From Gammaproteobacteria bacterium (GTDB lineage Bacteria > Pseudomonadota > Gammaproteobacteria > Steroidobacterales > Steroidobacteraceae): DNA of 64,000 nt. A program made the translations under genes and the position numbers. The first letter of the stretch is position 1. The number at the start of each line of letters is the position of its first letter. The stretch covers positions 1 through 64,000 of the forward strand of contig JANYJY010000060.1 of assembly GCA_025358295.1 (NCBI GenBank), read 5' to 3'. Below the pieces are notes generated by a model. The model saw only the letters and a program-made list of their open reading frames with translations. It did no database searches and was not told the DNA's origin. Shown here one piece after another: positions 1-64,000 of the stretch.

Positions 1-805
1 TTTCGCGATGCAGCCGGCCGCGCGCCAGTTCGTGGACGACTTGCTTCATGTGCAGAAGGCCGATGATGCGATCGATTTCCCCTTCATACACCGGCAGCCG
101 AGTGTGCTGACTCTGGCGCAGCTGCTCAACAATTCTGTCCCAGTCGTCATCGATGTCGATGCCGATGATCTCGTTTCGCGGCACCATGATGTCTTCCACG
201 GTGGCGTCTTCCAGATCCAATATGCTGACCAGCATTTGCTGGTGGCGATGCGGGATCATGGCACCGGCCTCGGCGACGACAGTGCGCAATTCCTCGCTGC
301 TCAAGGAATTCGACGCCTGCTGCGGCGAGACGCCAAACAGCCGCAGCACGCCGTTGGCCAAGAGATTCGTCGCCCATACGAATGGATAGAGCACCCATAG
401 CAGCGGCGTATAGATGTAGGCGGCAGGCAGCGCCAGCCGCTCGGGATGCAAAGCGCCGAAGGTCTTGGGCGCCACCTCGCAGAAAATCAGCAAAACCAGT
501 GTGAGTGCGAAGGCGCCAAACGCCACCCAGATATCGCCCCCTAGCCGCAGGGCGATGATGCCCACCAACATCGGGGCCGCCACGTTGACGATGGTGCTCA
601 ACAGCAGAATCAGCCCTATCAACCGGTCGGGCCGGGCGAGAAGCTTCTCCGCCAGCCGCGCGCCGCGATGGCCCTTGTTTGCGCGATGCCTGAGGCGGTA
701 GCGGTTCAAGCTCATGAGTGCCGTTTCGCTGCCGGCGAAAAAAGCAGCGAGGATGAGCAATCCCATCAAGGCAGCGAAGAATAGTCCTAATGAAGGATGC
801 GGCAT
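1..805 (-). CDS. CNNM/CorC-family (HlyC/CorC, YfjD-like) transporter, 3' end outside window
   Basis: Inner-membrane protein of the DUF21-CBS family, implicated in magnesium/cobalt efflux or resistance. The N-terminal 268 codons are present and the frame runs off the left edge, so the C-terminal domain cannot be judged. The hydrophobic first segment (residues about 7-25) leads into the family hallmark GSETALMSLNRYRL (25-38). Further membrane spans follow at about 62-85, 93-110 and 127-148. The first CBS domain starts at the DIMVPR motif (205-210). The ATG at 805-803 lies 10 bp after the ypjD stop on the same strand, so the two are probably cotranscribed. This pair beside ffh is common in gammaproteobacteria. 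The exact transported ion is not known. Confidence 0.88.
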   Translation of the reverse strand, partial: MPHPSLGLFFAALMGLLILAAFFAGSETALMSLNRYRLRHRANKGHRGARLAEKLLARPDRLIGLILLLSTIVNVAAPMLVGIIALRLGGDIWVAFGAFALTLVLLIFCEVAPKTFGALHPERLALPAAYIYTPLLWVLYPFVWATNLLANGVLRLFGVSPQQASNSLSSEELRTVVAEAGAMIPHRHQQMLVSILDLEDATVEDIMVPRNEIIGIDIDDDWDRIVEQLRQSQHTRLPVYEGEIDRIIGLLHMKQVVHELARGRLHRE

Positions 806-814
806 TCAGCCGGC

Positions 815-1606
815 CTAGCCCCAATGCCGCCCGAGCATATCCTCGAGGACAAATTTTGCGCCGAAATACGCCAGCGCCAGCACGCCGAAGCCGCTCAAGG
901 TCCAGCCGATAGCTGAGCGCCCACGCCAGCCGAAACGGATACGGCCGATCAGCAGCACGCCGAAGATGGTCCAGGCGATCAGAGACAGGACGGTCTTCTG
1001 GGTCAGGTTCTGCGTGAACAAGTTGGTGACGAATACGAAGCCCGTGAGCAGCGACAGGGTCAGCAAGAAGAAGCCGGCGCCGATCAGGCGAAACATCACC
1101 TTCTCGAGCGCATCGAGCGGCGGCAGAACTTTGGGCAGGTCGGCGATGCGGCGGGTGCGCAGCCGACGGTCGAGGAAAACCAGCAGCAGCGCGGTGATGG
1201 CGGCCGCGAACAAAAGGGCGGCGGCGCCCATGGACAGCAGAATGTGTGCGGTCAGCTCCCATCCTGGAACATTCGCCGCCACCGAGCCATGGCCGGCGCC
1301 GGTCGCGACGGCGCCGAAGGCCGCACTCGCCAGCAACAGAGCGCCGAGCACGCGATTTTGCCGTTCGATCGAAATCAGGCAGGCGAGCACGCCCAGCGTC
1401 CATGCCAGCAGGGCGATGGCCTCGAGCAGGCCGATGGAAAAGGATTCGTTGATGCGCACCATGCGCACGATGGCATCGCTGTGAGCCACGATGGAAGCGA
1501 GACTGACCGCCCAGGCGAGGGGCTCCAAACGAGGCTTGATCACACTGCGCAGCATGAGCCAGCCGGCGGCACTGTAGAGCACGAATAAAGTAGTGGCGAG
1601 AATCAC
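815..1606 (-). CDS. ypjD: YpjD/CcsA-like inner-membrane protein (cytochrome c assembly family)
   Basis: A 263-residue polytopic membrane protein with about eight hydrophobic segments, matching the YpjD branch of the CcsA/CcmC superfamily. The family is related to haem-handling proteins of cytochrome c biogenesis; the role of YpjD itself is unsettled. The start is GTG at 1606-1604 with no strong Shine-Dalgarno sequence. It is divergent from ffh and directly upstream of the CNNM-type transporter, the usual gammaproteobacterial order. Histidines in the second and fourth hydrophobic regions (AHSDA, GAGHGS) are candidate haem-related positions, but this is inference. Confidence 0.85.
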   Translation of the reverse strand: MILATTLFVLYSAAGWLMLRSVIKPRLEPLAWAVSLASIVAHSDAIVRMVRINESFSIGLLEAIALLAWTLGVLACLISIERQNRVLGALLLASAAFGAVATGAGHGSVAANVPGWELTAHILLSMGAAALLFAAAITALLLVFLDRRLRTRRIADLPKVLPPLDALEKVMFRLIGAGFFLLTLSLLTGFVFVTNLFTQNLTQKTVLSLIAWTIFGVLLIGRIRFGWRGRSAIGWTLSGFGVLALAYFGAKFVLEDMLGRHWG

Positions 1607-1734
1607 GGCTGACCTAGAGGATCCAAGGAGGGCCTAATTGATGACGCCGACGATCATGACACAAGCACCCCATAGCGCCTAGCCGCGGCTCCGTGCATGG
1701 CCGTCAGCGTGGCCGAAATGATAATATATGCACC

Positions 1735-3099
1735 ATGTTCGACCGACTCACAGCAAGCCTGTCCTCCACACTCAAATCCCTGTCCGGTCGCGGCCGGCTG
1801 ACCGACGATAATATCGCCGACACGGTCCGCGAAGTGCGCCTCGCGCTGCTTGACGCCGACGTGGCGCTGAGCGTCGTCAAGACCTTCACCGACGCGATCA
1901 AGGCGCGGGCGGTCGGCGTTGAAATCACCAAGAGCCTGACCCCTGGGCAGGCCTTCATTAAGGTGGTGCACGAGGAATTGACGCGCCTCATGGGCGAGCC
2001 CTCCACCGGTCTTAATCTGCGGGCCCAGCGTCCCGTGGTCGTCATGCTCGCCGGCTTACAGGGCGCGGGCAAAACCACCAGCGCCGGCAAGCTCGCGCGC
2101 TGGCTGATCGAAAAGCAAAATAAAAAGGTGCTGATGGTTAGCACGGACGTGTATCGGCCGGCAGCCATTCTGCAACTGCAGACTTTGGCGGCCCAGGTGG
2201 GCGCCGGATTTGCCCCGGCGCTTGCCACGGAAGCGCCGTTGACCATCGCCAAGCGCGCGCTCACGCAGGCGACGCTGCAGGCTTATGACGTCCTGTTGCT
2301 CGATACGGCGGGGCGACTGCACATCGACGCTGAGATGATGGCGGAGGTCAAGGAACTCGAAGCCGCCGTCAATCCGCACGAGCGTCTGTTCGTCGTGGAC
2401 AGCATGGCCGGCCAGGACGCAGTCAATGCTGCCAAGGCGTTCAATGACGCCTTGAGTCTGACGGGCGTGATTTTAACCAAAACGGACGGCGACGCCCGCG
2501 GCGGCGCCGCACTGTCCGTCAGGCAGGTCACCGGCAAGCCCATCCTATTCGTGGGTACGGGCGAGAAGTCGGAGGCTCTGGAGCTGTTTCATCCCGAGCG
2601 CATTGCGTCGCGCATCCTGGGGATGGGCGATGTCCTATCGCTGGTCGAACAGGTGCAGGGACAGGTCGACCAGGAAAAAGCGGAAAAGCTCGCCAAGAAA
2701 ATCGCCAAGGGAAAGTCATTCGATCTGACCGATTTACGCGACCAATTGAGCCAGCTGCAGAATATGGGCGGAATGGCCGCCCTCTTGGACAAATTGCCCG
2801 CTCACATGCAGGCCAATGCCGCGGCGGCGGCCGGTGCAGTCAACGCCAAGAGCTTGAAGCGCCAGATGGGAATTATCGACTCGATGACGCCGCGCGAGCG
2901 CCGCCGTCCGGACTCGATCGACGGGTCCCGCAAACGCCGCATTGCAACAGGCGCCGGGGTGCCGCTGCCGGAAGTCAATCGACTGCTGAAGCAGTTTGAC
3001 CAGATGCAGAAAACTATGAAAAAGCTCGCCAAAGGCGGCATGTTGAAGAACATGATGCGCGGCATGGCGGGGCGCCTGCCGCCCGGATTCGGCCCTTAG
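1735..3099 (+). CDS. ffh: Signal recognition particle GTPase Ffh
   Basis: Protein subunit of the SRP. It binds 4.5S RNA (ffs, at 29.0 kb) and signal sequences and delivers ribosome-nascent chains to FtsY. The 454 residues match the usual length of about 453. The N domain is followed by the G domain with P-loop GLQGAGKTT (about 107-115), DTAGR and TKTDG motifs. The methionine-rich M domain contains the SRP-RNA-binding GSRKRRIA segment and ends in PPGFGP. ATG at 1735 gives the standard N terminus MFDRLTASLS; an in-frame GTG at 1693 would add 14 atypical residues. No Shine-Dalgarno is visible. A GATAAT hexamer at 1720-1725 could be a -10 giving a very short leader, but no good -35 accompanies it. 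Confidence 0.97.
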   Translation: MFDRLTASLSSTLKSLSGRGRLTDDNIADTVREVRLALLDADVALSVVKTFTDAIKARAVGVEITKSLTPGQAFIKVVHEELTRLMGEPSTGLNLRAQRPVVVMLAGLQGAGKTTSAGKLARWLIEKQNKKVLMVSTDVYRPAAILQLQTLAAQVGAGFAPALATEAPLTIAKRALTQATLQAYDVLLLDTAGRLHIDAEMMAEVKELEAAVNPHERLFVVDSMAGQDAVNAAKAFNDALSLTGVILTKTDGDARGGAALSVRQVTGKPILFVGTGEKSEALELFHPERIASRILGMGDVLSLVEQVQGQVDQEKAEKLAKKIAKGKSFDLTDLRDQLSQLQNMGGMAALLDKLPAHMQANAAAAAGAVNAKSLKRQMGIIDSMTPRERRRPDSIDGSRKRRIATGAGVPLPEVNRLLKQFDQMQKTMKKLAKGGMLKNMMRGMAGRLPPGFGP

Positions 3100-3151
3100 C
3101 CGCCTATCGGGGCTCCTCCCAGCTACCATTTGCTGCCGATTCAATGAGTTG

Positions 3152-3181
3152 TTGATATCCAGGTCCCATTGTCATTACAAT
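3152..3181 (+). promoter_or_regulatory. Sigma70-type promoter of the rpsP operon
   Basis: TTGATA at 3152-3157 (5 of 6 to TTGACA) is followed after 18 bp by TACAAT at 3176-3181 (5 of 6 to TATAAT). Transcription would start near 3188, about 25 nt before the rpsP ATG and 90 bp after the ffh stop. It would drive rpsP-rimM-trmD-rplS. Confidence 0.6.
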
Positions 3182-3212
3182 TAGCGGCTAGGCTTTGCAA
3201 GGTGAATTAAAG

Positions 3213-3464
3213 ATGGTGACGATTCGTTTGACTCGACGCGGCGGCAAGAAGACCCCGTTCTATCACGTGGTGGTGACCGACAGCCGCAAGCGCCAGGGGG
3301 GTACCAGTCTGGAGAGCGTGGGGCTGTTCAATCCCATCGCGCGCGGCGGGGAAGTTAAGCTGCGAATGGATGTTGCTCGAATCGAGCACTGGGTCAGTCA
3401 GGGCGCGCGCATGTCGGATCGCGTCAAGTTTCTACTTACCAGCTTCCGCAAGCAGGCTGCCTAA
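3213..3464 (+). CDS. rpsP: 30S ribosomal protein bS16
   Basis: Small-subunit protein bS16, 83 residues, needed for 30S assembly. It begins with the characteristic [13 protein letters not shown] and carries the conserved [16 protein letters not shown] and LFNP segments. ATG 3213 is preceded by AAGGTG at 3199-3204; an upstream TTG at 3195 is rejected because it would give an atypical N terminus. First gene of rpsP-rimM-trmD-rplS, with rimM following after 19 bp. Confidence 0.97.
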
Positions 3465-3483
3465 GAGCCTGAAGGGGCTCGCG

Positions 3484-3996
3484 ATGAGCGACGAATCATC
3501 GGCGCTCATCCAACTTGGGTTTGTGGGCGCGCCTTTTGGCGTCCGGGGTTGGATCAAGCTACGTTCCCACACCGAGCCTCCCGAGCGGCTACTCGACCAT
3601 CGAATTTTGGCGATCGGCCAGGGGAGCGTCTGGCAGAACTACCGCATCGAGGCCAGCGGCCGTAGCGGCGGTGCGCTGACAGTGAAATTGGCGGGTGTTG
3701 AGGATCGTGACCAAGCGCAGGCGCTTCGGGGTGCGCAGGTACGTGTGCCGCGCAGCGAGTTGCCGCAGCGGGACGACAAGGATTTTTACCGCGCCGACTT
3801 GATCGGCTGCGAGGTGGTGAATCTCGATGGCATCAACTTAGGGGTGGTGCAGCACTTTGTCGAGACGCCGGCTCAGGTTTTGATGGTGGTGCGCGGAGCG
3901 CAGGAATTTTGGATACCGGCAGTACCGCTGCATTTAAGGCGGGTGGATCTCCAGGCGCGCCGGGTCGTGGTGGATTGGAGCGCGACGGTGGCTTGA
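3484..3996 (+). CDS. rimM: Ribosome maturation factor RimM
   Basis: Assembly factor for the 30S head that binds ribosomal protein S19. The 170 residues have the two expected beta-barrel halves: an N-terminal RimM domain with GFVGAPFGVRGW (residues 12-23) and a PRC-barrel beginning around DFYRADLIGCEV (101-112). ATG 3484 follows GAAGGGG and gives a normal N terminus; earlier in-frame starts lie inside rpsP. Middle gene of the rpsP-rimM-trmD-rplS operon. Confidence 0.95.
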   Translation: MSDESSALIQLGFVGAPFGVRGWIKLRSHTEPPERLLDHRILAIGQGSVWQNYRIEASGRSGGALTVKLAGVEDRDQAQALRGAQVRVPRSELPQRDDKDFYRADLIGCEVVNLDGINLGVVQHFVETPAQVLMVVRGAQEFWIPAVPLHLRRVDLQARRVVVDWSATVA

Positions 3997-4030
3997 GCAC
4001 CCTTGGGCTGGGCGCGCCGGATTGAAGCGC

Positions 4031-4801
4031 ATGCGTATTGCGGTTGTGACATTGTTTCCGGTGATGATTCGCGAGGCTCTGGCGCACGGTGTGGTCGGGC
4101 GGGCGATGGAGCGGGGAGTGCTCGAAGTCGAGTACTTCGATCCGCGCGACCATGCGACCGACGTGCATCGCACGGTCGACGATCGGCCCTACGGCGGTGG
4201 ACCGGGCATGGTGCTGAAAGTCGAGCCGCTGCGCACGGCACTGCGCCGTGCAGCGGCGACCCTGCCCCCGGGCAGCCGACGTGTTTACTTGGGCGCCGAC
4301 GGCCGGCGGTTCGATCAGGCCGTGGCGCGTGAAGCGTGCGGCGATAGGGGCTTGATATTGGTGGCGGGACGCTATGAGGGCGTCGATGAGCGCTGCATCG
4401 AACGCGAAACCGATGAGCAGTGGTCGATCGGCGACTATGTTCTCTCGGGCGGCGAATTGCCCGCGCTGGTGGTGATAGATACGATTGCACGGCTGATTCC
4501 AGGAACTCTGGGCAGCGCGGAGTCGGCGGTGCAGGAGTCGTTCAGCGACGGTCTGCTGGATTGGCCGCATTACACGCGGCCTCCGGCGATTGACGGACTG
4601 GCGGTGCCCGCGGTTCTGATGTCGGGCGATCATGCCGCGATCCAGCGCTGGCGATTGCAGCAGGCGCTGGGCCGGACGTGGTTGCGCAGGCCGGAACTTC
4701 TCGAGCGCCGCGGCATGAGTGAGGAAGAGAGAGTGTTGTTGGAAGAATTCAAGATCGAGCGTGCATGCCGCACGGATCGAATCGAAGACAGTAAAAGGTG
4801 A
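4031..4801 (+). CDS. trmD: tRNA (guanine-N1-)-methyltransferase
   Basis: Methylates N1 of G37 in tRNAs reading CNN and some other codons, preventing +1 frameshifts. It is a SPOUT-fold enzyme whose trefoil knot binds SAM. The 256 residues compare with 255 in E. coli. Conserved blocks visible are [12 protein letters not shown], the knot sequence [11 protein letters not shown], and [12 protein letters not shown] followed by PGTLG. ATG 4031 gives [10 protein letters not shown], the expected start; the TTG at 4022 is an alternative three codons upstream. Third gene of the operon, with rplS 11 bp downstream. Confidence 0.97.
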
Positions 4802-4812
4802 GGTCGATAGCT

Positions 4813-5157
4813 ATGAACAAAATCATCCAAGAATTGAACGCCGAACGCGCGACGCAGAAGTTCCCGGACTTCAATCCCGGCGATACCATTGTCGTGCAAG
4901 TCAAAGTGGTGGAGGGTGATCGTGAGCGCGTTCAGGCTTACGAGGGCGTAGTCATCGCCAAGAAGAATCGCGGGCTCAATTCCTCGTTCACCGTGCGCAA
5001 GATTTCGCACGGCGAGGGCGTAGAGCGCGTGTTCCAGACCTTCAGTCCCGCCATCAGTGAAGTCAGCGTGAAGCGCCGCGGCGCGGTGCGCCGCGCCAAG
5101 CTTTACTATTTGCGGGATCTGTCGGGCAAGGCAGCGCGCATCGACGAGAAGATCTAA
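4813..5157 (+). CDS. rplS: 50S ribosomal protein bL19
   Basis: Large-subunit protein bL19 at the 30S-50S interface, 114 residues. The sequence has the typical [16 protein letters not shown] and [17 protein letters not shown] blocks and a basic C terminus ([15 protein letters not shown]). ATG 4813 follows a purine-rich AGGTGAGGT stretch overlapping the trmD stop. Last gene of the operon; sppA follows after 20 bp with its own strong ribosome-binding site. Confidence 0.97.
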
Positions 5158-5177
5158 CGATCGCAGGGAGGATTTGA

Positions 5178-7055
5178 ATGGGTCTCGGATCCGCTCTAAG
5201 GGGATTCTTCGGGCTGGTCTGGCGAATTCTCGAAGGGATCCGCAGGGTCCTTCACCTGGTGCTGTTGCTGGTGATCTTCGGCTTCATTCTCGCCGCCCTA
5301 CATACCTCCATTCCCACCGTGCCGCGCAGTGCGGCGCTGGTGATCGCACCGCAAGGTGAGTTGGTCGAGCAGTTGTCCAGCGACCCGGTGCGCCGGGCGT
5401 TCGGTCAGGCATCCGGCGGACCGGCGCCCGAGACCCTGCTCAGGGACGTGACCGAGGCCATCGCGGCTGCGAAATCCGACGAGCGCATCAAGCTCATCGT
5501 GCTTGATCTGGGTGAGTTGGATTCGTCCGGTCTTTCCAAACTGCAAGAGATCGGCGCGGCCCTGCGCGACTTCCGCGGCGTCGGCAAGCGCGTGGTCGTC
5601 GGCGCCGATTCGCTGGATCAAACCCAATATTATCTGGCGGCGCAGGCGGGCGAGGTTTATCTCGATCCCATGGGCTTGGTGTACCTCGATGGATTCAGCT
5701 ACTACCGCATGTATCTGAAGGATGCCATCGACAAGCTGGCCGTCGATGTCAATGTGTTCCGCGCCGGTACGTACAAGAGCTATACCGACCAGTATTCGCG
5801 CAGCGACATGGCGCCAAGCGAGCGCGAAGAAAGCTCGGTATGGCTGGAGGCGCTGTGGAGCGCGTACCAACAGGATGTGACTCGAGCCCGGTCATTGCCG
5901 GCAGGCGCGCTCGCCGGATTCATTGCCGATCAAGCGGCCGCACTGCAGGCCGTCAACGGCGATGCCGCCAAATTGGCGTTGCAGCGCGGGCTGGTGACGG
6001 CATTGAAGAGCCGCCGTCAAATGGCCGATGAGCTGAAGGGATTGGTGGGCGAGGACGAGGATACTCATTCCTTCAACGCCGTCGCCATGACCCAGTATCT
6101 CGCCTCGATACGTTCCAAGCACGTGTTGAAATCCAAATCGGAAGCCAAGGTCGGCATCGTGGTGGCGGCGGGAGAGATTCTCGACGGTCATCAGCCTCCC
6201 GGCACGATCGGCGGCGAAAGCACGGCCGAACTTTTGCGCGAGGCGCGCTATGACAATACGGTGAAAGCCGTCGTGCTGCGTGTCGACAGCCCCGGCGGGA
6301 GCATGTTCGCCTCCGAGCAGATCCTGCGCGAAGTGCAGTCACTGCGCAAAGCCGGCAAGCCCGTCGTTGTCTCGATGAGCACCTATGCCGCCTCCGGCGG
6401 GTATTATATTTCCGCCGCGGCGAATCAGATTTTCGCGAGTCCCACGACCCTGACCGGCTCCATCGGCGTGTTCTCCGTGGTGCCGACATTCCAGCGCACA
6501 TTGGAGAAGCTCGGCGTCAAGGTGGACGGCATCGGCACGACGCCGCTCGCGGGCGACATGCGCATGGATCGGCCGCTCACGCCTGCAACCCGCCAAATAC
6601 TGCAGACTTCGGTGGACCATGCCTATGCGGAATTTCTCCGCCGCGTGGGCGACGGCCGGAAGAAGCCGGTCGAGGACGTGGATAAGATCGCCCAGGGACG
6701 TGTGTGGGCGGGCGTCGATGCTCAGCGCATTGGATTGGTGGATCATCTGGGCGGCTTGAAGGATGCGGCCGACGCCGCCGCAAAGCTCGCCGAGTTGGGT
6801 TCGGACTACGATGTCGACTACATCGAGCCGGAGTTGAGCTTGCGCCAGGAATTGCTGATGCAACTGCGCTCCGAAACCCTGCACATGGCTCAAATTGCCG
6901 GGCTCATCCCGCCGCGCAGCGACATCGAGAAAGTGCTTGATCCCGTGCTCGAACAGGCGCGCGCCATTGCCAGGCTCAACGATCCGCGCGGGTTATATGC
7001 CTACTGCTGGTGCCGCGAGCCGCGCATGACGCTGAAAGGGCTTGCAAGGCGCTGA
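5178..7055 (+). CDS. sppA: Signal peptide peptidase SppA, 67K long form
   Basis: Membrane-anchored serine protease of family S49 that degrades cleaved signal peptides in the inner membrane. At 625 residues it is the long, duplicated form. A transmembrane anchor lies at about 26-46. The catalytic lysine is Lys200 in GTYKSYTDQY of the N-terminal half. The nucleophile is Ser406 in YAASGGYYIS of the C-terminal half, followed by TLTGSIGVF. Both align with the E. coli Lys209/Ser409 pair. ATG 5178 is preceded by CAGGGAGGA. The PAP2 gene begins 12 bp after the stop. Confidence 0.95.
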   Translation: MGLGSALRGFFGLVWRILEGIRRVLHLVLLLVIFGFILAALHTSIPTVPRSAALVIAPQGELVEQLSSDPVRRAFGQASGGPAPETLLRDVTEAIAAAKSDERIKLIVLDLGELDSSGLSKLQEIGAALRDFRGVGKRVVVGADSLDQTQYYLAAQAGEVYLDPMGLVYLDGFSYYRMYLKDAIDKLAVDVNVFRAGTYKSYTDQYSRSDMAPSEREESSVWLEALWSAYQQDVTRARSLPAGALAGFIADQAAALQAVNGDAAKLALQRGLVTALKSRRQMADELKGLVGEDEDTHSFNAVAMTQYLASIRSKHVLKSKSEAKVGIVVAAGEILDGHQPPGTIGGESTAELLREARYDNTVKAVVLRVDSPGGSMFASEQILREVQSLRKAGKPVVVSMSTYAASGGYYISAAANQIFASPTTLTGSIGVFSVVPTFQRTLEKLGVKVDGIGTTPLAGDMRMDRPLTPATRQILQTSVDHAYAEFLRRVGDGRKKPVEDVDKIAQGRVWAGVDAQRIGLVDHLGGLKDAADAAAKLAELGSDYDVDYIEPELSLRQELLMQLRSETLHMAQIAGLIPPRSDIEKVLDPVLEQARAIARLNDPRGLYAYCWCREPRMTLKGLARR

Positions 7056-7067
7056 ACCCTGCTATCC

Positions 7068-7895
7068 TTGCCTGTGCACCGCAATCTCATAACCTGCTTC
7101 GCGCTCGCCTTCGTCTCGCTTATATTGGCTCCATGTTATGTGTGGGGACAAAGTTTGTCGGGGGATGAGCATAGCCACGAGTTTCTCGGCGTAGGTCCGA
7201 AAAAGGTGATTGGCGACGTTAAAGACTATGTGACGGCGCCGCTGCACTGGGACAGCACGGACTGGTTGTATTTTGGCAGCACACTGGTCGCGATCGGTGC
7301 CGCCCATCAATTCGACGGCCGGCTACGCACGCATTTCACCGCCGGCTCAAAAACGGCGCTCGACGCCAAGGATCCCCACAGCCTGCAAGATGCAATACCC
7401 GCCGCCGCGGCCGTCGTTGCCACCGGCCTGTACGCGACACTGATCGATGACCGCGCGGGACGGACGGAAACGTGGTCGATGCTGGAAGCCGGAGGCCTCG
7501 CGTCGGCTACGGGGTACATGCTGAAATTCGCCGCCGCTCGCGAGCGGCCCAATGTAACCACCGACCCGAATCGTTGGCGCGAGCACGGCGATTCCTTCCC
7601 CTCGCTGCATGTGAGCGCGGCATTTGCGATCGGAACCGTACTCGCGGAATCTGGCAATGATGAATATCGCTGGATTCGGCGCTTTCTGGGTTACGGAATC
7701 GCGGCAGGGACCGGATACCAGCGGCTCAAGCATAACCAGCACTGGCTCTCCGATACGGTCGCCGGCGCCGCTCTAGGGATGGCGACCGCGCACTTCGTCA
7801 TGAATCACGAAGGCCGTTCGGAGCGATCCGGTGCACTGTCGGTTGTTCCCCTCGATGGTGGAGTCATGCTGACGTACAGCATCCCTCTGCACTGA
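7068..7895 (+). CDS. PAP2-superfamily phosphatase, exported or membrane-anchored
   Basis: Type 2 phosphatidic-acid-phosphatase family. All three signature motifs are present: K-x6-RP at 153-161, PSLH at 178-181, and R-x5-H-x3-D (Arg219, His225, Asp229). His181 and His225 are the expected catalytic residues. Residues about 8-27 form a signal peptide or anchor. The start is uncertain: TTG 7068 is used here, but GTG at 7074 is equally possible. Substrates could be undecaprenyl pyrophosphate or another lipid phosphate; the following gene is diacylglycerol kinase, so a role in lipid phosphate turnover is reasonable inference. Confidence 0.8.
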   Translation: MPVHRNLITCFALAFVSLILAPCYVWGQSLSGDEHSHEFLGVGPKKVIGDVKDYVTAPLHWDSTDWLYFGSTLVAIGAAHQFDGRLRTHFTAGSKTALDAKDPHSLQDAIPAAAAVVATGLYATLIDDRAGRTETWSMLEAGGLASATGYMLKFAAARERPNVTTDPNRWREHGDSFPSLHVSAAFAIGTVLAESGNDEYRWIRRFLGYGIAAGTGYQRLKHNQHWLSDTVAGAALGMATAHFVMNHEGRSERSGALSVVPLDGGVMLTYSIPLH

Positions 7896-7952
7896 TCTCC
7901 GGTTGCCCGAGGCGCCAATCGCTAGCGTCGCGCTTTTGCAGGAATCGAAACC

Positions 7953-8318
7953 ATGCTATCAGTTAAGAATCAGCCGTTCGCCACGCGCTTGCGTTTCGCT
8001 CTGACGGGACTCATGCACGCCTTGCGCACGGAGCAGAGTCTCAAAACTCAAACGGTCGCATTGCTGCTGGTTGTCATCACATTGGTCATCCTAAGGCCGG
8101 CGCCGCTATGGTGGGCGCTCGTGATTCTGTCGAGTGCGGGGGTCCTCGCGGCCGAATTGTTCAATACCGCCATCGAACACCTCGCCGATCATCTGCAGCC
8201 CGAACAACACCCGGAAATCCGCATCGTGAAGGACTGTGCGGCGGCCGGCGTGTTGCTGATGGTCACGGGAGCTATCGCAGTCGCGCTGGCGCTATTGATC
8301 GAGCTCACCCATCGATGA
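7953..8318 (+). CDS. dgkA: Diacylglycerol kinase
   Basis: Small integral membrane kinase that phosphorylates diacylglycerol, recycling lipid released during envelope glycan transfer. The 121 residues match E. coli DgkA (122). Three hydrophobic segments are visible, and the signature AAELFNTAIEHLAD (about 71-84) contains the catalytic glutamate and metal-binding residues. ATG 7953 is chosen; 57 bp separate it from the PAP2 gene on the same strand. It is convergent with tdh. Confidence 0.93.
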   Translation: MLSVKNQPFATRLRFALTGLMHALRTEQSLKTQTVALLLVVITLVILRPAPLWWALVILSSAGVLAAELFNTAIEHLADHLQPEQHPEIRIVKDCAAAGVLLMVTGAIAVALALLIELTHR

Positions 8319-8362
8319 ACGTCGGATTCGACTACGCATAAGCGCCCGGCGCGGTACGTTGG

Positions 8363-8387
8363 TGGTCCATTCCTAAAGGCTGGACCA
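8363..8387. terminator. Short inverted repeat between convergent dgkA and tdh
   Basis: TGGTCCA (8363-8369) pairs perfectly with TGGACCA (8381-8387) across an 11-nt loop. It overlaps the end of tdh and sits in the convergent dgkA/tdh junction. There is no T-run on either strand, so a terminator role is only tentative. Confidence 0.25.
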
Positions 8388-9404
8388 ATCCAGCGTGATC
8401 TTCCCGGATTTCCCGGAATTCATGATCTCGAAGCCTTCGCGATAATCATTGATTCCCAGCCGATGGGTGATCACGGGGCGCACATCGAGTCCGCTCTGCA
8501 ACATGCTCGACATCTTGTACCAAGTCTCGAACATTTCGCGCCCGTAGATGCCCTTGATCACCAGGCCCTTGAATATGACCTGGTTCCAATCAATGGCAGT
8601 TTCGCCCGGCGGAATGCCGAGCATTGAAATGCTGCCGCCGTGATTCATAGTGCGCAGCATGTCGCGCAGCGCGGCCGCGTTACCCGACATTTCGAAACCC
8701 ACGTCGAAGCCTTCTTCCATCCCTAAATCGCGCATGGCGTCGTCCAGGGATTCTCGCGACACATTCAATGCCTTCGAGGCCCCCATCTTGGCGGCCAGGT
8801 CCAGCCGATAGTCATTGACGTCGGTGATAACCACATGCCGCGCGCCGCAGTGCCGCGCGATTGCCACGGCCATGATGCCGATGGGTCCTGCGCCGGCGAT
8901 GAGCACGTCCTCGCCGACGACATTGAAGGCCAGAGCCGTATGCGTGGCATTGCCGAACGGATCGAGAATCGAGGCAATCTCATCGTCGATGGCGTTCGGC
9001 AATTTGAATACATTGCTTGCGGGAATCGCCAGGTACTCGGCGAACGCGCCGGGCCGATTCACCCCGACTCCCGAGGTATTGCGGCACAGGTGGCGCCGGC
9101 CGGCGCGGCAATTGCGGCAATGGCCACAGGTGATGTGGCCTTCACCGGAGACCCGATCGCCGCTACTGAAGCCGCGCACTTCGCTGCCCAATTCGACGAT
9201 CTCGCCCGAGTATTCGTGCCCGATCGCCATGGGCACGGGGACGGTCTTTTGCGCCCAGGCGTCCCAGTTGTATATATGCATGTCGGTGCCGCAGATCGCG
9301 GTGCGGTGTACCTTGATGAGTACATCGTTGTGGCCGACCGACGGTTCCGGTACGTCCTGCAGCCAGATGCCGGGTTCCGCGTGCGCCTTGACCAGTGCTT
9401 TCAT
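8373..9404 (-). CDS. tdh: L-threonine 3-dehydrogenase
   Basis: Zinc- and NAD-dependent medium-chain dehydrogenase converting L-threonine to 2-amino-3-ketobutyrate, the substrate of Kbl encoded just upstream. The 343 residues match the family (341 in E. coli). It begins [10 protein letters not shown]. The catalytic-zinc motif [14 protein letters not shown], the structural-zinc cysteines [15 protein letters not shown] and the nucleotide-binding GAGPIGIMA are all present. ATG 9404 lies 7 bp after the kbl stop. A longer reading would overlap kbl and give a nonhomologous extension. kbl and tdh form a two-gene operon. Confidence 0.97.
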
Positions 9405-9411
9405 GGTTTTC

Positions 9412-10602
9412 CTAGTGAATGATGCCCAATTCGCGTCCCGCGATCTTGAATGCGCGGATGACCTGATCCAGTTGTTCGGTCGAGTGCGCAGCACTCATTT
9501 GGGTGCGAATCCGCGCTTTTCCATGGGGCACCACGGGAAACGCGAAGGCCACTACATAGACCCCCTGGGCCTGCACCCGTTCCGCGAGACTGACCGCCAG
9601 CGGCGCCTCGCCCAGCATGATGGGAATGATGGGGTGTTCGCCGGGGAGCAATTGAAATCCCAGGTCCTGCATGTTTTCCCGGAAATAACGGGCATTCGCA
9701 TGCAGCCTCTCGCGCAGATCGGTCGAGCCCTCGAGTAGATCCAGTACCCGGATGGTGGCGGCGGCCACCGGCGGCGCAATACTGTTCGAGAACAAGTAGG
9801 GCCGCGATCGCTGTCTCAGCCAGCCGACGATTTCCTTGCGCGCCGAAACATAGCCGCCGCTGGCGCCCCCCAATGCCTTGCCTAGGGTTCCGCTTAGAAT
9901 ATCGATCCGGCCGATGACGCCGCGCAGCTCATGCGAACCGCGGCCGCGCGCGCCGATGAAACCGGTGGCGTGCGAATCATCGACCATCACCAATGCGCCA
10001 TAACGGTCAGCCAAATCGCAAATTTCGTGCAACCTTGCGATCGACCCGTCCATGGAAAACACGCCGTCGGTGGCGATCATACGGACGCGGGCATTTTGCG
10101 AGTCCTTCAGCGCCGATTCGAGTTCATTCAGGTCGTTGTTGGCATAGCGCAGCCGCCGCGCCTTGCACAGTCGAATGCCGTCGATGATGCTGGCGTGATT
10201 CAAGGCATCGCTGATCACCGCGTCCTGCTCATCGAGCAGGGTCTCGAACAGGCCGCCATTCGCGTCGAAGCAGGAGGAATACAATATCGTCTCCTCCATC
10301 GACAGATAGGCGCTCAAGCGCTCCTCCAATTCGCGATGCACGCTTTGCGTGCCGCAGATGAAGCGCACCGAGGCGACGCCATAGCCATAGTGTTCGAGCG
10401 CGTCGTGCGCCGCCTTCAGTACGGCGGGGTGGTTGGCGAGCCCCAGATAATTATTGGCGCACAGATTGATCATCTCGCGCCCGTCGGCGAGCCGCACGAC
10501 GGCGCCTTGCGCCGACCCTATGATGCGCTCGCGCTTCAACAGTCCGGCCGACTCGAGCGCCTGCGTGTCGCGCGCCAGACGTTCGCGAAATTCCGTTAGC
10601 AC
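9412..10602 (-). CDS. kbl: 2-amino-3-ketobutyrate CoA ligase (glycine C-acetyltransferase)
   Basis: PLP-dependent alpha-oxoamine synthase splitting 2-amino-3-ketobutyrate with CoA into glycine and acetyl-CoA. The 396 residues match the usual 398. The PLP lysine is Lys242 in [19 protein letters not shown] and the [11 protein letters not shown] region are also conserved. The GTG start at 10602 follows AAGGAT on the minus strand. First gene of kbl-tdh, divergent from hslR. Confidence 0.97.
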
Positions 10603-10640
10603 GGGATCCTTGGGTAATGAGGCCTGGCTTGCATAGCGCT

Positions 10641-10646
10641 ATTATA
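10641..10646 (-). promoter_or_regulatory. Candidate -10 of the kbl-tdh promoter
   Basis: A perfect TATAAT on the minus strand (10646-10641), 38 bp upstream of the kbl GTG, in the kbl/hslR divergent gap. No convincing -35 lies 16-18 bp upstream, so the promoter may need an activator or may be fortuitous. Confidence 0.4.
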
Positions 10647-10705
10647 ACCAAGGTGTGCACCGCATTGGGCATATGCGGCCCCCGGTATATGAGGCATTCG
10701 GATTT

Positions 10706-11107
10706 ATGACAACGGACGAGAAACCCGACAATCACCGCCTTGACAAGTGGCTATGGCACACTCGTTTTTACAATACAAGAAGTGTGGCGACGGCGGCCAT
10801 CAACGGCGGCAAAGTGCACTTAAATGCGGAACGCGTGAAGCCGTCGCATCAAGTCAGAATCGGCGACCGCTTGAGCCTCTCATTGCAGGGTATCGTGGCG
10901 GAATTCGAGGTGCTGGGACTGCCCGTAAGGCGCGGGCCGGCATCCGCGGCACAGGCACATTTCCTCGAAACGCCGGCCAGCGCGGAGCGCCGCGCGAAGC
11001 TGCGTGAGCAACAGAGGCTGGCGCAGGCATCCCGGCCCCGGCCCGACTCGCGTCCGGACAAGCGCGACCGGCGCCGCCTGATGCGCCTGCAGCGCGATCA
11101 GACCTAG
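10706..11107 (+). CDS. hslR: Ribosome-associated heat shock protein Hsp15
   Basis: S4-domain protein that in E. coli binds free 50S subunits carrying a nascent chain-tRNA and helps recycle stalled complexes. ATG 10706 gives 133 residues, the length of E. coli Hsp15; an upstream in-frame GTG (10655) would add 17 unlikely residues. The S4 RNA-binding core starts at RLDKWLWHTRFYNTRS (about 11-26). The C-terminal tail is rich in arginine, lysine and proline. It is convergent with sixA, and the two stop codons overlap on a CTAG palindrome. Confidence 0.92.
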   Translation: MTTDEKPDNHRLDKWLWHTRFYNTRSVATAAINGGKVHLNAERVKPSHQVRIGDRLSLSLQGIVAEFEVLGLPVRRGPASAAQAHFLETPASAERRAKLREQQRLAQASRPRPDSRPDKRDRRRLMRLQRDQT

Positions 11108-11619
11108 GCCCATAGGTCGGCCATACTCTCCGGATCGTCCAGCTCACAGACGTCGGCCGTTTCGGGCTGCAAAGTCGACCACTGCGCATCGTGCCACAAG
11201 GCGGTCGCGATGCCCGCGGTGGGCAATTCCCGCCGCTGCGGCTTCGGCCCCAGGCGGCTGGCGATTTGGCTCAAACCCGGGTTGTGCCCGCAGATCATGA
11301 TGTGGCCGAGTGCCGCATCGCGTTTGCCGAGCAGGCGCCAGGTGGTCTCTGGTGAGGCCAGATACAATTCGCGTGCGCATTGCACCTGCTTCGCGTCGAG
11401 CTCGCAGGTTTCGGCGACGATTTCAGCCGTGGCCCAGGCTCGTTCGGCGGGACTCACCAAGATCAAATCCGGTACGAGATCGCGGTACACGATGCGATGC
11501 GCCATTTCGCGCGCCTCGATACCGCCTCGGCGCGTCAGAGCGCGCTCGAAGTCTTCGGCGCAGGAGTCGATGGACTGCGCTTTCCCATGCCGCAACAGGG
11601 TCAGTCTGCGCGTACCCAC
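11104..11619 (-). CDS. sixA: Phosphohistidine phosphatase SixA (histidine phosphatase family)
   Basis: Small branch-1 histidine phosphatase of 171 residues. The catalytic RHG triplet is at residues 10-12, with the second arginine in VSPAERAWATA and the later histidine in CGHNPG. SixA dephosphorylates phosphohistidine in ArcB-type or PTS-Ntr proteins. The start is GTG 11619, overlapping the end of the upstream Rieske gene by 19 bp, which implies translational coupling at the tail of the suf operon. Whether its target relates to Fe-S metabolism is unknown. Confidence 0.85.
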   Translation of the reverse strand: MGTRRLTLLRHGKAQSIDSCAEDFERALTRRGGIEAREMAHRIVYRDLVPDLILVSPAERAWATAEIVAETCELDAKQVQCARELYLASPETTWRLLGKRDAALGHIMICGHNPGLSQIASRLGPKPQRRELPTAGIATALWHDAQWSTLQPETADVCELDDPESMADLWA

Positions 11620-11909
11620 AGGTGGCCACCCTCAATTTTCGTTTCGAATACGCGCACGGGTTCATAGGCAGGCGGCGACAGGGCTTCTCCCGTTCGCAGA
11701 CAGAAGCGGGCGCCGTGACGCGGGCAAATTATTTCCGCGCCCTCGATGGCACCGCCGGTGAGTTCGGCGCCGTCGTGAGTGCATATATCCTCGATCGCAT
11801 AATAGGCTTCGCCGCTGCGCGCGACGGCAATCATCCGGCGGCCGGCGGCAATGGAAATGGCCTGCCCGTCAAGCAGATTCGTGGTAGCTCCCGCATCGAT
11901 CCATTTCAC
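11601..11909 (-). CDS. Rieske [2Fe-2S] ferredoxin, SUF-operon associated
   Basis: Soluble 102-residue Rieske-type ferredoxin. Cluster ligands are Cys43-T-His45 and Cys62-x2-His65, matching the C-x-H / C-x2-H pattern of ferredoxin subunits of non-haem iron oxygenases. The GTG start at 11909 lies 25 bp below sufT, and the 3' end overlaps sixA. Position in the suf operon suggests it is either a client or an electron donor for cluster assembly; no oxygenase subunit is nearby. The electron-transfer partner cannot be read from the sequence. Confidence 0.88.
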   Translation of the reverse strand: MKWIDAGATTNLLDGQAISIAAGRRMIAVARSGEAYYAIEDICTHDGAELTGGAIEGAEIICPRHGARFCLRTGEALSPPAYEPVRVFETKIEGGHLWVRAD

Positions 11910-11934
11910 GACCGTTTCCTGTTTCCTTCGAGCC

Positions 11935-12486
11935 TCACATCATGCCCGTTTGCAGTCGAGCTTCGTCGGACATCATGGTCTGATTCCACGGCGGATCGAA
12001 TACCAATTCCACATTCGCATGCGCGACGGTGGGCACGATCTGCACCTTGTCGCGCACGTCCTGGACCAAGATCTCGCCCATGCCGCAGCCCGGCGCGGTC
12101 AGCGTCATTTTGATGTCGACGTTGCGCGTCGCATCCTCGTTTTTGCTGACATCGCACTCGTAAATCAGCCCGAGGTCGACGATATTGACCGGGATCTCCG
12201 GGTCATAGCAAGTCCGCAGTTGCTGCCAGACGATGTTCTTGATGTCCTCTTCCGAGGCCCCTGGGGGCACTTCCGGCGCGGTCGCGGCGGTCTTGCCGAT
12301 GGCGTCCGCATCCTTGCCCGGGATGCGAAATAAATTGCCATCGATATATACGGTAAAGCTGCCGCCAAGGGCCTGGGTGATATAGCCCACGGAGCCGAGC
12401 TTAAGATTGACTTCGACGCCCGCGGGGATGGCCACAGCCTTCACTGGCCGCTGCACGACGATGGGTTCGTTTTCGTATGAGGACAT
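11935..12486 (-). CDS. sufT: Fe-S cluster assembly protein SufT (DUF59/MIP18-like)
   Basis: Auxiliary Fe-S maturation factor. The 183 residues comprise an N-terminal SufT-specific region (1-75) and a C-terminal DUF59 domain. The latter carries DPEIPVNIVDLGLIY, the conserved cysteine loop TAPGCGMGE and the terminal DPPWN motif. It starts with ATG at 12486, 11 bp after sufU on the same strand. DUF59 proteins help load clusters on demanding targets; the biochemical step is not established. Confidence 0.93.
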   Translation of the reverse strand: MSSYENEPIVVQRPVKAVAIPAGVEVNLKLGSVGYITQALGGSFTVYIDGNLFRIPGKDADAIGKTAATAPEVPPGASEEDIKNIVWQQLRTCYDPEIPVNIVDLGLIYECDVSKNEDATRNVDIKMTLTAPGCGMGEILVQDVRDKVQIVPTVAHANVELVFDPPWNQTMMSDEARLQTGMM

Positions 12487-12497
12487 GATTCAGCGGC

Positions 12498-12953
12498 TCA
12501 CTCTGTGCTGACCGCGGGCAGGGAATGCGGCTCGGTCGATCGCAGCGCGGAGGCGAGGGTGTGCCAGCACAGGCTCGCGCATTTCACTCGAGCCGGATAT
12601 TCCCGCACGCCAGACAGGGCCGCCAGCTTGCCAAGTTCATCGGCGGGTGGTGCCGCGTCGTCGGTAAGAAGCTCATGCACGCGGTCGAAAAGCTGCAGCG
12701 CCTCCACGCGCGTCCTGCCTTTCACCGCCTCCGTCATCAAGGAAGCCGACGCCGTCGAAATCGCGCATCCCTGACCCTCGAAACGGATGTCGCTGATCCG
12801 GTCGTCTTCCAATTTCAAGCGCACGGTGAGGCGATCGCCGCACATCGGATTGAAGCCCTCGACGCTGGCATCGGCCGGCTCCAAACCGCCGAAATTGCGC
12901 GGTCTACGGTTGTGATCGAGAATCACATCTCGGTATAAATCATTGAGTTCCAT
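12498..12953 (-). CDS. sufU: SufU-type scaffold/sulfurtransferase
   Basis: Zinc-containing IscU-fold protein that accepts persulfide from SufS by zinc-ligand exchange. The 151 residues carry the ligand set Cys38, Asp40 (PMCGDR), Cys63 (GQGCAIS) and Cys125 (ARVKCASLCW). The insertion of about 20 residues before GVREYPAR distinguishes SufU from IscU. ATG 12953 follows sufS by 8 bp. No sufE gene is present in the operon, consistent with SufU serving as the SufS partner. SufU is best known from Firmicutes but also occurs in some proteobacteria. Confidence 0.92.
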   Translation of the reverse strand: MELNDLYRDVILDHNRRPRNFGGLEPADASVEGFNPMCGDRLTVRLKLEDDRISDIRFEGQGCAISTASASLMTEAVKGRTRVEALQLFDRVHELLTDDAAPPADELGKLAALSGVREYPARVKCASLCWHTLASALRSTEPHSLPAVSTE

Positions 12954-12961
12954 GGCTGCCT

Positions 12962-14212
12962 TTAGACGAACAACTTGCGCGCGCGTTCTACCCCGGCGGC
13001 AAGCCTGTCGATTTCCTCGAAGGTGTTGTAGAACGCGAACGAGGCGCGTGCCGTCGCTGGTAATTTAAAGAAATCCATGACCGGCATGGCGCAATGGTGA
13101 CCGGTCCGCACGGCGACGCCGTCCTCGTCGAGAATGGTGCCCAGATCGTGCGGATGCACGCCATCGACGGTGAAGGAGACGAGGCTGGCCTTTTCCTTGG
13201 CCGTGCCCACGATTCGCAGCCCCGGAATTTTGCCCAGGGCTTTCGTCGCATGCTCGAGCAGCGCCGTTTCGTGCGCATGCGCGGCATCGCGGTCCATGCC
13301 GAGCAGGAAATCCACCGCCGCACCCAGGCCGATTCCGCCGGAGATGTTGGGCGTGCCGGCCTCGAACTTGTTCGGCAAGGAGTTATAAGTGGTCTTGGCG
13401 AAGGTCACGGCGAGAATCATCTCGCCTCCACCTTGCCAGGGAGGCATGCATTCGAGCAACCGCTCCCGTCCGTAAAGAATCCCGACGCCGGTGGGCCCGT
13501 ACATCTTATGGCTGGAGAACGCATAGAAATCGCAGTCCAGTTCCTGCACATCGACATGCAGGTGCGATACGGCCTGCGCCCCGTCGATCAGCGTGACGAT
13601 GCCGCGCGCTTTGGCGGCCGCGATCAAGCGCCGGATCGGCAGCACGGTCCCGAGCGCGTTCGACACGTGCGCACATGCCAGCAGGCGGGTGCGCGGACTC
13701 ATCAGCGACACCACGGCCTCTACGTGGACATCGCCGCTCGAATCGATCGGAGCGACCACGAGCTTGGCCCCGGTCTGCTCGCAAACCATCTGCCATGGCA
13801 CGATATTGGCGTGGTGCTCCAAATGCGTGATGAGTATTTCATCGCCGGGTTTCAGAATCGGTCGGGCGTAACTCTGCGCAACGAGATTGATGGCTTCGGT
13901 GGTGCCGCGCACGAATATGACCTCGTGTCGCGATCGGGCATTGATGAACTCCACCAGCCGGTCGCGCGAGGACTCGTACAACGCCGTTGCCTCCTGGCTC
14001 AGAGTGTGGACGCCGCGGTGTATGTTGGCGTGGTGGTGGCGCTCGTAGTCATCGACGGCTTCGATTACCGCGGCGGGACGTTGCGCCGACGCGCCGTTAT
14101 CCAGATACGCCAGCGGCCGGCCGCGTATCAGGCGCGCCAGCACGGGAAATTGCCGGCGTACGGCGTTCACGTCGAAGGTTAAGTTGCGATCGGCCACTGC
14201 AATGTTGCTCAT
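12962..14212 (-). CDS. sufS: Cysteine desulfurase SufS
   Basis: PLP enzyme that removes sulfur from cysteine for Fe-S assembly. The 416 residues have the PLP lysine at Lys236 in FSSHKMYGPTG and the persulfide-forming cysteine at Cys374 in VRTGHHCAMP. The short loop around this cysteine is typical of group II desulfurases, which need an acceptor such as SufE or SufU. ATG 14212 overlaps the sufD stop as ATGA, implying translational coupling. Longer upstream readings would run into sufD and are rejected. Confidence 0.97.
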   Translation of the reverse strand: MSNIAVADRNLTFDVNAVRRQFPVLARLIRGRPLAYLDNGASAQRPAAVIEAVDDYERHHHANIHRGVHTLSQEATALYESSRDRLVEFINARSRHEVIFVRGTTEAINLVAQSYARPILKPGDEILITHLEHHANIVPWQMVCEQTGAKLVVAPIDSSGDVHVEAVVSLMSPRTRLLACAHVSNALGTVLPIRRLIAAAKARGIVTLIDGAQAVSHLHVDVQELDCDFYAFSSHKMYGPTGVGILYGRERLLECMPPWQGGGEMILAVTFAKTTYNSLPNKFEAGTPNISGGIGLGAAVDFLLGMDRDAAHAHETALLEHATKALGKIPGLRIVGTAKEKASLVSFTVDGVHPHDLGTILDEDGVAVRTGHHCAMPVMDFFKLPATARASFAFYNTFEEIDRLAAGVERARKLFV

Positions 14213-15546
14213 CGGAATTTCTGCAAGGTTTGCGAGTCGGGCAATTGGGCGATCAGCGCATTCTCGATCGATGCCCGGGCGGATGCCACCGACATCCCCG
14301 TCAATACATCGGCAAGAAAGGCGTATACCAACAGACTTTGCGCCGTGTCGCGGTCCAGGCCGCGCGACAGCATGTAGAAAAGCATGTCGGGATCGAGCCG
14401 GCCGATGGTTGCGCCGTGAGCGCATTTGACTTCATCGGCATGAATCTCCAGCTGCGGCCGCGTGTCGATCTCCGCGGTCGGCGACATGAGCAAGCCGCGG
14501 CAGGATTGTTGCGATTGGGCGTTGACCGCGCCGGCATCGACGATCACCTTGCTGTTGAATATGACGCGGCTCACATCGCCGGCGATGGCGCGCGCCGTTT
14601 GAGTGCTGCGGGTGTTCGGCGCGCCATGAGTCACGATATTGACGCAGTCGACGTGGCGATCCCCGTGTCCCACCAACAGCGAATAGCTGTCGAGCGAGGC
14701 GCCCGGCTTATCCAGGCGGACCTCGAGAGAGGCGCGCACCAGGCCGCCGCCGAGGGCGATCGTGAACTGCTTGCAGTGGCTGTCCTGGTCCTGGCGAACA
14801 ACGAGAGAATCCAGATGAGTGGCGCCGGCGCCGGTCGAGTAAACGCGGTAATGCTCGAGGCGCGCGCCGCGGCCGAGGGCGATATGGGTGTTGGAATTAT
14901 TGAGCGGCGTGTGCTCGCCCTGCGCCACATGATGCTCGAAGATGGTGGCGCTGGATCCCGGGGCCGCATCGATGACGATGCGCGGATAGGAGATATCGTC
15001 CGCGCCGTCGCCGGCGGCGACATGCAGAATGAGCAGCGGAACCGACACGGTGCCCGTGATTTTGAGATACAGGCCGTCGAGGAACAGGGCAGTGTTGAGC
15101 AGCGCCCAGCGTTGCTGGTCGGCATCTGACAAGGGCTCGAGAAAGCGCCGCAGAGTGTCGGGATCGAGGCCGGCGAGTTCCCGCAGGCTGCATATCTCGA
15201 TACCGTCCGGCAGGCTGCCCGCCGCGGGCATGACCGGATGGCCGTTGACCACGAGCAGAGATACCGAGGGCTCGGTACGCCCGAGCAGGCTGAGCGGCTG
15301 TTCCGGGTCGATATCGCTGCGCGACTTGCGCGGCGCGTCCACGAAGCTCTGCGCCGCGAGACTGCGCAGATTCGTATAGCGCCACGTCTCATCGTGCGTG
15401 GTGGGCAGGCCGAGCTTCAGAAATCGCTGCAGGGCTTTTTCGCGAACCGGCCACAGCGCATCTGCGGGGCGGGACTGCCACTGCGCGGCGAAGGCGCGCA
15501 GTGCAGGCGATTGGGCGGGCGCGGCCGGGGAGAGTGCCGTGTTCAT
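14209..15546 (-). CDS. sufD: Fe-S cluster assembly scaffold subunit SufD
   Basis: Beta-helix subunit of the SufBC2D complex. With ATG 15546, which overlaps the sufC stop as ATGA, it has 445 residues. The C-terminal block EVKCAHGATIGRLDPDMLFY contains the histidine (His360 of E. coli SufD) implicated in cluster building. The N-terminal region has the conserved LGLPTTHDETWRYT. An in-frame start 24 nt further upstream lies inside sufC and is less likely. Confidence 0.95.
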   Translation of the reverse strand: MNTALSPAAPAQSPALRAFAAQWQSRPADALWPVREKALQRFLKLGLPTTHDETWRYTNLRSLAAQSFVDAPRKSRSDIDPEQPLSLLGRTEPSVSLLVVNGHPVMPAAGSLPDGIEICSLRELAGLDPDTLRRFLEPLSDADQQRWALLNTALFLDGLYLKITGTVSVPLLILHVAAGDGADDISYPRIVIDAAPGSSATIFEHHVAQGEHTPLNNSNTHIALGRGARLEHYRVYSTGAGATHLDSLVVRQDQDSHCKQFTIALGGGLVRASLEVRLDKPGASLDSYSLLVGHGDRHVDCVNIVTHGAPNTRSTQTARAIAGDVSRVIFNSKVIVDAGAVNAQSQQSCRGLLMSPTAEIDTRPQLEIHADEVKCAHGATIGRLDPDMLFYMLSRGLDRDTAQSLLVYAFLADVLTGMSVASARASIENALIAQLPDSQTLQKFR

Positions 15547-16301
15547 GCGACCTGACTCTCCGAGACCCAATCGTAGCCGCGGCGCTCGAGTTCTTGCGCG
15601 AGCGAGGCATCGCCGGATTTCAATATGCGGCCGCCGGATAACACGTGTACGCGGTCGGGAGCGATGTAGTCGAGCAGGCGTTGGTAATGGGTCACCAACA
15701 CGACGGCGCGCTTGGGATCGCGCAATGTATTCACGCCGGCGGACACTACTTTGAGCGCGTCGATATCGAGTCCGGAATCCGTCTCATCCAAAACGGCGAG
15801 CTTCGGTTCCAGAACCAGCATCTGCAGCACTTCATTGCGTTTCTTCTCGCCGCCTGAAAAACCTTCGTTCACGCCGCGTGTCAGAAACGCCTCGCTCATC
15901 TGCATGATCTTCATCTTTTGGCGGATGAGCGCCAGAAATTCATATGCATCCACTTCCGGCTCTCCGGCCGCCCTGCGTTTCGCATTCAGGGCGGCTTTCA
16001 GAAGATAGACATTGTTGACGCCGGGAATCTCCACGGGGTACTGAAATCCTAGGAAAAAGCCGGCGCGAGCGCGTTCTTCTGCGCGCATGGCCAGCAGGTC
16101 CTGGCCATCGAAGGTGACCGTTCCGCCGGTGATCTCGTAGTCCTCGCGGCCGGCCAGAACTTGTGCGAGCGTGCTCTTGCCCGAGCCGTTCGGTCCCATG
16201 ATCGCATGCACTTCGCCGGCGCCAACCTCGAGATTTACGCCCTTCAGGATGTCTTTGCCCGCAACGCGAGCGCTCAGATCGGTAATTTTAAGCAAAATCA
16301 T
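15543..16301 (-). CDS. sufC: Fe-S assembly ATPase SufC
   Basis: ABC-type ATPase driving conformational change of SufBC2D. It has 252 residues from ATG 16301. Walker A is GPNGSGKST, the signature is FSGGEKKRNE and Walker B is AVLDETDSGLD, all standard for SufC. The gene starts 13 bp after the sufB stop and overlaps sufD by 4 bp. Confidence 0.97.
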   Translation of the reverse strand: MILLKITDLSARVAGKDILKGVNLEVGAGEVHAIMGPNGSGKSTLAQVLAGREDYEITGGTVTFDGQDLLAMRAEERARAGFFLGFQYPVEIPGVNNVYLLKAALNAKRRAAGEPEVDAYEFLALIRQKMKIMQMSEAFLTRGVNEGFSGGEKKRNEVLQMLVLEPKLAVLDETDSGLDIDALKVVSAGVNTLRDPKRAVVLVTHYQRLLDYIAPDRVHVLSGGRILKSGDASLAQELERRGYDWVSESQVA

Positions 16302-16314
16302 TCCTCTAAAGCCG

Positions 16315-17763
16315 TCAGCCGACGGCACCTTCCAGACTTACACTCAAAAGGTTCTGCGCTTCGACGGCGAACTCCATCGGCAGTTCCTTGAACACCACTT
16401 TGCAAAAGCCGCTGACGATCATGTTGACGGCGTCTTCCGCCGAGATGCCGCGCTGCAGGCAATAGAACAGCTGATCCTCGCCGATCTTCGACGTGCTGGC
16501 TTCATGTTCGACCGTCGCGGTGGGATTCTTCACTTCCATATAGGGGAATGTGTGCGCTGCGCAGTTCGGACCCATCAACAATGAATCGCATTGGGTGAAG
16601 TTGCGCGCGCCGGCCGCGCTCGGCAACACCTTCACCAACCCGCGGTAGGTATTCTCTGCATGGCCGGCCGAGATACCCTTGGACACGATCGTGCTCCTGG
16701 TATTGCGGCCGATGTGAATCATTTTCGTGCCGGTATCCGCCTGCTGATAATTGTTGGCGACCGCGACCGAATAAAACTCGCCGATCGAATTCTCGCCTTT
16801 CAAAATGCAGCTCGGATACTTCCATGTGATGGCGGAGCCGGTCTCCACCTGCGTCCACGAAATCTTGGAATTGCGCCCGCGGCACTCGCCGCGCTTGGTG
16901 ACGAAATTGAAAATCCCGCCCAGGCCGTTTTCGTCGCCCGGATACCAATTCTGCACCGTGGAGTACTTGATCTGCGCGTCGTCCAGAGCCACCAGCTCGA
17001 CGACGGCGGCATGCAACTGGTTCTCGTCGCGCATGGGCGCAGTGCAGCCCTCGAGGTAGCTCACCGACGCAGCTTCCGCAGCTATGATCAAGGTGCGCTC
17101 GAATTGCCCGGTCTTGGCGGCATTGATGCGGAAGTATGTCGATAGTTCCATCGGGCAGCGCACACCCGGGGGCACGTACACGAATGAGCCATCGGAGAAC
17201 ACCGCGGAATTCAACGCAGCGAAATAATTGTCGCCGGGCGGCACGACGCTGCCCAAGTAGCGTTCGATGAGCTGCGGATGATCGCGTACTGCGTCGGAGA
17301 AGGAACAGAAGATGACTCCGGCCTTCCCCAGCTTGTCCTTGAAGGTTGTTGCCACCGAGACGCTGTCGAATACGGCATCGACGGCGACGCCGGCCAGCCT
17401 TGCGCGTTCGTGCAAGGGGATGCCGAGCTTGGCGTAGGTGGCCAGCAGTTTCGGATCCACTTCATCGAGGCTCTTGGGCGCATTCGCCGGCGCGCGCGGC
17501 GCCGAGTAATACGATATGTCCTGGTAATCGATGGGTTTGTAATGCACATGGGCCCACGTCGGCTCACGCATGGTCTGCCAATGCCGAAATGCCTTGAGGC
17601 GCCAGTTCAGCAGAAACTGCGGCTCATTCTTCTTCTTCGAGATGGCTGCCACGACACCTTCGTCAAGTCCGGGCGGCAGGCTATCGGACTCGATATCGGT
17701 GACGAAGCCGTGCCGGTATTTCTGGGCGAGGAGGGCTTCGACTTCTTGGGATTTGCTAGACAC
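16315..17763 (-). CDS. sufB: Fe-S cluster assembly protein SufB
   Basis: Core scaffold subunit on which the nascent cluster forms with SufD. It has 482 residues from GTG 17763. The C-terminal core includes [19 protein letters not shown], with the conserved cysteine used for sulfur transfer, then [20 protein letters not shown] with conserved glutamates. It is the first enzyme gene after the Rrf2 regulator (48-bp gap) in the order regulator-B-C-D-S-U-T-Rieske-sixA. Confidence 0.97.
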
Positions 17764-17811
17764 GAGAATTTCCAGTTGCCATTACGCGAATTGATTAAAT
17801 GGGGATGTTTT

Positions 17812-18267
17812 TCAGGTATTCACGCGGATTTCCGACGCCAGGTCGGCGACGCGCACGGCGGGTGAGTCCAGGCCCGCCAATTGGCGCAGCGTCACCTCTT
17901 CCAGGGCCCGGCGAATTGCCGCGTTGACCCTCTGCCAGGCACCGCCGACGCGGCACTGGCGCTCGATGCCGCACCGGCTCGACGCACCGCTGCATTCGGT
18001 GATCGCAATCGGTCCTTCGAATACGTCGAGAATCTGCGCCGCGGTAATATGCTCCGGGGTGCGCGCCAGGCGGTATCCGCCCTGCGCGCCGCGCGAGGAA
18101 ATCACCATGCCGGCGCGCTGCAATCCCTTCAGCACCTTGCTGACCGTAGGGCGGCTCAAGCGCGTGCGCAAGGCCAATTCCGCCGCCGCACGGTGTCGCG
18201 TCGGTTCTTGCGCTAGACTTGCAAGCACCACCGTCGCGTAGTCGGTCAATTTTCCCATTCGCAGCAT
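17812..18267 (-). CDS. Rrf2-family Fe-S regulator of the suf operon (SufR/IscR-like)
   Basis: A 151-residue transcription factor with an N-terminal winged helix (about 1-80: KLTDYATVVLASLA, RPTVSKVLKGLQ, GAQGGYRLAR). Three cysteines at 92, 99 and 105 are spaced like the cluster-binding site of Rrf2 proteins. It matches the SUF-system regulator subfamily. ATG 18267 is preferred; a second ATG lies three codons in. First gene of the suf operon, so it probably senses cluster supply and autoregulates through the palindrome at 18303-18317. Confidence 0.9.
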   Translation of the reverse strand: MLRMGKLTDYATVVLASLAQEPTRHRAAAELALRTRLSRPTVSKVLKGLQRAGMVISSRGAQGGYRLARTPEHITAAQILDVFEGPIAITECSGASSRCGIERQCRVGGAWQRVNAAIRRALEEVTLRQLAGLDSPAVRVADLASEIRVNT

Positions 18268-18302
18268 AAAAAGCCACCGCCCCCCAACCCAAGCACTATG
18301 TG

Positions 18303-18336
18303 GGACAATTTTAGTCCTATTTGAATTGAAGGTCCA
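18303..18336 (-). promoter_or_regulatory. Promoter of the suf operon with overlapping putative Rrf2 operator
   Basis: On the minus strand, TGGACC (18336-18331) is followed after 17 bp by TAAAAT (18313-18308). The -10 is strong and the -35 weak. An imperfect palindrome, GGAC-7-GTCC, spans 18303-18317 and covers the -10. Its GGACTAAAATTGTCC core resembles the GACT/AGTC half-sites of IscR-type operators. Repression by cluster-loaded regulator at this site is inference. Confidence 0.55.
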
Positions 18337-18413
18337 CCCACGCGGCGGATTCAGGCTTATTTTGTTATCCTAAGACCAGACCCAATAACCGCTATCAGCG
18401 AGATACGCCCGAC

Positions 18414-19436
18414 ATGAACACTGCCGAACTTAGCGCCATTGCGCGTTCATTAGTTGCAAAAAGCCGAGGGATTTTGGCTGCGGATGAGAGCACGAGCACC
18501 ATCAAGAAGCGTTTTGACACCATCAAGCTGGAGTCCACCGAGGAAAACCGGCGCATCTACCGTGAAATGCTGTTCTCCGCGCCCGGCGCGCAGGAATACA
18601 TCAGCGGCGTGATCATGTATGACGAGACGCTGCGCCAAAAGACCAAAGACGGCGTGCCTTTCCCTATCTATCTTGCCAAGAACGGGATCGTACCCGGCAT
18701 TAAGGTCGATACGGGCGCCAAGCCGCTGGCCGGATTTCCCGGCGAGACCATCACGGAGGGCCTCGACGGCTTGCGCGAGCGGCTGGTTGAATATCACCAG
18801 TTGGGGGCGAGATTCGCTAAATGGCGCGCGGTGATCGACATCGGCTCAGGCATACCAAACCTGTATGCCATTGAGGCCAATGCAGAAGGCTTGGCGCGCT
18901 ACGCCACGCTATGCCAAGAGGCGGGGATCGTGCCCATCGTCGAGCCGGAAGTCCTGATGGACGGGGCCCATTCGTTGGAACGTTGCGAGGAAGTGACCAA
19001 TCTCGTGCTGGACCGTGTTTTCGCACGGCTCTTTGCGGCGCGCGTGTCGCTCGAAGGCATGGTGCTCAAGCCGAACATGGTGGTGCCGGGCAAGAAGTCC
19101 CCGCAGAAGTCGACCCCCGAACAAGTCGCGGAGGCCACGCTGCGCACGCTGAAGCGCCAGGTTCCCGCTGCCGTGCCCGGCATTGCTTTTCTATCGGGAG
19201 GCCAAAGCCCGGTCGATGCCACACAGCATTTAAGTTTGATGAATGCGGCGGGCCCGTTGCCTTGGGCGCTGACGTTCAGTTATGGGCGCGCATTGCAGGA
19301 AAATGCCCTGAGCGCATGGGGCGGCAAACCTGCGGGATATTCGAGCGGCCAGCAAGCGCTATTCGTTCGCGCCAAGCTGAACGGCTTGGCGGCCGTGGGG
19401 GCCTACAAGCGCGCCATGGAAAGTTCCGCGGCCTAG
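18414..19436 (+). CDS. Class I fructose-bisphosphate aldolase
   Basis: Glycolytic/gluconeogenic aldolase interconverting fructose 1,6-bisphosphate with two triose phosphates through a Schiff base. It has 340 residues. The Schiff-base lysine is Lys219 in GMVLKPNMVVPG, and LAADESTSTIKKR (21-33) and SGGQSPVDA are conserved class I blocks. The family is the animal-type class I enzyme, which many gammaproteobacteria lack but xanthomonads carry. ATG 18414 is chosen; no strong Shine-Dalgarno is visible. It is divergent from the suf operon. Confidence 0.95.
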   Translation: MNTAELSAIARSLVAKSRGILAADESTSTIKKRFDTIKLESTEENRRIYREMLFSAPGAQEYISGVIMYDETLRQKTKDGVPFPIYLAKNGIVPGIKVDTGAKPLAGFPGETITEGLDGLRERLVEYHQLGARFAKWRAVIDIGSGIPNLYAIEANAEGLARYATLCQEAGIVPIVEPEVLMDGAHSLERCEEVTNLVLDRVFARLFAARVSLEGMVLKPNMVVPGKKSPQKSTPEQVAEATLRTLKRQVPAAVPGIAFLSGGQSPVDATQHLSLMNAAGPLPWALTFSYGRALQENALSAWGGKPAGYSSGQQALFVRAKLNGLAAVGAYKRAMESSAA

Positions 19437-19454
19437 GGCTCGGCGCACATACGG

Positions 19455-20309
19455 GTGACCGGCGTCATTGGGGCGCGGGGCCCAACAGCTACATTGAATC
19501 AATCCGCCGCCATCGTTGAAATTCGTAATTTGAATTACGCGGTGAACGGTCGCCCGATATTTGCCGGGCTCGACATGGATATACCGCGTGGCAGGGTCAC
19601 GGCGGTCATGGGCCCCAGCGGCACGGGCAAGACGACCTTGCTGCGCCTTATCACGGGTCAGGTCGCCGCCGACGCAGGCTCCATCATGGTGGCGGGCCAG
19701 GATATGCGGGCAGTGCGCCGCGCAGATTTATATGTACTGCGGCGTCGCATGGGGATGTTGTTCCAAAACGGCGCATTGCTGACCGACTTGAGCGTGTTTG
19801 AAAATGTCGCTTTCCCCCTGCGCGAACACACGGATTTGCCGGAGCGGCTCGTCCGCCAGTTGGTGCTGACGAAACTGCAGGCGGTCGGGCTGCGAGGCGC
19901 GGCTGAGTTGATGCCCGGCGAACTGTCGGGCGGCATGAGCCGCAGAGTCGCCTTGGCGCGCGCCATCGTCATGGATCCGGAGCTTTTGATTTACGATGAA
20001 CCGTTCGTCGGGCTCGACCCCATTTCCTTAGGGGTCATATTGCGCCTGATCCGGCGCTTGAACGATGCGCTCGGCATCACCAGCATCGTGGTCTCCCACG
20101 ATGTGCATCAGATATCCACCGTCGCCGACGTCGTCTTCCTGCTCTCCGGCGGCACGGTGGTCGCGAAAGGAACGCCGCCGCAGCTGCAATCCTACCCGTC
20201 GGAAATAGTGCGCCAGTTCATGGGTGGCTTGGCGGATGGGCCGGTGCCCTTTCACTACCCGGCACCGGACTATTTCGGCGAATTGCTCGGGCGCGGTGAG
20301 CGCCCGTGA
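19455..20309 (+). CDS. mlaF: Phospholipid ABC transporter ATP-binding protein MlaF
   Basis: ATPase of the MlaFEDB complex that moves phospholipids between the inner membrane and periplasmic MlaC. It has 284 residues from GTG 19455. Walker A GPSGTGKTT, signature ELSGGMSRRVALARA, Walker B LLIYDEPFVGLDP and VVSHD are present. The start is uncertain; TTG 19494 would remove 13 residues not typical of MlaF. Its stop overlaps the mlaE GTG by 4 bp. Confidence 0.95.
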   Translation: MTGVIGARGPTATLNQSAAIVEIRNLNYAVNGRPIFAGLDMDIPRGRVTAVMGPSGTGKTTLLRLITGQVAADAGSIMVAGQDMRAVRRADLYVLRRRMGMLFQNGALLTDLSVFENVAFPLREHTDLPERLVRQLVLTKLQAVGLRGAAELMPGELSGGMSRRVALARAIVMDPELLIYDEPFVGLDPISLGVILRLIRRLNDALGITSIVVSHDVHQISTVADVVFLLSGGTVVAKGTPPQLQSYPSEIVRQFMGGLADGPVPFHYPAPDYFGELLGRGERP

Positions 20310-21058
20310 AGCTGATCCGGGAATTGTGGACAAGCCTGATCGAGTCTCTGGTGGGCTTGGGTTCGGTGGTGCGTTTCCTGCTGCGCCTGCTCACCGAATC
20401 GCCGCGGGCATTGCTGCGGTTCGATTTGATCGCGCAACAGATATTTAACTCGGGCGCGTTGTCGCTGGTCATCATCATGCTGTCGGGCTTGTTCGTGGGC
20501 ATGGTGTTGGGATTGCAAGGATTTCAGCTGCTGCAAAGGTTCGGTTCCGAGGAGGCACTGGGGACGGCTGCGGCAATCGGATTGGTGAAAGAGCTGGGAC
20601 CTGTGGTGACCGCTCTCCTGTTCGCGGGCCGTGCGGGCACCGCTTTGGCGTCCGAATTAGGCTTGATGCGTGCGACGGATCAATTATCGGCCATGGAAAT
20701 GATGGCGGTGGATCCAATCCGCAGAGTCGTCGTGCCGCGATTTTTGGGTGGGGTCATTGCGATGCCGCTGCTTGCCGCCATATTCAGCCTCATCGGCCTC
20801 TTCGGGGCGCAACTCGTCGGCGTGCAGATCATGGGCGTCGATTCCGGCAGTTTTTGGTCGCAAATGCGATCCTCAGTCAGCTTGTCGGACGTCAACGAAG
20901 GTATCGTCAAGAGCTGTATTTTTGGCATCATGTGCAGCTTGATCGCGGTGTACGAGGGATATTATGCGACGCCGACCGCCGAAGGCGTGGGCCGCGCCAC
21001 TACGCGCACCGTGGTCACACTGTTCTTTGACTATTTGATTACCGCCGCGTTTCTGTAA
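20306..21058 (+). CDS. mlaE: Phospholipid ABC transporter permease MlaE
   Basis: Permease of the MlaFEDB complex, 250 residues, with several hydrophobic spans. It carries the family core GLFVGMVLGLQGFQLL and the conserved KELGPVVTALLFAGRAG and TDQLSAMEMMAVDP segments that contact MlaF. It starts with GTG 20306, overlapping the mlaF stop. mlaD follows after 12 bp. Confidence 0.95.
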   Translation: MKLIRELWTSLIESLVGLGSVVRFLLRLLTESPRALLRFDLIAQQIFNSGALSLVIIMLSGLFVGMVLGLQGFQLLQRFGSEEALGTAAAIGLVKELGPVVTALLFAGRAGTALASELGLMRATDQLSAMEMMAVDPIRRVVVPRFLGGVIAMPLLAAIFSLIGLFGAQLVGVQIMGVDSGSFWSQMRSSVSLSDVNEGIVKSCIFGIMCSLIAVYEGYYATPTAEGVGRATTRTVVTLFFDYLITAAFL

Positions 21059-21070
21059 AGAGGTACTGCC

Positions 21071-21613
21071 ATGCGCAAATCACGAACATTGAATCTAGGT
21101 ACCGGAACATTCGTGCTGCTGGGCTTTGCGGCGTTGTTTTTCCTGACGACCCAGACGACCAGCCGCGGCTTCTCCCTCACCAGCCCGCCGCACTATGACT
21201 TGACGGCGAAGTTCGACAATATCGGCGATCTGAAAGTGGGTTCGCCGGTGTCGATGTCGGGCGTGGAGATGGGCCGGGTGGCGAAAATCGCCTTCGATTC
21301 AAAAGAATATAAAGCCGTCGTGACCTTGCGAATGGATGCTCGGTACGATCATATTCCCACCGACAGCGACGCCAGCATCTACACGCAGGGCTTGCTGGGC
21401 GGCAAGTTTATCGGACTGACTGCCGGAGGCGCCGACACCTATCTCAAGAACAACGGCCAAATCGACTTTACGCAGTCCGCGTTCGTACTCGAGAATTTGA
21501 TCGGTCAGGTACTGGCGAACTTCACGAAAAGCGCGGCGTCGTCGGATTCCTCCAATTCCAAGGCCGGTGCACCGGCGCCTACGGCCACCAAATCTACGGA
21601 GAAAGCAAAATGA
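21071..21613 (+). CDS. mlaD: Phospholipid transport substrate-binding subunit MlaD (MCE domain)
   Basis: Single-pass inner-membrane protein whose MCE domain forms a hexameric ring carrying lipid. It has 180 residues: an N-terminal membrane anchor at about 11-28, an MCE domain starting at LTAKFDNIGDLKVGSPV, then the conserved YTQGLLGGKFIGL. The C-terminal tail after about 160 is low-complexity (Ser/Ala/Thr/Lys). ATG 21071 follows GAGGT. Its stop overlaps mlaC (ATGATG). Confidence 0.95.
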   Translation: MRKSRTLNLGTGTFVLLGFAALFFLTTQTTSRGFSLTSPPHYDLTAKFDNIGDLKVGSPVSMSGVEMGRVAKIAFDSKEYKAVVTLRMDARYDHIPTDSDASIYTQGLLGGKFIGLTAGGADTYLKNNGQIDFTQSAFVLENLIGQVLANFTKSAASSDSSNSKAGAPAPTATKSTEKAK

Positions 21614-22254
21614 TGCGATTGACGACTCTGGTAGCGCTGGGATGTTTTTTCATGGGCGGCGCAGTCGCCGCGGATACGCCCGTGGCACCCACCGTGGCGA
21701 CGAGTTCCTTAGGTCCCCAGGCACTGGTGGAGAACTCCGCCAAGCGCATGCTGGTGGAGCTGGATGCGAATCGTCCGATGTACGCAAAGGACCCGGCCAA
21801 ACTCGATGCGCTGGTGGCCAATGTGTTGCTGCCGAATTTCGACACCGAATACGCGGCGCGATTGGTGCTCGGCCAGAACTGGCGGACCGCGACGCCGGAT
21901 CAGCGCAAGCGCTTCGTGGACGCGTTCTATCATTCGCTGCTGCGCAACTACGGCGCTGCATTGGTGGATTTCACCGCCGATAGATTCGTGATCCTGCCGT
22001 ACAAGGGCGACCCCGACGATACGACGGCCACGGTGCGAACCGAAGTGAAACGCTCGTCGGGCGATAAAGTGCCGGTGAATTTCAGCCTGCGCAAGAGCGA
22101 CGGGGTATGGAAGGCCTGGGACGTGGTGATCGAGGGCATTTCCTACGTCAAGAGCTTTCGTACCGATTTCGGCTCTGAAATTCAACAGAAGGGACTGGAC
22201 GAAGTGATCGGCCGGCTCGAGAGCAATACCAAGTCGGTCCGGCCGGCGCAGTAG
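21610..22254 (+). CDS. mlaC: Periplasmic phospholipid-binding protein MlaC
   Basis: Soluble carrier shuttling phospholipid between MlaD and MlaA. It has 214 residues with an N-terminal signal peptide ending near the AVAAD junction at about 20-22. The body contains NVLLPNFDTEYAARLVLG, the FVDAFYHSLLRNYGAAL helix and the WDVVIEGISYVKSFRTDF block typical of the family. It overlaps mlaD by 4 bp and shares one base with the mlaB start. Confidence 0.93.
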   Translation: MMRLTTLVALGCFFMGGAVAADTPVAPTVATSSLGPQALVENSAKRMLVELDANRPMYAKDPAKLDALVANVLLPNFDTEYAARLVLGQNWRTATPDQRKRFVDAFYHSLLRNYGAALVDFTADRFVILPYKGDPDDTTATVRTEVKRSSGDKVPVNFSLRKSDGVWKAWDVVIEGISYVKSFRTDFGSEIQQKGLDEVIGRLESNTKSVRPAQ

Positions 22255-22586
22255 TGAGCGCCTTGATCGGCACCGACGCAGGCGAGACCTCGAAGGCCGC
22301 GTTCGAAGTGCAGGACGGAGAGCGCTCGCGCGTGACGGGCGCACTGGATTTTACGACCGTGAGTGCGCTCCTCGGCGCGGGTGTCGCGGCAATCAAAGAA
22401 GGCCGGGCCGCGGTAATCGACCTGACTGGCGTGACTCTAAGCGACAGCTCCGGTCTTGCCCTGCTGATCGAATGGCTGAGCGAAGCGAAGGCGGCGGAGC
22501 GCACGCTTCGCTATGTCAATGTCCCCTCGCAGCTGCACCAGCTCGCGCGTCTCAGCGAGGTTGAGGAATTGCTCGTCCCAAGCTAG
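22254..22586 (+). CDS. mlaB: STAS-domain protein MlaB
   Basis: Cytoplasmic STAS protein stabilising MlaF in the MlaFEDB complex. It has 110 residues and the core motif DLTGVTLSDSSGLALLIEWL with the conserved serines. GTG 22254 overlaps the last base of the mlaC stop. It closes the mlaFEDCB operon, and its 3' end overlaps convergent mlaA by 4 bp. Confidence 0.88.
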   Translation: MSALIGTDAGETSKAAFEVQDGERSRVTGALDFTTVSALLGAGVAAIKEGRAAVIDLTGVTLSDSSGLALLIEWLSEAKAAERTLRYVNVPSQLHQLARLSEVEELLVPS

Positions 22587-23404
22587 TGATTCGGCGGCGC
22601 CGGCGCCGGCGGCTGCGGCGTCGGCGGCTGCGGCGTCGGCTGCGTCGGCTGAGCGGTGCCGGCGGGCGGGGAAGAATCATCGCCCGGATCGACCAGGGAT
22701 TCATCCGTGGCCTTGCCATCCGATACCAAGTAGGCGCGCCGCTGCAGATAGGCGTCGCGTATGAAGGCATACGGATCGTAGACATTCTTCAACGTGTCGT
22801 CCAAGGACAGCAAGCCTGCACGGGTGTCGACCAGCGCCACGGCATAAAGGCTCCACTTCCAATACACGTTGCGGACATAGGCACGCGGGCTGGTGTACGC
22901 ATCCACCAGCCGGCTCGGCCCATCGCGCACGTCCGAGGGGCCCAGCAAGGGAAGTTCGAAGAAGGGTCCGGCCGGCACTCCCCAGTGGCCGAGGGTCTGT
23001 CCAAAATCTTCATTGTTGCGCGCCAATCCTGCCGAGGTGGCCGGATCCAATATTCCCCCCAACCCGACAGTGGAATTCAGCGCGAAACGGCCCAGATCGT
23101 TCAACGCCGCGAGAAACTTACCCTGCAATGCGTCGTTGAACATGACCGTGGTCGTGTTGAGATTGTCGAAGAAATTGCTGACGCCCGTGCGGATGGGGCG
23201 GGGCACCACGCGCACGTAGGTGCGCGCCACGGGCCTGGCGATGGCGTGATCGAGTTTGTCGTTGACCTTGTATACGCCTCGATTCCAAGACTCCCAGGGA
23301 TCTTGTGGCGAGCGTTGGCTATTCGGGGGCAATGTGACACAGGCACTGAGGCTCAACGTCATCACCATGGCAAGCGCGGTGCGCGCACCCGTTACTGTCA
23401 GCAT
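22583..23404 (-). CDS. mlaA: Outer-membrane lipoprotein MlaA (VacJ)
   Basis: Outer-membrane component that removes mislocalised phospholipids from the outer leaflet and hands them to MlaC. It has 273 residues from ATG 23404. The lipobox LSAC places the lipidated cysteine at residue 22. Conserved blocks are DPWESWNRGVYKVND, NFFDNLN and FGQTLGHWGVPAGPFFELPLLGPSDVRDG. The C terminus is an unusual proline/glutamine/threonine-rich tail. A start 11 codons upstream is possible but unnecessary. Confidence 0.95.
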   Translation of the reverse strand: MLTVTGARTALAMVMTLSLSACVTLPPNSQRSPQDPWESWNRGVYKVNDKLDHAIARPVARTYVRVVPRPIRTGVSNFFDNLNTTTVMFNDALQGKFLAALNDLGRFALNSTVGLGGILDPATSAGLARNNEDFGQTLGHWGVPAGPFFELPLLGPSDVRDGPSRLVDAYTSPRAYVRNVYWKWSLYAVALVDTRAGLLSLDDTLKNVYDPYAFIRDAYLQRRAYLVSDGKATDESLVDPGDDSSPPAGTAQPTQPTPQPPTPQPPAPAPPNH

Positions 23405-23491
23405 CTCAAACTTCTCCCTTAAAACCAAATCAGGCACTGCTTGGACCCGGCCGGGGTGCGGTGCGACTCGGCAGTCAATCGTCGCATTCGG

Positions 23492-25018
23492 TCAATGTCG
23501 GCCGCTGCCGCTCCTACCGTCGTCGGCGACGGTGTTCTTCCGGTCCTTGGGCATGGCGGCGCGCACTTCTTCCAAGCGGGCGCTGAAGCGGGCGCGCTGG
23601 ATGGGATCCAGTTCGGGCATGCTTAGCCCGAGTTCCAATTGGTTTGCGGCCATTCTCAAGTCGCCGCTCATCAGATAAAAGTACGACATATAGTAGTACG
23701 AATCGGCGACGTCGCCTGCCGCGTTGGCGGCCTTTGCAATCAGGCGGGTTTGTTCGGGCGTCGGCTCCACGACATTGAATAGATCATCGAGTATGAGATG
23801 AGCCCGCTTGTTGTCGCCGGCGCGCATCAGAGTCTCGGCAAGACGGATAGTGATGGGCGCATTGCGCGGGAACAAAGCGATCGCCTTGTCCAGCACCGCC
23901 TGGGATTCTTTCAGCTGGCCGTTTGCCAGGTAGGCTTGTCCGAGTGCACCGTAGAACTGATTCACCTTGGGATAGTCGTTGACGAGTGCCTGCAGGTCCG
24001 GGATGCCCGCGGCTGGGTTGCGCACAGCGATGTCGGCCACTGCCTTGCCGTAACGCTCTTCGATGGTCTTGCCGCCGCCGTTCTTGCTGAGATTGGCATA
24101 GTAATCGCGTGCCTGCTGAGGATTGCCCACCAGCGATCTGAGGCGCTCGCGTATCAGCGTATAGCTCAAGGAATCCGTGTGACGAATGCGCCCGATCTGT
24201 TGTGCGCGGTCGCGCGCCTCGGCGACTCGATCGGCAGGCAACGGGTGGTCGATCAAAAATTGAACGGCATTGATCCGGCTTGGCTCAGGACCGCTGGAGC
24301 CCAGATATTCGAAAAAACTCGCCATTCCCAAAGGGTCGTAGCCGGCGGCCGCCATGGTGCCGATGCCGATGCGGTCTGCCTCGTATTCGCTGCCGCGGGT
24401 GTAATTGATCTGGTGCTGAATTGCGGCGCTTTGCGTCGCCAGAATGGCGCCCTCCATGGCATCGGGGGAGCCCCGGCCCGCGGTCGCGCCCAACAAAATT
24501 GCCGCCAGCATGGCGGCGGTCGACATCAGGCCGGCGTGGCTTTGATCGATGAGCTGCCGCACCAAGTGCCGCTGCGTGACGTGCGCCGTTTCGTGCGCCA
24601 TGACGCCGGCCAATTCGTTCTCATTGCGAGTCGCCAGAATCAAGCCGCTCTGGATGGCAATGAAACCGCCCGGCATCGCGAAGGCGTTGACGATGGGATC
24701 CTTCAATACAAAATAATAGAACTGATGCTGGCCTTCCTCGGCGCGACTCGAAAGGCTATGGCCGATTTCTTGAATGTAGTCGCTGACCTCCGGGTCTTCG
24801 AGCACCTGTCCGGTTTGGCGAATTTGCGCGAACCAGCCCAGGCCGGCGTGATATTCATCGTCGAGCGATACTGCGGCGGTCGCTGGGCTTCCCAAATCCG
24901 GCAGATTTTGGTCGACGGCGCTGGAGCTCGTGCCAAGCCCGGCCGCCCAGCCCACACTCACGCTTGCGCTGACCGCAGCGGCGGCCGCGAACGCCGTGAG
25001 GGACTTCAACAATGACAT
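23492..25018 (-). CDS. bepA: M48 metalloprotease with TPR domain, BepA-like
   Basis: Periplasmic zinc protease that in E. coli degrades or assists stalled outer-membrane proteins such as LptD and BamA. It has 508 residues from ATG 25018. A signal peptide covers about 1-28, the zinc motif HETAH is at 142-146, and the third ligand region is RGSEYEADRIG. TPR-like repeats occupy the C-terminal half from about 330. Size and architecture match BepA; related YcaL/LoiP proteases lack this TPR portion. It is the last gene of gcvR-bcp-phoH-bepA. Confidence 0.88.
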   Translation of the reverse strand: MSLLKSLTAFAAAAAVSASVSVGWAAGLGTSSSAVDQNLPDLGSPATAAVSLDDEYHAGLGWFAQIRQTGQVLEDPEVSDYIQEIGHSLSSRAEEGQHQFYYFVLKDPIVNAFAMPGGFIAIQSGLILATRNENELAGVMAHETAHVTQRHLVRQLIDQSHAGLMSTAAMLAAILLGATAGRGSPDAMEGAILATQSAAIQHQINYTRGSEYEADRIGIGTMAAAGYDPLGMASFFEYLGSSGPEPSRINAVQFLIDHPLPADRVAEARDRAQQIGRIRHTDSLSYTLIRERLRSLVGNPQQARDYYANLSKNGGGKTIEERYGKAVADIAVRNPAAGIPDLQALVNDYPKVNQFYGALGQAYLANGQLKESQAVLDKAIALFPRNAPITIRLAETLMRAGDNKRAHLILDDLFNVVEPTPEQTRLIAKAANAAGDVADSYYYMSYFYLMSGDLRMAANQLELGLSMPELDPIQRARFSARLEEVRAAMPKDRKNTVADDGRSGSGRH

Positions 25019-25084
25019 GCGGCCTCCGTAAAGCACATTGGAGTGCGTCTGCCGGCCCAAAGTTCGCTCATTTCCGGCCACAAA

Positions 25085-26539
25085 TCAAAGAACTTCGGAG
25101 GCGTAGTCGGCAAGACGCGACCGTTCGCCGCGCACCAATGTAATGTGGCCCGAAAACGCCCAGCCGTGGAACCGGTTGACGACGTAGGTAAGTCCCGTCG
25201 TGGTTTCGGTGAGATAGGGGGTATCTATCTGCGCAATATTGCCCAGGCACACCATTTTAGTGCCCGGACCGGCGCGCGTGACCAGCGCCTTCATTTGCTT
25301 GGGAGTCAGGTTCTGCGCTTCGTCAATGATGATGAAGCGGTTCAGGAAGGTGCGGCCGCGCATGAAATTCAACGAACGGATTTTGATGCGGTGCCGGAGC
25401 AGGTCGTTGGTGGCGCCGCGCCCCCAGGTCCCGCCGGGTTGGCCCTGCGTCAGCACTTCCAAGTTGTCCATCAGCGCGCCCATCCAGGGCTCCATCTTCT
25501 CTTCTTCCGTACCCGGCAGAAAACCGATGTCCTCGCCCAACGGAATGGTGACCCGCGTCATGATGATTTCACTGAAGCGATTGTGGTCCAGGGTTTGCGC
25601 CAGCCCGGCCGCCAGCGTCAGCAGCGTTTTGCCCGTGCCGGCAGGGCCTAAGATGGTGACGAAATCGATTTCCGGATCCATCAACAGATTCAATGCCAGA
25701 TTCTGCTCGCGGTTGCGCGAACTGACTCCCCAGACATTGTTTCGCTCCGCGCGATAGTCAATGGTGAGTTCCAGAATCGCCGATTCGCCCTCGAGCTTGC
25801 GCACAATAGCCTCGACGCCGTTCTCGCCGGGATCGTAGACGAATTGATTGGCATGCCACTCGCTCACCAGAGGTCCGCGCACTCGGTAATACGTGCGGCT
25901 CTGCTGCTGCCACGACTCCATGCCGTTGCCGTGTTTGTCCCAGAAGTTCGGCGGCAGCCGCTGCACGCCGCTCGCCAGCAAATCCGCATCCTCAATAGTC
26001 TTATCGCTCGAGTAGTCTTCGGCGTGCACGCCGAGAATCGCCGCCTTGATCCGCAGATTGATGTCCTTGGACACCAATGTGACCCGTACCGTGGGAAATT
26101 TCTGCTGTAGTGCGAGTGTGTTCGCCAGGATGGCGTTGTCCGCGCCGTGCCCGGGCAGGCTGTCGGGCAGGACCGACTCGAGCAATTGAGTTTGGAAGAA
26201 CAGCCGGCCACCCGGCGGAAGCTTGCCATGATTGATCGGCACGGCGGTGGGCAGTGCGAGCCCGCGATCGATCTGCTTCTTAGTGGCGCCCTTCATCAAC
26301 TCGTCAAGAAAGCGGCTTACCTGGCGAACATTGCGCGCCGATTCCGACAGGCCTTTCTTGCCGGCGTCGAGTTCCTCGAGCACCGTCATTGGGATGTAAA
26401 TGTCGTGCTCTTCGAAGCGGAATATCGCGGTTGGATCGTGCATCAGCACGTTGGTATCCAGCACGAAAATCCGCCGCTCCTGTTTATCCAGGCCCTTCTT
26501 GGCGTTCGCAGTTCTCGCGTGCCGTCCGCCGGCAGTCAC
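25085..26539 (-). CDS. PIN-PhoH fusion ATPase/ribonuclease (PhoH2-like)
   Basis: An N-terminal PIN nuclease domain (VLDTNVLMHDP near residue 26 onward) is fused to a PhoH-type helicase/ATPase. The P-loop GPAGTGKT is at 298-305 and Walker B is IIIDEAQNLTP. The architecture matches PhoH2 proteins, which unwind and cleave RNA. GTG 26539 overlaps the bcp stop as GTGA, giving 484 residues; a start 60 nt upstream inside bcp is less likely. This is not the single-domain YbeZ. Its cellular RNA targets are unknown. Confidence 0.9.
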   Translation of the reverse strand: MTAGGRHARTANAKKGLDKQERRIFVLDTNVLMHDPTAIFRFEEHDIYIPMTVLEELDAGKKGLSESARNVRQVSRFLDELMKGATKKQIDRGLALPTAVPINHGKLPPGGRLFFQTQLLESVLPDSLPGHGADNAILANTLALQQKFPTVRVTLVSKDINLRIKAAILGVHAEDYSSDKTIEDADLLASGVQRLPPNFWDKHGNGMESWQQQSRTYYRVRGPLVSEWHANQFVYDPGENGVEAIVRKLEGESAILELTIDYRAERNNVWGVSSRNREQNLALNLLMDPEIDFVTILGPAGTGKTLLTLAAGLAQTLDHNRFSEIIMTRVTIPLGEDIGFLPGTEEEKMEPWMGALMDNLEVLTQGQPGGTWGRGATNDLLRHRIKIRSLNFMRGRTFLNRFIIIDEAQNLTPKQMKALVTRAGPGTKMVCLGNIAQIDTPYLTETTTGLTYVVNRFHGWAFSGHITLVRGERSRLADYASEVL

Positions 26540-27000
26540 AGTGCCTTCACCGCCGCCAATACCGCCGCGGCGTGTCCGTTCACCTTGACTTTGCGCCACT
26601 CATTCCGCAACACGCCTTTGCCGTCGATCACGAAGGTGCTGCGCTCTATCCCCAGGAATTTCTTGCCGTACATGCTCTTTTCCTGGATCACGTCATAGAG
26701 CTTGCAGACCTTTTTGTCCGGATCGCTCAATAGTTCGAATGGAAACGCCATTTTCTGTTTGAATTTTTCATGAGCGGCGAGGCTATCGGCGGAAATGCCG
26801 AAGATCGTAGCCTTGGCTCTTTTGAATTGAGCGTGGGCAGCCGCAAAGTCCGCGCCTTCCTGCGTGCAGCCCGGCGTGTTGTCGCGCGGGTAGAAATACA
26901 GGACGACCGCGCCGCCGGCGCCGTCGCTCAGGGACCAGCTTCCGCCGGTGCCGTCGAGAGTGAAATTCGGAGCCTTGTTGCCGACGTCGATTTTACTCAT
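26536..27000 (-). CDS. bcp: Thioredoxin-dependent peroxiredoxin Bcp/PrxQ
   Basis: Thiol peroxidase of 154 residues. The peroxidatic cysteine is Cys45 in RDNTPGCTQE. The cysteine five residues later that resolves the E. coli enzyme is absent (Ala50 at that position); the only other cysteine is Cys99 in KKVCKLYDV, so the enzyme is either 1-Cys or uses Cys99. ATG 27000 lies 8 bp after the gcvR stop, and its stop overlaps the PIN-PhoH start. Confidence 0.93.
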   Translation of the reverse strand: MSKIDVGNKAPNFTLDGTGGSWSLSDGAGGAVVLYFYPRDNTPGCTQEGADFAAAHAQFKRAKATIFGISADSLAAHEKFKQKMAFPFELLSDPDKKVCKLYDVIQEKSMYGKKFLGIERSTFVIDGKGVLRNEWRKVKVNGHAAAVLAAVKAL

Positions 27001-27008
27001 GAATGGAT

Positions 27009-27539
27009 TCAACTCTTTACGGGTTCGAAAATGGCATCCAAGTTCAGATGATCACAGAAGTCCATGAACTCTTCGCGCAGAACTCCGATGTGCAACCGGC
27101 TGGGCACATTGACGATCATCTGCACCGAGAACATGGGCGCGCCGGTATGCGCGGCTGCATATGAGCGAGTCGACAGCTCGGCAATGTCCACGGCGCGCTG
27201 CGCGAAGAATCCTGACAGACCCGCGACGATGCCCGTTTGGTCCAGGCATACCACGTCGATGGAGTAGGGCAGCATGTCGTTGCGGGCCGCGCGCTCCTCG
27301 GTGCGCCGCAATTGGATGTTCATGCCGGTGGCGTCGGCGAGCTTTTTGAATTCGCCCTCGAGCTTGGCGAGAGTGTGCCAATTGCCGTTGACCAACAGCA
27401 GCATGGCGAACTCGTTGCCCAAGCAGGTCATGCGGCTTTCGCTGATGCTCCCGCCGCAGTCGGCAATCGCCTTGGATAGTTCATGGACCATGCCGACGCG
27501 GTCGCCGCCGACAGCGGAAATTACGATATGTTGTTTCAT
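27009..27539 (-). CDS. gcvR: Glycine cleavage system transcriptional repressor-like ACT protein
   Basis: A 176-residue protein of two tandem ACT domains (about 4-80 and 90-170), matching GcvR, which binds GcvA and glycine to control the glycine cleavage operon. Conserved openings are ISAVGGDRVGMVHELSKAIADCGG and CLDQTGIVAGLSGFFAQR, shown here in shorter fragments. It is divergent from dapA, as in E. coli where gcvR neighbours dapA and bcp. It starts with ATG 27539. Confidence 0.9.
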   Translation of the reverse strand: MKQHIVISAVGGDRVGMVHELSKAIADCGGSISESRMTCLGNEFAMLLLVNGNWHTLAKLEGEFKKLADATGMNIQLRRTEERAARNDMLPYSIDVVCLDQTGIVAGLSGFFAQRAVDIAELSTRSYAAAHTGAPMFSVQMIVNVPSRLHIGVLREEFMDFCDHLNLDAIFEPVKS

Positions 27540-27620
27540 CGGCGCAAATTCTACCGGATGGGCGCTTGCCAGGGTGAGTCACGCCACTTAAGGTAGCGAT
27601 ATTTCCCGCGGAGCGCCTTG

Positions 27621-28514
27621 ATGTTTTCTGGAAGCATGGTAGCGATTGTGACTCCGATGACGGCGGATGGCGGTCTTGACTGGCCCGCATGGGATAAGTT
27701 GCTGGATTTTCATATCCGCGAGGGCAGCAGCGGGATAGTGGTGGGCGGTACCACCGGCGAGTCTCCCGTCCTTTCGGTGGATGAAATCGAACAACTGACC
27801 CGCCGGGCGGTCGAGCGTTGCCGCGACAAGCTAAAGGTGATCGTGGGTTCCGGCACCCATTCCACGGCCGGAACCGTCGCGCGCACACGCGCCATGTCGA
27901 GACTGGGCGTCGATGCCGTGATGTTGGTGACCCCGTACTACAATAAGCCGCCGCAGGAAGGACTTTATCGGCATTTCATGGCCGCGACTGAGGTCTCGGA
28001 AGTGCCGGTTATTCTGTATAATGTGCCGAGCCGTACCGCGGTCGATCTGTTGCCGGCGACAGTGGCTCGATTGGCTCGCAACCCGCAAATTGTGGCGCTC
28101 AAGGAGGCCACTGGCTCGCTCAAACGGGCACGTGAATTGCTCAATGTGTGTCCCCCGGAGTTCACGTTGCTGTCGGGTGATGACGCCACTGCCGTGGAAT
28201 TGATGAGCCTGGGTGCCCGCGGCGTCATTTCGTTCACCGCCAACGTCGCTCCCCGGCGTATGCGAGATGCCTGCGACGCCGCGATTTCGGGAGATTTAGT
28301 TGGGGCGGAGGCCATCGACGCCAGCTTGCAGCCTTTACATAAAGATTTATTCGTCGAAGCGAGTCCGATACCGGTGAAGTGGGCAGTGGCGAGAATGGGC
28401 CTGATAGGGAACGCAATCCGCTTGCCCTTGGTCGAACTGTCGACCGCAAATTACGACACCGTCTTGCGCGCAATGCGGACCGCCGGAGTTACCCTTGAGG
28501 ACCAAGCAGCATGA
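27621..28514 (+). CDS. dapA: 4-hydroxy-tetrahydrodipicolinate synthase
   Basis: First committed enzyme of lysine/diaminopimelate synthesis, condensing aspartate semialdehyde with pyruvate. It has 297 residues. The pyruvate Schiff-base lysine is Lys161 in IVALKEATG, matching the E. coli position; GGTTGESP and TPYYNKPPQEG carry the other active-site residues. ATG 27621 follows GGAGCG; an adjacent TTG at 27618 is less likely. Its stop overlaps the next gene as ATGA. Confidence 0.97.
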   Translation: MFSGSMVAIVTPMTADGGLDWPAWDKLLDFHIREGSSGIVVGGTTGESPVLSVDEIEQLTRRAVERCRDKLKVIVGSGTHSTAGTVARTRAMSRLGVDAVMLVTPYYNKPPQEGLYRHFMAATEVSEVPVILYNVPSRTAVDLLPATVARLARNPQIVALKEATGSLKRARELLNVCPPEFTLLSGDDATAVELMSLGARGVISFTANVAPRRMRDACDAAISGDLVGAEAIDASLQPLHKDLFVEASPIPVKWAVARMGLIGNAIRLPLVELSTANYDTVLRAMRTAGVTLEDQAA

Positions 28515-28858
28515 GTCTTGATCGAGTATTGATGTTAATTGCTGCGGCAGCGCTTACCAGCGGTTGTCATTTGTTCGGTAAATTGACCCCGGATTGCCAC
28601 ACCAAGCAGGAATATCAGCGCGCCAGCCAGGTTCCGCCGCTGAAGGTCCCTGCGGGCCTCGATTCGCCGAATACCCAGGGTGCCCTGGCCATCCCGTCCG
28701 CCGCGCTGGCGCCGCCTCCGCCCGGTCCGAACGATGCCTGCCTTGACGTGCCGCCGCGCTATAAGGCGGCGCCCGCCAACAGGGCGGCGAGCGAAATGCC
28801 CGCGGTGCCGCCCGCCGCACCGCCGGTCTTGCCGACATCGGGGTCGGAGCCCCTGTAA
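28511..28858 (+). CDS. Short BamC-like outer-membrane lipoprotein
   Basis: A 115-residue predicted lipoprotein: hydrophobic signal, then lipobox LTSGC with Cys19. The mature part resembles the unstructured N-terminal segment of BamC/NlpB (PPLKVPAGLDSP, then AIPSAAL and CLDVPPRYK), the part that lies along BamD. It ends in a proline/alanine-rich tail and lacks the two helix-grip domains of full BamC. The position directly after dapA, with an ATGA overlap, is that of bamC in E. coli. Assignment rests on position and motif resemblance. Confidence 0.65.
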   Translation: MSLDRVLMLIAAAALTSGCHLFGKLTPDCHTKQEYQRASQVPPLKVPAGLDSPNTQGALAIPSAALAPPPPGPNDACLDVPPRYKAAPANRAASEMPAVPPAAPPVLPTSGSEPL

Positions 28859-28900
28859 ATTTGATCGCTCGGGTGTCCTCCGGTACCCTTGCGGCCGCGC

Positions 28901-28992
28901 GGAGAGGTGGCCGAGTGGTCGAAGGCGCTCGCCTGGAAAGTGAGTAACATCCCAAAAGGTGTTCGAGGGTTCGAATCCCTCCCTCTCCGCCA
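28901..28992 (+). tRNA. tRNA-Ser (GGA anticodon)
   Basis: A 92-nt class II tRNA with encoded CCA. The acceptor arm GGAGAGG (28901-28907) pairs with CCTCTCC (28982-28988), followed by discriminator G and CCA. The anticodon stem CTCGC/GTGAG encloses loop CTGGAAA with GGA at 28935-28937. The T loop GGTTCGAATCC and a long variable arm identify it as serine tRNA reading UCC/UCU. Confidence 0.96.
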
Positions 28993-29035
28993 AGCTTGAC
29001 CGAATAGGTGCGCGGTTGAGTTCAAATGAGTCTAT

Positions 29036-29149
29036 GGCGGCTCGCGTTTGCATCTTCGCGACGACTGGTCACGAACCCCGTCAGGCCCGGAAGGGAGCAG
29101 CGGTAGAGGCTTTAAGTCGGGCGCCGAAGTCCTGCTGGCGCGGGCCGCC
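29036..29149 (+). ncRNA. ffs: Signal recognition particle RNA (4.5S, small bacterial type)
   Basis: The invariant apical region GTCAGGCCCGGAAGGGAGCAG, given here in two parts (GTCAGGCCCGG at 29080-29090 and AAGGGAGCAG at 29091-29100), matches the Ffh-binding GGAA loop and symmetric loop. The ends pair as a long helix: GGCGGCTCGCG (29036-29046) with CGCGGGCCGCC (29139-29149). The ends are set from that pairing and could be off by a few bases. It lies between tRNA-Ser and dnaX, a common gammaproteobacterial location. A TTGACC at 28996 may be its -35. Confidence 0.92.
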
Positions 29150-29163
29150 ACCCTAGGCGGCCC
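29142..29163 (+). terminator. Hairpin at the 3' end of ffs
   Basis: GGGCCGCC (29142-29149) pairs perfectly with GGCGGCCC (29156-29163) across loop ACCCTA. Its 5' arm is the 3' end of the SRP RNA closing helix, so the two helices compete. No T-run follows, so termination is only a possibility. Confidence 0.35.
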
Positions 29164-29194
29164 CTCTAGGCGAGCCCCTCTAGGCGAGCCCCTC
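29161..29194. repeat. Short tandem repeat between ffs and dnaX, 14-bp unit
   Basis: The unit CCCCTCTAGGCGAG occurs at 29161-29174 and 29175-29188, and a third partial copy (CCCCTC) follows at 29189-29194. The preceding CCCTAGGCGG is a degenerate relative. It is noncoding. Confidence 0.8.
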
Positions 29195-29237
29195 AAAAGC
29201 CACGCGATCGTGGTGTTGCGACGCTACACTAAATCAC

Positions 29238-30857
29238 ATGAGCTACATCGTATTAGCCCGCAAGTGGCGTCCCAAGCGATTTGCCGAAATGGTGGGCCAG
29301 GAACATGTCCTGCGCGCCCTTGGCAATGCGCTCGACAGCGGCAAGGTGCATCACGCGTTCTTGTTCACGGGGACCCGTGGAGTCGGCAAGACCACGATCG
29401 CGCGCATCCTGGCCAAGTCCCTCAATTGCGAGACGGCGGGCGTGAGTTCCAACCCCTGCGGCACCTGCGCCGCATGCCGGGAGATCGATGAAGGCCGCTT
29501 CGTCGATCTCATCGAAGTCGATGCTGCCTCGCGCACCAAGGTGGATGATACCCGCGAGTTACTCGACAATGTGCAGTACGCGCCAAGCCGTGGTCGCTAC
29601 AAGGTGTACCTCATCGACGAGGTGCACATGCTCTCGAATCATTCGTTCAATGCGTTGTTGAAGACACTGGAGGAGCCCCCGCCGCACGTCAAATTCTTGC
29701 TGGCGACGACGGATCCGCAAAAGTTACCTGTGACGGTGCTGTCCCGCTGCCTGCAGTTCAGCCTCAAGCGGCTGCCTGCCGGCCTCATCGGCGAGCGTCT
29801 GAAGTTCATCGCCGCAGCGGAGCATTTGCAATTCGATGCGGCGGCTGCTGCACTTCTGGCGCGCGCAGCGGAGGGCAGCATGCGCGACGCCCTGAGTCTT
29901 ATGGACCAGCTGATCGCGTTCGGCGGGGGCACCCTGAGCGAGGCCAACACGCGATCGATGCTCGGTACCATCGATCGCGGGCATGTGGGCAGGCTCATCG
30001 ACGCCCTGGCCCGAGCCGACGGTGCGGCGCTGATGGCCGAGATCAAGGAGCTTGATCGCGATGCGCCGGACTATGATCGGGCCCTGGTCGAACTGGCGGC
30101 GTTCCTGCAGCGTATTGCAATCGTGCAGATCGTGCCCGAGGCTGCGCTCCAAGACGAGGAGTTCGATGCAGACTCTCTGATGCGTCTTGCGCGGGCGATC
30201 TCACCTGAAGACGTGCAGCTTTACTATCAAATCGCCCTGGGGGGTCGTCGGGATTTATCCATGGCGCCGGAGCCGCGCATGGGATTCGAAATGACTCTGC
30301 TGCGCATGCTGGCGTTTCGCCCCGAGGCGGCCGGGGTGCACGGTGGCGCCGTCGGTCGCACGGCGACGTCGGGCGTAACCGGGGCAGTCGCAGCGCGCAC
30401 CGCGGCGCCGGCCGACACGCTTGCTGCACTGCCTGCCACGGCGGCAGGCGGCCTCAGACTCACCAGCATCGACGCCGGTAATTGGCCCACTGTGGTCGAG
30501 GCGGCAAATTTGAGCGGCATGGTGCGTCAATTTGCTTTGAATTGCGTGCCCGCCACATTCGAACATAACCTGCTGGTCCTCAAGCTCGATCAATCGACTG
30601 CCGACCGGCGTACGCGGCCCATCGAGGACAAACTCCTTCTAGGCTTGTCGAAGTATTTGGGCCGGGAGATTCGCGTAACGTTTGAAACGGCACAGTCCGA
30701 CTTGGTGACGCCCGCGCGCCTGCGCGCGCAGGCCGAGCAGGAAAAGGCAGTGCAAGCGGCAGCCGCATTCGAGGCGGATCCAACCGTCAAAGGCTTGCGC
30801 GAGCGCTTCGGCGCCGATGTCGATAGCGCATCCGTGAAACCCGCGAACCAGGCATGA
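29238..30857 (+). CDS. dnaX: DNA polymerase III subunit tau
   Basis: Clamp-loader ATPase and replisome organiser, 539 residues. It has Walker [10 protein letters not shown] starting at residue 45, four zinc cysteines in the [12 protein letters not shown] region, Walker [10 protein letters not shown] and the sensor [10 protein letters not shown]. The domain III region is followed by an Ala/Thr-rich linker (about 360-410) and a C-terminal region likely contacting the polymerase. I see no A-AAA-AAG slippery heptamer, so a separate gamma product by E. coli-type frameshifting is not predicted. ybaB follows after 10 bp. Confidence 0.96.
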
Positions 30858-30867
30858 GGAGACCGGC

Positions 30868-31194
30868 ATGATGAAGGGTGGATTGGGAAATCTGATGCGG
30901 CAGGCGCAACAGATGCAGGAGACCATGAAGAAGGCGCAAGAAGAACTCGCGCAGCTCGAAGTCACCGGTGAGTCCGGTGCGGGCATGGTCAAAGTCACGT
31001 TGAACGGGCATCACGAAGCGAAGAAGATCACCATCGAGCCAAGGCTCTTGGGCGAAGACAAGGATATGCTCGAGGATCTTCTGGTGGCCGCCGTCAATGA
31101 TGCGGTGCGCAAGATTGCGGCGCGCAGCCAGGAGAAATATTCCGGGCTTATGTCGGGACTCAATCTACCGCCGGGCATGAAGCTGCCGTTTTGA
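30868..31194 (+). CDS. ybaB: YbaB/EbfC-family nucleoid-associated protein
   Basis: A 108-residue DNA-binding protein with a long N-terminal helix ([21 protein letters not shown], residues about 7-27, here cut to its ends: GNLMRQ to QEEL), then [20 protein letters not shown] and a C-terminal PPGMKLPF. The standard dnaX-ybaB-recR order is kept. ATG 30868 follows GAGGAGACC; the second ATG at 30871 is an alternative. Its stop overlaps the recR TTG. Confidence 0.94.
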
Positions 31195-31790
31195 AATACA
31201 CCCCGACACTGGCGCGCCTGATCGACTCGCTGCGCTGCCTGCCGGGCGTTGGGCCGAAATCCGCGCAACGCATGGCGTTCCATCTGCTTGAGCGCGATCG
31301 CAGCGGCGGAAAATCATTGAGTCAGGCGCTGGCTGAAGCGATCGACAATGTTGGGCATTGCAAGCGCTGCCGCATGTTGACCGAGAGCGAATTCTGCCCG
31401 GTATGCGCCTCCACTCAGCGGGATGTGGCGCAACTTTGCGTTGTCGAGTCTCCTGCCGATGTCGTGGCGATCGAGCAATCGGGAGGTTTTCGCGGCCGCT
31501 ACTTTGTGCTCATGGGTCACTTGTCGCCGCTTGACGGAGTCGGGCCTGCGGAACTCGGATTGGACGACTTCGAACGCATTCTGGGCGACGGTGAGGTTCG
31601 CGAAGTGATTCTCGCCACCAATCCGACCGCGGAAGGCGAGGCGACCGCGCACTACCTCGGCGAGCTCGCACTGCGCCGGGGACTGAAAGCATCGCGAATC
31701 GCTCACGGTGTGCCGGTGGGTGGCGAGTTGGAATACGTTGACGGCGGCACTTTGGCGCATGCCCTTGCCGGACGTACCAGCGTCTCCTAA
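31191..31790 (+). CDS. recR: Recombination protein RecR
   Basis: RecFOR-pathway protein loading RecA at gaps, 199 residues. It contains a helix-hairpin-helix ([20 protein letters not shown]), a four-cysteine zinc finger ([16 protein letters not shown]) and a Toprim domain with [12 protein letters not shown] and [18 protein letters not shown] 31191 overlaps the ybaB stop (TTGA), so translation is probably coupled. It is convergent with rsgA. Confidence 0.95.
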
Positions 31791-31799
31791 GGTCTGGAT

Positions 31800-32684
31800 C
31801 TAGGGCGCCAGTTTTTCGTAAAGACGAAACAGCCGCCGATAACTCTCGTAGCGGCGCTGCGCAATTCGCTCAGCCACCACTGCCGTGCGAACGGCGCAGC
31901 CGGGCTCCTCCATATGGCGGCAGTCTTTGAAGCGGCAATCGACGCTGAGGCGGTGAATCTCGGTGAAGCCGCGCTCGGCGGCTCGCACGAGACTGGCGGG
32001 CGGCGCGAAATCGCGGACGCCCGGCGCATCAATGATCGCGGAGGCGACATCCATGGAGTACCACCGCGCGGTGGTGGTGGTGTGCCGGCCCTCGTCGTCG
32101 CGGGTCAGCTCGGCGGTCAACGCCGCCGCCTCTGGAATCAGGGAATTGACCAGCGAGGACTTGCCCACGCCGGACTGGCCGACGAGCATCGTTACGTTGC
32201 CCGCGAGCATGCGCTTCAGCTCGGCGATGCCGGCACCCGTTTGAGACGACACTTCGATGCAACTCAGATCCAAGTCCCGATAGGTTTTGAGTTCGGATTT
32301 GAGCGACTCAGTTCCCATGTCCTGCTTGTTGAGGATGAGCAAGGCATCCAGGTCCTTGAGCATGGCGCCCGCCCAGTAGCGGTCGACCAGAAACCAATCC
32401 GGGCTGGGTTCCGGGGCCACCACGATGGCCAGGCGATCAATATTGGCGGCAACCGGTTCGGCGCGCCCCCGGGCATCGATGCGCTCAATGAGGTTGCGCC
32501 GCGGCTCGATCGATTGAACGGACGGCCCGTCGGCAGATGGCGGATATGCCCAATGGACGCGATCGCCGCAGACGACGCGCTGCTTGCGCCCGGACAACGC
32601 GCAGTGCAGGGTCGCTCCGCCGGCCTGCAGCAGCACGCCACGGCCGTAACTGGCGAGAACCGTAGCGGTTTGCTCTGCTACCAT
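31800..32684 (-). CDS. rsgA: Ribosome small-subunit-dependent GTPase RsgA
   Basis: Circularly permuted GTPase acting in late 30S maturation. It has 294 residues: an OB fold (about 1-70), then G4 LNKQD, G1 GQSGVGKSS and G3 DAPGVRDF in permuted order, and a C-terminal zinc motif C-x4-C-x-H-x5-C (CRFKDCRHMEEPGC). It starts with ATG 32684. It is divergent from orn, a common gammaproteobacterial pairing. Confidence 0.95.
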   Translation of the reverse strand: MVAEQTATVLASYGRGVLLQAGGATLHCALSGRKQRVVCGDRVHWAYPPSADGPSVQSIEPRRNLIERIDARGRAEPVAANIDRLAIVVAPEPSPDWFLVDRYWAGAMLKDLDALLILNKQDMGTESLKSELKTYRDLDLSCIEVSSQTGAGIAELKRMLAGNVTMLVGQSGVGKSSLVNSLIPEAAALTAELTRDDEGRHTTTTARWYSMDVASAIIDAPGVRDFAPPASLVRAAERGFTEIHRLSVDCRFKDCRHMEEPGCAVRTAVVAERIAQRRYESYRRLFRLYEKLAP

Positions 32685-32708
32685 GCCGCTTTATATGGCT
32701 GAATCACC

Positions 32709-33254
32709 ATGAAATCCCCTGAAAATCTCATTTGGATCGATTTGGAAATGACCGGGCTCAAGCCCGAGTCCGACCTCATCATCGAGATCGCGACGATCGT
32801 AACCGACAAACACCTCAATGTGCTTGCCGATGGACCGGTCTTCGCGCTGCACCAGAGCCAAGCCACGCTCGACGCAATGGATGATTGGAATCGCAATCAG
32901 CATGGCCGCTCCGGATTGAGCGCGCGAGTCTTGGCCAGCACCATTGACGCGGCGGCTGCCGAGCGCGAGACGTTGCGATTTCTCGACACGTGGGTAGAGA
33001 GCGGCAAGTCACCGATGTGCGGCAACAGCATCTGCCAGGACCGGCGATTTTTGGCCCGGCATATGCCGACGCTCGAAAGATTCTTCCATTACCGCAATCT
33101 CGATGTCAGCACACTCAAGGAACTGGCGCAGCGTTGGGCGCCGCAGATCGCTGAGGGTTACCGCAAGAAATCGAGTCACTTGGCGTTGGACGATGTGCGC
33201 GAGTCCATCCAGGAGTTGCAGTACTATCGCGAGCATTTGTTGCGCCCGCTGTAG
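32709..33254 (+). CDS. orn: Oligoribonuclease
   Basis: DEDDh 3'-5' exoribonuclease degrading di- to pentanucleotides, including pGpG from cyclic-di-GMP. It has 181 residues with WIDLEMTGL (Asp11, Glu13), [10 protein letters not shown] and the H-x4-D region [16 protein letters not shown] 32709 is chosen. Relevant neighbour: an HDOD-GGDEF protein at 42.8-44.4 kb may produce the cyclic dinucleotide whose product Orn clears. It is convergent with ppsA. Confidence 0.96.
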
Positions 33255-33264
33255 CGACGCGCGG

Positions 33265-35670
33265 TTACTCCGGCTTGCCGGCGGGCCGCTTGGCGGCATC
33301 GGGCAATTCGCCCGCCAGGAACATCCAGGTCTCGACCACCGTATCCGGATTCAACGACAGGCTATCGATGCCTTGTTCGAGAAGCCATCGCGCCAACTCC
33401 GGATGATCGGAAGGACCTTGACCGCAGATCCCGACGTACTTGCCTTGGCGCTTGCAGGCCTTGATAGCCATCGACATCAGCGCCTTCACCGCGTCGTCCC
33501 GCTCGTCGAAGGATTTGGCAACCACGCTGGAATCGCGATCCAACCCGAGAGCCAATTGCGTCATGTCGTTCGAACCAATGGACATCCCGTCGAAGAACTC
33601 AAGATATTGATCCGCAAGCAGGGCATTCGTCGGCAGTTCGCACATCATGATGTGTTTCAGGCCGTTATCGCCGCGCTTCAGGCCGTTCTCTGCCAGCAGT
33701 TGAGTGACGGCCTTCGCCTCGCTCAAGGTGCGCACGAACGGCACCATGACTTGCACATTCGTCAGCCCCATCTCGTCGCGAACTCGCTTCAACGCACGGC
33801 ATTCGAGCTCGAAGCAGGGCCTGAATACTTTGTCGATGTAGCGCGACGCCCCGCGGAAGCCCAACATAGGGTTCTCTTCATGCGGCTCGTAGAGTTTGCC
33901 GCCGATTAAATTGGCGTATTCGTTCGATTTGAAATCCGACAAGCGCACGATCACGGGCTCCGGTGCAAACGCGGCGGCGATCTGCGCGATGCCCTCGGCC
34001 AATTTGTCGACATAGAAGTTCACGGGGCCGTCGTAACCCGCAATCTGCTTGGCAATGGTGTCCTTGATTTCGGGGCTCTGCTTGTCGAATTCCAGCAGCG
34101 CTCGCGGGTGTACGCCGATCATGCGATTGATGATGAATTCGAGGCGCGCGAGGCCGACGCCTTTGTGGGGCATTCCCGCGAAATCGAAGGCGCGGTCGGG
34201 GTTGCCGACGTTCATGGTGATGTTCACGGGAATCGACGGCATGGCATCCATTTCTATGGTGCGCTGATCGTATTCGAGCATTCCGTCGTACACGAAGCCG
34301 GTGTCCCCTTCGGCGCATGAAACGGTGACCGCCTGATTCTCCTTGATGGCGGTAGTCGCCGTGCCGCAGCCGACTACCGCGGGGATGCCCAGTTCGCGCG
34401 CGATGATGGCGGCGTGGCAGGTGCGGCCGCCGCGATTGGTGACGATGGCGGATGCCCGCTTCATCACGGGCTCCCAATCTGGATCCGTCATGTCGGCCAC
34501 CAGCACATCGCCAGCCCGCACCTTCGACATCTCCTTGACGTCTTTGATAATCCGCGCGTGTCCCGCGCCGATGCGCTGGCCGATGCTGCGACCGGTAATC
34601 AAGGTCTTGGACCGTGTCTTCAGCGTGAATCGCAGGATTGTGCGGCCGGCCCGGCTTTGCACGGTTTCGGGGCGGGCCTGGAGAATGTAAATTTTACCCG
34701 TGGCGCCATCCTTGCCCCACTCGATATCCATCGGCGTTCCATAGTGCGTTTCGATGATCAGCGCCTGTTTCGCAAGATTGACGATATCCGTCTCGTCGAG
34801 CGAGAAGCGATTGCGGTCAGCCGGCGCGACATCGACCGTCCGTACGCGCTGCGCTGAACCCGGTTCCGCGTAGACCATCTTGATGGCCTTGCCGCCGAGA
34901 TTCTTGCGCAGAATAGAACGGCGGCCGGCGCGCAACGCCGGCTTGTACACGTAGAATTCGTCCGGGTTGACCGCGCCTTGCACAACAGTTTCGCCCAAGC
35001 CATAGGCGGCGGTAATAAATACCACATCGCGAAAGCCCGAATCCGTGTCGAGCGTGAACATCACGCCCGAACTGCCGAGATCGCTGCGCACCATGTGCTG
35101 CACGCCCACCGAGAGCGCCACCGCGTTGTGATCAAATTTATTGTGCACGCGATATGAAATGGCCCGATCGTTGAACAGCGAGGCATACACTTCGTGCACG
35201 CAGGACATCAAGTGATCCTCGCCGCGCACGTTCAAGAACGTTTCCTGCTGTCCGGCAAAGGACGCGTCCGGCAGATCTTCGGCCGTGGCAGAGGAGCGCA
35301 CGGCCACCGCGAGCTCCGTGCTATTGCCGCTGGCCTTGCCCATCTTGCGCCAGGACTCGAGGATTTCGTCGTGCAGCCGCTTGGGGAAGGGAGTGGCGAG
35401 CATCCAGCCGCGGATCTGTGCGCCCACAACCGCAAGACGCTCCACATCGTCGACATCGAGCGGGGCCAGGATGGCGCGTATGCGCTCGTCGAGGCCATCC
35501 TGTGCGAGGAAATCGCGATACGCATGCGAGGTGGTGGCGAAACCGCCGGGAACCGAGACACCGAGATTCGCCAACCCAGAAATCATCTCGCCAAGGGACG
35601 CGTTCTTGCCGCCGACCAGTTCAACGTCTTTATTCTTCAACTGTTCGAATGGAATTATGTAGGGCTTCAT
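33265..35670 (-). CDS. ppsA: Phosphoenolpyruvate synthase
   Basis: Makes PEP from pyruvate and ATP for gluconeogenesis. It has 801 residues from ATG 35670: an N-terminal ATP-grasp half beginning with [14 protein letters not shown], a swivelling phosphohistidine domain with His419 in [21 protein letters not shown] (cited here as RTCHAAIIA), and a C-terminal PEP-binding barrel ending with the cysteine loop [14 protein letters not shown]. It is divergent from ppsR, whose product controls it by phosphorylating a threonine next to the catalytic histidine. Confidence 0.96.
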
Positions 35671-35744
35671 ATTGCGCTGCTTGTGGGGCGATGGGTTAAG
35701 TGAAACACTTTGCCGGCGACGATGCGCCAACACCTGAGGCTACC

Positions 35745-36569
35745 GTGATTAAACGAACTGTGTTTTTTGTTTCGGATCAAACGGGCATTACAGCAGAAAC
35801 CATGGGTCACAGCCTCATGACGCAGTTCGACGGCATCGAATTTCGTCAGGTGACTGTGCCATTTATCGCCACGGTTGACAAGGCGATTGAGGCCGTCCGC
35901 AAGATCGATTTGGTTGGAATCCAGGAAGGTGTGAGGCCGATCATATTCAGCACCCTGGTGCAAGAGGATGTGCGCGACGTGGTACGCGGCAGCAGCGGAT
36001 TTTTTCTGGATTTTTTCGACCCGTTCCTGGCGCCCCTTGAAAACGAACTCAAGACGCAATCCACCCATGTGGCCAGCCGGACTCATCGCATGGCCGACAC
36101 GCATGCCTATGCCACGCGTATCGATGCTACGAATTTCGCCCTGGCGAACGACGACGGATCGGTGGTGCGCGATTACGAGCGCGCCGATGTGATTCTGGTG
36201 GGTGTATCGCGCTCCGGGAAGACGCCGACCTGCCTCTATCTGGCGATGCAATACGGCATATTCGCCGCAAATTATCCGTTAACCGAAGATGATTTGGAAT
36301 CGCGCAAGTTGCCGGTGGCGCTCGAGGCGTACTCGCGCAAGCTATTCGGCCTGACCATCAAGGCAGATCGATTGCAACAAATTCGCAATGAGCGCCGTCC
36401 CGACAGCCGCTACTCCTCGCCGCAACAAGTGGCCTTCGAGATCAGAGCGGCCGAGTCGCTGTTCGAACGGCACGGCGTTCCGATGCTGGATGCCACCGAG
36501 GTGTCGATCGAAGAAATATCCAGCAGAATTCTCGACCGCACCGGAATTGAGCGACGCCTGCGGCCCTGA
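35745..36569 (+). CDS. ppsR: PEP synthase regulatory kinase/pyrophosphorylase
   Basis: Bifunctional DUF299 protein that inactivates PpsA by ADP-dependent phosphorylation and reactivates it by phosphorolysis. The P-loop-like GVSRSGKTPTC (about residues 152-162) is present. The start GTG 35745 gives VIKRTVFFVSDQTG and has TGAGG 5 nt upstream; GTG 35700 would add 15 residues with a poorer ribosome site. The 274 residues match E. coli PpsR (277). It lies head to head with its substrate gene. Confidence 0.92.
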   Translation: MIKRTVFFVSDQTGITAETMGHSLMTQFDGIEFRQVTVPFIATVDKAIEAVRKIDLVGIQEGVRPIIFSTLVQEDVRDVVRGSSGFFLDFFDPFLAPLENELKTQSTHVASRTHRMADTHAYATRIDATNFALANDDGSVVRDYERADVILVGVSRSGKTPTCLYLAMQYGIFAANYPLTEDDLESRKLPVALEAYSRKLFGLTIKADRLQQIRNERRPDSRYSSPQQVAFEIRAAESLFERHGVPMLDATEVSIEEISSRILDRTGIERRLRP

Positions 36570-36593
36570 CATTCCGGATGTGCATGGTATAGT
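36566..36593 (+). promoter_or_regulatory. Promoter for the DUF1249 gene, possibly leaderless
   Basis: CTGACA (36566-36571, 5 of 6) is followed after 16 bp by TATAGT (36588-36593, 5 of 6). Predicted transcription start is about 36600-36601, at the ATG itself. The -35 overlaps the ppsR stop codon. Confidence 0.55.
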
Positions 36594-36600
36594 TCAGGTC

Positions 36601-37047
36601 ATGCTAGCGGATCAATGGTGTGTAACGTCTTGGAGCGCGCAGCCCGGCAGCTTCGTCAGCCTGATGACGCTGTATGAGAGCAATTTCGTGCGCCTCGGCT
36701 GGCTCGTCAGCGATTTTCGCTCGGTGACGCAGGCGCGGGTATCACGCGTAGCCACGGATTGTGATCTCCATCTCATCCCGCAGGAGTTGAGCCGCTACAC
36801 CAGTGTGTTTCGCCTCACATATGAGTTCGAATTTGACTCAGGTCCGGTCCGCGACCCGGATTTGGAGGTGTGCGTGTATCACGATGCCAGACTGGCGGAA
36901 GTCCGCAGTTTTCGCGGGTTCCAGCGCCATCCGCAGCTATCCAGGCTGCAAGCCGGACTCAATCGTGAACTGGATCAGCGCTGGAGGCGAAACATGATGT
37001 TAAATAAATGGCTGGAATACTGTGCCGAGCGGGGCCATCACCTTTAG
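36601..37047 (+). CDS. DUF1249 family protein (YqiB-like)
   Basis: A 148-residue soluble protein resembling E. coli YqiB. Recognisable family blocks are LMTLYESNFVRLGWLV, FRLTYEFEF, DPDLEVCVYHDARLAEV and the C-terminal LNKWLEYCAERGH. The function is unknown; in E. coli yqiB sits with nudF and cpdA. ATG 36601 is chosen because the promoter-like sequence ends 7 bp before it and longer readings would run inside ppsR. No usable Shine-Dalgarno is present. Confidence 0.82.
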   Translation: MLADQWCVTSWSAQPGSFVSLMTLYESNFVRLGWLVSDFRSVTQARVSRVATDCDLHLIPQELSRYTSVFRLTYEFEFDSGPVRDPDLEVCVYHDARLAEVRSFRGFQRHPQLSRLQAGLNRELDQRWRRNMMLNKWLEYCAERGHHL

Positions 37048-37111
37048 TGACCCGGATTGTCCTGGTTTGCTTGGGATGTCCCGCGCTTTAAGCAGAACCT
37101 AAGGCGGGACT

Positions 37112-38164
37112 TTGATCGATCGCTTAAGTTTTCTAAAAGGAGTTGCCGACGGTGGCGCTGTAAGTGCGGACGAAGAGCGGCTCATGCAGCTCTTCCAGAA
37201 TCGTGCGGGCTTGAAGAAGGCCTATGCCGATCTCAAGGATGAATTTCACCTGTTGCGCGATCGCCTCAAACAACAGGAAGGCACGACCATCCGCGTGCAG
37301 GAGCAGTTGGACGCGCTCGGTGACCTGCTCGGTGACCCGAAGACCGGCTACAGCGCCCTGGTGTTTTATCAGTTGCGCACTCTGTGGAAGACCTGCCATC
37401 AGCAGCTCTCGACGTTCACGACGGACCTGACGCGCCAGCAGGAGGCGCGTGAGGTTGCGAGGCACAAGGCGGATACCGAGATCGCCAAGAGCGCGCGGCT
37501 CGTGGATTTCGATGCACGCCTCGAGGCAGCATCGGTCGAGGCTGACTCGCAACGGCAGAATCTGGCCGCAATACAAAACGAGATAGGGCGGCTGACCGCG
37601 TTCTGGCACTACTTCAAGCGGCGTCGCCGTCAAAAATCGCTCGAGTCGTTGCGCAGCCAGGTGGCCATCGCTGACGCTGCGGTCGGCGACTTGAATGCAG
37701 AACGCCGTGCGATCGAGCAAGAGTCGGCCGTGGAATTTCCAGGCCTCTCGTTGATGGCACGCCGCAATATCAATCTTGCCATCATCAGTTTCGCGGAGCT
37801 GCTGTGCGAGAACGTCGATGCCTACGGGCTTGCTGCGCGCGCCAAGGAAGCGGTTGCGCGCAGAGTGCACGAGATGAACTTCGGCACGCGGACCGAGTGC
37901 GAGGGCTACATGCAGCGCGTGCAGCAGGCGCAGGCCGTAGTGGCGAATCCGAAGCAGATTACCGGCGCCCTGAAGGCGAAGCTCGAGCGTCTGCGTACCA
38001 CCTGTGAATACCGCAATAATGCCGACACGGTACCGACCGCCGACTCACTGGCGCCGCCCGCCGATTTGCCGGACCCGGGCAAGACCGCCAAGGCTCCGGC
38101 CGCAGCGGCATGGAACGTGCTCGCCGAGGACTACTGGGACCTGTATACGCTGCTGCTTCGCTAG
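37112..38164 (+). CDS. Hypothetical coiled-coil protein
   Basis: A 350-residue soluble protein that I do not recognise. The middle is rich in Glu/Lys/Arg/Gln/Ala with heptad-like leucines from about 28-60 and 105-220, so long coiled coils are likely. It has no signal peptide or membrane span. A proline/alanine linker at about 310-330 precedes the final WNVLAEDYWDLYTLLLR. The TTG start at 37112 is supported by AAGGCGGG a few bases upstream. It follows the DUF1249 gene by 64 bp and is convergent with prc. Base composition matches neighbours. Confidence 0.72.
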   Translation: MIDRLSFLKGVADGGAVSADEERLMQLFQNRAGLKKAYADLKDEFHLLRDRLKQQEGTTIRVQEQLDALGDLLGDPKTGYSALVFYQLRTLWKTCHQQLSTFTTDLTRQQEAREVARHKADTEIAKSARLVDFDARLEAASVEADSQRQNLAAIQNEIGRLTAFWHYFKRRRRQKSLESLRSQVAIADAAVGDLNAERRAIEQESAVEFPGLSLMARRNINLAIISFAELLCENVDAYGLAARAKEAVARRVHEMNFGTRTECEGYMQRVQQAQAVVANPKQITGALKAKLERLRTTCEYRNNADTVPTADSLAPPADLPDPGKTAKAPAAAAWNVLAEDYWDLYTLLLR

Positions 38165-38187
38165 CTCCCGGCCGCGCCAACCCAATC

Positions 38188-40320
38188 TCAGTGAATGTCG
38201 GTGCGGCTCGCCTGTGTGGGGCCGACTCGATGCGCAGGCGCCACCGCAAGATCGGCGGCGATCTGCGATGCCTCGTCCAGCAAGATTCCCGCCGCCGCGT
38301 CATCCTTGATTTCCTCCAGCGACTTCACCGGTTTCACCTCGTGCGCGGTCCGCCAGGCATTCTCGCGTGCCAGCCGATCGCTTTCCAGGTGCTGACGCTC
38401 CGCCTCGCGGGTCTTGATGTTCAGCGACAATGATTTCTGGCTGCGCATGGAGTTCAAGGCGGCTATGTCGTCGTGCAGATAACGGAAGTCGGCGCTGTTC
38501 GCCGTGCGATCGTCATGCAATTTTTGCAGGGCGGCCGCCGTCGATTTCAGATCGCTCGCGGCTCGAAAGTTCGCCGGTTCAATGTGATCCCAGGGCAGCG
38601 CGCGGTCGCGCGTGCTTTCACCGACTTCGTTGGCATCGATGAGAGAGGGCAGTGCGATATCGGGGGTCACGCCGCGGTCTTGAGTGCTTTCGCCGGTGAT
38701 CCGGTAGTATTTGCCGATGGTCACATTGAGCTGCCCGAGTTCGGGCTTGCGTCCGAAAACCGTGTAGTTGAGGGGGTGCGCGTTCTGCACCGTCCCCTTG
38801 CCGTAGGTCTGTTGACCGACGATGAGCGCGCGGCCGTAGTCCTGAATGGCGCCCGCGAATATCTCCGATGCAGAGGCGCTGAACCGATCCACGAGGACGA
38901 TCATGGGGCCGCTATAAAAGATCGACGGGTCCGGATCGTCGTCCACTTCGATGCGTCCAGTCGTATCGCGCAATTGCACCACCGGCCCACGATCGATGAA
39001 CAGACCGGTGAGGGATTCGGCCTCCGGCAGATAGCCCCCGCCGTTGGCGCGCAGATCCATGATCAGCACATCGGCGCCGTCCTTTTTCAATTCGCCGATC
39101 AGACGCTGCACGTCGCGAGTGGTGCTGCGGTAGTCCTTGGCGCCGGCGCGGCTGGCATCGTAATCTTGGTAGAAGCTCGGCACCGTGATGATTCCGACCT
39201 TCACATCGCGGCCGTTACGCTGCACCACCTTAATGGCCTTGTGCGAAGCCTGCGCCTCGAGCGACACGCGGTTGCGCGTGAATTCCACGATCTTTTGCGC
39301 CGAGCCGGGAGCTGCTCCCGCGGGCAGCAATTGCAGCCGCACGAGGGTGCCACCGGGGCCGCGAATCTTCTGGACCACGTCATCGAGCCGCCATCCGATC
39401 ACATCAAGCAGCTCTCCAGCCTTGCCTTCGCCGACCGCGGTAATTCGATCGTTGGCGGCGAGCTTGCCGCTGATTGCGGCGGGGCCGCCGGCAATGACGT
39501 CGATCACCGTAACGTAGTCGTCGGTCAGCTGCAGTGAGGCGCCGATGCCCTCGTAGCTCAAGCTCATTTGAATGTTGTATTCTTCGGAGTTGCGTGCCGA
39601 AAAATAATTCGAATGCGGATCCAACGACAGCACGAACGCATTCATGAATGCCTCGAATACGTCCTCGGGCTTGCTCTGATCCATGCGTTTCGCGACATGC
39701 TCATAGCGCTTACGCAACACATCGGCCGCTTCGCTCCATGGCTTGCCCGCGATGACCAGCGACAACTCGTCGTTCTTCACGCGCTTGCGCCATAGCTCGT
39801 TCATCTCGGCGGTGTTCGCCGGCCAAGGTTCCTTCTCGCGATCGAAATTAAAGGATTCATCTATGTCGAAATCCGGCTTCTTGGCCAGTTGTTCGACCGC
39901 ATAGGCCATGCGTTCGCGGCTGCGCTGCTGATAGCGGCGGAAGATGACGAAAGCAGGGTCCACGTCGCCGGCTTTGATGGCATCGTCAAGCTCATAGCGA
40001 TAGCGTTCGAATTCGGCGATGTCGCTTGCGTAAAAATAGCTTCGGCCGCCGTCGATGGCATCGAGATAGCGATCGAGGATCAAACTCGAGAGATGATCGT
40101 CGAGCGGTGCGCGCCGGTAATGTTCGCGGGCAATGATGTCCGCTACTCGGCGCGCGACATAGTTTTGCTGTTCCGTCGGCGCAAGCGCCGTCGCCGCCTG
40201 CGGAACGGCGGGCGAGGGCGTCATGGCCGCGCCCAACAATGCGGCAAGACCCACCGCACCCGCGCAGACGGCGGCGCCGGTAATCCAGCGGGAGCGAATG
40301 GTCCTATGCCTATTAGTCAT
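38188..40320 (-). CDS. prc: Tail-specific (carboxy-terminal processing) protease Prc
   Basis: Periplasmic S41 protease that trims lipoprotein, penicillin-binding protein and endopeptidase substrates. It has 710 residues from ATG 40320: a signal anchor at about 17-37, an N-terminal helical domain, a PDZ domain from about 235 (LSYEGIGASLQL) and the protease core. The catalytic pair is Ser483 in DRFSASASEIF and Lys508 in QTYGKGTVQ, the same 25-residue spacing as E. coli Ser452/Lys477. Upstream readings of the frame lack homology. Confidence 0.94.
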   Translation of the reverse strand: MTNRHRTIRSRWITGAAVCAGAVGLAALLGAAMTPSPAVPQAATALAPTEQQNYVARRVADIIAREHYRRAPLDDHLSSLILDRYLDAIDGGRSYFYASDIAEFERYRYELDDAIKAGDVDPAFVIFRRYQQRSRERMAYAVEQLAKKPDFDIDESFNFDREKEPWPANTAEMNELWRKRVKNDELSLVIAGKPWSEAADVLRKRYEHVAKRMDQSKPEDVFEAFMNAFVLSLDPHSNYFSARNSEEYNIQMSLSYEGIGASLQLTDDYVTVIDVIAGGPAAISGKLAANDRITAVGEGKAGELLDVIGWRLDDVVQKIRGPGGTLVRLQLLPAGAAPGSAQKIVEFTRNRVSLEAQASHKAIKVVQRNGRDVKVGIITVPSFYQDYDASRAGAKDYRSTTRDVQRLIGELKKDGADVLIMDLRANGGGYLPEAESLTGLFIDRGPVVQLRDTTGRIEVDDDPDPSIFYSGPMIVLVDRFSASASEIFAGAIQDYGRALIVGQQTYGKGTVQNAHPLNYTVFGRKPELGQLNVTIGKYYRITGESTQDRGVTPDIALPSLIDANEVGESTRDRALPWDHIEPANFRAASDLKSTAAALQKLHDDRTANSADFRYLHDDIAALNSMRSQKSLSLNIKTREAERQHLESDRLARENAWRTAHEVKPVKSLEEIKDDAAAGILLDEASQIAADLAVAPAHRVGPTQASRTDIH

Positions 40321-40415
40321 CACCGTACCTGATCTCCTGTAAACTCCGATCCCCAAAGTCCGTTCAAGGCTAGAGAAGCCCGTGCCTGCTAGCAAGTGTA
40401 TATGAGCCTCAAGGT

Positions 40416-40709
40416 ATGCGTCCGTTCACTGTTTTGATCGGTATTATTCTCGGATCTGCGGCATCGACTACCTTCGGACTGGGCGCCGTGCTGATCGTGT
40501 TCAGTGTTTTGGCCGGCGAACACCCCGATCTATCGCGGGAACTGCCGCGGCTCCTCTTGAGCCTGGCCGCATTCGGCATTTTGACCGCTGCCAGCGCCGG
40601 GAGTTTCCTGGGGCAGATAAAAGCCCGTCCGTGGCGCGGCTGGGCTCATTTGGCCACCGCCGCCTGCCTCAGCGCGGTAGTTTTTCTCTATTGGCCGAGA
40701 CGCAACTGA
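40416..40709 (+). CDS. Hypothetical small membrane protein
   Basis: A 97-residue protein with three hydrophobic segments (about 5-33, 46-66 and 77-92) and no recognisable family. ATG 40416 is divergent from prc. The M28 gene begins 19 bp after its stop, so they may be cotranscribed. The arginine-rich C terminus WPRRN suggests a cytoplasmic tail. Function cannot be inferred. Confidence 0.62.
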   Translation: MRPFTVLIGIILGSAASTTFGLGAVLIVFSVLAGEHPDLSRELPRLLLSLAAFGILTAASAGSFLGQIKARPWRGWAHLATAACLSAVVFLYWPRRN

Positions 40710-40728
40710 GCGAGGAGTGCGCGATATC

Positions 40729-42381
40729 ATGCGAATTCGTGGTGATTGGTGCACGTTGGCCGCCATGGGCCTATTGCTCGGGGGGTGCGCCGCAAACAGC
40801 AAGCTTCCGCCGCCGTCCACCGATATCGATGAAACCGCCTTTCGCATGCATGTCAGCAAGCTGGCTTCCGATGATTTCGAGGGCCGCAAGCCGGGTACCC
40901 CGGGGGAGGCCAAGACGGTCGCATACCTGGTCGAACAATTCCGCAAATTGGGCTTGAAGCCCGGCAATGGCGAGAGTTTCGTTCAGCAGGTGCCCATGGT
41001 GGAGATTCGGGCCGCCACCGGCGCCACGCTGACCGTCACGGGTGCGAGGGGCGCGGTGTCCCTCGCCTATGGCAGGGATATGGTGATTTGGAGCGCGCGC
41101 AGCGCGCCGCAGGCCGAGTTGCGCCACAGCGATCTCGTGTTCGTGGGCTACGGGATTGTTGCGCCGGAGTACGAATGGAACGACTACGCCGGCATCGACG
41201 TGCGTGGCAAGACGGTAGTGGTTTTGGCCAATGATCCCGGCTACGCCACGCGCGACCCCAAGGTGTTCCGCGGTGGCGCCATGAGTTACTTCGGTCGTTG
41301 GTCATACAAGGTCGAGGAGGCGGCGCGACAGGGCGCCGTCGGCGTGCTGCTGATTCACGATGGCGAGGCGACGGGATTCGGCTGGAATGTGGTGCAAAGC
41401 ACGTGGACCGGCGCGCAATTGACGTTGGCGTCGGTCGACGGCAATGCGGGTCGGGCCGCAGTGGAAGGCTGGATTCAGAAGGACGCGGCTCGAGGGATTT
41501 TTGCCGCGGCCGGCCTCGATTTGGCCGTCTCGTCCTCTGCCGCGCTCCACACGGGATTCAAGGCGATTCCCATGGGCTTGAAGGCTGATGCGCTGCTGAA
41601 CGACAGCGTGCGCCAGTTCAGCTCCAGCAACGTCGTCGCGTTCTGGCCCGGCAGCCGTCGCAAGACGGAATATGTCGTGTACGCGGCCCACTGGGATCAC
41701 CTCGGTCGCGACCCTGCGCTTCCGGGTCACAATATTTTCAATGGCGCTGTCGACAATGCGACGGGCGTCGCCGGACTGCTGGACTTGGCGCAATCCTTCG
41801 TCCGCACCAAGCCTGTGGCCGATCGCTCGATCGTTTTCCTCGCCGTGACGGGTGCGGAACCGGGATTGCTGGGTTCGCAATACTACGTCCAGAATCCGAT
41901 CTTCCCGCTGCGCGACACGGCTGTGGTGCTTGATTTGGACACCTTGCGCAACGGCGGACCGACGCGCGATTTGACCATATTCGATGCCGGCAATTCGGAC
42001 GTGGAGGAATTTGCGCGAGCGTCGGCACTGCTGCAGGGGCGCGAAATATCCGCCGAGCCCACGCCTGAGCAGGGTCTCTACTACCGGTCGGATTGCTTCA
42101 GCTTCGCTAACGCGGGCGTGCCTGCACTGTATGCGAAGGGCGGGCTCGACGATACGGCACGTGGGCCCGTTTGGGGCCGCGCCCAACTGGACGACTACAT
42201 GCTGCATCGCTATCGGCAGCCGAGCGATCAATATTCTGCGGACTGGGATGTGCGCAGCGCACTCGATGATCTTGCGCTCTACTACAGCGTCGGCAACCGC
42301 GTGGCGCACGCCCGCCGTTTCCCGCGCTGGAATCCGAACAGCGAGTTTCGAGTGAGCCGCGCGCGCGGTGTGGCGCCTTAA
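40729..42381 (+). CDS. M28-family peptidase homologue, lipoprotein, predicted inactive or altered
   Basis: A 550-residue lipoprotein (lipobox LLGGC) with a PA-like domain inserted in an M28 Zn-aminopeptidase fold. ATG 40729 has GAGGAG upstream. Ligands His321 (AAHWDHLG), Asp342 (VDNATG), Glu377 and Asp404 are kept. However, the usual TAEEQGLLGS is TGAEPGLLGS, so the general-base glutamate is Ala376. The usual SDHFSFA is SDCFSFA (Cys456), and the last ligand region YHQPSDEY is YRQPSDQY (Arg496). The overall sequence, including FNGAVDNATG and the tryptophan-rich C terminus, is otherwise typical. It is intact and not a decayed gene, so a pseudo-enzyme or changed mechanism is likely. Confidence 0.88.
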   Translation: MRIRGDWCTLAAMGLLLGGCAANSKLPPPSTDIDETAFRMHVSKLASDDFEGRKPGTPGEAKTVAYLVEQFRKLGLKPGNGESFVQQVPMVEIRAATGATLTVTGARGAVSLAYGRDMVIWSARSAPQAELRHSDLVFVGYGIVAPEYEWNDYAGIDVRGKTVVVLANDPGYATRDPKVFRGGAMSYFGRWSYKVEEAARQGAVGVLLIHDGEATGFGWNVVQSTWTGAQLTLASVDGNAGRAAVEGWIQKDAARGIFAAAGLDLAVSSSAALHTGFKAIPMGLKADALLNDSVRQFSSSNVVAFWPGSRRKTEYVVYAAHWDHLGRDPALPGHNIFNGAVDNATGVAGLLDLAQSFVRTKPVADRSIVFLAVTGAEPGLLGSQYYVQNPIFPLRDTAVVLDLDTLRNGGPTRDLTIFDAGNSDVEEFARASALLQGREISAEPTPEQGLYYRSDCFSFANAGVPALYAKGGLDDTARGPVWGRAQLDDYMLHRYRQPSDQYSADWDVRSALDDLALYYSVGNRVAHARRFPRWNPNSEFRVSRARGVAP

Positions 42382-42387
42382 GGCCGG

Positions 42388-42594
42388 CTAGCGTTTGCCG
42401 ATTCTGGCCCAGTTCTTTTTCCGGTCGAAACTACCGGAGGTGTTGTAGGGATCGAAACCCTGTTTCTCGTTCGCCGCCTTCACTGGGACGGCATTCAGGC
42501 GCAGCGCTTGCGCAACACTTGCATTACGCAACTCGCGTACGCCGAAGCTAAAATCCAAGTCATTCCGGCTCGCTGCCTTGTGATCGTTCGACAT
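42388..42594 (-). CDS. Small conserved-looking hypothetical protein
   Basis: A 68-residue basic soluble protein with ATG 42594 and GAGGA a few bases upstream. The C-terminal half, GFDPYNTSGSFDRKKNWARIGKR (cited as FDPYNTSGSFDRKK), resembles a small-protein family I have seen in xanthomonads and relatives, with no assigned function. It is convergent with the M28 gene, 6 bp apart. No secretion signal. Confidence 0.65.
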   Translation of the reverse strand: MSNDHKAASRNDLDFSFGVRELRNASVAQALRLNAVPVKAANEKQGFDPYNTSGSFDRKKNWARIGKR

Positions 42595-42806
42595 CGTCTT
42601 TCCTCGGCAAAAAAATCAAGCTCGCCAATCGCTCTTACTGCGTTTTTTGATAGTACGGACGCGTGTATGTTCCCAAATTGCGACAGCAATAAGCCTGCGG
42701 CATGGAGAAACTGTGACGCGCTTCAAGTCGATGAAGACATAAGGCGGAGGCGGCACAACTTAATGGGCGCGCCGCGGCCCAAGGCATCGAGCAGGGGGTG
42801 GAAATC

Positions 42807-44354
42807 TCAACCTATGCGGGCCAGCGTCCCTGATAGTTGCCGATTAAACGGCACCGAGCGGTTGCGGCCGCGTATCTTCGCGGTGTACAGCGCTTGATCG
42901 GCGGCTTTGATCAGATCTGCCACATTGTCGAACACCGTATCCGCGCCATGTGTGGCACAGCCGATCGAGATGGTCACCGTGGCGTGGTCGGAGCCGATGA
43001 CGTGGCCGGTGTTGCGGAAGGCCATCACGATGCGCTCGCAAATGCTGCGAGCCGTGTCGGCGTCGGTCGCGGGCAGCACCACGACGAATTCTTCCCCACC
43101 GTAGCGGGCTATCAAATCCGTCTCGCGGGTGTTGCCGCGCAGGATGCGCGCCGTCGCTTGCAGGATGCGGTCGCCGGCCTGGTGTCCGAAGTTGTCGTTG
43201 ATGCTCTTGAATTTATCCAAATCCGCAAAGGCAACGCTCAAGGGCCATTTGTGGCGCGTTGAGTTGTCGAACTCGCGGTTGATGAATTGATCGAGGTAGG
43301 CGCGATTGTAGACGCCGGTCAGTTCGTCGCGGCGGGTCGTTTCTTCGAGTTCCAGCGTGCGCGAGGAAGTGTCTTCCACCGCCGTGCGCAATGTATTGAT
43401 CTCGCGCAGCGTGTGCAGATTGCGCAGCATCAATACTTCGCGGGCCTGTTCGAGAATCAGTTCCGGATGCTGCTTGCCGAGCAGGTCGGCTTCGAAAATC
43501 GCTTCCGTCTCCGGAATCATCGCCCCGATTGTGCCCAGCACCTGGCCGAACGTCATTTTATCCAGACCGAGGCTGCGTTCCGCGCACAGCGCGGTCTCGG
43601 CGAATTGACGCTGCTCGGGAGCCAGCAAGAACAGATCCGCGATGGGTCCGGAGAGGGCGACACAGCGGTCGAATATCTGAGCGGGATCCGCGCTGAAACT
43701 CAATTCCAAGCGGTGGCTGTTTTTGATGGAGCGATGCAGTCGTTCGGGCAGGTGCCAGCCTTCCATCAGCCAGCCTCCGACGTGGGCGTGATCGACTTGC
43801 AGGCGTTTCTTTTCGTGCTCGGCAAGCGCCACGTGATTGCGTTGCAGCTGCCCTCCTTGCGCGTAGAGATCGGGTACGGCCTTGTCGAGCGCGAGCATGC
43901 CGACATCCTGGAGCAGCGCGGCCAGGAATATTTCTTCGGCCAGGGTTTGATGCATGGCATCGCCGAGCGCACGCGCGGCCGTGGCCGCCAATAGAGCGCG
44001 GCGCCAGTACAGATCATAGTTCAGGCCGTTCGACTTGCCGCCGCGCAGCGACTTCACCAGGGAGAAGCTCAAGGCAAGAGTCAGTGTGGCATTCAAGCCG
44101 AGCACCACCAACGCTTGACGCAGATTCTCGCTCTTGCGGCGCTGGGCATATAGGGGGGAATTTGCGATGCGCAGAATCTTGGTCGATAGGGCCGAGTCCA
44201 TGCTCAGGGCCTTGGCGACCTTGCCCATCTCGATGTCCGGATCTTGCGCGAGCTCGATAATGTGCGTCGCCACGCCGGGCGGCGACGGAAAATTTACTGA
44301 CTTTCGCAGATGAGCTTCAATCTCGGGATTCACGCGCAACGCTCCAACAGTCAC
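42807..44354 (-). CDS. HDOD-GGDEF diguanylate cyclase
   Basis: A 515-residue signalling protein. An N-terminal HDOD domain (about 20-215; FPSPPGVATHIIELAQDPDI, LVVLGLNATL, LLQDVGMLAL) is followed by a helical linker and a C-terminal GGDEF domain. The active-site motif is GGEEF at 419-423, and an inhibitory I-site RETD at 410-413 lies five residues upstream, so product feedback is expected. Catalysis of cyclic-di-GMP synthesis is therefore likely. It starts with GTG 44354, and no membrane span is visible. HDOD domains generally couple signalling to regulation; the input signal is unknown. Confidence 0.92.
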   Translation of the reverse strand: MTVGALRVNPEIEAHLRKSVNFPSPPGVATHIIELAQDPDIEMGKVAKALSMDSALSTKILRIANSPLYAQRRKSENLRQALVVLGLNATLTLALSFSLVKSLRGGKSNGLNYDLYWRRALLAATAARALGDAMHQTLAEEIFLAALLQDVGMLALDKAVPDLYAQGGQLQRNHVALAEHEKKRLQVDHAHVGGWLMEGWHLPERLHRSIKNSHRLELSFSADPAQIFDRCVALSGPIADLFLLAPEQRQFAETALCAERSLGLDKMTFGQVLGTIGAMIPETEAIFEADLLGKQHPELILEQAREVLMLRNLHTLREINTLRTAVEDTSSRTLELEETTRRDELTGVYNRAYLDQFINREFDNSTRHKWPLSVAFADLDKFKSINDNFGHQAGDRILQATARILRGNTRETDLIARYGGEEFVVVLPATDADTARSICERIVMAFRNTGHVIGSDHATVTISIGCATHGADTVFDNVADLIKAADQALYTAKIRGRNRSVPFNRQLSGTLARIG

Positions 44355-44416
44355 AACCGGATCAAAATCCGCTTATTCTTATTAGCGTCCCCGCGGCCGA
44401 GAACTTGAATCCCGAG

Positions 44417-44719
44417 TTAGGTTAAATGCGTCCCGGCGCGCCACCAGGCCTGCAGCGCCTTGAACAGCAAATAGAGGCCATAGGGGCCGAGGAACACGAT
44501 CCAGGAGGCTACCGATCCCTCGCCGAGTCCCACGAACAGGCTGTGATAGAGATGCCCAAGGCTGGCGCCCTCGTAGCGCCCCAGGGCCGTGGCGCCGGCG
44601 TAAAAGATCAGCACGGGCATCAGCCCCACGCCGGCTCCCAGACCTAGAAGGGCAATGGCTACTTCTACGGACCACGGGCTGGTCAGGCCAAGGCGCTTGA
44701 AAATGCTCCGGATCGTCAT
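44417..44719 (-). CDS. Hypothetical membrane protein
   Basis: A 100-residue protein with ATG 44719. Hydrophobic segments cover about 17-42 and 64-92, separated by a loop with GRYEGASLGHLYHSLF. It was not recognised. The frame stays open upstream to 44968 but that part overlaps the divergent gene at 44777 and is arginine/proline-rich noise. It is 62 bp upstream of the HDOD-GGDEF gene on the same strand. Confidence 0.6.
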   Translation of the reverse strand: MTIRSIFKRLGLTSPWSVEVAIALLGLGAGVGLMPVLIFYAGATALGRYEGASLGHLYHSLFVGLGEGSVASWIVFLGPYGLYLLFKALQAWWRAGTHLT

Positions 44720-44776
44720 GGGCGGGATTGTAAACGAAACCGGCCGTCGGCCGTCCAAGCGCTGTAGAATCACGCA

Positions 44777-45013
44777 ATGCGACCCTGGACTCCGCAGACG
44801 TTGTATGACGCCAAACCTTGGGCCTTCATCGGCATCGGGGTGGTTTTGGCGATCGGCATGATGCTGTGGTCCTTGTCGGCGGGGCTGTGGACGGTTTGGC
44901 GGGGACTGCTGTGCTTTGCGGGCGCCGCGCTGTCGATCGTCGGCGGAGCCACTTTGCAATTGCGACAAGATTATCGCGCCCGCAGCAAGTGGCGCCGAGA
45001 CACGCCGCCTTGA
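44777..45013 (+). CDS. Hypothetical small membrane protein
   Basis: A 78-residue protein with two hydrophobic segments (about 15-36 and 39-60) and a basic C-terminal tail. ATG 44777 is divergent from the membrane protein at 44719. Its stop overlaps the TTG start of the oxidoreductase gene, so the two are probably translated together. It was not recognised. Confidence 0.62.
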   Translation: MRPWTPQTLYDAKPWAFIGIGVVLAIGMMLWSLSAGLWTVWRGLLCFAGAALSIVGGATLQLRQDYRARSKWRRDTPP

Positions 45014-45960
45014 TACGTACTGCCGTGGTGGGTGTCGGCTACTTGGGCCGATTTCATGCGCAAAAATACGCCAGCCTGCCCAACTCGCACCTGGTGGGCG
45101 TCGCCGACCCCTCGGCCAACGCGCGCTCGGCGGTAGCCGCCGAGTTGGGCGTCGCGGCCTATGCCGATTATCGCGAACTGTTGGGACACGTCGATGCCGT
45201 CAGCATCGTCACCCCGACTCCGTTGCATTTCGAAGTCGCGAAGGACTTTCTCGATGCCGGCGCGAGCGTGCTGGTCGAGAAGCCGATGACGGTGACAGTG
45301 GCGGAGGGGGAGAGTCTCATCGAACTCGCGCGCCGCGCCAATCGAGTTTTACAGGTCGGCCACTTGGAACGCTTCAACGCCGCTGTTCTGGCGGTGCAAC
45401 CGACGCTCAGTGTGCCGCGCTTCATCGAGTCCGCGCGCCTGGCGCCTTTCAAGCACCGCGGTACGGAAGTCGATGTCGTGCTGGATTTGATGATCCACGA
45501 CATTGATCTGATTTTGAGCATCGTGCGCTCTCCGGTGGTGGCCGTCGATGCGATCGGCAGCAGCGTCTTTTCGCGTGAGGTCGATATCGCGAATGCGCGT
45601 TTGCGTTTTGCCAACGGCTGCGTTGCCAACGCAACCGCCAGCCGAGTGAGCATGAAGACCGAACGCAAACTGCGGCTGTTCCAGGATGACGCCTATATAT
45701 CGGTCGATCTGCAGCAAAAGGTGCTGACGGTGATTCGCAAGGGCGCCGGTGTCGGTGCGGACGGCATGCCGCAAGTCGCCATTGAGGAGAACAGCTACGA
45801 ACAGGGTGACGCGCTGAAGGACGAAATAGCGGCGTTCCTCGATTCCGTCGCGCTGGGCACAGCGCCGCTGGTGAGCGGCGAGGATGGGCTTCTCGCGTTG
45901 CGAACGGCGGTGAGCATTGCCGAGCAAGTGGCGAACGCGCGCCGTCAGTTCTCGGCTTAG
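45010..45960 (+). CDS. Gfo/Idh/MocA-family NAD(P)-dependent oxidoreductase
   Basis: A 316-residue sugar-type dehydrogenase. The Rossmann motif GVGYLGRFHA opens the protein, the catalytic-region EKP is present as LVEKPMTV, and the C-terminal half has LDLMIHDIDLI. TTG 45010 overlaps the preceding stop (TTGA); an in-frame start further upstream would lie inside the small membrane-protein gene. Family members act on nucleotide or free sugars. The IHDID pattern is also seen in UDP-GlcNAc 3-dehydrogenases (GnnA type), but no partner aminotransferase is next to it, so the substrate is left open. Confidence 0.9.
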   Translation: MIRTAVVGVGYLGRFHAQKYASLPNSHLVGVADPSANARSAVAAELGVAAYADYRELLGHVDAVSIVTPTPLHFEVAKDFLDAGASVLVEKPMTVTVAEGESLIELARRANRVLQVGHLERFNAAVLAVQPTLSVPRFIESARLAPFKHRGTEVDVVLDLMIHDIDLILSIVRSPVVAVDAIGSSVFSREVDIANARLRFANGCVANATASRVSMKTERKLRLFQDDAYISVDLQQKVLTVIRKGAGVGADGMPQVAIEENSYEQGDALKDEIAAFLDSVALGTAPLVSGEDGLLALRTAVSIAEQVANARRQFSA

Positions 45961-45961
45961 T

Positions 45962-46387
45962 TCAAGGGGTGGCGCCGGCTCCGGTCTCCACCTCAGTCAC
46001 CCGGTCAACGAAGTAGCGGGTATCACCGAAGCAAGACGTCGGCACACCGGCGTGCTCGGTGTAGTGCAACTGCACTTTGTGGCCGACCAATTTATCGAGT
46101 TGCGCACCGACACTCGGGTCGCGCACGCTGAAGAGCCAAATCTGCGGCGAGACGCCCGCAACCACGTACTGGGCCAAATCGCCTTCCTGGGTTTTGCAGA
46201 GCCATCCGCGCCGCGAGAATTTTTGGATTACGCCGGCTCGCTCACCGTCGGAGTATGCCCAGGCCAAGCTAAGCCAGGTCCAAAGCCCGGTGCCGATGGC
46301 GAGCAACAGCAGCACAATGAATAGCCAGCGCCCAAAACGCCCGGAACGGCGCCTTCCCGTGTTATTCGGAACTTCAATGCGGGTCAT
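45962..46387 (-). CDS. Single-pass membrane protein often mislabelled 6-phosphogluconate dehydrogenase
   Basis: A 141-residue protein with one membrane span (about 20-44), then a small soluble domain containing YSDGERAGVIQKFSRRGWLCKTQEGDLA (cited in part) and a C-terminal VGHKVQLHYTEHAG. This matches a conserved family of unknown function frequently given a wrong 6-phosphogluconate dehydrogenase name in databases. ATG 46387 is chosen, since the open frame above it runs into the tmRNA gene. It is convergent with the oxidoreductase. Confidence 0.75.
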   Translation of the reverse strand: MTRIEVPNNTGRRRSGRFGRWLFIVLLLLAIGTGLWTWLSLAWAYSDGERAGVIQKFSRRGWLCKTQEGDLAQYVVAGVSPQIWLFSVRDPSVGAQLDKLVGHKVQLHYTEHAGVPTSCFGDTRYFVDRVTEVETGAGATP

Positions 46388-46425
46388 GGATAGAGACGCC
46401 CTGGGACCACGCTGGCCCATGAAAT

Positions 46426-46778
46426 TGGTGGAGCCGGGGGGAATCGAACCCCCGTCCATAAGTCCTACGCTACAAGATCTACGTACGTAGCCCAGTCTAT
46501 TGTTCTCGCCGCGCACTACCCAACGGGCAGGGAAAGCATGCAGCCAGCCCGGTAGTTTTTTCGTTGAGCACACCCCAGACACGTGTGCTCCACTAGCTGA
46601 TGAGCGCTACACCTAAACGTTCGCATCAGCACGAGCCGCTTAGGTTTCAACCGCGATTAGGCGGCTAGAGCGTAGTTGTCTTGATTGGCAACTATAAGTT
46701 TGCAAATGGTTTTACGAGGAACCTGCACCTCGGTACGCCCCTGCAGTTTCGCAACCCATGTCGAAACCGGTCGGCCCC
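46426..46778 (-). ncRNA. ssrA: Transfer-messenger RNA
   Basis: Standard one-piece tmRNA of 353 nt including CCA. The 5' end GGGGCCGACCGG (46778 downward) pairs with the acceptor strand CGGCTCC before A-CCA at 46429-46426. The T arm is GGGGG-TTCGATT-CCCCC. It rescues stalled ribosomes with SmpB, encoded just upstream on the same strand. The 3' CCA is encoded. The 5' end is set from the acceptor pairing. Confidence 0.96.
46657..46689 (-). other. tmRNA proteolysis-tag reading frame (ANQDNYALAA)
   Basis: Within ssrA, the resume codon GCC at 46689 begins the frame GCC AAT CAA GAC AAC TAC, then GCT CTA GCC GCC TAA. With the charged alanine the appended tag is A-ANQDNYALAA. The ALAA end recognised by ClpXP is kept. 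E. coli has ANDENYALAA, so two internal positions differ. Confidence 0.95.
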
Positions 46779-46790
46779 AATCGAAACGAT

Positions 46791-46819
46791 AGTTTACGCG
46801 TTCCGGGCCCGCGAACCAA
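46791..46819 (-). promoter_or_regulatory. Candidate ssrA promoter
   Basis: On the minus strand TTGGTT (46819-46814) is followed after 17 bp by TAAACT (46796-46791), 12 bp before the mature 5' end, compatible with RNase P trimming of a short leader. Confidence 0.42.
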
Positions 46820-46867
46820 ATAGACCTTGTTTGAGGCGCCGGAGACACCCACCCGCCGGGGGGGGCG

Positions 46868-47338
46868 TCAGCGGCGCATGGCCTTCATTATCCGGCCCTT
46901 GTCCCGCTGCCAGTCGCGATCCTTGCCCGTGGCACGCTTGTCATGCTGTTTCTTGCCCTTGGCGAGGCCGATCTCGAGTTTCGCGCGACCCTCCTTCCAA
47001 TATAGTTCCAGCGGCACGATGGTATAGCCGCGTCGCTCGACCGCGCCCACCATGTGATCCAGCTGGCGCCTGTTCAGCAGCAATTTCCGCGTGCGGGTCG
47101 GATCAGTGAGGACGTGCGTGGAGGCCGAATTCAGAGCGCCGATGTGCGCGCCGAACAGGAAGGCTTCACCGTTCTTCAGATAGACGTAGGCTTCGGCAAT
47201 TTGCGCCTTGCCGGCCCGCATGCTTTTGACTTCCCAGCCCATCAGGGAAATGCCGGCCTCGAAGCGCTCTTCGATGTAGTAATCGAAGCGCGCCTTCCGA
47301 TTGATGGCGATGGGCGGCAGTTTGTCGGGGGTTTTCAT
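46868..47338 (-). CDS. smpB: SsrA-binding protein
   Basis: tmRNA partner that places the tRNA-like domain in the ribosomal A site. ATG 47338 gives 156 residues, close to the usual 156-160. It has [33 protein letters not shown], a tRNA-binding barrel and a basic tail ([17 protein letters not shown]) that enters the mRNA channel. A GTG-type start at 47395 would add 19 atypical residues. It lies 90 bp upstream of ssrA and is divergent from ratA. Confidence 0.95.
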
Positions 47339-47402
47339 GCGAGCGTCGAAGTCTACCGATTCGTCGGTGGCGGCGCCTGCGCTTTTGCCCGACAATGCGG
47401 CG

Positions 47403-47837
47403 ATGCAGGTAGTCGAGCGCAGCTCTCTAACGACCTATTCGGCCGCGCAGATGTTCGCCCTGGTCAATGACGTCGCCCGCTATCCGGAATTCCTCCCCTG
47501 GTGTGTCGGCGCGCGCGTAGAGGAGGTTTCCGAGGGCGAGCGCATCGCCTCGCTTAAGGTGGCGCGCGGCGTACTGCGGACCGAATTCACGACACGCAAC
47601 ACAGTGCGTCCGGACACGCAAATTCACATGCAGCTGCTGCACGGACCGTTCCGCGATTTGATCGGTGAATGGCGGTTCGAGCCGATCGGCACGCGCGGTT
47701 CGCGCTTGCATTTTCGGGTTGAATTCGAGTTCAAGAATCGCCTGACCGCGACCGCGTTCAACGCCGTATTCGAGGCGATGTGCGGCACCATCGTCGAGGC
47801 CTTCGTGAACCGCGCGCAAAAAATATATCCGGGGTAG
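47403..47837 (+). CDS. ratA: RatA-type START-domain protein (coenzyme Q-binding family)
   Basis: A 144-residue polyketide-cyclase/START-fold protein. In E. coli RatA is described as a 50S-binding anti-association factor, and eukaryotic Coq10 relatives bind ubiquinone; the common role is uncertain. It has [31 protein letters not shown] and the C-terminal helix [23 protein letters not shown] 47403 gives [12 protein letters not shown]. It is followed by rnfH after 4 bp, the usual pairing. Confidence 0.9.
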
Positions 47838-47841
47838 CGGA

Positions 47842-48138
47842 TTGCAAGGCGCGCCGCTGCAGATCGAGATCGTCTACGCCGAGCCGGCGCGGGCGCTCGT
47901 CAAAATGTTGTCGCTACCGGCAGGTTCCTGCCTCGCCGATGCGGTGCGCGCGGCTGCCGCGGACAAAGATTTTGCCGGAGTGGATTTTGCGACTTCCGCC
48001 GTCGGCATATTCGGCCGGCTGCTGCGGTCGGATCATGCACTGCAAGACGGCGATCGAATCGAAATCTATCGGCCGCTGGCCGAGGATCCCAAGGCGGCCC
48101 GCCGTGCGCGCGTCAAGCAGGCCCGCAAAAAAATCTAG
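47842..48138 (+). CDS. rnfH: RnfH family ubiquitin-fold protein
   Basis: A 98-residue member of UPF0125 with a beta-grasp fold. Typical features are IEIVYAEPARALVKMLSLPAG, VGIFGRLL and GDRIEIYRPLAEDPKAARR. The function is not established despite the rnf name. The start is TTG 47842, 4 bp after the ratA stop, so translation is likely coupled. It is convergent with bamE. Confidence 0.88.
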   Translation: MQGAPLQIEIVYAEPARALVKMLSLPAGSCLADAVRAAAADKDFAGVDFATSAVGIFGRLLRSDHALQDGDRIEIYRPLAEDPKAARRARVKQARKKI

Positions 48139-48159
48139 TTGGGTTCTGCTCGCAGCCCC

Positions 48160-48531
48160 TCAATAAGTCCTGCCGTTCTTGATCTTCGCGGCCGAAGCGT
48201 CCTGAGCTGCGGCCTCGGCGGCGGTCGGCTTATCGAGCTTGGCGACCTTGTCGCCGTCGAAGTACACCGTGACGCGCCGCGAATCGACGTGGCTGCTGCG
48301 GCCCTTCTTGAGGTAGTAGATGTAATCCCAACGATCTTTTTCAAAGGGATCGGCGACCATCGGCGTGCCCAGCAGGTAACGCACCTGGCTGCGCGTCATA
48401 CCGGCTTTGACCTGTTCCACCGCCGCTTGGTCCAAGAAATTACCCTGCTGAATATTGATGCGATAGACGCATCCCGACGCCAGCGCGCCCAGTGTCATTG
48501 CCAATAGAACTCGATGAAGTATTTTCGTCAA
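48160..48531 (-). CDS. bamE: Outer-membrane assembly lipoprotein BamE
   Basis: Small lipoprotein of the BAM complex, 123 residues. The lipobox LASGC places Cys21 as the lipidated residue. The mature part carries NIQQGNFLD, VKAGMTRSQVRYLLGTPMV and the WDYIYYLKKG core. It starts with ATG 48531 and is divergent from fur, as in Pseudomonas and xanthomonads. Confidence 0.95.
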   Translation of the reverse strand: MTKILHRVLLAMTLGALASGCVYRINIQQGNFLDQAAVEQVKAGMTRSQVRYLLGTPMVADPFEKDRWDYIYYLKKGRSSHVDSRRVTVYFDGDKVAKLDKPTAAEAAAQDASAAKIKNGRTY

Positions 48532-48591
48532 AGTGGTGCGCAGCCGTTAAATGATTGATAATCCAGCCTGTATCATACCCGAGGGCACAGC

Positions 48592-49053
48592 ATGCCGCAG
48601 CGCCTGAAATCTGACTCGACCAGCGAAAGCAACGACCTGCGCAATGCGGGCCTGAAAGTAACGTTGCCACGTCTGAAAATCCTCGACATTTTGGCCGATG
48701 GTTCCGCGCGACACATGAGCGCCGAGGATATCTACAAAAAGCTCCTGGTATCCAACGAGGATATCGGCCTCGCCACCGTTTATCGCGTGCTGACCCAGTT
48801 CGAGGCGGCAGGCCTCGTCACGCGCCATCATTTCGAAGGCGGCATGGCGGTATTCGAACTCAATCAGGGCGCCCACCACGATCACATCGTGTGTGTTGAC
48901 TGCGGCCGGGTCGAAGAGTTCATGGACGGTGGCATCGAAGAGCGCCAGCAGGCCGTGGCCAAGCGCTTGGGTTTCGAGATCAGCGATCACGCGCTGATCC
49001 TGTATGGGCATTGCCGCAAGCCGAATTGCCCGCATCAGAAGCGTCCGAAATAG
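48592..49053 (+). CDS. fur: Ferric uptake regulator Fur
   Basis: Fe(II)-dependent repressor of iron genes, 153 residues. It has an N-terminal winged helix (NAGLKVTLPRLKILDIL, then LATVYRVLTQFEAAGLV) and a dimerisation domain with the metal-binding GAHHDHIVCVDCGRVEEF. The C-terminal HCRKPNCPH is a further metal or structural cluster. ATG 48592 is chosen. The 60-bp gap to divergent bamE holds a TATCAT (48571-48576) that may be a -10; no convincing Fur box is seen there. Confidence 0.96.
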   Translation: MPQRLKSDSTSESNDLRNAGLKVTLPRLKILDILADGSARHMSAEDIYKKLLVSNEDIGLATVYRVLTQFEAAGLVTRHHFEGGMAVFELNQGAHHDHIVCVDCGRVEEFMDGGIEERQQAVAKRLGFEISDHALILYGHCRKPNCPHQKRPK

Positions 49054-49071
49054 CCCCGACTGCGCCGCCCG

Positions 49072-50784
49072 CTAACGGCGCGCTGAGGGCGCGCGTTTTT
49101 TCTTCGGCTGCGATTCGGGGGGCGCAGCGTGACTCAGCATTTCCTCGGCATGGGCCAGCGCCTGCGCAGTGATGTTGATGCCGCCCAGCATACGTGCGAT
49201 CTCCTCGATCCGCTCAGGCCGGCTGAGGGCCTTGACGGCGGTGCGAGTGATCCTGCCGTCGCTGAGCTTTGTGACCCTAAACTGGCTGTGCGCCTGCGAG
49301 GCCACCTGCGCCAAGTGAGTGACGCACAATACCTGCGCGCGCTCGCCCAGGGCGCGCAATTGGCGGCCGACGATTTCCGCCACCGCGCCGCCGATGCCGG
49401 CGTCCACTTCGTCGAACACCATGCACAGTGCTGAATTCTTGGCTGCCGCCGCGACTTGCACGGCAAGACTGATGCGCGACAGTTCACCGCCGGACGCCAC
49501 CTTGCCGAGACTCTTGGGTTCTTGTCCAGAGTTGGCACTGACCACGAATTCGATGTCATCGGCGCCCTGGGCGGCGAATTCTGTATCGCTCTGGGCAATG
49601 CTCACGGCGAACTGTCCGCCCGCCATGCCGAGCACCTGCATCAGCTGGGTGATCTGGCGCCCCAAGTGCGCGGCTGCCGCCTTGCGCGCCTCGGTCAAGC
49701 GCAGCGCCGCGGCACGATAGTCGCGGGCCAATTCGGCCAATTGGGACTCCAGCGTCGCCAGGCTCTGCTGGGCATTATCAAGCTGCGTCAATTCCGCCTC
49801 GGTACGCAGCAACTGGGCGGGTAGCTCCAGAACGCTGAGCCGATGTTTACGCGCCAGCGCCTCCAGCGCAGCTGCGTGGCGCTCGATCTCCTCTTGGCGA
49901 GCAGGATCGATGTCGAGTACCTCCAAGTAGCGGCGCAGCGCCTCTGCGGCTTCCTGGGTATTGATCATGGCCTCGGCCAGCAGCGTGGCCGACGGCGCCA
50001 GTTGCGGATCGGCGTCCACGACGTGGCGCAGCGCGGCGTGGGCCTTGCCCAATAAATCGTGAGCGCTGTCGCCGTCGGATTCGAACACGGTGCTCAGCGC
50101 AGTGCGTGCGGCCGCCGCCAAACGGCCGCGGCCGGCAACACGCTTCTGATCGGCAAAAAGCGCCTCGATGGCGGCGACCGTGGTGACCTCCACCTGCAGT
50201 TCGGTGAGCTGATAGCGCAGCAAATCGAGCCGCGCGTCGCGATTCTCGGCGGCGGCCTTCAGGGCTTCGAACTCGCGTCGGCAGTCGCGATAGCGGGCGT
50301 GGATCGCGGCCACCGCGGCGAGCAGATTCGGATCCGCCAAATGTTCGTCGAGCATGTCACGCTGCGCGGCGCGATTCACCAAATGCTGAAATTCTTGCTG
50401 CCCGTGGATTTCGATCAGGAACTGCGCCAGCTCGCGTAATGCCTGGATGGGCACCACCTGGCCGTTCACATAGGCGCGCGAGCGCCCGTCCGCGCCGATT
50501 ACTCGCCGCACCACCAGCTCGCCAGCATGTTCAATCGACTGTGCCTCGAGCCAGGTCCGCACCGCGGGGGGCAGCGAATCGAAGCTCGCCGACACTTCAG
50601 CCCGCTCCGCGCCCTGGCGGACGACATCGCCGCCGGCACGCCCGCCGGCGATGAGCAGCAGCGCATCGACGAGGATGGACTTGCCGGCGCCGGTCTCTCC
50701 GGTGAGCGCGGTGAGCCCTGATTTGAGCTCCAGTTCAGCCTGATCAACGAGAACGAAATCGCGCAATTGCATATGGGTGAGCAT
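49072..50784 (-). CDS. recN: DNA repair protein RecN
   Basis: SMC-like ATPase for double-strand-break repair, 570 residues from ATG 50784. Walker A GETGAGKS (29-36), two long coiled-coil arms either side of about 160-330 and 350-440, the signature VASGGELSRISLAVQ and Walker B CMVFDEVDAGIGG are in place. The C terminus is basic (KKKRAPSARR). Readings beginning further upstream overlap nadK and are rejected. It is convergent with fur, and the start is 5 bp after the nadK stop. Confidence 0.95.
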   Translation of the reverse strand: MLTHMQLRDFVLVDQAELELKSGLTALTGETGAGKSILVDALLLIAGGRAGGDVVRQGAERAEVSASFDSLPPAVRTWLEAQSIEHAGELVVRRVIGADGRSRAYVNGQVVPIQALRELAQFLIEIHGQQEFQHLVNRAAQRDMLDEHLADPNLLAAVAAIHARYRDCRREFEALKAAAENRDARLDLLRYQLTELQVEVTTVAAIEALFADQKRVAGRGRLAAAARTALSTVFESDGDSAHDLLGKAHAALRHVVDADPQLAPSATLLAEAMINTQEAAEALRRYLEVLDIDPARQEEIERHAAALEALARKHRLSVLELPAQLLRTEAELTQLDNAQQSLATLESQLAELARDYRAAALRLTEARKAAAAHLGRQITQLMQVLGMAGGQFAVSIAQSDTEFAAQGADDIEFVVSANSGQEPKSLGKVASGGELSRISLAVQVAAAAKNSALCMVFDEVDAGIGGAVAEIVGRQLRALGERAQVLCVTHLAQVASQAHSQFRVTKLSDGRITRTAVKALSRPERIEEIARMLGGINITAQALAHAEEMLSHAAPPESQPKKKRAPSARR

Positions 50785-50788
50785 GCCG

Positions 50789-51697
50789 CTACTCGTCGTG
50801 GTGATCGTTGGGGCCGCCGTAGGCGCCCCGGCCCCAATGCAATTTTGACCGCAGCAGCCGGTAGTAGTCGTAACCCGGGGGATGCAGCAGGGTGATTTGC
50901 GCTTCCGCGCCTTCGACGTAGAGATTGTCGCCCTGTTCCAGATCGCCGATGGCGGAGCCATCGCAGGTAACCTGAGCTCGCGATTCGAAACGATCCGACA
51001 TGCGCAACTGTATGAGGCTGCCGGCGCGCACCACGATGGGTCGATCACTTAAGGTGTGGGGGCTGATCGGCGCCATGACCCACACGTCGAGGTCGGGCTC
51101 GACAATGGGGCCGCCGCAGGACAGGGCGTACGCCGTTGAGCCCGTGGCCGTGGCAATGACCATGCCATCGCCGCCGTGCGAATTGACGAAGCGGCCATTG
51201 ATGGAGGTTTCAAAGTCCATGGTGCGGCCGGTTTCCCATTTATTGACGACCACATCGTTCAACGCCAGGGCGCGCACCGAGCCGGCACCGTGCTTTTCCA
51301 GGCGCGCGGCCAGCAAGGAGCGTCGATCCTCGGTGTAACGTCCGGCGAGCACAGTATCGACGTCTTCGAGCATGGATTTGGGGCTGACATCGGTCAAGAA
51401 CCCTAGACGGCCGCGATTGATTCCGAGCAGGGGCACCGAGTGCCCGGCGACCAAACGTGCCGCGTACAGGAGCGTACCGTCGCCGCCGATGGCGATGATG
51501 AGGTCCGCTCGGGTCGCAAAGGATTGCTCCGGGCAGGGCAGTACACTGTCCGGTCCAAAAGCCAGGCCCACGCCCGGATCGACGAGGGCGCGAACGCCGC
51601 GTGAATAAAAGTGGCCGGCCAGGCTCAGCATGCATTCCGCAACACGCAGGTCCTTGGCATTGCCGACCAGCGCAATGGATTGAAACAATTGGGGCAT
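50789..51697 (-). CDS. nadK: NAD kinase
   Basis: Phosphorylates NAD to NADP. It has 302 residues from ATG 51697, matching the usual 290-300. Motifs visible are GGDGTLLYAARL (catalytic GGDG), GINRGRLGFLTD, and ATGSTAYALSCGGPIV. An upstream in-frame region to 51805 is poorly conserved. It is divergent from hrcA, with recN on the same strand just below. Confidence 0.95.
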   Translation of the reverse strand: MPQLFQSIALVGNAKDLRVAECMLSLAGHFYSRGVRALVDPGVGLAFGPDSVLPCPEQSFATRADLIIAIGGDGTLLYAARLVAGHSVPLLGINRGRLGFLTDVSPKSMLEDVDTVLAGRYTEDRRSLLAARLEKHGAGSVRALALNDVVVNKWETGRTMDFETSINGRFVNSHGGDGMVIATATGSTAYALSCGGPIVEPDLDVWVMAPISPHTLSDRPIVVRAGSLIQLRMSDRFESRAQVTCDGSAIGDLEQGDNLYVEGAEAQITLLHPPGYDYYRLLRSKLHWGRGAYGGPNDHHDE

Positions 51698-51814
51698 AAG
51701 CGAATCCTTGTAGCATGACGGCGCCGAGCCGGTCATGTCCAATACGCATCGTTTTGGGCCGATTCGCCCGATTTGACTTGGCGTGGCTGCGCTAGGTAGC
51801 GTCAAACATGCTAT

Positions 51815-52882
51815 ATGGACCGTACTATGACAGAAGGTGGCGATGACGGACTCAATGAGCGAGCACAGCTGCTGCTCAAGGCTCTGATCGAGAGTTACAT
51901 TCGCGATGGACAGCCCGTCGGCTCGCGAACCTTATCGCGCGATTCGGGCTTGAGCCTGTCTTCCGCCACCATTCGCAATGTCATGGCCGATCTGGAGGAC
52001 CTGGGGTTCGTCGCCTCACCGCACACCTCGGCCGGGCGCATACCGACCGATAAGGGCTACCGTTTCTTCGTCGATACCCTGCTGAAGCTCAAACCCCTGC
52101 ACCACGAAGAGATCGAGGAAATAGAGCGTCGCCTGGGCGCAGACGCGGCCAACGGGCGCTCCCTGGTCCAAACCGTGTCGCAAATGCTGTCGAGTGTGAC
52201 GCACATGGCGGGTCTCGTGACCTTGCCGAACCCGAACTACGTGGCGCTTTCGCAAATCGAGTTCATCGCTCTGTCCGAGAATCGGGCGCTCGCCATCATG
52301 GTGATGAGCAATCGCGAGGTACAGAATCGGGTGGTTCAGCTGGATCGCTATTACTCGAGCGAGGAGTTGCGCCGCGCCGCCAATTATCTGAATGAGGCGT
52401 TCGCTGGACGCTCGCTGCCGGATGTCAGGGCTCAGCTGGTCGGACAGCTGCAGGAAACCCAGCAACATATGAATCAGCTCATGCAGGACGCCATTCAAAT
52501 GGCGCAGAAGGTCTTCATTACCGAGCCGGACGGACGGGTCGAATACGTCATTGCGGGGGAGACCAATCTGATGGGTTTCGCGGAGCTGTCCAATGTGGAC
52601 CGGCTACGGCGCCTGTTTGAGGCCTTCAATGAGAAACACGACATTCTGCGGCTGCTGGATAGCTGCCTGCGGGCCGACGGCATCCAGATCTTCATCGGAC
52701 AGGAATCCGGCTACCGGATTCTGGACGACATCAGCGTGGTGACGGCGCCGTATATGCTCGACAACCGGGTGGTGGGGGTGTTGGGCATTATCGGGCCGAC
52801 CCGCATGGCCTACGAGCGGGTGATTCCCATCGTGGACTTAACGGCAAAACTGCTGGGTTCGGCCTTGAACGCCCGAAAATAG
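51815..52882 (+). CDS. hrcA: Heat-inducible transcriptional repressor HrcA
   Basis: Repressor of chaperone operons through CIRCE operators. It has 355 residues: a winged helix at about 12-85 (SYIRDGQPVGSRTLSR, LSSATIRNVMADLEDLGFVASPHTSAGRIPT, cited in parts) and a GAF-like C-terminal half ending in a domain with GYRILDDISVVTAPY. ATG 51815 is used, with another at 51827. It is the first gene of hrcA-grpE-dnaK-dnaJ-dapB. I found no CIRCE repeat upstream of hrcA, grpE or dnaK. Confidence 0.94.
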   Translation: MDRTMTEGGDDGLNERAQLLLKALIESYIRDGQPVGSRTLSRDSGLSLSSATIRNVMADLEDLGFVASPHTSAGRIPTDKGYRFFVDTLLKLKPLHHEEIEEIERRLGADAANGRSLVQTVSQMLSSVTHMAGLVTLPNPNYVALSQIEFIALSENRALAIMVMSNREVQNRVVQLDRYYSSEELRRAANYLNEAFAGRSLPDVRAQLVGQLQETQQHMNQLMQDAIQMAQKVFITEPDGRVEYVIAGETNLMGFAELSNVDRLRRLFEAFNEKHDILRLLDSCLRADGIQIFIGQESGYRILDDISVVTAPYMLDNRVVGVLGIIGPTRMAYERVIPIVDLTAKLLGSALNARK

Positions 52883-52902
52883 CCCCCAAACACAGGCAAC
52901 GA

Positions 52903-52918
52903 GCGGCATTCATGCCGC
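52903..52918 (+). terminator. Inverted repeat between hrcA and grpE
   Basis: GCGGCAT (52903-52909) and ATGCCGC (52912-52918) are perfectly complementary with a 2-nt centre, so a hairpin of about five pairs with a six-base loop is realistic. It is followed by CATTCTTTTG. It could act as a weak terminator or processing site 25 bp before grpE. Confidence 0.35.
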
Positions 52919-52942
52919 CATTCTTTTGAGGGCATAGCACGA

Positions 52943-53479
52943 GTGAATGAATCGAATCATGCTGAGGGCGTTGCCCCTTCGGATACCGGTCCGGCAGGCG
53001 GCATAGACATGGCAGCCGCATTGGCGGCCGCCGAAGCCAAGGCCGCCGACAACCGCAACAGCTACCTGCGCGCCGTGGCTGAGCTGGATAATTTTCGCAA
53101 ACGCAGCGAGCGCGAAATCGAAAATGCCCGCAAGTTTGCGATCGAGCGGTTCGCACAGGAACTGGTCACAGTAGGAGACGCCTTGGAAGCCGGTATCAAT
53201 GCCGGCGCCACGACCCCGGGTCCGGCATTGCTGGAGGGCGCGCAGGCCACTTTGCGGCAGCTGCACCGGGCTTTCGACAAGGGCGGAATCAAGCTCATCG
53301 ACCCGGCGGGGCAGCCCTTCGATCCCGAATGGCATGAAGCCATGGTTGCGCAGGAGAGCCGCGAACACCCGCCGAATACGGTGTTGTCGGTTATTCAAAA
53401 GGGCTATTCCCTGAACGGCCGCCTATTGCGGCCGGCGCGGGTCATTGTGAGCAAGGCGCCGAGTGGCGACGGCAATTGA
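52943..53479 (+). CDS. grpE: Nucleotide exchange factor GrpE
   Basis: Exchange factor for DnaK. It has 178 residues from GTG 52943 with GAGGG about 10 nt upstream. A long N-terminal coiled coil (about 22-75, RNSYLRAVAELDNFRKRSERE) leads to the C-terminal beta domain with IDPAGQPFDPEWHEAM and VLSVIQKGYSLNGRLLRPARVIVSK. dnaK follows after 60 bp. Confidence 0.95.
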   Translation: MNESNHAEGVAPSDTGPAGGIDMAAALAAAEAKAADNRNSYLRAVAELDNFRKRSEREIENARKFAIERFAQELVTVGDALEAGINAGATTPGPALLEGAQATLRQLHRAFDKGGIKLIDPAGQPFDPEWHEAMVAQESREHPPNTVLSVIQKGYSLNGRLLRPARVIVSKAPSGDGN

Positions 53480-53539
53480 AAAACGCCGGGTAATCCCCCA
53501 CGTAGCGGTCAGGTTGGAAAATTTTAGAGGATTTCTATC

Positions 53540-55480
53540 ATGGGTAAAATGATTGGCATCGATCTGGGCACGACCAATTCTTGCGTCGCGATCATGGAGG
53601 GCGGCAAGCCCAAGGTTATCGAGAATAGCGAGGGCGATCGGACCACGCCGTCGATCGTTGCCTTCACGAAGGATGGCGAGGTGCTGGTGGGACAGTCCGC
53701 CAAGCGACAGGCCGTCACCAACCCCGCCAACACCGTGGCAGCGGTCAAGCGCCTCATCGGACGAAAATTCACCGATGACGTGGTGAAGAAGGACATGAGC
53801 ATGGTGTCCTACAATATCGTCAAGGCCGACAACGGCGACGCCTGGGTGGAAGCCCAGGGCAAGAAGATGGCGCCCCCCGAGGTATCGGCGCGCGTCCTCA
53901 TGAAAATGAAAAAGACGGCCGAAGACTATCTCGGCGAGCCGGTCACTGAGGCTGTGATCACCGTACCCGCGTATTTCAACGATTCGCAGCGTCAGGCAAC
54001 CAAGGATGCCGGACGCATCGCGGGCTTGAACGTCAAGCGCATCATCAATGAGCCCACGGCGGCCGCGCTCGCCTATGGCCTCGACAAGGACGGCGGCGAT
54101 CGCAAGATCGCGGTCTACGACTTGGGTGGCGGCACCTTCGACGTGTCGGTGATCGAGATTGCCGAAGTCGATGGAGAGCGCCAGTTCGAAGTGTTGTCGA
54201 CCAACGGCGATACCTTCCTGGGCGGCGAAGATTTCGATCTTCGCGTCATCAACTATCTGGCCGACGAGTTCAAGAAGGAAAGCGGCATCGATGTGCGCAA
54301 GGATCCTCTCGCCATGCAGCGCCTCAAAGAGGCGTCCGAGAAGGCCAAGATCGAGCTGTCCTCGAGCCAGCAGACCGAAGTCAACCTGCCGTACATTACG
54401 GCGGATGCGGCGGGACCCAAGCATCTGAACATGAAGCTGACCCGGGCGAAGCTCGAATCGCTGGTCGAGGACCTGGTCAAGAAGACCATGGAGCCGTGCC
54501 GCATCGCACTGAAGGACGCCGGGCTTGCCATGCAGGACGTGAGCGAGGTCATCCTGGTCGGTGGCCAGACGCGCATGCCTCTGGTGCAGCAGGCGGTGAA
54601 GGACTTGTTCGGCAAAGAGCCGCGCAAGGACGTCAATCCCGATGAAGCGGTGGCGGTCGGTGCGGCCATCCAGGGCGGCGTGCTCTCGGGCGAGGTCAAG
54701 GATGTGCTGTTGCTGGACGTGACGCCATTGTCTCTGGGTATCGAGACCCTGGGCGGCATCATGACCAAGGTGATCGAGAAGAACACCACCATCCCCACGA
54801 AGGCGTCGCAGACGTTCTCCACGGCCGATGACAATCAGACGGGTGTGACCATCCATGTGCTGCAGGGTGAACGCGATCGTTCGACCGACAACAAATCCCT
54901 CGGACGCTTCGATCTCACGGATATTCCGGCCGCGCCGCGCGGCTTGCCGCAAATCGAGGTGGCTTTCGACATCGACGCCAACGGCATTTTGAATGTCTCG
55001 GCGAAAGACGTGAAAACCGGCAAGGAGCAGCGCATCGTCATCAAGGCGTCGAGCGGCTTATCCGAGGCTGAAATCAAGCGCATGGTCGGCGATGCCGAGG
55101 CGCATGCCGAGGAGGATAAGAAATTCCGCGAACTCGTCGGTGCACGCAATAAGGCCGATGCAACCGTACATACGGTGGAGAAGGCGCTGAAAGATGTCGG
55201 CGACAAGGTCTCCGACGATGAGAAGAAAGCCGCCAATGAGGCGATTGCTGCGGTCAAAACGGCCATGAGCGGTGATGACCGCGAGGATATCGAGGCCAAG
55301 ACTCAGGCGCTTGAGCAGGCATCCAGTGCCGTGCTGCAGAAAATGTACGAGCAGTCGGCAGCGAGCGCCGGCGCATCGGGAGATACTGGCGGAGCCGCAG
55401 GCCATACCGAAACTCCCAAGGATGATGTGCTCGATGCAGAATTCGAAGAAGTTAAGGAAGGCGATCGCAAAAAGGCCTAA
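53540..55480 (+). CDS. dnaK: Molecular chaperone DnaK (Hsp70)
   Basis: Hsp70 of 646 residues. The nucleotide-binding domain opens with [18 protein letters not shown], contains [14 protein letters not shown] and [11 protein letters not shown], and the linker VLLLDVTPL leads to the substrate-binding domain. The C terminus ends in [15 protein letters not shown], matching the EEV/D-type tail. ATG 53540 follows AGAGGA. The stop codon is inside a terminator-like hairpin (55469-55491). Confidence 0.98.
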
Positions 55481-55491
55481 CGGGCCTTTTT
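55469..55491 (+). terminator. Hairpin overlapping the dnaK stop codon
   Basis: AAAAAGGCC (55469-55477) pairs with GGCCTTTTT (55483-55491) around loop TAACG, with the stop codon in the loop. The T-run makes it an intrinsic-terminator candidate, but translation to the stop would disturb it. Confidence 0.55.
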
Positions 55492-55513
55492 GGGCGCGGG
55501 ATTATTTTGATCC

Positions 55514-55549
55514 GAACCGCCGGCAGGTGTTGCCGGCGGTTCGTTTTTA
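55514..55549 (+). terminator. Strong intrinsic terminator between dnaK and dnaJ
   Basis: GAACCGCCGGCA (55514-55525) and TGCCGGCGGTTC (55531-55542) form a perfect 12-bp stem with loop GGTGT, followed by GTTTTTAT. It is 25 bp before the dnaJ start, so dnaJ expression needs read-through or its own promoter. Confidence 0.85.
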
Positions 55550-55573
55550 TGGGCGATCCCCATAGGGTGAGCA

Positions 55574-56692
55574 ATGTCGAAGCAGGATTACTACAAGCTC
55601 CTTGATCTTCCCAAGAGCGCGACCGAAGCGGAAATCAAAAAGGCGTATCGACGCCTCGCCATGAAATTTCATCCGGACCGCAATCCGGACGACCCGGAAG
55701 CCGAGCACAAATTCAAAGAGGCCAAGGAGGCTTACGAGGTGCTCTGCGACGCACAGAAGCGCGCCGTTTACGATCAGTTCGGGCATGCCGGCCTCGAGGG
55801 CGGCCGTGGCGGTGGTTTCAGCGCCGGTGAAGCATTCGGCGACATCTTCGGCGAGATGTTCGGCGACATCTTCGCGGGCGGCCAGCGCGGCCGATCTCAG
55901 GTGTTTCGCGGCGCCGATCTGCGCTACGAACTCGAACTCGATCTGGAACAGGCGGTGTTCGGCACCGACACGGAGATTCAAATTCCCTCCTTAGCGGAGT
56001 GCCAGACGTGCAAGGGCACGGGAGCCGCGAAGGGATCGGCGCCTAAAACTTGCGATACCTGTCATGGCCAGGGGCAGGTGCGGGTGCAGCAGTCCATCTT
56101 CACCATCCAGCAACCCTGTCCGCGCTGCAAAGGCCGCGGCAAGATTATCAGCAATCCCTGCGACAGCTGCTTCGGCCAGGGCCGGGTGCGGCAGGAAAAG
56201 ACCTTGCCCGTGAACATACCCGCAGGAGTCGATACGGGCGATCGTATACGCTTGAACGGCGAGGGTGAGGCGGGCCGCAACGGTGGGCCCGCGGGCGATC
56301 TGTATGTCGAGGTACGGGTTCGCGAGCACGCCATATTCGAACGTGACGGCAGCAATTTGTCCTGCGAGGTTCCGGTGAGCTTCACCACTGCCGCCCTCGG
56401 CGGCTCGGTGGAGGTGCCGACCCTCAGCGGCGAAGTCGTGCTGAAAATACCCAGTGAAACTCAATCAGGCCGGATATTTCGCGTGCGTGAAAAAGGCGTT
56501 CGCCCGGTGCGCGGCGGAGCGCCCGGTGACTTGTTCTGCCGGGTCATGGTCGAGACCCCGGTGAAACTGGGTGCAGAACAGAAGGAACTCTTGCGCAAGT
56601 TCGAGGCCTCGCTGCAGCAGGGCAGCCACCAGCCCCGCGAGCAGTCCTTCTTCGAGGGCGTCAAGAAATTCTTTACCGGCACGGTTGACTAG
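55574..56692 (+). CDS. dnaJ: Co-chaperone DnaJ (Hsp40)
   Basis: Stimulates DnaK ATPase. It has 372 residues: a J domain with HPD at 33-35, a Gly/Phe-rich region at about 75-105 ([20 protein letters not shown], cited in part), and a cysteine-rich domain with four repeats ([32 protein letters not shown]). The two C-terminal substrate-binding domains follow. ATG 55574 is chosen. dapB starts 10 bp after the stop. Confidence 0.97.
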
Positions 56693-56702
56693 GCCGCCTC
56701 GC

Positions 56703-57497
56703 ATGCAGTCCATCGCCATCTTCGGGATCACGGGCCGAATGGGCCAATCGCTGCTGCGAGCCCTGCGGGACTCAGAAGTCCTCGCCTTAAGCGGTGCCAT
56801 TGCCTCGGTGGACAGCCCGAGACTCGGTCTGGATGCGGCGGCCGAGGGCATCGCCACCGGCGTGATAATCGCCTGCGACATGGCACAGGGAATCCGCGGC
56901 GCCGCGGTGGCGGTGGACTTCAGCGTCGGTGCCAGCGTGAGCGCGCATGCCCAGGCCTGTGCGGTCGCCGAGGTCCCCCTCCTGATGGGCGTCACGGGGC
57001 TCGATGCCGCGGCCTTAGGCGCCCTGCGCAGGGCGTCCGAGGTTATTCCCGTGCTGCTTGCCCCGAATACCAGCGTCGGCGTCGGCGTGGTGACCCAATT
57101 GGTGTCAATGGCGGCGCTCGGACTTGGGCCCACCTACGACGTGGAAATCTTCGAAGCCCACCACCGCATGAAACGCGATGCCCCGTCGGGCACCGCGCTG
57201 GCGCTGGGACAGGCGGTGGCCGAGGCCCGCGGCGTGTCCTTGCAGGAGGTCGCAGCCTATGACCGGGCGGGGCAAAACACGGCGCGAGGGCCCGGCAGCA
57301 TCGGCTTTGCCAGTTTGCGGGCCGGGGATATCGTTGGCGATCACACCGTAACCTTTGCCGCAGCCGGGGAGCGGGTCGAGATCACTCACCGCGCCTCCGA
57401 CCGGATGACCTTTGCTCGAGGGGCCCTGCGGGCGGCGGAATGGCTGATTGGCAGGCCGGCGGGTCTCTACAGCATGCGGGATGTGCTTGGGCTTTAA
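56703..57497 (+). CDS. dapB: 4-hydroxy-tetrahydrodipicolinate reductase
   Basis: Second step of the diaminopimelate pathway, after DapA (27.6 kb). It has 264 residues. The dinucleotide-binding motif GITGRMGQSLL opens the protein, and the active-site signature EAHHRMKRDAPSGTA carries the catalytic histidine and lysine. ATG 56703 is chosen because earlier in-frame codons lie inside dnaJ. It is followed by the carA promoter/leader. Confidence 0.96.
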   Translation: MQSIAIFGITGRMGQSLLRALRDSEVLALSGAIASVDSPRLGLDAAAEGIATGVIIACDMAQGIRGAAVAVDFSVGASVSAHAQACAVAEVPLLMGVTGLDAAALGALRRASEVIPVLLAPNTSVGVGVVTQLVSMAALGLGPTYDVEIFEAHHRMKRDAPSGTALALGQAVAEARGVSLQEVAAYDRAGQNTARGPGSIGFASLRAGDIVGDHTVTFAAAGERVEITHRASDRMTFARGALRAAEWLIGRPAGLYSMRDVLGL

Positions 57498-57518
57498 AAG
57501 AAAGGATGGACAGAAGCA

Positions 57519-57547
57519 TGGACAGTGATCGCGTGCATCGTTAATAT
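57519..57547 (+). promoter_or_regulatory. Candidate carAB promoter
   Basis: TGGACA (57519-57524, 5 of 6) is followed after 17 bp by TAATAT (57542-57547, 4 of 6), giving a start near 57554 and a leader of about 108 nt. The octamer ATGGACAG occurs twice here (57506-57513 and 57518-57525), so a second -35 is possible but wrongly spaced. Confidence 0.5.
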
Positions 57548-57580
57548 TCGCGCCCGGAAACTGGCTGCGAATTAACCCAT

Positions 57581-57650
57581 AAAGCGGGAGGACGTTCTGA
57601 AGGAGCGCCTCCCGCTTTGCGCATCTGCGGAATGCTCCGTAGTGCAAAGC
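57581..57650 (+). promoter_or_regulatory. Structured carA leader with mutually exclusive helices
   Basis: Helix A: AAAGCGGGAGG (57581-57591) pairs perfectly with CCTCCCGCTTT (57608-57618). Helix B: CTGCGGA (57625-57631) pairs with TCCGTAG (57636-57642). Helix C: GCTTTGC (57614-57620) can pair instead with GCAAAGC (57644-57650), enclosing helix B. A and C share 57614-57618, so they cannot both form. GAGGA, the probable carA ribosome site, is at 57651-57655, directly after the C helix. No T-run follows helix A, so the more natural readings are control of translation or of a downstream RNA event. Function is not shown. Confidence 0.55.
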
Positions 57651-57661
57651 GAGGAACCGGA

Positions 57662-58840
57662 GTGTCGACACCTGCAGTGCTAGCTCTCGAAGATGGCACC
57701 GTGTTCCGTGGCGTCTCAGTAGGCGCAAAAGGCAACACGACTGGTGAAGTAGTTTTCAATACGGCGATGACGGGGTATCAGGAAATCCTGACCGATCCCT
57801 CTTATTGCCGGCAAATTGTCACTCTCACGTATCCCCACGTCGGCAATACCGGCACCACGCCGGAGGATCTGGAATCAAGTGCGGTCTATTCCGCAGGCTT
57901 GGTGATCCGCGATTTACCCTTGCTGCATTCCAACTGGCGCGCCACTGAGTCGCTGCAGGGCTTCCTACAGCGCTGCAAGGTGGTGGCGATTGCGGACATT
58001 GATACCCGCAAGCTCACCCGATTGCTGCGCGAGAAGGGCGCGCAGTCGGGATGCATTATGACCGGCGAGAAGATTGATGAGACCGCCGCGGTGCGCGCCG
58101 CCAAGAAATTCCCTGGCTTGAAGGGCATGGACCTCGCCAAGGTCGTCACCACCAAGAGAATCTACCAATGGAACGACGGGCTGATCTGGAAGCCGTCCAC
58201 CAAGCCGCCACGCCCGCAGAGCCGCCTGCACGTCGTTGCCTATGACTTCGGCATCAAGCGCAATATTCTGCGCATACTCGCCGAGCACGGGTGTCGCATG
58301 ACTGTGGTGCCCGCACAAACTCCTGCAGATCAAGTACTTGCGATGAATCCTGATGGTATCTTCTTAAGTAATGGTCCCGGGGATCCAGAGCCTTGCGATT
58401 ACGCCATCGAGGCGATTGCGCGCTTTCTGGAGACCGACATCCCGGTGTTCGGGATTTGCCTGGGTCATCAGCTATTGGGTTTGGCCAGCGGCGCCAAGAC
58501 CATGAAAATGAAATTCGGCCACCATGGGGCGAATCATCCGGTTTCGGAGCTCGACTCCGGTCGGGTACTGATCTCGAGCCAAAACCACGGCTTTGCCGTG
58601 GATGAAACGACGCTGCCTGCCACGCTGCGCGCCACTCACCGTTCCTTGTTCGACGGTTCCCTGCAAGGCGTGGCGCGCACGGACCGGCCGGCGTTCAGCT
58701 TTCAGGGTCACCCTGAGGCCAGTCCGGGACCGCATGATCTGCGGCTGCTGTTCGAACACTTTATGTACTTGATGGTGAAGCGCATGCAGGCCCATTCGCG
58801 CGGCCGTAATTCCGTCAAACAAAAATCCGCCGAGAGTTAA
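57662..58840 (+). CDS. carA: Carbamoyl-phosphate synthase small subunit (glutaminase)
   Basis: Supplies ammonia from glutamine to CarB for arginine and pyrimidine synthesis. It has 392 residues from GTG 57662 with GAGGA upstream, giving the normal [13 protein letters not shown] terminus. The catalytic cysteine is Cys266 in [11 protein letters not shown] (class I glutaminase), with GHPEASPGP in the C-terminal region. An upstream in-frame TTG (57617) and ATG (57632) would sit in the leader helices. carB begins immediately at the stop, with no gap. Confidence 0.96.
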
Positions 58841-61800
58841 GTGCCCAAGCGAAACGACCTCAGCAGCATCCTCATCATCGGCGCAGGGCCCATCATCATA
58901 GGCCAGGCCTGCGAGTTCGATTATTCTGGAGCTCAAGCCTGTAAAGCATTGAAAGAAGAAGGTTATCGAGTCATTTTGGTGAACTCGAACCCGGCTACGA
59001 TCATGACCGATCCGGAAACTGCGGATGCCGTCTACATCGAGCCCATCAACTGGCGAACCATCGCGCGCATCATCGAGAAGGAACGCCCCAGCGCCTTGCT
59101 GCCCACCATGGGCGGCCAGACCGCGCTCAACACGGCGCTCGACTTGGTACGCGAGGGGGTGTTGGAGAAGTTCAATGTCGAGATGATCGGCGCCTCACAG
59201 CGCGCCATCGACATGGCGGAGGATCGGGAATTGTTCCGGCGCGCCATGGCCGATATCAATCTCGAAACCGCGCGCGCGCGAATCGCCCATAGCATGGAGG
59301 AAGCGCTGGCCGTGCAGGCCGAGATCGGCTTCCCCACCGTGATTCGTCCGTCCTTTACCCTGGGCGGCAGCGGCGGCGGCATTGCCTACAATCGCGAGGA
59401 ATTCGAGGCCATCGTGGCGCGCGGGCTCGATGCCTCGCCCACCAACGAGGTGCTGCTCGAGGAATCGGTGCTGGGTTGGAAGGAATATGAAATGGAAGTC
59501 GTCCGCGATCGCGACGACAATTGCATCATCGTCTGCTCGATAGAGAACGTCGACCCGATGGGGGTGCACACCGGTGACTCGATCACCGTGGCGCCTGCCC
59601 AGACCCTGACCGACCGCGAGTATCAGCGGCTCCGGGATGCGTCGATTGCGGTGCTGCGCAAAATAGGCGTCGACACCGGCGGCTCCAACGTACAGTTTGC
59701 GATCAATCCGGAGGACGGCCGGGTATTGGTCATTGAGATGAACCCGCGCGTGTCACGGTCCTCGGCGCTGGCATCGAAGGCCACGGGCTTTCCCATCGCC
59801 AAGATCGCAGCCAAGCTCGCGGTAGGCTACACGCTCGATGAGCTGAAGAACGAAATCACCGGCGGTGCGACACCGGCGTCCTTCGAACCGACCATCGACT
59901 ACGTAGTGACTAAGATACCAAGGTTCACCTTCGAGAAGTTTCCCGGCTCGAACACCCGCCTCACCACTCAAATGAAGTCGGTGGGCGAGGCCATGGCCAT
60001 CGGCCGCACGTTTCAGGAATCGATGCAGAAGGCGCTGCGCAGCTTGGAAACCGGCTTCGACGGCTTCAATGAGCAGTTAACCCTGCCGCTGACCGACGAA
60101 GCGGCTGAGCAACTATCCTATGAATTGCGCTGGCCGGGGCCGAACCGAATTCTGTATGTCGCCGACGCGTTCCGCGCAGGCTGGACTCTGCAGCACGTAT
60201 TCGAAGCCACCAAAATCGACCCCTGGTTCCTGGCCCAGATCGAGGACTTGGTGCGAGAGGAGGCGGTGCTCGCGAAGGATGGCTTCGATAGCCTCGATCT
60301 GCCGCGATTGCGTGCGCTGAAGCGCAAGGGCTTCTCCGATTCGCGCATAGCCAAATTGACGGCACGAGACGAAGCCACGGTACGCAGCCGGCGCCGCAAG
60401 CTCGGATTGCACCCGGTGTATAAGCGCGTCGATACCTGTGCCGCGGAATTTGCCACCTCCACCGCCTATCTGTATTCGACCTATGAAGAGGAATGCGAGG
60501 CGAATCCCAGCAGCCGCCGTAAGATCATGATCCTGGGCGGCGGTCCCAATCGAATCGGGCAGGGAATCGAATTCGATTATTGCTGTGTGCATGCGGCGAT
60601 GGCGTTGCGCGAAGACGGCTTCGAAACCCTGATGGTCAACTGCAATCCGGAAACGGTATCGACGGATTACGACACCTCGGACCGCCTGTATTTCGAACCC
60701 CTGACTTTCGAAGACGTCATGGAGATCATCGAGAAGGAGAAGCCCGAAGGGGTGATCGTGCAATTCGGAGGGCAGACGCCATTGAAGCTGTCGCGCGCAC
60801 TGGCCGCCGCGGGAGCCCCCATCATCGGCACCACTCCCGACAGCATCGATGTCGCTGAGGATCGCGAGCGCTTTCAGAAGTTGGTGACGGCCCTGAAGCT
60901 CAAACAGCCGGCCAACGCCTCGGCGCGCACCGAAGAGTCCGCCGTGCTGCTGGCGCGTGACGTCGGGTTCCCGCTGGTCGTGCGGCCGAGCTATGTCTTG
61001 GGTGGACGGGCGATGGAGGTCGTATTCAATGAGGACGATCTGCGCCAATACATGATCGATGCGGTAAAGGTGTCGAACGACAGTCCCGTGCTGCTGGACC
61101 GTTTTTTGGACCTCGCCATCGAAGTGGACGTGGACGCGGTGAGCGACGGCGAGAACGTCTTGATCGGCGGCATCATGGAGCACATCGAGCAGGCGGGAGT
61201 GCACTCGGGAGACTCCAGCTGCTCGCTGCCGCCGTACGGCCTGTCGCAGGAGATTCAAGATGAATTGCGGGCGCAGACGCGCAAGCTTGCGAAGGCGCTC
61301 AATGTCGTCGGCTTGATGAACATTCAATTCGCCATCCAAAGCGGCGTGATTTACATCCTCGAAGTGAATCCGCGCGCCTCGCGCACCGTGCCGTTCGTCT
61401 CCAAGGCCACGGGCATTCCCCTCGCCAAGGTCGCGGCGCGGGTCATGACCGGCAAGACACTGGTCATGCAGGGGCGCACCGAAGAGCGCATCCCGCCGTA
61501 TTTCTCGGTCAAGGAAGCGGTGTTTCCGTTCAATAAGTTTCCCGAGGCCGATCCTATCCTGGGCCCGGAAATGAAATCCACCGGCGAAGTGATGGGCACG
61601 GGACATACTTTCGGCGAGGCCTATGCCAAGGCACAGGCTGCTTCCGGAGTCACATTGCCCACACACGGTCTGTGCTTTATCAGCGTGCGCGACCGCGACA
61701 AGCCGGGGGCGGTGATTCTGGCGCAAATGCTGATCGAGCGCGGCTTCGAGATTGCCGCCACCGGCGGCACTGCCCAGGTGCTGGAGGCGGCGGGAATCGC

Positions 61801-62065
61801 CTGCCGGCGAGTAAACAAAGTGCGGGAGGGTCGCCCGCACGTCGTCGATATGATAAAAAACGACGAGGTGGCGTTGATCGTCAATACCACCGAAGGCAAG
61901 CAAGCCGTGCGCGAATCCCGATCCATTCGCCGCGAGGCGGTTGCCAGGAAGGTGACCTACTACACGACCGTGCCGGGAGCCCGGGCGACCTGCGATGCCC
62001 TTGATCATCTGGGCGATATTGAAGTGAATCGACTGCAGGACTTGCATAAGGAAATGTTGGCGTGA
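58841..62065 (+). CDS. carB: Carbamoyl-phosphate synthase large subunit
   Basis: A 1074-residue enzyme with two homologous ATP-grasp halves and a C-terminal allosteric MGS-like domain. Half one starts at [20 protein letters not shown] and half two at [20 protein letters not shown]; both carry the PSFTLGG/PSYVLGG region. The allosteric domain from about 935 contains [12 protein letters not shown] and ATGGTAQ. It starts with GTG 58841. Its TGA overlaps the greA GTG. Confidence 0.98.
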
Positions 62066-62538
62066 AGCGAACCCCCATGACCCTACGCGGCGCTGAGCGG
62101 CTGCGAGTGGAATTGAAACAGCTCAAGAGCGAAGCCCGGCCGAACGTCATCAAGGCGATCGCCGAGGCGCGTGCCCACGGCGATTTGAGTGAGAACGCCG
62201 AATACCACGCGGCGCGTGAACAGCAGAGCTTCATTGAAGGACGCATCAACGACATCGAGAATCGCCTCTCGAATTCGGAAGTCATCGATGTCACCAAATT
62301 GACCGCCAGCGGCCGGGTTGTGTTCGGCTCGACCATCGAGCTCGAGGACCAGGACGGCGGCAACAAAGTCGTGTACCAGCTGGTCGGCGATGATGAGGCA
62401 AGCATCAAGCAGGGTCTGCTCTCGGTGTCTTCACCCATTGCCCGCGCCCTGATCGGAAAATCCGCGGGTGATGTGGTGGATGTGACTACACCGGGCGGCA
62501 CGCATAGCTATGAAATCGTCTCCGTGAAATACGTCTGA
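62062..62538 (+). CDS. greA: Transcription elongation factor GreA
   Basis: Stimulates RNA polymerase transcript cleavage in arrested complexes. It has 158 residues from GTG 62062 (GTGA overlap with carB). The N-terminal coiled coil has the acidic tip [15 protein letters not shown], and the C-terminal FKBP-like domain has [16 protein letters not shown]. The carB-greA order is standard in gammaproteobacteria. Confidence 0.96.
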
Positions 62539-62569
62539 GCCGGCGGGCGACGCCGCGCGTGGGTTGAGC

Positions 62570-62968
62570 ATGCTGGGAAGCGCATTTCGAGTGTTGTTCA
62601 CGCTCTGGGCGGGCAGCCTTTGGTCGCTGGCGGTATGGGTGGCGCCGACGCTGTTCTATGCGCAAGGCGATCGACACCTGGCCGGAGTGTTGGTCTCCAG
62701 ACTGTTCAGTATCGAAACCTATATGGGTCTCGCGGTGGGCCTATTGGCACTGCTGCTCCCCAGCAGAACGAAATTTGTACCCGGTTATGTGGCGGCCGCG
62801 CTGCTTGTCGTCAATGAGTGGCTGATCAAGCCGGAAATGACGAAGGCCCAAGCCCACGGTACTGCATTAGGGCTGGGGTTCGGACCTTGGCATGGTATCT
62901 CGGCCGTCATTTACCTCTCTGCCTGCGTTGCCGTGCTGGTGTTAGTGTGGAAGGGTAGTCATCGCTAG
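62570..62968 (+). CDS. DUF4149 membrane protein
   Basis: A 132-residue membrane protein with four hydrophobic segments (about 6-30, 45-66, 70-88, 108-128). It matches the DUF4149 family often found beside greA in related bacteria. Function is unknown. ATG 62570 is used; an in-frame TTG two codons upstream is possible. The M28 peptidase starts 12 bp after its stop. Confidence 0.78.
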   Translation: MLGSAFRVLFTLWAGSLWSLAVWVAPTLFYAQGDRHLAGVLVSRLFSIETYMGLAVGLLALLLPSRTKFVPGYVAAALLVVNEWLIKPEMTKAQAHGTALGLGFGPWHGISAVIYLSACVAVLVLVWKGSHR

Positions 62969-62980
62969 AAGGAATTAGGG

Positions 62981-64000
62981 ATGAACAAGTCAATTCATTT
63001 ACGCCGATGGGTTGTGGGCGTGTTGTGCGGGCTGTGCTCGGCAGCCCTCGGCGCGCCGGCGTGGGCCGGCGATGCGGCGGATGCGGCCATGGCCTCTCTG
63101 CGGCCCGAAGCCATTCGCGCGGACATGCGGTTTCTTGCGGATGATCTTCTCGAGGGCCGCGGCACGGGTGCGCATGGTTACGATATCGCGGCGGCATTCG
63201 TCGCGAGCCGCTTCGAAGGGCTCGGTCTACGCCCGGCGGGCGAGCAGGGGACGTATTTTCAAAGTGTGCCGCTGCGTTCCATGCGCGTCGACGAACAGAA
63301 CTCCTCGATCGGTTGGCTGCGCGGCGGCAAGGAAGTCGGCCTCAAAATGCGCCAAGACGTCCTGTTCGCGGGAAATCCCGGTGATCCGGACAGCTCGGTC
63401 GAAGCGCCGGTGGTGTTTGTCGGCTATGGAGTGACGGCGCCGGAATTAGGCTATGACGATTACCGGCGCGTGGATGCGAAGGGCAAGATCGTGGCCATGC
63501 TGTTCGGTGCGCCGAATTTTGCATCGTCTCTGAAGGCGCACTACACCTCCTCGTTGGAAAAGCGGCGCATCGCCGATGCGCACGGCGCAGTGGGCATGAT
63601 TCTGCTGGATGATCCGGCACTTGAGAACCTCTACAGCTTCGAGAAGCGGGTAAGAGATCTGGTCATTCCTCAATATCGCTGGCTCGATCCTCAAGGCCGG
63701 CCCAGCCACCACTACCCGCAACTCAAGGCGTCGGTTTCTTTGAGTCTGGAAGAAACGAAGCGCTTTTTTGACGGCAGCGGCCATACCGCCGAGCAAGTCT
63801 ACGCCGCGGCCCAGGCCGGGAAATCCCGCCCCTTCGCCGTACCCCTGCTGGCCCGGGTGCGAACGGTGACGCAATGGCAGGATCTACGCACCAACAATGT
63901 GGCTGCAGTGCTCGACGGCAGCGACCCCGACTTGAAGGCCGAATTTGTGGTGTACACGGCTCACTTGGATCATCTCGGCGTGAGTACGCCGGTGGCAGGA
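62981..64000 (+). CDS. M28-family peptidase, 3' end outside window
   Basis: N-terminal 340 codons of a secreted Zn-aminopeptidase homologue. A signal peptide spans about 1-29 (cleavage near AWAG). The mature part has DDLLEGRGTGAHGY and a PA-domain segment VFVGYGVTAPELGYDDY. The first zinc ligand histidine is in TAHLDHLG, close to the window end. The remaining ligands lie beyond the edge, so activity cannot be judged. ATG 62981 has AAGGAATTAGGG upstream. It is a different gene from the M28 homologue at 40.7 kb. Confidence 0.9.
   Translation, partial: MNKSIHLRRWVVGVLCGLCSAALGAPAWAGDAADAAMASLRPEAIRADMRFLADDLLEGRGTGAHGYDIAAAFVASRFEGLGLRPAGEQGTYFQSVPLRSMRVDEQNSSIGWLRGGKEVGLKMRQDVLFAGNPGDPDSSVEAPVVFVGYGVTAPELGYDDYRRVDAKGKIVAMLFGAPNFASSLKAHYTSSLEKRRIADAHGAVGMILLDDPALENLYSFEKRVRDLVIPQYRWLDPQGRPSHHYPQLKASVSLSLEETKRFFDGSGHTAEQVYAAAQAGKSRPFAVPLLARVRTVTQWQDLRTNNVAAVLDGSDPDLKAEFVVYTAHLDHLGVSTPVAG

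Follow-up and report, generated by a model that had tools for sequence, protein, structure and literature searches.

A conserved terminator-like hairpin in the carA leader of a Steroidobacteraceae genome and its relatives

The carA leader of the window, i.e., the whole 64,000-nt stretch of a Steroidobacteraceae genome analysed here, carries a strong and conserved attenuator- or terminator-like hairpin, H2 (57580–57619, + strand), which lies behind a predicted promoter and ahead of the likely ribosome site. We consider it fairly likely that this leader holds a transcription attenuator of carAB; position, shape, and the experiments reported for Pseudomonas syringae favour transcription attenuation. 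Since terminator-like hairpins precede carA in many related families, we read H2 as a probable brake on transcription and not as part of the ribosome-site switch proposed in the initial annotation.

The carA leader and hairpin H2

The open reading frames at the end of the window were recognised by eye as dnaK, dnaJ, dapB, carA, carB, and greA, in this order, CarA alone being identified by search; carAB supplies the synthesis of pyrimidines as well as that of arginine. carA (57662–58840, + strand) starts with a GTG, where homologue alignments begin in most of the leaders compared, and its likely ribosome site is GAGGA (57651–57655, +). The ATG at 57632, which shares the carA frame and falls within the loop of hairpin B described below, was rejected as a start codon because it is absent from the leaders of the window's genus (g1) compared by eye. 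The promoter of the initial annotation is in place, with a predicted −35 box TGGACA (57519–57524, +) and a predicted −10 box TAATAT (57542–57547, +) separated by a spacer of 17; counted from the inferred start near 57554 to the GTG at 57662, the leader has the length of about 108 nt given there. A degenerate −35/−10 pattern fits 23/23 leaders of genera g1 and g3, and most leaders of relatives run from promoter to H2, tail, and carA, with L024 and L027 as exceptions. The window also contains a tmRNA (46426–46778, −), a small SRP RNA (29045–29143, +), and a tRNA-Ser (28901–28992, +).

Helix A had been described as a perfect 11-bp helix (57581–57591 with 57608–57618), and all 11 standard pairs are indeed present when checked base by base; what had been overlooked is that A forms only the lower part of a longer hairpin (H2), whose inner stem brings the total to 18 pairs with one bulge. 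At −55.4 kcal/mol, the segment 57553–57665 is far more stable than its dinucleotide shuffles (−34.8, sd 3.4; z −6.1), none of the 200 folding as well; the strong hairpin upstream of carA is real. In the fold calculation, pair probability in helix A ranges from 0.83 to 1.0. When truncated transcripts are folded, in a calculation that is thermodynamic and not kinetic, the minimum-energy fold already holds most of A at 57616, before the 3' arm of the competing helix C exists.

H2 runs into a tail, UUUGCGCAUCUGCG (57616–57629, +), made of a short U-run followed by a conserved GYRYAUSUG. The U-tract of the window is weak (UUUGCGC), and a plain terminator scan of its leader found no terminator; the terminator score depends on where the stem is taken to end, passing at +14.0 for a cut at CCCGC and failing at −21.5 if the AAA/UUU pairs are included. 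Among hairpins picked by eye, the median U-run is 3 in the order (n = 20) versus 4 in the class (n = 55), with p = 0.033 uncorrected for phylogeny. Directly after the U-run, many families of the class, as well as the window at 57616–57629, tend to alternate purines and pyrimidines (GYRYRYSYG): in 75 by-eye hairpins, the first base is G in 42, and the following ones are a pyrimidine in 60, a purine in 50, a pyrimidine in 57, a purine in 52, and a pyrimidine in 59.

Helices C and B next to the ribosome site

All the pairings on which the proposed switch was built are present. Helix C (57614–57650, +; 57614–57620 with 57644–57650) forms 7/7 pairs when checked base by base, hairpin B (57625–57642, +; 57625–57631 with 57636–57642) forms seven pairs including one G-U, A and C have five bases in common (57614–57618), and the last base of C, 57650, adjoins GAGGA, which begins at 57651. 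The mutual exclusion of A and C, in contrast, holds for the lowest five pairs of A only: with C and B forced, the upper six pairs of A persist, as does the inner stem, so that the two helices are only partly exclusive. Pair probability in C is at most 0.022 in the fold calculation, and the fold with C and B forced is 7.0 kcal/mol less favourable. As C opens just those lowest five pairs, the ribosome-site switch is not supported; by energy calculation, its two states are not of comparable stability, and access to GAGGA is about the same in the forced C fold as in the A fold. A longer version of helix C (57608–57622 with 57642–57654, 13 pairs, 2-nt bulge) reaches into the ribosome site and would hide GAGG; it is 13.9 kcal/mol worse and could matter only with the 5' arm of A held by something.

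Most of genus g1 keeps C. In alignment A5 (22 g1/g3 leaders, excluding L055 and with L005 lacking the left arm), C pairs in 96.6% of cells and the halves of hairpin B, which is present in the predicted fold and not conserved, in 80.3% and 49.2%; for C and B jointly, covariation in A5 is not above shuffles, the score being reached by 59/500. One compensatory change, from U-A to C-G, is found in helix C of L015, the same pair being U-G in five cells, so that C may have some role in g1. L020, of the same genus, has lost the 3' arm of C and kept A and a ribosome site, and no such arm was seen by eye in leaders of other genera outside g3. We regard helix C as at most a local addition in the window's genus.

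Conservation and linkage to carA

With the leader as a DNA query, 115/200 family genomes and 19/25 genera gave matches at E ≤ 0.1, carA presence being checked for part of these matches; among the matches listed, most of those outside g1 and g3 span only about 57581–57629, i.e., H2 and its tail. In the window's own genome, model R1 returned one full copy, before carA, its two other rows being this hairpin read in antisense and a match at E 9.7. Of the 196 order genomes, 44 have an R1 match at E ≤ 0.01 and 152 have none; with E ≤ 1, 27 of 40 order leaders match and 13 do not (L024, L027, L095–L097, L099, L100, L104, L105, L107, L111, L112, and L128). A hairpin with a CCCG-U tail is nonetheless visible by eye in the R1-negative L099, L100, L104, L107, and L128, and the R1 match in L116, whose fetched DNA is without CarA, is probably false.

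Covariation among the carA leaders of relatives backs the pairing of A across genera and families; within g1, it backs neither A nor C with B. Indeed, as covariation of helix A within g1 is no higher than in shuffles, it is the comparison across genera and families that supports its pairing. In alignment A1 (22 family sequences), 86.4% of stem cells pair versus 83.2% when shuffled and at most 51.2% when slid; the helix core is nearly invariant, and one pair is A-U or G-U in 22/22 rows. Alignment A4 comprises L150 and 19 order sequences; compared with A3, the rows L101, L103, L117, L135, L164, L107, and L108 are omitted (the f7 and beta rows have one extra U), and L015 and L031 are new, L031 being shortened by a misplaced reference. 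There, 81.8% of stem cells pair versus 76.5% in shuffles (0/500 reach the value) and at most 59.6% when slid, and 24 cells are changed on both sides versus 10.0 in shuffles (again 0/500); 8 of the 16 pairs are changed on both sides, a number that 57/500 shuffles reach. One has to keep in mind that the aligned sequences were excised with the hairpin known and that the shuffles ignore relatedness.

The linkage to carA was assessed with a context-free degenerate pattern of H2 and its tail, scanned over 84,980 species genomes. This blind scan yielded 62 loci, 58 of which have a CarA start 15–172 nt downstream on the same strand (tblastn); the cis element that the initial annotation had placed in the carA leader is supported as carA-linked and lies behind a conserved promoter, and the reading of a cis-acting leader is to that extent upheld. 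Among the four remaining loci, L138 and L142 show a CarA start by eye, and L170 ends at a contig edge. In L164 (Ca. Propionivibrio aalborgensis), the carA behind the leader hairpin is without its first part in the contig. The matches include Steroidobacteraceae and Woeseiaceae, with relatives of H2 also in Accumulibacter (L135) and Ca. Propionivibrio (L164), which we take to be betaproteobacteria. These loci overlap the other set of genomes used, so the two sets are not independent.

For the class, we sampled 100 CarA-bearing genomes, one per family, out of 130 found (two of the window's family and the 28 lowest-scoring were excluded); CarA starts are alignment starts, accurate to a few codons, and L255 was too short for the hairpin scan and the terminator score, hence n = 99. 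A model-free scan found a hairpin with a U-run within 130 nt of carA in 71/99 leaders, versus 12.2 in shuffles and 28 on the antisense strand, and none in the other 28 leaders; the stem ends 20–59 nt before the carA alignment start in 67 of the 71, and CGGGA...UCCCG adjoins the U-run in many class leaders. The terminator score was passed by 64/99 leaders, 0/99 mononucleotide shuffles, and 11/99 antisense sequences. Model R2 matched 47/100 leaders on the sense strand at E ≤ 0.01 and 62/100 at E ≤ 1, and none of the 100 on the antisense strand only. We infer that the class hairpins share descent with H2. R2 has no match in the leaders of Amphritea, Acinetobacter, Aeromonas, or E. coli; for this reason, the plain U6 terminator before carA in Amphritea japonica is regarded as alike in kind, and homology is not claimed. 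E. coli K-12 and Aeromonas caviae show no terminator hairpin in the 150 nt scored. In Acinetobacter cumulans, two U-rich, nested hairpins are seemingly visible by eye (L294, 361–425), with the terminator score not passed. The carAB genes of Amphritea japonica stand on a record called a plasmid, and a partial 5S rRNA match, just below the gathering score, lies upstream of its carA leader (L293, 1–68).

Sensing, rival readings and known carA leaders

PyrR-dependent pyr attenuation is known from Bacillus. In the class, PyrR was found in 95 of the 149 genomes sampled and co-occurs with the hairpin (68/71 with it versus 18/28 without; Fisher p = 1.3e-4, uncorrected for phylogeny); yet it is found in 0/196 order genomes, the window's own included (NF003545, E ≤ 1e-10), and was therefore rejected as the sensor for the order. 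A leader peptide was likewise discarded, as no small ORF is common to different genera among the leaders examined. A start codon before H2 with at least five codons occurs in 5/23 g1/g3 leaders, the window's not among them, and in 18/40 other f1 leaders with a promoter call, where 12 of the 18, every one from genus g35, have a 13-codon GTG frame in common, over conserved leader letters. The distance from the inferred start to H2 is 25–35 nt in 23/23 g1/g3 leaders, and the roughly 30 nt available in the window would be too short for ordinary leader-peptide coupling. With neither PyrR nor a peptide common to genera, H2 is left without a known sensor; no antiterminator was seen by eye.

We propose that RNA polymerase would start at the TGGACA/TAATAT promoter and make about 30 nt before reaching H2, which, with its short U-run, may cause a fraction of the polymerases to pause or terminate before carA; the remaining ones would read through, with carA translated normally, and this read-through fraction would presumably fall when pyrimidines are plentiful. 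In this reading, H2 would terminate transcription in the window's organism, and pyrimidines would matter there.

Other readings of H2 have to be weighed against attenuation. H2 could be a constitutive structure without regulation, insulating carA from dapB read-through or protecting the mRNA, which its high stability, the weak U-tract of the window, and the nearly invariant helix core in A1 would fit; the P. syringae stem-loop at the same place nevertheless modulates expression (PMC4997734, accessible part), and the conserved carA promoter lies ahead of H2, which therefore also acts on the carA transcripts, so we hold this reading to be unlikely. Slightly less probable still is an aptamer riboswitch, in which a 5' hairpin (H1), H2, and the conserved tail would bind a metabolite from the pathway of either pyrimidines or arginine. 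H1 with a linker UUAGUCC precedes H2 in members of the family outside the window's genus, the pattern occurring in 59/200 family genomes, once each; it is upstream of carA in 30/30 loci examined, with H2 between in 29, and in those genera H1 possibly serves as a sensing or binding module. Two further points speak for an aptamer: the tandem doubling of a 21-nt unit with CGGGTTAGTCC (hairpin arm and linker) ahead of H2 in L149 (about 2605–2680), L183, L185, L077, and L081, and the inclusion of a Polynucleobacter carA motif among riboswitch candidates (PMC8632094, accessible part). Against it, the H1 pattern occurs in 0/23 g1 genomes, the window's own included, H1 differs between families, R1 gives one real place in the own genome, and Rfam has no match in the leaders searched: with Rfam 15, the window has no leader match at the gathering threshold, and loose thresholds applied to 30 loci gave chance matches and neighbouring 5S rRNA, none of them in the leader hairpin.

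An alternation of A and C gating the carA ribosome site is very improbable in our view: the C pairing kept in A5, its one compensatory change, and an extended form that would cover GAGG have to be set against the energy cost of both C forms, a 3' arm that is transcribed later than A, the loss in L020, and the restriction of that arm, by eye, to g1 and g3. As for the reading of the inverted repeat as an operator at the DNA level instead of an RNA structure, the arms are nearly invariant within the family, as would fit; the changes nonetheless preserve pairing, often by a one-sided G-U as in the A-U/G-U pair of A1, both sides change between families, and the window scores 76.6 bits in sense versus 22.6 in antisense (some antisense matches span the whole model too), which makes an operator the least credible of these readings.

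Attenuation can be carried further, to one ancient carA attenuator across Gammaproteobacteria sensu lato, which would show itself both as the Polynucleobacter candidate and as Pseudomonas P32; with neither PyrR nor a leader peptide in the order, the RNA, or the polymerase by pausing in a nucleotide-sensitive way at the conserved alternating GYRYRYSYG tail, would sense pyrimidines directly. We regard this extension as rather doubtful. If an attenuator is the common arrangement of the class, the textbook case of E. coli would be the exception, and the order of the window, which has neither PyrR nor a leader peptide common to its genera, would be a clean place to seek the missing sensor.

Like Bacillus pyr attenuation, the window places a terminator-like element ahead of a gene of pyrimidine synthesis; it differs in that PyrR has no match in the 196 order genomes. 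In E. coli, carAB has two promoters, at which transcription factors exert control (as cited in the accessible part of PMC8632094), and carAB has been placed in the gammaproteobacterial ArgR regulon (PMC5343134, accessible part). Pyrimidine control of carAB in Pseudomonas aeruginosa is thought to be attenuation, with a leader peptide reported, whereas here none is common to genera (Kwon 1994, as cited in the accessible part of PMC4997734). The accessible parts of PMC2965389, PMC10175445, and PMC5343134 yielded no carA leader data; the reports found, in their accessible parts, concern Pseudomonas (PMC4997734) and betaproteobacteria, mostly Polynucleobacter (PMC8632094), and a literature search largely confined to papers free of subscription returned no class-wide account of a carA attenuator.

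The closest known system is that of P. syringae DC3000, as described in the accessible part of PMC4997734. As in the window, one promoter lies between dapB and carA, a terminator-type stem-loop stands between the start and carA, and no start codon for a leader peptide was found; the leader is 118 nt long, versus about 108 nt inferred here. In P. syringae, a 3' end maps just behind the leader terminator, lux fusions without half or all of the stem-loop give higher expression (the P3/P4 fusions also being without downstream sequence), and uracil reduces expression of the full-length fusion; by qRT-PCR, P32 and carA are unchanged by arginine plus uracil, which tempers the attenuator reading. The P. 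syringae element has a mapped 3' end and reporter tests, while that of the window is a sequence-based prediction likened to it by description. Like H2, the Polynucleobacter carA (SRC-12-1) motif is an imperfect hairpin directly before carA and its ribosome site and behind a promoter; it has 30 examples, mostly from Polynucleobacter, with little covariation, and, compared by description, is possibly related to H2 (PMC8632094, accessible part). A carA attenuator in Pseudomonas and a carA hairpin motif in Polynucleobacter have thus been reported in the accessible literature; what is added here is how widely the hairpin occurs, that its pairing is kept while the letters change, that it is linked to carA, and that a sensor is missing.
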